From: Branchiostoma floridae
Taxonomy: Eukaryota > Chordata > Leptocardii > Amphioxiformes > Branchiostomatidae
NCBI RefSeq assembly: GCF_000003815.2
Contig: NC_049979.1
Location: forward strand, 14,741,459 to 14,805,458
DNA: 64,000 bases
Direction of reading: 5' to 3'
Within the stretch, counting starts at the first letter, position 1. Each line of letters opens with the position of its first letter. The notes under the pieces were generated by a model, which saw only the letters and a list, made by a program, of their open reading frames with translations, searched no databases and had not been told where the DNA came from. This document shows, in pieces, positions 1-64,000 of the stretch. A program made the position numbers and the translations under genes.

Positions 1-421
1 TCATATAATGTATTCTACTATACTGTAAGATGATATCATTGCTATCACTTGCTTGTTAGCTTACTGATGTCAATTGCTGTCCTCGACCTACTACTACAAC
101 CACCATGGCTCCCAAAAAGCACTGCGATTAGTAATTTATTACTATGAGTTACATTAGAAATAACAATTAAGCAAACATTCTATGATCACATGATTTTAAA
201 ATTTTGACCTGTGTCAAACCATCCACTGTTGCACATTAGGGCAAAGTGCCTAAAGCTTGCTGGTTATGATCAACACCCATGCATAAAAATGAAGTCATAA
301 AATATCTAAAGCTAGTTTTATGCTCCCTTATATCCTTACTGTGATGTCAACTAGAGCACCTGACATAGCAGATAAAAATCAACATTTCGGTATACATGTA
401 GTTTATTTTCCCAGGACTCAC
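1..421 (-). other. WARS1 intron (partial)
   Basis: This stretch follows the donor of the sixth WARS1 exon (GTGAGT on the minus strand, just left of 422). No downstream WARS1 exon is recognisable here, so the next one must lie outside the window. The sequence is AT-rich with no other feature. Confidence 0.7.
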
Positions 422-3048
422 CTGGTCAATGGCACACGGGATCAGACACTGGATATCTTTTCTACCCCCAAAGATCTGTGGGAAGGATGAGCTGAAGGAT
501 GGGGCTGCCTGGATAGATGGAAAACTGATCTTTCCTGAAAACAAAAGAAACGTGTAGAATCTGTGACATCTTAAGTCAGGATAATGCACACAAAAAACAC
601 AATTTCTGACAGGACCAATAGTATGATATTACGAAAGAAATACTAACCTATGCATGTACTGTCCCCAAAGCCAAAGATTCCCTTGACTTGGTTGAAGGTG
701 ACACATTTTTGAATTTTCAGCATGGTGCGGTAGAAATCTGGTGAAGAGCTGGACAAATACAATGGTTAATGTCATACTTTGTCCAATAGGTATACACATA
801 CAAACTATCTCAAGTACTTAAATTGATAAGTGAAATTTCAACACAAGCTGCTTTGCGGCATCACAACATAAAATGTTGCTTCAATCATCAAGATATACAG
901 AACTGCAAAACTGAACCTGCTGTGGGATGGGCAAAGGTCAACAGTATCAAAACTTGTATAAACTGGACGTAGTTCTCATGGAGAGGTCAGAAATATTTTA
1001 GTTGTATAATTGCTGGCATAAAGTTAATCAAAAAGTAAATGTTCTGTCCTGTTGACTGAGAATGACAGATACAGAGAAACCTTGCCGTACAAGCTGCCTA
1101 GCAGTCCACATCTAACCCAATAGAGAACTTGTGTATGAATGCCATCTAACCCGATGTAGTCCATGTCTGAGAAAATGAAGGTCTTGTCGACGTCAAAGCC
1201 CAGGGCAATGATGTCTTTGGCATTCTCACTAGCCAGTCTTCTGGCCTCCTCTGCTGTCAGGTCCTTCCACAGAAACTTCTCATCATCAGTCAGCTGGATC
1301 ACCAAGGGAACGTCAAAAATGTCCTGTAACCACCTGAACAGAAATGTAAAAATGGAACAAAGTGCTGATGTGACTCAGGTATAAAATATTCATTCATAAC
1401 AGTATTTGCTGCAACCTTTAGAGGAAGATGATACAAATACACGTAGGATACAAATCTACATTAAAATAATCTGTAAATACCAAAACATCGGAAGTGTGTA
1501 CTATCTTGGTTGTGTTGGAAGAACTATATGGATACAATAAAATAATCCTTACTTGGTAATCATGAAGGGAATGAGATGTCCAACATGCATTGCTTCTGAT
1601 GATGGCCCTCTCCCTGTGTATAGGAAAAATGGCTTCCCTTTTTCGTAGGCATCTAGGATCAGGTTGACATCCCTATATGAAGCAAGAGAATAAAAAAAAT
1701 CTGATAAGTGAAACAAAAATGAATTGCTCTTGAGACAAAAAAAAATAATGAGTAGCACAATCTAAATATAATAGACCACCTGACCATTATATCATGTCCT
1801 AATGTATGAACATCATTTCAACAATTATAACATATTCCCTTGCTATGCAGTAATTCAGGAAGGATGTCAGACGAGCTGCACTATTGTGAACTCAGACCAT
1901 GGCCAATCTGGCTGAGTTCAACACCAAGTCAAGTCCTAACTAACCCTAGCAATTTTCCAACTTGTTCAAACTTGCAGAAAAAAATCTGCACACAATTGCA
2001 TGTCTTGACTTTGACTTTGTTTAATGGATGTCAGCCATAACAGTAAACTTGAAGATTGTAGAGTGAATAAGAACATACACAAAGGTGTGAACAAATACAT
2101 AAAGCTGTGCTCACCTGTGTGAAAAGATCATGCCTCTAGTCAGTAGATGGTGGGCGGGCTTTCCTGTCACTCTCACAATCCTGTCAATTAGGTCCTGTTC
2201 AATCTTCGTGCTCCCAAACTGGGCTGCAGACAGAGATATGATGGAAGACAAAGGATGTGAAAACAAATAAATTAATAAAGGAAATTTTGCTTCACAATCT
2301 GATGACTTATGATTTGCATATTTGTTGCAATGGAATAGACCAAGGAGGTTGAAAGAGGGAATAGTGTCATTAAGCACACATTCAGACCCAATAAATGTAC
2401 ACCGTATTTGGAAAATGTTAATAGTATTAGTAGAAATTGTACTAGAATGAATACAGTTGAAAATTCTTTGGAGAAGCATCTCGGTTTTCCTTTGGATACT
2501 AGTAGCGTTACTTTAGGGCAATTCCTTTTTTTTTGTAAGAAAGCATGCTCAAACAATTAAAAGGTATGAAGTCAATGCTCATATTCTTCTAGAGTAGCGA
2601 CTTAACCTGTGGTTAACTTGTGGCGAACCAACTATTTTACTTTTATTTGCCTTGAATCTTTACCTTATTTTTACTTCACTATTAACTTGTATTCTAACAA
2701 ACAGTCCACGTTTTAGTATTATTTAGGCATTCTAGATACTCTCTCATGCATGGGTAATTTTGGAAATTATTTCATTTTCTTTCATACTCTTACCAAAATG
2801 AAGAACTCTACTCTACTCTACTCTTCATCATTTGCCCCTGCTTCAAAATTTTAACACAGTCCTCCTTCTGAATAAAAAAAACAAAAAAACTTACCTATTA
2901 ACTTGTCATAGTTAACACCTTTCTGACTTCCTGACGTGACTTCCCATGGAGTGATCAGTTGGTCCTCAGTCTCCTCCTCTGGCGGGTTCTGTTCTCCATC
3001 CTGAAGCTTCAGGTTCTCCACACCCGGAACTGCCCCCTCCTCTGCCAT
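422..3048 (-). CDS. WARS1: Tryptophanyl-tRNA synthetase, cytosolic (N-terminal part, 6 exons)
   Basis: This class I aminoacyl-tRNA synthetase charges tRNA-Trp in the cytosol. Coding exons, in transcript order on the minus strand, are 3048-2895, 2223-2115, 1672-1553, 1333-1151, 748-648 and 534-422; they sum to 780 nt (260 codons) in one open frame. The protein starts [16 protein letters not shown] and continues into the catalytic Rossmann fold. The HIGH-type ATP signature is visible as [12 protein letters not shown] (exon 3), followed by [15 protein letters not shown] (exon 4), [15 protein letters not shown] (exon 5) and [20 protein letters not shown] (exon 6), all typical of eukaryotic TrpRS. 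The KMSAS loop and anticodon-binding domain lie beyond the left edge. The start ATG at 3048 opens the exon's only family-like frame. No WHEP domain is encoded upstream of it, so the protein resembles human mini-TrpRS in layout. The exon 4 donor (GTTAGA) is weak but gives the correct phase. The gene is head-to-head with WDR25. Confidence 0.96.
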
Positions 3049-3692
3049 ATTGAGTGATGAAATTTCACAACGTGCTCCCCGCTTGCAACGTGGACAGTTC
3101 CACACCGAATTTCTCCTTGCGCTGGGGGGAGAACAAGAGAATAAACAATAGAAATGAGACGACTTAGAATTGGACTTAATCTGAAAATCGAAATATAACG
3201 CAATAGGACTTCCATATACCGTAATATCCCACAGAACCGCACTGCTTCTTTGCAAACCTCATGCAATAAGTCCCGGTGGAAGAAACTATTAAGAGTTTTA
3301 GGGGAGTATTGAGTTATATTTAGTTTTCAACACGACACATAACCAACAGAGGCACAAAAACCATTAATTTAGATACATACTCCAAGTCGGTTTACAAATA
3401 AACATTCTTTAATAACCATTAAATTGTATGTTAGTGCAGTCATTTCATAAATGATTATTCGTGTCATCCCTAAATTGAAGAACAGTTTCCTCCATTTTGA
3501 TCTTTGTAGTAAATCGAGCATCCACCCACAATGCACCTTGTGCAGTATCATGGCGGCGTCCGTGATGGACAGGCGATTTTGACGACTTGTGTTCGGGATT
3601 TTTCCGCATTGATTCTGGACACATCCAGTGAAAACAACTACCTGTAAGAGCTCTGATTTGTGGAAAATACGTCTAGTCGTGAGTTTGTGGCG
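3049..3692. promoter_or_regulatory. Shared (bidirectional) promoter region WARS1/WDR25
   Basis: Only 644 bp separate the divergent start codons of WARS1 (3048, minus) and WDR25 (3693, plus), so both promoters must lie here. A YY1-like ATGGCGGC core sits at 3550-3557, a motif common near transcription starts of housekeeping genes. No TATA box is evident. The same head-to-head pair exists in the human genome. Transcription start sites cannot be placed from sequence alone. Confidence 0.6.
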
Positions 3693-6600
3693 ATGAACGC
3701 GCTCGTACAGTATGAGAGCTCAAGTTCAGACGAGGAGGAGGGGCGGCCACCTTCCGCGGCAAGACAAGCAAAAGCTGCAAAACGAGGTTCCTCCAAGTCT
3801 GGCGGGAAGAAGGCCAAAGTGGCGTCAGCAGAGGTCACACAGAGCACCAATGTCCAAGCTCAGAACCCAGCAGGATATTCCAATGATTGGCAGGCAATGG
3901 GTTATTCCCAACAAGGCTATGGGCAGACTTGGCCGCAAGGCTATGACTACAGTCAATATGCACAGGCTTATGGACAATGGGGAGACTATCAACAGTGGGC
4001 TAACTACTATGCCGGGTACGGACAACAGCAACAGTACGGTACACAGGCAGCCATGCAGCCTCCCGCAGTCCCACCACAAACCAGTTCAGTCACACAATCT
4101 ACGACTACTGGATCATCAACCTCAGATGTAACACCCCAGCCCCCTCCACCCTCAGGACCCCCCTCAGAGAAACCCCCCCTACCAACAGGTGCACCACCAG
4201 CACCCTCCACCACAGGTCAACAACCGGAGGAAAATAGTCCAGCGTCTCAGACGCAAACCACCTCTGCAACATCGTCTAGTGTGGATTCTCAGGTTAGTAC
4301 GGCCGGGCAGGTGCAGGCTGGCTCGCAGGACACCAGCTCTGGCCAGGCAAACATGGACCCCAACATGATGTGGAACAACATGTGGAACTACCAACAGTAT
4401 GATCCACAGGCATGGAGCCAGTATTATGCAGGGCAGGGGTATCAGGACCCTAACATGGCAATGGGTCAGTGGGGCCAATGGGGCCAACAGTGGCAGAACT
4501 GGCAGCAGCAGCAACAGCAGCAAGGTACTCCTGAACAGACTGGACAACAGAAGGAACAGCAAACCCAGCAACAAGGAGGCTTTCAGACTACGCCTCAAGC
4601 TGCAACTGGCAACACAGAACAAAAGCCGCCTCCTCAGGGGCCACCCCCTCAGGGTCCCCCACCACAAGGACCACCACCACATGGCCCTCCACCCGGACTG
4701 AATGGTCAGGATCATTGGCAGAGTCCAGATTGGCATCAGTCCTGGCACCCAGGCCAAATGGGCCAACGACCACCTGGCCCCATGGACCATGGGCCAAGGA
4801 TGAGGATGAGGCACATGGGCCCAATGGATCATGGACCCCGCCCACGTCACCGTGGCCCCATGGATGGCCCAAGGCATCGCCACCCCCCACCAATGGGCCA
4901 GGGACCTCGGATGAGGCATCCAATGGAACATGGACCTCGGGGTCCTCGTGGGCCCATGGATCATGGGCAAAGGCCAAGACATCATGGACCCATGGACCAA
5001 AGACCACGACATCCTGGCGGAATGGATCAAAGACCACGGCACAGGCATCCAGGTCCGATGGATTTTGGACAGCGGCCACGGCATCCTGGAGGTATGGACC
5101 AGCAACCCCGACATCCCCCATTGATGGAAAAAGGACAGCAGCCACGGTTTCCAGGTTCAGCAGATCAAGGCCCCCGGCCCATGGAGCGGCCACGGAATCC
5201 TGGTGCAGTGGATCAGGGACCAAGACCAAGGTTCCCTGGACCAATGGATCAAAGCCAGAGGCCACGGCACCCTGGCCCAATGGGTCCGAGGGGAAGAGCT
5301 CCTGATATAGGGGAAGGGAAAGACACAAGGTGGAGTGGACAGCCTTGGCAGAGAGATAATCGTGGTCCCAAAGATCAGGATGATCAACAGGAAGATCAGG
5401 AGTCAGAACAACCTCAAAAGAAGGAAGAGCCAGCTACTGAGGAGAAACAAAAACCTGCACTTAGCTTGGCAGAGAGGCTCAAGATGATTGCTGAGTCCAA
5501 GGCTCCACAAACTGGTTCTGCATCTAGTCACCTAGCTTCAAGGCCCACACCAGCAGAGAAGGACAAAAAGAAAGGTTCTGATGAAAAGGGAAATGCAAAC
5601 TATGTACCTTTAGGATTTAACAAACTGCAGCAGATGTCACGAGGAAATCAGGGCAGTGATAATGGCAGGGAAGGAAGAGGACCAAGAGGTGAACGTGGAG
5701 GTCGGGGGGACAGGGGTGGACAAGGTGGCAGAGGAGGGAGGGATGACCGAGGGGGAAGGAGGAGCAGGTTTGGACAAGACGATGAGCCAAGGGGGTCATC
5801 TTGGGGACGAGACAGAAACCAGCCATCATACAGGTCTGGCAGAGAGGGCAGGCCGGACAGGGAAGGAAGAGATCGAGACAGCAGGTCAGACAGAGATGGT
5901 CGATCCAGCAGGTTCAGCCATGACTCCAGGGACAGACAGGGTGACAGCCAGCAGGAGAGAAGAGGGAGTAGGTTCTCTGGTGGGCCACCTTCACACGGGG
6001 AGCAGAGCAAACCTGGTGGGGAGGGAAATGTGAGGTCAAACATAGATGGAAAGCAAAGTCGCTGGGAGACCCCTCGTAGCACTGGGACAGATGACCCTCA
6101 GAAACAACCCAAAACCAGGACAAAATGGGGAGCAGAAACCACGGATGGCCAGGAGAGCCTTTCCAAAGCACTGCTCCCAGATCCCGCAGGCCAACCAGGA
6201 GGAGGAGGCAATCACCAGGGCAATCCTCCATCACTATTTGACATCCAAGTTCAACCTTCATCCCATCTCCAGCAAGGTCAGGGCCAAGGTGGCCAGCAGC
6301 AGTTGAGACAGAGAGGAGAACAGGAGTCTAATCCTCCCGGTCCAAGAGCATCCCCATCTGTAGGTCCAAGGGGACCTTCTCCCACTGGCTTTAGGGGACC
6401 ATCTCCTACAGGGCTAAGAGGACCTACTCCCCCTGGACCAAGGGGTTCCCCTTCCCCTGGACCAAGAGGTCTACCGCCCCCTCAGTTTCAGGGACACAAC
6501 CAAGGGAACTGGTCACAGCAGAACTTTGGGTCCCCTGAGGGACAGGGCAGTGGAATGAAGAGAGTGTCCTCAAATGACTCCCAATTCTCTCCTTCTGATG

Positions 6601-9227
6601 GAGGACCAGGCATCCATCCCTACACGCCCAAACGTGCCAGACTAGAGCCAGATGGGTCGCCTAGCAACCCCAGCCCCACCGGCATGGTGCTACAAGACAC
6701 CACCATGGCTGCAGTACAGGATATATTTGAACCATACCCCAAAATTGTGTTTGCCCTGGGGAAAGCTTTGCAAAGCAGGATTCCTGAGAAAAGACTTGTT
6801 GATCTGCAAGGCCACACGGGTCCCGTGAACACTGTGGAGTGGTGCAAGGCCGACTGTAGCCATCTTCTCCTGTCTTCCTCCATGGACAGGTAAGGTTGTA
6901 CATAAGAGTTGACAGTATGCTCACTGAAGAATGGAAGTACTGAGTATCATAGCCGTAAACTGTATGAGAATTATCAATTATCACTGTAAGCCATACTTAA
7001 AAGTTTTTTGTTATATTTCATCTAATTTCATCTTAATTCAAACAACTGGCAGACATAAGTCTGAATTATGTTATGATGACAAATGTTACTAGGCAGGATC
7101 ACTTATCCATTATCCTTCATCAACTTAAAGGTTAACAGATAATCAAGAATCTAAGATTGACTAATCTAGAACCATTGAAAAATAATAGAACCTATTCAAT
7201 ATAACATTAGAGAGGACATCTACGCTATCCATCATACAATTGCTTTTCGATCTTTCCATCCAGCAGTGATGCCTTGGAAATTGTAGCCTTCATGAGTTAT
7301 GACCAACATGCATCAAATAACTTAGCACACCCAGGAATGCATATTGTACTCCAAAGTGTTGTTTAAATCAATCTGAGTCATTCTGACATTTTAAGAAAGC
7401 CTCGATTTCATTTGATGATAACAACTTCCAGTCAGAGTAAATTGTAATGATGTCTACTTCTCCTTCCCATGTGCAGGACTGTCAGAGTCTGGGATGCCAT
7501 TGGAGATGCCAAGTGTGTCCGAACTCTGACCAATCACAGGGCAGGAGTGAAGATGGCTGCGTGGACTTCAGACAAGAAAGTGCTGAGCTGCAGCTTTGAC
7601 AAGACTGCTCAGCTCACCGATCCACAGACAGGTGAGAATGCTGCTCACTTAACCCTCTCCCTGCTGAGGAAGGGTTTTGGCACCAATTTTTGTTGTTGCT
7701 GGTTTTGTCAAGTATGATATATTTGTACTTTTTTTCACCCATTGGAGTCAAAGGTATATATATACCTGAAGTATGCAATTACTAGTAATGAAATTGCATG
7801 TGTCTAGCTTATTAATGCAAAGAATATACACATGGATTTCATTGATCTATATGATCAAATGTCCATTTATGTGACAATGTATTGTTTTCCAGGTCAAACT
7901 GTGTCAACATTCCCCCATTCCAATTTTGTGACTGTTGTTCGAGTCCATCCCCAGGAACATAACCTGTTCCTGACTGGGTCCACAGACATCATTCAGGCTT
8001 GGGACAGCAGGACAGGCAAGGTAAGATGTGATCATGTATGACTTCCCACCAAGGAAAGTTTGGCTTGTCTGTCAGTGTATTTTTATTTTTTGCAATGCTG
8101 CTATTGTTTGTTTGGGGGCCTGAAGCAAAGCAGTATGGGTAAGGATGTGATGGCTTCCTTCGCTAATTTGATTTCTGCCTTTTTGGGTGATTATTACAGT
8201 TACATGATGCAACAATTACCAGAAAATTGACTAACCAATACAAATGTTTGAACTTGTTAATAGGCTGTTCGGGATTTTAAATGCAAGTTTGGTTCCGTTC
8301 TGGACTTGGCCTTCCTGTCTGACGGGAAATCATTTGTCAGCAGCGCTGATGTTGTGGCAAGAGACTCCGCCGACAAGACGATCATGGTGTGGGACTTCAG
8401 CTCTGCAGCCAAGCTGTCCAACCAGATATTTCATGTAAGACAATATAGATGGCAGTGTAAGGATGTCAGGCTTTTCAAGATTTAGCTTTGAGCCTATGTA
8501 CTACATGTATAGGTCGCTGTATAAGTATGGTATGGTATAAATGTAATGTGAAAGTAATGTGGGTAAAAGCATGTTGCAAAATGCCCTGGAGTTTTCTGCT
8601 GACAGAAATTGGAAATGGACAGAAAGAAATTTATTCTGTCCTTTGTTTTGTCTTCACATCATGTATATCTGATGTAAACATGTACTTATTTCATTTGTTT
8701 TGTTCCAGGAGCGATATAGCTGCCCTTCTCTGGCTGTCCATCCCTCAAAGCCAAACTTCATTGCCCAGACTAATGGAGACTACATTGCCCTCTTCTCCAC
8801 ATCTCGCCCATATGCCATGGACAAGACTGTCCGTTTTGAAGGACACAAGGTTAGAAATTAACTTTTTGTTTCAGCTATATTTTTGTATTTTGCATAACAC
8901 AAAGGGTTTCCGGCATGCAGCAATAGCTGTGACATGAAGCAACCTGTAAAATCTAAAGACTAAAGTTTGAGTAAAGCTGAACTGATCCTAACCCTGATGT
9001 TGTAGGTTCAGGGGTATCGGATCGGCTGCGAGTTTACCCCAGATGGACAGATGATCGTGACTGGTAGCGGTGACGGGAAGGTGCACTACTTCAACTTCTA
9101 CTCGGGGGAGAGTGCACGTGAGCTGAACGTGTACACAAACCCGTGCACAGATGTGAAGTCCCACCCTGTCCTGAGCAGCACCCTGGCTACCTGCAGCTGG
9201 AGTGGACAGGTCTCTGTCTGGCAGTAA
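3693..9227 (+). CDS. WDR25: WD repeat-containing protein 25 with giant disordered N-terminus (6 exons, 1337 aa)
   Basis: Exons are 3693-6889, 7477-7631, 7893-8020, 8264-8434, 8709-8849 and 9006-9227; the joined length is 4014 nt, in frame. The C-terminal 300 residues form the WD40 propeller: [77 protein letters not shown] and a final [13 protein letters not shown]. These match vertebrate WDR25, a relative of splicing factor CDC40/PRP17 whose function is poorly known. The start at 3693 ([17 protein letters not shown]) is chosen because the upstream frame has no ATG and human WDR25 begins similarly (Met-Ala-Ser-Leu-Val then acidic/Ser). Residues about 64-118 and 220-290 are Y/Q/G/W-rich, 311-336 are PPPQG repeats, 356-540 are GPMD-type repeats, 650-700 are RGG boxes, and 880-930 are GPSPTG repeats. 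TPKRAR near residue 980 is a likely nuclear localisation signal. Human WDR25 lacks this expansion. Confidence 0.93.
4760..5310 (+). repeat. Coding tandem repeat (GPMD-x-G-x-RPRH type) in WDR25
   Basis: About 15 degenerate units of 10-15 codons occur here, with cores such as [24 protein letters not shown] and [13 protein letters not shown]. They encode a Pro/Arg/Met/His-rich, presumably disordered stretch (residues about 356-540). The nucleotide periodicity (CCCATGGAyCA.GG) makes long open frames on the opposite strand, which are artefacts. A second, shorter coding repeat of about ten codons (GPSPTGFRG type, 5-6 units) lies at 6330-6480. Confidence 0.9.
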
Positions 9228-9862
9228 ACAACACTCCTTCCTAGGGCTGCTCCAATAGGATTAGTTGGTTCTTGGATATTTTTAGATTGAAAAACAGAGG
9301 AGGTGAATTTTTCAGATGATCTGGAGGATATATACAGAGTCACTTTAGAGGTAAAAAGGTGTAAGAAGAATGTTTATAGATTTGTTGCCATTTTTTGTCC
9401 TCCAAGAAAAAAAATTCAAGAAACAACTAATTCAACTGTAGTAGCTTGTTGTACAGGTCATTTTACATGATCCATAATAGGACTGTACAGGTACTGACAT
9501 ATGTTAAAGTAGACATGTGTATACATGTAGATTATGTGTGAAACATAAGGGGAAGATTTTTTAAGTAATTAGCCAGTGTGTGTGCAAGATTTTTTTCATT
9601 AACATGGTAATGTTATGTCTTGCTTGCAGTCCATTGTTATGTGTAGTCAGTGGAAAATGTATGACTATGAGTAATTGTAATGATTTATAGAAAACATTTT
9701 TCACTTTTCAAATATTTTTTTTCTAACATTTGTTGAGAAAGGGTAGTCTGTGATCATGTTGATTGTTGAGCTTTTTGATTTGGGCCATTTTTATCAGTTA
9801 GAGCATTTTGTGACACCTTGTGATACTGGGTTGAGGAAACAAACTAAAAAAGTTTCTGCATG

Positions 9863-10166
9863 CAGGGTTAGACAAGTTTTTTAAAATTCACTTGTCCTAT
9901 CGGGCAAGTACATAGAAAATTTACTTGCCCAAACCAACTTTCCACTTGCCCAAAATTTAATAAATGACATGTATTTTTACTTTCATCGATGGAATTCTTG
10001 TTATTGGCTCTATTTTTCTTTGTTGACCAATGCTTGATGCCATGACTGAAAAGTGGCAAGTATAAAAAAATCTCACTCATTGAAAAATCTTACTTGCCCG
10101 TCGGGCAAGTGGGATAGGACATGCACTTGTCCGGGACAATAGGGCTAGTGAACTTGTTTATCCCTG
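9863..10166. mobile_element. Non-autonomous TIR transposon, family 1 copy 1
   Basis: This 304-bp element begins CAGGGTTAGACAAGTT and ends with the imperfect inverted copy AACTTGTTTATCCCTG. It is flanked by a 5-bp direct repeat gcatg (9858-9862 and 10167-10171), read as a target-site duplication. The interior holds several inverted copies of ACTTGCCC/GGGCAAGT. It encodes nothing evident. A second copy lies at 54092-54418. CAGGG ends recall hAT elements, but the 5-bp duplication is shorter than the usual 8 bp, so the superfamily is uncertain. Confidence 0.8.
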
Positions 10167-11168
10167 GCATGAATAGTCAATGGAATGAATTTTTGTGAAG
10201 CCAGTTGCAGCAGTTGATACTGTTTTTAAACATGGACCAAAATTTCTTAGATACTAAATTTGAAATGTAGCAACATCAAGGAGTGGTTATACCACAACTG
10301 GAGATTATTGACAAGAGAGACATCTTTAATGTAAAGCATGTTTCAAATGTAGTAAAGTCAATATATGCAAGTTTTATGTCCTTACTCCATATGGATATGT
10401 GAGGGAAAAGTTGGACATGGGATGTTTCTGATACTTTCTGGTACTGGTAGTCTTGTTTCCCTACCTTGTGTGGATTCTTTGTGTGTCTCCAATATCCAAA
10501 GGTGGTAAGTAATTTCAGACAAGTGAGTGTGAAATAATTTTTTTAGATTTAAATACATTAGACATTCATAAATCAAACCCAGTGTCATGTAACTGTAGAT
10601 GAAATTGATACAATATAGGTATAGTTTTGTACTTGGTAACAATTCACATTTAAAAGATGGCATTCATTATGGCAGTGTGAAGTTGTTTGTGATGCAAAGA
10701 AAGACTTTCCCCTGAACACCTACCAAACACATGAAAACAAAGGTAGAATTTCAATGGCATTGTTGCACTGTCATCTGTAATATAAGTGAACATCTGTGTT
10801 AGATATGTTACTACTGGATCAAGGAAAGTACTATGTACCCGCTGGGGTTGTCATTTAAGTATTTTCATACATTTTCTTTGATAGGTGTACCACCTACAGT
10901 ATTGGTTCCTTGTACAAAGGACCACAAGCTTTTGCAAGTTTGCATGCCAATTAGAACTGCCACTAAGATGATTCAGAGGTTCTCTCAACTTATCAAGATC
11001 AGGTTAGATAATGCAGTAAGTGGTCCAGAGAAAGGTATACGTAGACAATTGTATGTTTCACTTTATTTCACAATCCAGTTGACTGCATCACATATTAAGA
11101 TCTACCAAAACAAGACAAACCTCAATTTACCCACTTCCTTTGTAACTTACATGTATGTTACTTCAAAC

Positions 11169-11174
11169 AATAAA
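11169..11174 (+). terminator. Candidate poly(A) signal for WDR25
   Basis: AATAAA on the plus strand about 1.9 kb past the WDR25 stop codon. A second AATAAA at 11559-11564 is an equally good candidate. No transcript evidence is available. Confidence 0.3.
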
Positions 11175-11890
11175 AGGTGAGTGATTTTACCACACCTTGC
11201 AATGCATAGCTACTTTCAATAATTTTTATTACTTTCTATATTCATTTCAGTATTGAATCTAATATCACATAAGGAATTCTTGTGCATTTCGAGCTGGTTA
11301 TTTGTGCAAACAATTAACTTGATTTCCCAGAAAGATGTTACAGTTAGAAAATCTTTACTACAAAGTAGCTGATTGTATGTTCTGTATATATTTATGTGAG
11401 AATATACATGTATTTCAGGCAACAGTGTAGACTACAACTTTGGTGTAGCGGCAATGATGAGTGAAACAAGTTTCTGATTGCTGCATGCAGCAAGCCCTAT
11501 TTTCATCCTATTTTCAATACAAAATATGTGAAATTAAATGATATGTCGAACTTCATTCAATAAATACATGTACTGAATACCTATAACATATGCTGGAAGA
11601 AGCGGTGATCTGGGTATATCTTAGACTACATATTCAAGTTCAGTAACTTGCACATCTCAAACCTTGTATATGTAAATTTGAAATCACCACAAATATACAT
11701 AAAGATGTATTTCCGTATTTAGCTTGGCACAAAAGAAATCATGTACGACTAACAGGATGATACATGATAACCATGAGTGGAAGAGACATTTTAACACTCC
11801 ATAGGATTGCTGATTGTACTTCACAAAAATATACACATATAACCTATGATACATTCACATAATGCAACCTACATGTCTAAGTAAATGATT

Positions 11891-11896
11891 TTTATT
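11891..11896 (-). terminator. Candidate poly(A) signal for BEGAIN
   Basis: TTTATT on the plus strand reads AATAAA on the minus strand, about 530 bp past the BEGAIN stop codon at 12427. This is assigned only from position and motif. Confidence 0.3.
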
Positions 11897-12426
11897 TATG
11901 TATTTATGATAAACAACTATGCAACGAAAAGTAAAAAGGTTTTGCTGAAGTGATCTTAGCTCACAGAACTCCATCAACTCAAGCAGGGCATATGGTTGGT
12001 GAAATTCAGGTCACATGTGCAGGCAACTAGCAAAATAAAAATTCAGTGACATCTCTCACATTAACCAGGATATATCCCTCGTTTAGGGATTGCAGAGATC
12101 AGTTTTCAAATGCATGCTTGACATTTTAGACTTTACCTGTATGTTACTTTCAATACATTTTACGTACTAGTACGATATATCAGATCTACCAAACAGCCTA
12201 ACATATCTTGCATAGTTATTTGCACAGCTTAAAGTGCCTCAAATTCTTCACAAACATTTACTCTGCCAATAGCTTTACATGTACATCGTTCCTTTGTATG
12301 CCCTACATACTATCCATGTTTATTGATATATTATGCTGTATATTCTTGAAAGCCTGATACACATCCTGACTATGTTATCTAATGTGCAGCTTCATTTTAT
12401 CAAGCCATGTAAGTCAAGTTCTTTTT

Positions 12427-15400
12427 TCAGAAGTCCAACAAACTCCCTGTGAGCTGTGCAGCCTCAAGACTATTACGTCGCCTAGGTGCCCTTTCATCTT
12501 CCTCACTTGGTGCTTCTTCCATTCCATCCTTCTCAGCTTGGCTGCTGACTGGTGCACCTTCTATTGATTCCTTATCTCGGCTTCCTTCTTGCCTGCTTTC
12601 AGCTCCCTTGTTTTCTTCTTCAGTATCTTTGTGTACTCCTAGAGAAGTCTGAGAGTCCTTAGGAGGACACTTCTGTGTTGCCTTACTGATGTTGCTGTTG
12701 TCTTTGCTGACCGAGCTAGAGTTGTCCTTCCTTAGATGCTGCTGTGACTCAGGCTCATCTGAGCCCCCTCCTCTTTCTTGGGTTGGACTACTATTCTGTT
12801 TGTCCTGGGTTGGACTACTGTTTTCTTTAGCCTTTTCTTGCTTCTCACCACTCATCACAGGTGTTTTCACCTTCTTCTTGGTTCCAGTTTTCTTAGCTCC
12901 AGTTTTTGTCACTTTCTTCACCTTAGTTGTACTTGTCTTTTTAACAGTGCTCTTTGGTCTGGCTCCAGATTGTGGTGTACCTGGTGTAGTTGACTCAGAA
13001 GGTGGTTTGGCATCTTTGGTATCAAGAGAAGTAGGACTTTTTGTAAGACTAAGAGGAAGATCTGAGTTTTGAGAGTCAGCACCAGTAGAAGCCTTCTGGG
13101 TGACATTATCCACAGGTGGCTGGTCTGCCTCTGGCTTCATCTTTGCGGAATCTGAAAGCAAGGATGGGCCTTCAGCCTGTGGTGAGGGATCGCTACCATT
13201 CGCTTTGTCCCGTGTATCAAGGTTACTTTCAAGGTCAATGAGAGGCTTCTCTTCTGTCTCAGCAACAGCTTTCTTAACCTTGACTTTGACACTCACTGCA
13301 GCTGTCTGATCTTGCCTCACCACTTTAGACTGTGGACTGGTCGATGGTCCTTTCTCCTCGACTTCAACAATGGAATCATCATTCAGCTCATAGGCTCTCT
13401 CATTACTATCTTCCAGTAGTGGCACACTTTCTTCTGCTACAGAGACAGTTTTCATAGCTCTGCTTGCCGCAGTGCTCAGTTCTGTTGCTTGAGGAGACGA
13501 CAAAGGTATTTTTCCTTTGACATGAATAACAGAATCATTGGTTCCATCATCTTCAGAGATTCTATTCTCATTCGTTTCTAGTAGTGGCTCAGTTTCTTCA
13601 GTGACAGACAGAGTCTTCCTAGTCTTTCCTTTTGTAGTTTCAAAGCTTGATCCTGACTCTGCCTTTATTTCTCTGGGTATCTTGGTTTGAGGATGCACTT
13701 TCTTAACATTACCTTTACCACCAAGTTCACCATTTCTTTCAGCACCCTTTTCCAGCAATGGTACTGTCTCTTCTCCATCTGCTCCTTGAGGCCCAGTCTT
13801 CTTAACTCTAAGCCTATTGTTTCCTGAATGTGTCTGATCTGCTTCTGACTTCAACCCTTTAGGCTGGGAAGAAGGGATCTTTTCTCTTTTGACATTAATT
13901 GTTGAATCACTAGTAGCTCCATCTAGTAGTGGTTCTGTCTCTTCTGTAGTAGGTCCTATCTTTTTAGCCCTGACTTTGGTGCTCCCTATTGAAGCCTGGT
14001 CTGCTCCTTTCTTTTTAGCTTTGGTTGGACTTGTATGTGATGATCCCGCTACCTTTGACTGAACCTTCTTGGCCCCCGCTCCCTCCTGTGATTCAAAGTC
14101 TCCATTGACATTCGGGCGTTGCATCTGTGCTTCATGTTCAGAATTTCCACTTTGTGTGAGCTGTGGAGCAGGGGCAGAGGGTCTCTGAGTATCCTTTGTT
14201 AGTCTGGGTGTCTGGTCCAGGTTCTGTCCAGTGTCCTTTCCTCTTGATATGGGCATGAAGGCTCTGACCTTGAGAGTATCTTTGGAGGTCGTGGATGCAG
14301 CCTGGTCTTCAGCAACCTTAATTGGCTGCCACTCTCCAGTGGGTTTGCCAGTTTCTGCTGCTTTAGGAATATCTCTTGTGTTTCCCATATCCACACCATA
14401 CGCAGTGAATCGTAGCGGTTTTGCCTTTATCACTTTCCCATGTCCCTGATCAATGTCCTCTGGGTTGGTCTGCACACAGGCATCAAACAGAATCTTCTCT
14501 CTGCGTGCCCCCACACCGCGGACTGTGCGGACCTTTAAAGGTTGACAAGAAACAATTGTTATCGTTTAATGTTTTGGGGGTTCAAAGACTCCAGGAAAAG
14601 CAGTAATGGGCACTGCTGAACAATATCCAAATAAGCTGACAAACAAAAATCCAGAAGATTCTTAGATGCATATATAAAAGATGAAACTCAAGTACGACTG
14701 CATGTCAAGTAAGACTAAAATGTACTTGGACAAGTACATATAGCTGTTATTGTTCTTTATCTATAAAGTTTGCAAATATTGTTAATGGTTAAGCGCACAG
14801 CGTGCAGGAAGAGATATACTAATCTATAGACGCTGCAAATGGATCTGAACCAAAACAAACAAACAAACCGGATGTGGCTTCTGGAGCACCTCGGCCAGCA
14901 CAGCAGTGGGGACGACAGCGTCTGCCGGCGCACCAGGGGCAGACTGGGCAGCCTTGACCTTCCTGTGGTTCTTGGTGACCTGTTCCATATGCTGCTGCAG
15001 CCTCTCCTGCAGCTCAGGGGGAAGCTACACACACAACACACACACAGCAATTTGAGTTACAAAAAATAGTGTCATATTGAAAGATCAACATAAAAACATT
15101 CTAGCCTAAAAGAAAATTTTGTTTCTTGGTACACACAGTTTTAAGGAATATAATCAGTGGCAAGTTTCCCTACCAGCCTGCTGTTTTCATCTTGACCTCA
15201 TACCACATTTTTCTCTTGAAATGTCAAAAAAAAAACAAGGAAACAGGCTCATTTTCCTTGTTTGTACAATTTAATGGAAGCTACTAGGCTTTACAAGTGT
15301 GACAGGAAGTTCTCCCGCAGAAAGTTCAGTACAAGTAAACAATTCCAATGTGAGAAAAGATAGGTTGACTACTTACTGAGCTGAATTTTGGAGAGACAAA

Positions 15401-16333
15401 GTTGTGAGGGTTACACTGGAGTAGCTGGGCTGCCAAGTTACACTCCTTCCGATAGCGGTCCTATGGACAACACAATAAAACATAGACAGTGACAGAATTC
15501 TCAGCCGTACATTGTTACCATTGCATGAAGGAGTGATTGGGTTTCAAACCCGCCAACCAAAAAAAATCCATTAAAATCCAATTATGCTTTGGACAGGTAA
15601 TTCTTACGAGGTAATTCTGTTGAATTCCTTGAAAGGTTGGCTCTATTTGCCATAGCTTCTATGGTAGCAGACTCACATTTGACTCCTCCAGCTGGTTGAG
15701 AGCCAGTCTGGTGTTCATCAGCTTCTCTGTCATCTCCAGGATGTCTCTGTTCAGGGAAGCCTTTGTACGCTCACTCTGGGCAGCCTGATACAAGAGAAGC
15801 CAGTTGTCAAACTATGGTTTATGCAACTTTATGGGTCATGAATAAGCTCAGTAATCATATCTATCTCATTTATTCATTTGTCCATCTGTTAAGTCATTAA
15901 TTTGTTATTCCTTCATTAATTTGTTGATGGGCTTACCATAGAGAGCAACTTCTCCTCCAGGTCCTGGTTCACCCTCTGTAGTGACTTATGGCTTCTTTCT
16001 AGTCTACAAGAGGGAAGGGGAAAGACTGTTACTACTTCATGAACATATCAGGAAAATAACAATCTCGATAAAGAATGCAAGAATGAGAGTTAGCATAATT
16101 CATGTTTTGACACAGGTGGGCAGAGCTATGGGATGGTCATCAGGTTGGTGGGACCTATTCTATCCCACCTGTAGAACTTGTCCTTAAGTGACTGTAGCTC
16201 CTCTGCCGTGTCATTCAGCTCATCCTCCAGGTTCTCCCTGATCTCCAGGAACTCGGACTCCATCACCTCGATCCTGTGGCTGGAGTACACCATTCTCTTC
16301 CTGATCTCCTCCGCCTGCTCTCGGTACTTGGCA
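12427..16333 (-). CDS. BEGAIN: BEGAIN (brain-enriched guanylate kinase-associated protein), 6 exons found, first exon missing
   Basis: In vertebrates BEGAIN binds the guanylate-kinase domain of PSD-95 at synapses. Exons on the minus strand are 16333-16169, 16003-15937, 15784-15677, 15460-15377, 15024-14869 and 14532-12427 (894 codons plus stop). The N-terminal half is coiled coil: EIRKRMVYSSHRIEVMESEF, then SLQRVNQDLEEKLLSM and ALNQLEESN, leading to the family hallmark DRYRKECNLAAQLLQCNPHN (human Glu-Leu-Tyr-Arg-Lys-Asp-Cys then Asn-Leu-Ala-Ala-Gln-Leu-Leu-Gln-Cys). VPTAVLAEVLQKPHP follows. The C-terminus RRRNSLEAAQLTGSLLDF parallels the vertebrate end, in which the protein closes on a similar Leu-Leu motif. 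The 2.1-kb last exon encodes a Lys/Ser/Thr/Glu-rich disordered region with repeated EETEPLL motifs. The exon at 16333 opens mid-codon, so a start exon exists upstream but was not recognised. The neighbour WDR25 matches human gene order. Confidence 0.87.
13230..13950 (-). repeat. Coding repeats with EETEPLL-type motifs in BEGAIN
   Basis: In the long last exon, four clear units and one weaker one, each about 50-60 codons long, carry TEETEPLLD, GEETVPLLE, TEETEPLLE, AEESVPLLE and, weakest, AETEEKPLID. Each is followed by an acidic or Lys-rich spacer with a SxxS/Q-P patch. The motif fits the acidic dileucine consensus [DE]xxxL[LI]. These units are not part of the conserved family core. Confidence 0.75.
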
Positions 16334-17229
16334 CTGCAGGATGGGACATGGTCATACAATTTTATGATTGAGTTTTTATTGTAAGCTTTGCTTGAGAGGT
16401 AATTACGGCAAGAATGCCATAATTCATTCAAATTTTTTTTTCATTTTCACATCAACATGCTAAAGTGTTTGCTAATTAAAAGTGACATCTGTCAAGCATA
16501 TACTAGTAATCATTCATTGCTTTGTTATTTCTTCTAAACTGAATATCTTGTTTGAAACTATCAATTTTCCCATTGTTCTTATAATGATTTATTACATGCA
16601 TTTTCTCACAAATAACAAGTCATTTTATGGTCCACTAGTCTGTATATTTTTGCTGTGAGTAGAATGCACAACTAAGCAGAAAATGAGGGTAATGCACTTC
16701 ACAATAAAATAAAGTTAAGATGATTAAAATCAGTATTTACCCCTGGCCTCCACAGTTACAGCCACATGTCTGAAACACAGAGTGTGGATGCTGATTAATC
16801 CTCACTGCAGCCAACACTACTCTATATGGGCATGATTTAATTCCAGCAAGCGGCACACCTCCCCATAACTCAACATACTACTGGGAGGGTACAGGAAACA
16901 TTACTATGGAATATTCATTTTCCCCTACTAGTACTACTGCAAGGCTTGCATAACAAGTTTACAGGTGAAAATACAATGCCATTTACTGGAGGTAATGAGG
17001 ATGTATTTCTTCATTATGAAATGGGATTTTGCACCCCCACCTTGCACTTCTCTGCCATGCCTGCTGCCTGTCCTGGGGGATCATCAGACACTTGGTAGAA
17101 CAGCATGACTGCACATCATGGGCTCAATGATGCATGGGTCTGTGTGTGTGAACAGTGAACAGCATAACTTGAGAAGCCTTGATGGATCCTGATGATATTT
17201 GATAAGTGGGTAGAGGTCAGGAAAATGGA

Positions 17230-17990
17230 GGTTAAGTTTGATAATGGGCCCACTAGTGGCTTTCTGTGGTACTGCAGTGGAACTTCCATATTTGATATCT
17301 TGTGTGCTGGACATGTAGCAGTCATGATTTTAAAGTGGTGACATTATATCAAGGAGCTCCTTGGTTATATCATGGTCATGGGGCAGAGTGCTAGAAGTTT
17401 GGGCACCCTAACGGCTTTTTATGGCACTGCAGGGGCCGAATTTGTTTCAAAGATAAGAAGAGAATAACTCCAGAACATATTGATAGATTGTCATGACTTT
17501 TGGTATGTAGATTGCCACATAATAGAGTACCAATTATGCAAATCATCAACTTATTTGCATAGTTAATAGGAAAGTTTATAAATCCACTGCATCCATGATA
17601 TTGATAGACACATGGTATGTAACTGAGAAAGAGATCGATGTCAAGAGATATCAACTATGCAAATAAAGATTTCATTTGCATATTTAATAAGAAATTGCTG
17701 TAATACCAATTGTGATAAAAGTTTAAGATGTTAATTTCATACATGTGGCATCAAGCTAAATAAAGGTTTATTATTACACATACATCATGCAAATCAGGGA
17801 CACATGTATATAATTTATGAGGAAACACTACAATAGCCTTCTTTGGTAAGATAAGATTATCATGCTTTGAACAATTTGTGCTACTTGGGTAGAGAAAAAT
17901 GATTAGGCAATTGGTCTAATGACGACCTTATTTGCATAATCAGTTTTAAATACTACAACAAATGATGGATAAACGTGATGCAAATGACAA
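17230..17990. repeat. Diverged tandem repeats carrying seven ATGCAAAT octamers
   Basis: Degenerate units of about 120-165 bp recur: GGGCmCyCTAr.GGCTTT followed by TGGyACTGCAG at about 17240 and 17400, and paired ATGCAAAT/ATTTGCAT blocks followed by TTAATAgGAAA or TTAATAAGAAA. Seven perfect octamers lie at 17536-17543, 17553-17560, 17657-17664, 17674-17681, 17787-17794, 17930-17937 and 17978-17985. The octamer is the classical POU-domain binding site, though here it may simply be part of the repeat. Confidence 0.6.
17345..17370. repeat. Short palindrome (AAGGAGCTCCTT core)
   Basis: A 26-bp near-perfect palindrome of TATATC-AAGGAG-CTCCTT-GGTTATA form. The same AAGGAG/CTCCTT plus TATAT arms recur in the larger hairpin at 31787-31854, so both are probably remnants of one fold-back element family. 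Confidence 0.5.
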
Positions 17991-18337
17991 ACAACAGGAG
18001 AACTTCAAACGCCTAGCCTGGTGACCACCCATAATGTATCCCTTGATCTAATTTACCCCTGGAGACAAAGCTGGTCCAGAGGTAAATATAGAATTAGTCA
18101 GCTGCCCAGGACAGGGATGGAGAGATCAATGAGGTTAACCTCTGTGGAGAGATCTGAAGACATCTGTGCCCTGTTTAGGGGACCAATCTCTTTTCTTTTG
18201 GCTTCGATGAACTTTGCAGCTCCAATATTTTTTTTGGGTGAAAATTTGTGTAGTCCATGAATAAAGAAATCACTACATCACTTGCAACGTCATATGCCTG
18301 ATATGGGTCTAACCTTATGGTAAATATTAACGGGAGG

Positions 18338-18600
18338 TGCCCTAACACGGTACGCTTTTTCTTGCGCTCAAACTCATGGCGCTCCATCGCTAGTTGCCTG
18401 AGAGTGGTCAAATTTTGATGACTGAATTTTTTACACATAGATTTGAACAATATACTTGAATAAGAAATGCATTCGTGTGGTTCATGAACCTTTTGCGCAG
18501 CGAGTTACAAGCAGCAAACACTGTAAGACATTTTCGTGTATGTAACCTTCCAATTTTGTGCTACGCTGGACAGTGTGCCTAACTCGGTACGCTTTTTTTA
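18338..18600. repeat. Diverged direct repeat around CGGTACGCTTTTT
   Basis: Two segments about 240 bp apart share GCCTAACaCGGTACGCTTTTT-like cores (18338-18360 and 18574-18599). A weaker match, GAGTGGTCAAATTTT versus AGAAGTGGTAAATTT, follows each at the same relative order. This is read as an old tandem duplication of unknown origin. Confidence 0.35.
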
Positions 18601-19908
18601 CATTCTGCTCTCTTCAGAAGTGGTAAATTTAAGTACACAGAAAAAAATCAATAGTATGATATTTTAGCTTTCTTTTGACAGTAAAATCGTGACTGTATGT
18701 ACTTCTTGTCTCACATGAGGAAGGCTGTACCTAGAACAATCCAGCTGATGTTTTACGGGCAATGGGCTGAATGCACTGATTGTGAATGCCCGACTAAAAG
18801 AACCATTACGAAAAAAAGACACCGCCAACATCAACAAAACTCTGTCTGATTATATGAAAATATCATCTACATCTCTCTGTCAAGTCTTACTTTCATAGAC
18901 AGCACGAATCATTTGTTACAGTCAAATAAATCTTTGGAGCGTTCTCTAGTCTGCCACCTTCACGGCCGGGAGTACAATGGTGGCAATGTTTATGTCGCTT
19001 CCTTCTGGTTGCTTTTCTACTCAACAAACATTTGAAGACCCATATTCATAGTGTTTTATGGAGCTTTATTTATGTGTATCATGTCAGTTGTGTGACTGCT
19101 TGGAAGAGTTCGTATAGTTAGCGACACGAGCCGCCAATACGCAGAGGCCGGTGACCGCAGTGATTCAGCACTGTCAACATTACTGTTAGAATTCTGTTTT
19201 TTTTAAAACATGAAGTAAATATGTTAAAGTATACTTGGAATGCAAATTAAAGCTGTGTGCATGGACTTGGTTTATTTACCTTTGTAATCAGCATAGTCAG
19301 TGGCAACAAACACGGTGTACTTATGGATAATAAGATCAGCAAAAAATCCGTACCGTCTTACGACGGGAACCGTCTTAGGGCGGCCCCCGTTAATATTATG
19401 TACTAGTACTGTTACTGATTCTGTGTAAAAGGTCTTGTTTTTTAAGAACGAAATAGAAATTTTCGTCACGTGGGAAAGGACAACAACAATCAAAGACCTA
19501 CAGGTCTATACATAATTTGGCTGGTGGAGGGTGAGCGGTCACTTTGCGAACGACTCTGGCGCAGTCAACGTCATGTAACGATAAACAACACAGTCATTAG
19601 GACATTATACGCAACGGAAACACGCAGCGCCGCGCTTTACGACCAATAGACGGTCAAATCTTTTATTGCATGTCGTCCATCAGACGCAGTAATCCGCCGA
19701 CAGCCCTGCTGATTGGACAGGGATATGCAGAAATGAGTTAAAAGTATCGATTTTCCCCGCTGGAAGCGCGCCAGTGCTGGCGCATGAAGGCCAGGCGCAG
19801 TGACTTGAAACGTTCGCTCACACATCTCGGGAATTTCACTGAAGGTCAAGTCGTCTTTACACTCCACAAAGAAACGATAACTACGGTGACAAGACAAATT
19901 TTACTCAC

Positions 19909-20060
19909 AAAATATCGACGTACCTTCTGAGCGCTGTTGAAGCTGAGAGGATGGTACAAACCCACCCCTCGTCGCGCACAGGTGGTTGGAGCGGCCAAAA
20001 CACCTCTCAGGCCTCCATCTTTGTCCGTGGCTTAATGGAACATTCCGGCACAGGGGTGTG
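19909..20060 (-). other. Candidate non-coding first exon of BEGAIN
   Basis: This is a CpG-rich stretch on the minus strand ending in a strong donor GTGAGT (exon edge 19909) with an alternative GTACGT donor (edge 19924). Joined to the BEGAIN exon at 16333, the frame is open for about 35 codons, but an in-frame TGA precedes it with no ATG in between. It would therefore be 5' UTR. The call rests on position and splice signals only. Confidence 0.22.
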
Positions 20061-20275
20061 CACTGAAAAAAGTATGTGGATATATATTGCATTATTTCCC
20101 GGATGATATATTAATAATCTTCAATGTAACATTTAGAACTAAATAGTAGATAATAATTTCTTTGCACGTGTTGTAGTTTCCTCCTTTGCCTCCAAACAAA
20201 AAACGTCTACACATGTGGACTAGTCAGCCGAGAGGTCAGAGGTTAAAAGCGCCATCATGGCGTCGCTGGAGGACG

Positions 20276-20515
20276 TGTTGACCGCCGAAAAGAGGCACAA
20301 GACATCGTCACGGAAAAACTCGATAGAAAAGATAATATTCGCCAGATTATGCTATAGAAGGTATCTACGTGATCCTGACAAGTTGATCTATCACATACAG
20401 TGCATTTGAACTTTTAGATATTATGTTACGGTGAGATTTCAAGAGCTAAAGTTGGCCTTCAAACTGCCGTGAAATGCCTGATTTCGGCGACGATTTCGTA
20501 CTGCATGGGGGTTTC
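20276..20515 (+). repeat. Inverted duplication, left arm
   Basis: Positions 20276-20326 match the reverse complement of 22122-22172 at 50 of 51 bases. Beyond this, similarity continues at lower identity: GAGyTAAAGTTGrCC lies exactly 117 bp farther in both arms, and ATrGGGGGTTTC ends both. The left arm begins inside a short open frame ([18 protein letters not shown]) whose ATG (20257) sits in a YY1-like palindrome GCGCCATCATGGCG. No known protein is recognised in it. Confidence 0.75.
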
Positions 20516-20650
20516 TGGGCTACCGCTTTCCAGTATATCCAGTATACTTCCGGGTCGCAACAGAGAGGTCATACCAGAACGCGTAGCCGTGGAGTCCGCG
20601 TGTCCTGACTCAGTATCGTTGGAAGCAAGGAGGTTCAGCTGAGTTCAGAA

Positions 20651-20731
20651 ATGGACTATTTACTTGATGTGGCCAAGGACCTTATCAAACTGACCTTGGT
20701 CCACACTGAGAATCTGCTGTCTGACGGTTAA
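20651..20731 (+). other. Short ORF of unknown status (26 codons)
   Basis: ATG at 20651 opens a 26-residue frame with amphipathic, protein-like composition (MDYLLDVAKDLIKLTLVH and on) before TAA at 20729. It is preceded by a pyrimidine-poor TTCAG and has no convincing donor. It could be an upstream ORF, an exon of a gene lost in the gap, or chance. Confidence 0.2.
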
Positions 20732-20828
20732 ACAAACAGGCTTATTTCAAGGGAGTCTGCGGCCAGCACCTGACATACCATGCAACTTTGCCCTAGCCTG
20801 ATAACGTTTTTGCCAGTTTTATAAAAAA

Positions 20829-21266
20829 GTTTCCTTAAAAGATTTCTTTTCGTACTCTCTTAATATACAAATAGAGAGCGCAATTCTTAGTTGTGTTATG
20901 GACGTGACCTTCTTTTCTTTCAGAAAAAGGTTTCCTTTAAAGATTTCCCTTCGTAATCTGTTAGTATACAAAAAGAGAGCGCAATTCTTAAGTGTGTCAT
21001 GTGTATGACGCACTTTTCTTTCAGAAAAATGTTTCCTTTAAAGATTTCTTTTCGTACTCTGTAATATACAAATAGAGAGCGCAATTCTTAAATGTGTCAT
21101 GGGCATGACACGCTTTTCTTTTAGAAAGTTTCCCTGATAGAATTCTCTTTGTTCTCTCACGGTTAGTATACACTTACAGAACGCAGTTCTTAGGTTAGTC
21201 AGGGGCTTGACAATCTTTTGCTTTAGAAAAAGGCTTCCTTTTTAAGTTTTCTTCTTTAGTATGTAA
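20829..21266. repeat. Minisatellite of about 101 bp running into the gap
   Basis: Five copies start with GTTTCCTT/GCTTCCTT at 20829, 20930, 21031, 21128 and 21233 (periods 101, 101, 97, 105). Each has GAGAGCGCAATTCTTA or a variant about 60 bp in, then a TGACrC...TTTTCTTTCAGAAAAA joint. The first three copies are most alike and the last two are more diverged. The array enters the run of N, so its true copy number is unknown. Confidence 0.85.
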
Positions 21267-21667
21267 NNNNNNNNNNNNNNNNNNNNNNNNNNNNNNNNNN
21301 NNNNNNNNNNNNNNNNNNNNNNNNNNNNNNNNNNNNNNNNNNNNNNNNNNNNNNNNNNNNNNNNNNNNNNNNNNNNNNNNNNNNNNNNNNNNNNNNNNNN
21401 NNNNNNNNNNNNNNNNNNNNNNNNNNNNNNNNNNNNNNNNNNNNNNNNNNNNNNNNNNNNNNNNNNNNNNNNNNNNNNNNNNNNNNNNNNNNNNNNNNNN
21501 NNNNNNNNNNNNNNNNNNNNNNNNNNNNNNNNNNNNNNNNNNNNNNNNNNNNNNNNNNNNNNNNNNNNNNNNNNNNNNNNNNNNNNNNNNNNNNNNNNNN
21601 NNNNNNNNNNNNNNNNNNNNNNNNNNNNNNNNNNNNNNNNNNNNNNNNNNNNNNNNNNNNNNNNNNN
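21267..21667. other. Assembly gap (401 N)
   Basis: This is a run of unknown bases. It is bordered on the left by the 101-bp minisatellite and on the right, within 100 bp, by a perfect palindrome. Both structures commonly break assemblies. Confidence 1.
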
Positions 21668-21759
21668 AACTGTTGTTACCGCTCCTTGCTCTCTTTGTTC
21701 ATGGACTGAACGTATACAGCATACTTGAGGGTAACCGTACGGCTATATCAACAGGAAAC

Positions 21760-21811
21760 TAGCCTGGTATCCAGCCGTAATATAACTATATTACGGCTGG
21801 ATACCAGGCTA
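21760..21811. mobile_element. 52-bp perfect palindrome, MITE-like
   Basis: Two 25-bp arms, the left beginning TAGCCTGGTATCCAGCC, are perfect reverse complements separated by the 2 bases AC. The flanks are acaggaaac on the left and acagaaaac on the right (8 of 9 identical), which looks like a degenerate 9-bp target duplication. It could be a minimal inverted-repeat element or the fused ends of one. Confidence 0.55.
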
Positions 21812-21920
21812 ACAGAAAACCGCTGGTTGAGGTTGCTAAAATCATGCTATCGCCCACTGCCGTATTACTGCCAGTGTGACCCGGAAACAGTCGAGCCTCG
21901 CCCTATATAACGGACACCTC

Positions 21921-22172
21921 GAAACCCCCATATGGTGCGTATTTTGGCTTGCTTGCAATGGCGAAACCCATAGGAAATCCTGGGAAAATCGGTCAACTTT
22001 AACTCGATGAATCTCCTTCCTCTCCTATGAATATTTCGTCTAATGAACTGCACTTCCTTGGCCATCTTGTCCTGATTTGTACAACACCTTATTTTGCCTG
22101 ATTGGACAGATTGCGGCTGAACTATCAAGTTTTTCCGTGACGATGTCTTGTGCCTCTTTTCGGCGGTCAACA
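21921..22172 (-). repeat. Inverted duplication, right arm (covers VPS53 start)
   Basis: This is the partner of 20276-20515 in reverse orientation. The best-conserved 51 bp (22122-22172) contain the presumed VPS53 start codon at 22143 and its first ten codons, so the duplicated unit includes the VPS53 5' end. The remainder of the arm lies upstream of the gene and is much more diverged. Confidence 0.75.
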
Positions 22173-25100
22173 GACGATGATGTGGCTGATGACCAACTCG
22201 CGACGCTCCTGGTCTTTCCGCCAGAGGTCCAACAGGCCATAGATCAAGTCCTGCCGAGCAACGACCCTCTGGATCGCCCTGACTTCAACCCGGTGGAGTA
22301 CATCAACACGCTGTTTCCCACGGAACAATCTCTCGCCAATATCGACGAGGTGCGGCCGGCGGCCTCATACTTTTACTTTAGAGTAGAGTAACGTTTAAAT
22401 TATAGATATGAGAAGTTGGGGGTGTGCTGAAAAAGCTGATGACTATGAAAAATATATACCCTTAACTGTCACGGATTCAGTTCAATTCAACGTAAGTTGT
22501 TGAGCTACAGAGCTAATATCCAAAATGACGTTCTTAGTTAATAGAACAAGATTATGGTAAAATCAGTACCTGAAAAAATTGTGATGAAAAGAGCATATCG
22601 TTTAATATATGGTTCGATGAGTGTCCAAGGCTAGATATGTCATCCGTTCCTTGGAACCGTCCCTGAATTTTAGTGTTGCTATTGGCTATTCTTTGCATAC
22701 ATGGTGAACAAGGGAGAATTGCTGTGGAAGGACTAATGCTTTTTGCAAACCCCAATCAATTTCTGTAGGTTGTGAACAGAATCCGCTTGAAGATCCGTCG
22801 TCTTGATGATGACATCCGCGGGGTTGTGCGAGGTCAGACGAACGTGAGTCAGGATGGGCAGGCGGCCCTGGAGGAGGCACAGAAGGCCATACAACAGCTG
22901 TTTGAGAGGATCAAGGACATCAAGGACAAGGTCAGCACCTTAACTTCATACTAGTAGCTGCTTAGTCCTGCAAATTTGTTTAAAGACTTTATTTTACGGT
23001 AGAGAAGGCACTGCCTAAACCACATATATAACACCACTACAAATATTTAGAGAATATGCAATAGTATAGTGATTAACAATCCTGCTTCTCAATAAGTCTT
23101 TGCAGTTGTGTTTGTATAGGCCATAGCACCTGATTTTTCTGGTATTGCCCCAGGCTGAGAAGTCAGAGGAGATGGTGAAGGAGATCACCCGTGATATCAA
23201 ACAGCTGGACCACGCTAAGCGCCATCTTACCTCCTCCATCACCACCCTGAACCACCTGCACATGCTGGTAGGGGGCGTCGACTCTCTGCACTCCCTCATT
23301 CGCCGCCGGCAGTATGGAGAGGTTGCCAACCTGCTGCAGGGAGTGGTAAACGTCATGGAACACTTCCACAAGTACATGAGCATCCCACAGATCAGCCAGC
23401 TCGCAGATCAGGTTTGTTGGTGTAGATGTCAAATAAACAATAAAACCAGAAAAATCGCCCGAGTGCAGATCTTTGCCCGCATGAATTGCTCCATAGAACT
23501 AACATGCCTAACAAGTTTACAGATTAAAAGAGAGCTGCCTGGAAATTTGATCAATCTTGCTCAAACATGTCACATATTTGGTAGGTTTTATTTGCAGACC
23601 ATATACGGACAAAACTGTAATGATAAGTCCATCAGTGTTTTTTAATTACAGGTCCTTTCTTGAAAAGATTCAAGACTAATTTCTCTTTCACTTCTAGGTG
23701 AAACAGATCCAGACAGAAGTTGGTCAACAGATATTGGCAGATTTTGAGGAGGCATTCTCGGCCCATGGTGGAAAAGGTCTGGGACCCAGCAACACAGCGC
23801 AGCTGGCTGAGGCATGTCTGGTAGTGAATGTCCTTGACCCCAAGGTCAAGCGTGACCTGATGAAGTGGTTTGTGAAGCTGCAGCTGCAGGAGTATGCAGC
23901 GCTGTTCCACGAGGGGCAAGACGTCGCCTGGCTTGACAAGATCGACCGTCGCTATGCCTGGCTCAAACGAGCGCTGGTTGAGTTCGAGGAGAAGTTTGGG
24001 AACATGTTCCCTGCTGAGTGGGCAGTGAGCGAGAGGATTACTGTGGAGTTCTGCCACATCACCAGAAAGGAGCTGTCTCGCATCATGACCAACAGGAAGG
24101 CGGAGATTGAGGTAAAACTGCTCCTTTTTGCCATCCAGAGAACCACCAACTTCGAACAGCTGCTGGTGAAGAGATTCACTGGCATCACGTTTGAGGAGGA
24201 GGGGCAAGGCCAGAATTTAACCAACCCGTTTGTGGAGCCACAGCAACTGGAGTCAACAAACCCATTTGAAGTGGAAGATGAAAATTCACAAGCTGCACCA
24301 GCCAAGCCAAAGCAGTCTCCATTCATTGGCATCATCTCCCAATGTTTTGAGCCACACCTGCACGTCTATATCCTGTCTCAGGACAAAAACCTAGCAGAAT
24401 TGATCGAGCGGTTTGTTCAGGACTTCAAGGAACACGGTGTTCCCCACGTAGAAGGTGAGGATGGAGGTGCAGTCCTGCCAAGTTGTGCAGACCTGTTTGT
24501 GTTCTACAAGAAGTGCATGGTGCAGTGCTCACAGCTGAGTGCGGGGGCACCCATGGTGGACCTCGCAGGGGTGTTCCGCAAGTACCTGAGAGACTATGCC
24601 AGCAGGTTGCTGATTGGCAATTTGCCAAAGGTAAGGCCTGAAGTGCTAGCCTGGGTAGTAGATTTGCTCAGCTTGCTTCTTCCATTGTAGTCAACCAATA
24701 GTTAACTAGGGAGTTTCATGAGCTGAAAAAGATGGTGTTGAGACTATAGGAGCACAAGGTTTGTTAATACTTGTATACTGATTTCATATAAATTTCACAA
24801 GCTGTTCAAGTTTGTATATCTTCAAATGAAACAATTTAGCATGATTAAAAAAACAGGCCCAATAATAAGAACTGCTGATTCCCAACTGGTATCAACCTGA
24901 ATATAAAGTGAGTAAGGGAGTTTGGAACTTTCATGTTCTGTAAAATACCCAGTAAGTATGCTTGGATCTCATATCCCAACCTGACAAGAAATTTTTGGAC
25001 TGCACAATCTTTATATTATTTTGTTGCATCACACTAAGAGTATATTAAGAATATATAAGGAAACTTAATTTTTTCTTTAAACTTGCTTTGTGTACACATG

Positions 25101-27890
25101 ATGTTTTGCATGCATGAATGTGAGATGCTCCATGTTTGATAGTCAATATATTGTGATTCTTATTATTCCTCCAACATGATAATGGTTTAACTTTGACTCA
25201 AAATGCAAAAAACTGTCCAAAAAAAAGATGTATGACCAAAGCGTTTTGCCTACAGGTCAAAACTTTGTTTTGGAATAATTTAGTCATCTTGTTGTTAAAA
25301 GTTTAAACCTTAGTCACTGTTGAACTTTTATGTTTATATTGTGTTTTGCCATTTTGCTGTTGTCTGCATGTTGCATGGCAACGATAGCCATTTCTTTTTG
25401 TGTTGAAGGTGAGCAAAGGATCCACGGCACATGAGTCAATGCCAAAGGACATGCAATTCTACAGGATGCTGTCTCAAAGTGTTAGTCACACTGGTAGAAC
25501 AGTAGTTAAGATAATGGGTCTAGATATTACGGTTGTGTTGTTCATGATCATGCGAGTAGGTGGCATTAAGTACTGTACAACACCAGAAGTATGCCTAGCT
25601 ATAAGCCTTAAAGAACCTATACTTTTCCCATGGTGACATTCCTGAGGCTATGGATTGCATGCTTAAGTAGGTTTGGCTTTGTAATTAGCAGGATTGTCAT
25701 TATTAATCATTTATCACTCAGGTGATTTACATGATTGTCAGTATGTGAACTTATACAAATGCAAAGCATCTTTTAAACATCTGCAAATCAAAACTGTGCA
25801 TACTTGAAAGGATTTCTGATGCTGCAATATCAAGTCACCTGATGGATAAAAGTTTAATGTCAACAAGCCAGAGATGTAGTTGTTATTCTTGCTGTATGTG
25901 CATGTCTGCAAGGTACTGTAACATTACATCATGGGTGTGGAATATTGGAATATGGTGTACAGTTATAGTGACACACTATGGCTATGGTAATGTTAGCTGC
26001 ATTTCTGCCATAGTTGGTAAATTATCCCATACTTCCCAGTGACCTTCCTTCAGACACCCTTACTCCTGTGGACCTGTGACATGTTGTGTGTTGGTGCAGG
26101 TAACCACCAGTGGGGGAGGGCTGACCATCTCCAGCCTGCTGAAGGAGGGGAACCAGGAGCTGAGTAAGTTCAGCCCTGAGGAGCAGCGTCTTGTCTGCAG
26201 CATCTTGTGCACGGCTGAGTATTGTCTTGACACATCTCAGCAGCTTGAGGACAAGCTCAAGGAAAAGGTAAGACAGAAGTTGCAATCTCAATGGTGATTC
26301 AAATAAAGAATGAGTGACTGAATAAATAAAGGCTTAGGCACATGAATAAACGAAGGAATTTGAATGATTGAATGAATGAATGAATGAATAACTAATTGAA
26401 GGAACAAACAGTGACTTTTAATTTTGACCATGTCTGACCTTCATTAAAGTGACTATTATGCTGTTATTTTATGTTTTTCTTGTACTGATATGAAGGGCGG
26501 AAAAACATTGTCATTGTAAAAACTTTTGGCATAACAAGATATGGACAAGCCAGGGCACTACCACTGCCTGTCATCATAATATATATGTTTACACATCCCT
26601 GATTGTGAGTCAAGCCAGTTGTTTCCTCTCCTCCGCGTCCCAGGTTGAACCATCCCTGAGTGAGCAGATTGACCTGTCTCAAGAGATGGACCTGTTCCAC
26701 ACCGTCATCTCCAACTGTATCCAGCTGCTGGTACAGGACCTGGAGGGGGCCTGTGAACCATCCCTCGCTACCATGGCAAGGGTCAACTGGCAGGTAGGAC
26801 TGACTCCATGTCAGTAATGTCAGTATTTCAAAGTGATCTTTTGATTGTTCCTTGCCACCAAGGTTCATGTCAACTGGTAGGTACAGTCTTACTGACATTT
26901 GCTTTTATTAGTAAATGTCTCTGACTTTTCACTAGCATGACCTGCATAGTTAAACACTTCCTTATGTCAGGTGATTTCATGTCCTTCATTGAAATTACTC
27001 CAAACGGTTAACTACAGGTAATGGTGAGATTTTGTAGCAAGGTCCCAATATTGGTGTCTTCAAACTACAAACACTTTTGTTCATTTGAGGTTTTAGTTGG
27101 TTACAAGCAAAAGAAACACTCCTGACAGGAATCACAGATGAAACAGTATGTGTTCCCTCAGAAGGAGAATAGACTAAATGTCTCTGAAATTGATCTAAGG
27201 TGGCATCAAGCATAGAATGTTGTTGAAGATTACTATGATTTTACCAGGATGTACAGTTCCAACCACTTTGCATTACAGGCTGTGGAAACAGTGGGTGACT
27301 CCAGTAACTACGTCACTGCCATCACCATGCACATTAAAACAGCTGTGCCACTCATCCGAGACAACCTGGCCTCCACCCGTAAGTACTTCACCCAATTCTG
27401 CACCAAGTTTGCAAACTCCTTTGTCCCCAAGTTCGTCACCTACTTGTACAAGTGTAAGCCCATCAGCACAGTTGGGGCAGAGCAGCTCTTACTGGATACC
27501 CACTCCCTCAAGACCGTGCTGCTCGACCTCCCTTCCATCGGATCTCAGGTCAACCGCAAACCTCCAACAAGCTACACAAAGATCGTGGTGAAGGGCATGA
27601 CCAAGGCTGAGATGATCCTGAAGGTGGTGATGTCCCCTCACGACCCACCTGCAGGGTTCGTGGACAATTACATCAAACTCCTGGCCGACTCTGACACTGG
27701 AAACTTCCAGAAAGTCTTGGATATGAAGGGTCTTAAGAGAAGCGAGCAGAGCACGATGTTGGAACTGTTTCGCACCAGACTGCCGGCCCCGCCGTCAGGT
27801 GAAGCACAGGCGTCCAACATGACACCCTCTCCAGAACAGGACTCCAGCAGGATCAGGAAGTTAGAGAAACTTATAAAAAAGAGACTGTAG
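22143..27890 (+). CDS. VPS53: VPS53, subunit of GARP/EARP tethering complexes (7 exons, 829 aa)
   Basis: VPS53 tethers endosome-derived vesicles at the trans-Golgi network (GARP, with VPS51, VPS52 and VPS54) and takes part in endocytic recycling (EARP). Exons are 22143-22349, 22769-22930, 23154-23411, 23698-24630, 26100-26267, 26644-26793 and 27279-27890; the joined length is 2490 nt, in frame, close to the human length. The conserved N-terminal coiled-coil region shows [40 protein letters not shown] and [17 protein letters not shown]. The middle has [35 protein letters not shown] and [20 protein letters not shown]. The C-terminus has [21 protein letters not shown]-like [40 protein letters not shown] and a final [15 protein letters not shown]. 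The first 25 residues are lineage-specific; an in-frame ATG at 22143 is the nearest start that lies outside the diverged upstream sequence. The first exon overlaps one arm of an inverted duplication. Confidence 0.97.
24631..26099 (+). other. VPS53 intron 4
   Basis: This 1.47-kb intron is bounded by AAG|GTAAGG and TTGGTGCAG|GTAACC. It is AT-rich. The ORF at 25400-25636 in it is not VPS53-like and does not keep phase, so nothing coding is supported. Confidence 0.7.
26361..26390. repeat. (GAAT)n microsatellite
   Basis: A run of GAAT/TGAA tetranucleotides in VPS53 intron 5, with looser GAATAAA-type copies on its left from about 26300. Confidence 0.85.
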
Positions 27891-30800
27891 TGTTAAGTTG
27901 TCACAGTGAATGTATTTTAATCAACACCGGTCACTTTAAATTTGGGAAGTCCTTTTCTGGCATGTGTCAAGGGCACCATGTGCAAAGCTTTACTTTGCAA
28001 CTAGTTACCAGTTAACATTTTGTGTTATATGTCCTTTGAAAGAAGGATGCTTTTCTTTATATTATGGCACATGAGTAGGAAGGTATACAGCCCTGTATCC
28101 AAGATATAGATAAGTTGCCAAATCTTAAGTGACCAGGGTTACATGTATTTGTGGTGGTGCTGACATTATTACACAGTTTGATTGATTTAATTATGTCAAA
28201 TCTATTGTATAGATTTATTAATGATCTAAGGTTGTTTGTCTTATAACTTCAAAAAAGGCAAATACAAAATGTATTGAGTTTGGCTGATTGATAATTTATG
28301 GGACAATCTGTTGATATATGTATTAGCCTCAGCTTGTCAAGCTAATTGTGGATCTGAATTAAGTCAAGTCCAGTCAAGTCATAACCATAGCTTGACAGTA
28401 GACTGTGCTATACATGTAGATATAAGCATACCATTAGCAGCTCTCTACTTTTGTATATGTTCTATGTAGCAGGACCAATCTTGTAGGAATGTAGAAGTTA
28501 CAAGAAAATGATTTTCAGGGACATGTTGCTAGATAACACTAGATGTATGTTTGTATAAAATAGTGTATGTGATGTGATGCATATTGTGACAAGATGTGTG
28601 ATAAATTGATAAACTTTGTCAACAAGAATGCTTGATCCAAACTTTTGAATGACTTGGAATCATTCATTGTAAACATGTGTTTTGGTACATTTACATGGGC
28701 AAAGTATATTGCTGCAATGTTTTCTCCCTCCAGTGAGCCTTAGTTCATTTTTTAGTGCATGCAGTGCTCTCTGAAAGAGATAGGGGGCTCTTTTGATTAG
28801 CTGTTGTCAGCCATCCACTGTTTACCATTGGGACCAGCAGTTTAGGTTTAATTTCAAAAACATCTGTCTTTGGTGGAACACTCCTTTTCACCCATTTCTT
28901 AGGAAAATAATCTCATAACAATACCGGCACATTGTCCAACATGTTGCACAAACCCTACATGGATAACCTGTGGAAATTCAGTATACCAAGCTAAGGCTTG
29001 AGTACACAAAGAAAAACAGTCTTACATCAAAACATATTGGATGGTGTTTGTTGTTTTATCATTTTACTGAAATGAAGTAGTAGTAAACAGTATAAATGTA
29101 TATGATATAATGATGGCATTAAATCTGGTTGTGAAGGAAGATGTCTTACGGTTTCATCTTTATCCATAGACTTGCTGTTGTGCACTTTTGTGAATGAACA
29201 ATCTTTTAAGATGGATAGTTAAGACAGTCACCCTGTATTTCGAGACAAATTTGGAACTTGGGAGGTCTAATTAAGTTTCAGACTTGCTGTTATGTCTTAA
29301 GTTGTTATTGAATATAAAGTTAACATTTCATGTATTGGTTAAAACATGATCATTTGATATGGTCTATCTACTTCTGCTATAGCCTATAGAGGTAGGTGAC
29401 CTTAAGTTGAATTAAATTGTTCACAACTTCACCTGTCATCACCATCAGTATGCATTAATCTTGGACTAATAACATCTTCTGTATTCAAGAATTAAAAGGT
29501 GCCAATGTTTGCTGAGCTATCTGTAAGTTGATCTGTAACAGCCACACAATGCTCATGGTACATTTCAAATGATGCTAGAGTGGACAAACCTTTGCACAAG
29601 GTCATGATTGTATAAGTACTAAGTATTACATTTTCTGTTACATTTGATTTAACTTAATTGATGCTTGGTTACAGTCATTCCTGGCCAGAATTGGACCTGA
29701 TGTTAGAGAGGAGGGACATGGTTAAGATGCTGACATGGCTGAATATGGACAGATCACAGAGTTTTTAAGATTTATTGTTATTGTTCAGATGATTTGTATC
29801 GTACATTTTGGTGAAAAATTTGACAACATGCTGAACTGTAACTGAAAAACATTTGTAATGTCCTTCTTTGTCCAGGAGTGTAAAAGCTAGCCCAAGACTA
29901 TAATAGCTTAGTTACTGGTAAATTTTAAGACAGATAGAGCCGATTCCTCATGGGAACAGATTACCACCTGCACTGTAATCATTATGTGACATGGTGTGGC
30001 TACCCAATGAGGGTCTGCCCTAATGCTGACCTACAGAACTGTTCACCCATAACTCAACATGATAGGCAAGCAGAACCACTGGCCTATATTTTGTGACATG
30101 AAAATGTGAAGACTTTGGTAAGACAGCTGGGCTGTCTCCAACTTAACAATTTTTCCAACCCCACTCATTGTTTGGGAGCCCATTTTTTTTTTTTTCTTAT
30201 GTACTGAAATTCAGATTTTTGGACAAACGGGGTGAAATGCTTGTCCAATGGTTGCAAATTTTGATCACGAGACAGAGGGATGGGACCTGATGGTAGTCCT
30301 GTAAGACAGTATAAACAATAGAAAACACCCAAAGTTTTTGATATTCCTTCACACTTGGTATGATGAATATAAAAGGAAACATTTGGATGCTGAGATGGAA
30401 TTCTATGTATACTGTCATTGATTAACTTGATTGGCTTCTCTAATCTAACTGGGATGTAAAACTACACATACTAATGGAATTACAATTAGCATATGAACAT
30501 TTTCATACATCTGGACATCACCATTGAAAGCTTTTTTTTTTTACCTGAGTACACATAACGAGTATTCCTATGTTAATCCTATATTGTTTTGCCATTGTTT
30601 AGTAATGGGCCATATATCCATCAGCTGACAAAACACACCTGGCTGCATTGCCAAGGCATCAAGCCAAAAACATTCACTTCTTATTGCAATTGTCTAACAA
30701 TTGTGTTATCAGCCCTTTGGGGTTGTCTAATAAGGTAAAGGTTTAGTGATGAGATGACTGCTGACATGATGGCTGGGATGAAGAAAGTGTTGAATGTATC

Positions 30801-30900
30801 CATCACCCCACTCCATCCAACATTGGTGCCCAGGCATAAGGGGTGTACATGGGGGTTTCCAGGGAACACTAGGTTTGAAAGGGATATTGTATGAAGTACT

Positions 30901-31025
30901 TAATCTCCAACCAGATCCACGGTGCGTAATGTATAGTATCAAACTTCCCGACTCCCTTAGCCGGCTACACTCCTTGGCCAGCTTTGCTACTATCTTATGG
31001 CACCGTAGGATCTGCTTGGAGATTA
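30901..31025. mobile_element. 125-bp MITE with 9-bp target duplication
   Basis: Imperfect terminal inverted repeats of about 38 bp start TAATCTCCAACCAGATCC and close with GGATCTGCTTGGAGATTA. The 9-bp direct repeat tgaagtact flanks it exactly (30892-30900 and 31026-31034). The interior (CCGACTCCCTTAGCCGGC) is short and non-coding. A 9-bp duplication is typical of Mutator-like elements, but family assignment needs a transposase-bearing relative. Confidence 0.8.
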
Positions 31026-31786
31026 TGAAGTACTGTAGTCTGTTGCCAAGGATGAGTGGGCAGTAGGCCTATGTGAATGAATATATAAACAAGCTGGGAG
31101 ATGGAGTAATAACTGTAACACAAACTGCATCACATTTTGTGACAACCCTATTCCTCAGAACATGTTTGTATTTTTACTTGGTAACATTTATCTGTACATT
31201 AATATGCAGAATTTTGCTGTTGACTTTTCAGATCTCAAAGGTCATTCTGATCACAAGGGCTTTTAGGTGCTTAACCTATCAGTGTTAGCACACACTTGAT
31301 GTTGTCATCTTACACATGACTTGCATTAGTTACCTGGGAATTAAGACTGCTAAAGATCAATTTGAACATGAGTGAGCCATATCCTCACAATACTGTCAAT
31401 AGTATCTTTTGTAAGTCACAAATCAGGGAGTGTAGAAATTATCATAATATCTCTTCAGTCCTTGCCATTATTACTAGATGGATACTCCTTGACTTGTTTT
31501 TTTTAAACATGTTTTTATCAGGTTGTCTATTTTGTGCTGTTCTCTTACAGTTACATGTCTTCCAGCTATGAGAAGAAAACATAACGAACACATCTAATAA
31601 AAAACATGTCAACAAAAAAAACAGCTCAAGCTGAATCTGGGCTGCCAGATCACAAACCCAGCAGCATTTAATATCCAGTATACTACAAAAGTCTGATCAG
31701 GCAGCCAATTGGCGTTGGTTGTTTGGTGCTACCCCCACTGTTACAGTTGCATGATGAAGCATGCCAAAACTTGGGATTTTCTTAGA

Positions 31787-31854
31787 ATATCCAAGGAGGT
31801 TATGATATATCAAGGAGCTTTTGTCTCCTTGGATATATAACCTCCTTGGAATAT
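31787..31854. repeat. Fold-back hairpin with nested CTCCTTGG/CCAAGGAG arms
   Basis: A left arm of 31 bp (ATATCCAAGGAGGTTATG and on) pairs with a right arm of 30 bp across a 7-base loop CTTTTGT. Each arm itself holds two copies of the CCAAGGAG/ATATC module. It shares its core with the palindrome at 17345-17370. Confidence 0.65.
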
Positions 31855-32083
31855 CATTATAATTATAATAATTCATCTGGTGTTTTACTTGCAGCTATCA
31901 ATGGTTAGGTACGCAAAGAGTGATATTCCATGTCCACAACAGTATTGAATTAAAATGCTATCGCAGTAGTGGTTGATTCCAGGGCAACTTTGAGACAAAG
32001 TCCAGATTACAGTTACTTGCTAAGAGTTATAAATTGTTGTCCTTATCTACATACAGACCCTTCAAAGGTTCGGTTGATGCCCA

Positions 32084-32126
32084 TGACGTCACCTCACCCA
32101 AACACCCAATCAGAACGCGTCATTGG
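32084..32126. promoter_or_regulatory. Candidate MARK promoter motifs (CRE and CCAAT boxes)
   Basis: A perfect palindromic CRE, TGACGTCA, lies at 32084-32091, CCAAT at 32106-32110 and an inverted CCAAT (ATTGG) at 32122-32126. These are about 700 bp upstream of the MARK start codon. Clustering of CRE and paired CCAAT boxes is common in TATA-less promoters. The transcription start site is not known and further 5' UTR introns are possible. Confidence 0.4.
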
Positions 32127-32832
32127 AAAGGAGTGCAGAACGCAGCCAAACGCAATATGGCAAATTTGGATACATTAATACTGTCAAATAGCCCCATATA
32201 TCTATGAATTTTTTGCTTTTTTTGGTATTTTCAGCGAGTAATCTTCCCTATTCACTGTGATATTTTATTTATTGACCAGAAGTCGACACAACGTTCTCCG
32301 GAGGAGAGTATGGGGCACCGGTGCGGTTTGCACACGTCACGTTCGCCCTTGGCATGAACAAGAACAAGGAGGCCATCTTGGGCTGGGGTTGTCTCGATAA
32401 GTCTCGTTTAATGTACAAATCCTCTGAAACTGAGGTTCCAGTTGGAAATCAGGCACAAGCAGAGTGGAGAGGATCTATCTGTTTCGCTCATATGAGGACT
32501 TTTAGCGCCGTGGATGTGCGGTGGATCCGAAAGATCTAGATTGAATATACCGTGCAGTTAACCGCACAGGAGGCCAGGGAAGTCCGCCCGCCGTGGTGGC
32601 CCGTTGTGCTAGGCAAACGCTGTCAACCGGCCTCGTTTGATTATCGTGCCAATTGGTTCGGAAAGTTCGCCGTGGAATTCCTCGAAAGTGCACAAACTCA
32701 GCTGCGGGAAGATATGCATCTTGGGTGGGGGATTCTGTAGTGATTGGCCAACTTTCCAGCGCCCCTCCACCCGTTGTTTTGCTATTTTTGTCAGAGTGAA
32801 ACGAAGTCGATAGAAATTGTGCTGAATCCAAG

Positions 32833-63767
<30,935 letters not shown>

Positions 63768-64000
63768 TGACGTTGCTAGTGTTGACCTTTACTGTGTAGA
63801 CGCTTCCGACTTCAGTGTTGCGCTGTGTGCCGCAGGGGAAGGGATGCTGCAGCACTCACCATCATGTCTCCTTGTTGTGACCTGTACCAAACAAAGCTGC
63901 CAGAAGGGAGGCTTTAAGGTCAGCTAGGGAAGAAACTGTAAGTGCATGTAACAGGTGGAGGAAAAGGGTTAAAAAAGCAAGGTGGCGAGAGAGAGATAGG
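63768..64000 (+). other. MARK 3' UTR (partial)
   Basis: Sequence after the MARK stop codon (TAA 63765-63767) up to the window edge. No AATAAA is present, so the transcript end lies beyond the window. Confidence 0.7.

Follow-up and report, generated by a model that had tools for sequence, protein, structure and literature searches.

Lancelet WDR25 carries a kilo-residue, predicted-disordered N-terminal arm between two conserved-looking anchors

The window analyzed here, a 64,000-nucleotide stretch of contig NC_049979.1 of Branchiostoma floridae, contains WDR25 on the forward strand, head to head with WARS1 (minus strand, first base of the start codon at 3048; WARS1 match E 8.3e-77). The gene comprises six exons, whose ends were picked by eye, joined through five GT-AG introns in a consistent frame to give 1,337 amino acids plus a TAA stop codon (Table 1). 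The first exon lies within a stop-to-stop frame at 3657-6893, listed at 1,078 amino acids, with an in-frame TGA at 3654-3656 and the first in-frame methionine at 3693. Its 1,065 open codons contrast with the longest runs in any of six frames when the exon was randomised 1,000 times under a first-order Markov model (mean 192, maximum 521), and the same frame continues into the WD40 propeller, as the sequence-only reading had claimed in describing one uninterrupted exon. Codon usage does not single out the coding frame (correlation 0.59, vs 0.57-0.72 in the other frames). The splice-site weights are rough, since they place two of the five real donors under a cut-off of 5 and three of the five real acceptors under one of 4, so internal splice sites in this exon are possible.

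Table 1. Features at the lancelet WDR25 locus (positions within the window)
Feature	Position	Strand	Basis or remark
CpG-rich, promoter-like stretch between WARS1 and WDR25	3001..3800	.	CpG o/e 0.73-1.03, four 200-bp windows
WDR25 coding exon 1	3693..6889	+	1,065 codons plus 2 bases; open frame, translation, donor ACAG/GTAAGG
N-terminal acidic motif, human MASLVAYDDSDSEAETE	3693..3743	+	score 31 vs shuffles
Y/Q/G/W-rich prion-like segment 1, residues 58-123	3864..4061	+	67% QNGSY, no I/L/V/F/C
Q/W/G/N-rich prion-like segment 2, residues 217-310	4341..4622	+	59% QNGSY; holds second [AQ]WxxYY copy
PPPQG repeats, from residue 312	4626..4697	+	tandem repeat of 15-bp period at 4641-4693
GPMD/RPRHP repeat array (14 units as cut)	4776..5285	+	differences per codon position 0.33/0.30/0.59
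Hydrophobic cluster (11 residues), longest listed in arm; candidate helix	5457..5489	+	cluster scan
RG/RGG core followed by Arg/Asp/Ser-rich stretch (residues about 658-770)	5664..6002	+	sequence
12-residue-motif repeats	6354..6480	+	24-bp tandem repeats at 6368-6482
PYTPKRAR motif (human PYTPRRLR)	6618..6641	+	local score 37, 0/500 block shuffles
WD40 propeller start	6792..6889	+	exon 1 end alone matches WDR25, E 4.3e-9
WDR25 exon 2, propeller	7477..7631	+	GT-AG joining, PDB match, genome match
WDR25 exon 3, propeller	7893..8020	+	GT-AG joining, PDB match, genome match
WDR25 exon 4, propeller	8264..8434	+	GT-AG joining, PDB match, genome match
WDR25 exon 5, propeller	8709..8849	+	GT-AG joining, PDB match, genome match
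WDR25 exon 6, propeller, with TAA stop	9006..9227	+	GT-AG joining, PDB match, genome match

The assignment of the protein to WDR25, also made from the letters alone, holds against structure-derived sequences: the C-terminal 368 residues have WDR25 (9xu3_W) as their best PDB match (E 2.8e-102, 345.7 bits), whereas the best Prp17 chain, 8xi2_W, reaches 160.7 bits with the same query, and the Prp17 chains that we take to be human reach 146 bits. Thus, by bit score and judged without a tree, the propeller is nearer to WDR25 than to CDC40/Prp17, as expected of a WDR25 orthologue. The kinship with CDC40/PRP17, a second-step factor of the major spliceosome, is nonetheless evident in a homologous propeller (up to 161 bits), the lancelet protein being the more distant from it in sequence. 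Chain W of 9xu3 (544 aa) is presumably human WDR25, given its identity to the human sequence. In the lancelet genome, which was searched with parts of the protein (a propeller query and a linker query), the propeller query recovers six exons at one locus, with the next match at E 8.8e-7, and WDR25 is apparently single-copy. Passages of PMC9887622 make WDR25 and CDC40/PRP17 sister paralogues, give WDR25 a phyletic distribution like that of the minor spliceosome, and term it uncharacterised in 2023.

Lancelet and human WDR25 share the propeller, an N-terminal LVxY-acidic motif, a PYTP(K/R)R motif and, judging from mouse, the Wars neighbour; a passage of PMC10097420 names mouse Wars and Wdr25 together beside one cluster, and a WARS1 neighbour, as in the WDR25 orthologue group, is found at the lancelet locus. 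They differ in the tail: 1,033 residues precede the propeller in lancelet, about four times the roughly 240 in human, and the comparison with 9xu3 chain W bears out the earlier statement that the human tail has no Y/Q-rich, GPMD or RG segments. With the human sequence as the sole comparison, both the LVxY-acidic and the PYTP(K/R)R motifs are present as in the WDR25 orthologue group. Shuffling residues 2-33 gave the score of the N-terminal motif or better in 52 of 200,000 trials, and shuffling residues 2-17 did so in 449 of 200,000; in a free local search 9 of 500 shuffles reached the score of the N-terminal piece. Residues 1-50 retrieved no WDR25 from the PDB with E allowed up to 10. The phmmer alignment leaves the PYTP motifs unpaired, as the lancelet residues following PYTP align with a human stretch further on. 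The alignment of the whole tail to the human one stands 2.7-3.1 z units above shuffles. Two inner motif candidates seen by eye were dropped as chance likenesses, a 22-residue piece being equalled by 381 of 500 shuffles and the EFIQPY/DIFEPY pair by 281 of 500. From these comparisons, two short anchors of the tail look conserved, and the remainder appears free to grow.

The 1,033-residue arm is predicted to be disordered: FoldIndex, one of the checks proposed at the outset, scores 968 of its 983 windows of 51 residues as unfolded, compared with 2 of 254 in the propeller. The elements first named by eye are present, some of them less strongly than was stated. The arm has Q/Y-rich, PPPQG, GPMD and RG segments, with GP[MA][DE] occurring seven times and RxRH ten times (each reached by none of 2,000 composition shuffles), RG 22 times over its full length (7 of 2,000) and PPP nine times (10 of 2,000). 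However, RGG, with four copies, is no commoner than composition predicts (175 of 2,000); its core lies at residues about 658-690 and is followed by an RD/RS-rich part. Similarly, RS/SR dipeptides, 15 in the arm, are at chance level (1,247 of 2,000), while [GSQ]Y[GSQ] occurs six times (100 of 2,000).

AWxxYY motifs are FUBP-type, and two [AQ]WxxYY copies occur in the arm, a count reached by none of 2,000 shuffles for a motif picked post hoc. Unlike FUBP, the two pieces holding these copies give no match to the Pfam FUBP C-terminal domain at E up to 10; with Pfam support absent and no paper found for it, the FUBP-like reading was set aside.

The GPMD/RPRHP array provides a view of the constraint on the arm. 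Its units were cut from 16 motif starts, with the one at residue 495 joined to the adjacent start and the one at 528 taken as the end. The units differ mainly at third codon positions, and their single-base codon differences comprise 293 that are synonymous and 111 that are not, a pattern that matches the expectation for constrained coding sequence. Tandem repeats recur in the arm, their periods including 15, 24 and 30 bp.

As to the machinery in which WDR25 might act, chain matches show that PDB 9xu3 contains WDR25 and ARMC7 without SCNM1, and the chains that it shares therefore suggest a late minor spliceosome. The lancelet genome encodes both U12 RNA (132 bits) and U6atac RNA (134 bits), each at one locus and over the Rfam cut-off. 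In the window, the U12-type donor motif RTATCCTTT has two matches against 1.7 expected. From the paralogy, the phyletic profile, the chains of 9xu3 and the two RNAs, we infer that WDR25 is the minor-spliceosome counterpart of Prp17 in lancelet. Association with RNA, which the sequence-only reading had proposed on account of a likeness to FET proteins, is likely on other grounds, namely because WDR25 is a Prp17 paralogue and occurs together with ARMC7 in 9xu3.

The interpretation that we consider probable is that lancelet WDR25 is this minor-spliceosome Prp17 counterpart with an expanded disordered tail acting as a flexible multivalent arm. WDR25 would be to the minor (U12-type) spliceosome what the second-step factor Prp17/CDC40 is to the major one, its WD40 propeller joining the late minor spliceosome and its N-terminal tail tethering the propeller. 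In lancelet the tail would have lengthened, in part via repeat expansion, to some 1,030 disordered residues lying between two anchors, the LVxY-acidic start and, ahead of the propeller, the PYTP(K/R)R motif. At this size the tail would most likely form a flexible multivalent arm, in which Y/W/Q-rich segments might make weak protein contacts and the Arg-rich RG, RPRH and RD/RS segments might contact RNA, such that WDR25 could be held near pre-mRNA and other splicing factors.

This interpretation has to be weighed against others, beginning with the ownership of the long exon. The exon is part of WDR25 because human WDR25 motifs lie at both its ends, WARS1 stands head to head with it and a CpG-rich stretch lies upstream. 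It is very improbable that the exon belongs to a different transcript, or that WDR25 starts from an internal promoter at the ATG at 6705 (CACCATGG) with the arm left off the main product. That ATG does have a good start context; however, the two human anchors sit at opposite ends of exon 1, a single open frame continues from it into the propeller, and CpG o/e is low (0.06-0.29) across the three windows that cover 6201-6800, compared with 0.73-1.03 at 3.0-3.8 kb, so that the internal start is disfavoured. Elsewhere in 2601-9400, single windows with raised CpG o/e begin at 8201 (0.73), 9001 (0.62) and 5001 (0.61). A bacterial promoter scan of the window was uninformative for an animal gene. Capture from another gene likewise finds no backing in the paralogue searches, which covered residues 1-110 and the 68-residue linker around the longest hydrophobic cluster: the former match only themselves in the genome, and the one other match of the latter is weak (E 2.57, 34% identity), lying in a 626-aa low-complexity frame that we take, by eye, to be NCoR-like. 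Neither of the outcomes named beforehand as fatal to the sequence-only reading, an exon of another gene or a WDR25 start near 6.7 kb, thus gains support.

As to the arm itself, it could be a nearly neutral expansion, in which repeats and low-complexity sequence grew in a linker needing only solubility and flexibility, with no new function. This is a possibility of some weight, although we hold it only tentatively. Human WDR25 manages with its short tail, the inner motif candidates were not above chance, the tandem periods point to slippage or unequal exchange, and the propeller and anchors alone may suffice for spliceosome membership. Against it, the repeat units are old, with 59% difference at third positions, yet differ about half as much at first and second positions. 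Such constraint exceeds the expectation for a neutral linker, although selection for solubility and against stop codons could explain part of it. A different function, that of a FET-like condensate protein that would phase-separate and bind RNA through its Y/Q-rich and RG-rich segments, is quite improbable. Like FUS, EWSR1 and TAF15, lancelet WDR25 has a Tyr/Gln/Gly-rich segment (66 residues, 18% Tyr) followed further on by an Arg/Gly-rich one, and its RG dipeptides exceed composition. Unlike them, it has few RGG, a WD40 propeller, and PPPQG and GPMD/RPRHP repeats, the latter not being known from FET proteins. Neither an RRM nor a RanBP2-type zinc finger appeared among the Pfam families of the whole protein, 25 of 30 being listed, or, with E allowed up to 10, in five arm pieces that span the arm apart from residues 145-202, 543-553, 657-658 and 1033 (the fifth with one mistyped first letter). 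Additionally, with E allowed up to 10, the PDB yielded no FET chain for the Tyr-rich segment, whose sole match is an unrelated chain at E 2. The FET-like architecture first proposed is hence reduced to a resemblance in composition, with RGG not enriched over composition.

Returning to the Prp17-counterpart reading, the evidence points to a link between WDR25 and the late minor spliceosome and separates the conserved-looking anchors of the tail from its growable parts. A stronger version, that the lancelet minor spliceosome gained a kilo-residue multivalent RNA-binding arm on its Prp17 counterpart, concentrating U12-type splicing in condensates, is rather unlikely; were it true, the arm would be an innovation of the lineage added to machinery that is otherwise conserved, and the WDR25 propeller would be a late minor-spliceosome docking platform with a tail free to evolve. 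Lancelet WDR25 offers a natural test of what a disordered tail adds to a splicing factor, since its human relative works with about a quarter of the tail length.

In a PDB sequence search with the C-terminal 368 residues of the predicted protein, the WDR25 chain 9xu3_W is retrieved with E 2.8e-102 (346 bits), followed, among the best 60 of 451 matches, by 2ymu, a repetitive WD40 protein matched in 7 stretches at 180 bits, and, after it, by Prp17 chains, 8xi2_W at 161 bits and two others, presumably human, at 146. Judged by these matches, the protein is WDR25, and a search of the 513-Mb assembly (431 contigs) with its propeller gives strong matches only to the six WDR25 exons, the best elsewhere among the 19 matches listed being E 8.8e-7.

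Features of the window
Feature	Coordinates	Strand	Remarks
WARS1 exons	1090-3048	-	E 8.3e-77 to tryptophanyl-tRNA synthetase 2quh; upstream of WDR25, head to head
10-codon frame ATGGCGGCG...	3550-3582	+	precedes WDR25 start
WDR25 exon 1	3693-6889	+	
WDR25 exon 2	7477-7631	+	GT-AG ends, consistent frame
WDR25 exon 3	7893-8020	+	GT-AG ends, consistent frame
WDR25 exon 4	8264-8434	+	GT-AG ends, consistent frame
WDR25 exon 5	8709-8849	+	GT-AG ends, consistent frame
WDR25 exon 6	9006-9227	+	GT-AG ends, consistent frame
712-aa open frame	12427-14565	-	Lys/Ser/Thr-rich
401-N run	21267-21667		assembly gap or withheld sequence
VPS53	23698-27890	+	Vps53_N E 6.2e-78, VPS53_C E 2e-26 (Pfam)

Inspection of exon 1 bears out the sequence-only reading that a single uninterrupted exon runs from the arm, i.e., the region ahead of the propeller, into the propeller start. 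The frame is open stop-to-stop over 3657-6893, has its first methionine at 3693 with an in-frame TGA upstream at 3654, and ends with a strong donor (ACAG/GTAAGG) that can be joined in frame to five downstream exons, whose ends were picked by eye; the six joined exons encode a WDR25 of 1,337 residues. In none of 1,000 first-order Markov versions of exon 1 did an open run exceed 521 codons. A rough scan of its interior found no donors scoring at least 5 and no acceptors scoring at least 4, cut-offs under which 2 of the 5 real donors and 3 of the 5 real acceptors also fall, and codon usage in this exon did not separate the coding frame from the others.

By the motifs at its two ends, the long exon is part of WDR25. 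It begins with a 16-residue motif, the human equivalent of which is MASLVAYDDSDSEAE (the human tail used for comparison being residues 9-237 of 9xu3_W, letter for letter). A 17-residue N-terminal comparison between lancelet and human scores 31, which is reached by 52 of 200,000 shuffles (residues 2-33) or 449 of 200,000 (residues 2-17). Close to the propeller, PYTPKRAR matches human PYTPRRLR, which none of 500 block shuffles reaches, and the end of exon 1 by itself finds WDR25 at E 4.3e-9, although in this phmmer alignment the residues after PYTP pair with a human stretch further on. Against this, 9 of 500 shuffles do as well as the N-terminal piece in a free local search, and residues 1-50 against the PDB, at E up to 10, matched an unrelated phosphatase alone and not WDR25. 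As two inner motif candidates are at chance level (381 and 281 of 500 shuffles) and the whole-tail alignment to human lies at z 2.7-3.1 above shuffles, the homology of the tail is carried by its two ends.

The arm comprises 1,033 residues ahead of RLVDLQGH (Gly 14%, Pro 14%, Gln 13%, Ser 9%, Arg 9%, I/L/V/F 6%). An acidic start is followed by a Tyr/Gln/Gly/Trp-rich segment, a Pro/Thr/Ser-rich spacer, a Gln/Trp-rich segment and PPPQG, and then by a GPMD/RPRHP array, a charged linker with an 11-residue hydrophobic cluster, RG/RGG, an RD/RS-rich stretch, PRGPSPTG repeats and PYTPKR; the Y/Q/G-rich segment, PPPQG, GPMD repeats and RGG of the earlier reading are hence all located here. FoldIndex predicts 968 of 983 arm windows as unfolded, the remaining 15 being the last ahead of the propeller, as against 2 of 254 propeller windows. 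Five arm pieces (the arm minus 72 residues, one piece with an altered first letter) gave nothing over the Pfam cut-off at E up to 10, the only matches being DNA_pol3_tau_4 (E 0.0075; 17.1 bits versus a cut-off of 25), WD40_2 (E 2) and SKG6 (E 5.5). With the whole protein, the best stretch per family starts at residue 1029 at the least for the 25 of 30 families listed, and NCBIfam, a prokaryote library, has no match in exon 1. The proposed likeness to FET proteins holds for composition, but kinship is not borne out. No description of a WDR25 with such architecture was found in a literature search that most subscription papers lie outside.

Judged by a single internal test, made on its repeat units, the arm is coding and under constraint. 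Among 14 GPMD-type units aligned as DNA, the share of differing bases is 0.33 at the first codon position (329 of 993), 0.30 at the second (301 of 993) and 0.59 at the third (587 of 993), counted as pairs over related units and not as independent events. Over 980 codon comparisons, likewise made in pairs, 293 single-base differences are synonymous and 111 are not, with the units aligned as protein, which biases toward synonymous; the synonymous share of all possible single changes in the units is 23%.

In PMC9887622, WDR25 is described as the uncharacterised sister paralogue of CDC40 (Prp17), with a presence pattern typical for minor-spliceosome proteins. The ARMC7 sequence occurs in three PDB entries (7dvq, 9xtt and 9xu3), and WDR25, among the matches listed, in 9xu3 only; SCNM1 is found in 7dvq, presumably the activated human minor spliceosome, and 8y7e, and is absent from 9xu3 and 9xtt. 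SCNM1 departs ahead of the catalytic steps. The chain content of 9xu3, with ARMC7 and WDR25 but without SCNM1, hence points most simply to a minor spliceosome at a late stage, with WDR25 in the position of Prp17. The chain letter W, common to WDR25 in 9xu3 and Prp17 in 8xi2, fits this place weakly, as other entries use other letters. Further, the lancelet genome carries U12 (132 bits) and U6atac (134 bits), which makes the presence of a minor spliceosome likely.

On the most likely reading, lancelet WDR25 would be the minor-spliceosome counterpart of Prp17, and its tail, held at the two anchors, would have grown into a multivalent arm that helps to hold WDR25 close to RNA and partners. Neutral expansion of a tolerant linker is a serious alternative explanation of the arm; the constraint on the repeats argues that its composition is maintained, and does not indicate a purpose. 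Of the sequence-only reading, the observation of the arm is confirmed, and the interpretation is partly supported and redirected toward the Prp17 counterpart.

The start codons of WARS1 and WDR25 lie 645 bp apart, with a CpG-rich stretch between them. Within 2601-9400, the four 200-bp windows of 3001-3800 have a CpG observed/expected ratio of 0.73-1.03 and the three of 6201-6800 one of 0.06-0.29, which speaks against a promoter of the CpG type around 6.7 kb and disfavours a WDR25 start from one there; three other single windows inside the gene (5001, 8201, 9001) show 0.61-0.73. The context of the 10-codon upstream frame resembles a YY1-type promoter element. PMC10097420 names mouse Wars and Wdr25 together among genes that lie proximal to the Dlk1/Dio3 cluster. 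Elsewhere in the window, the 712-aa frame has recurring EETEPLLE-like and VKVKK-like motifs, matches no Pfam family at E up to 0.1 and is a further long exon, probably disordered.
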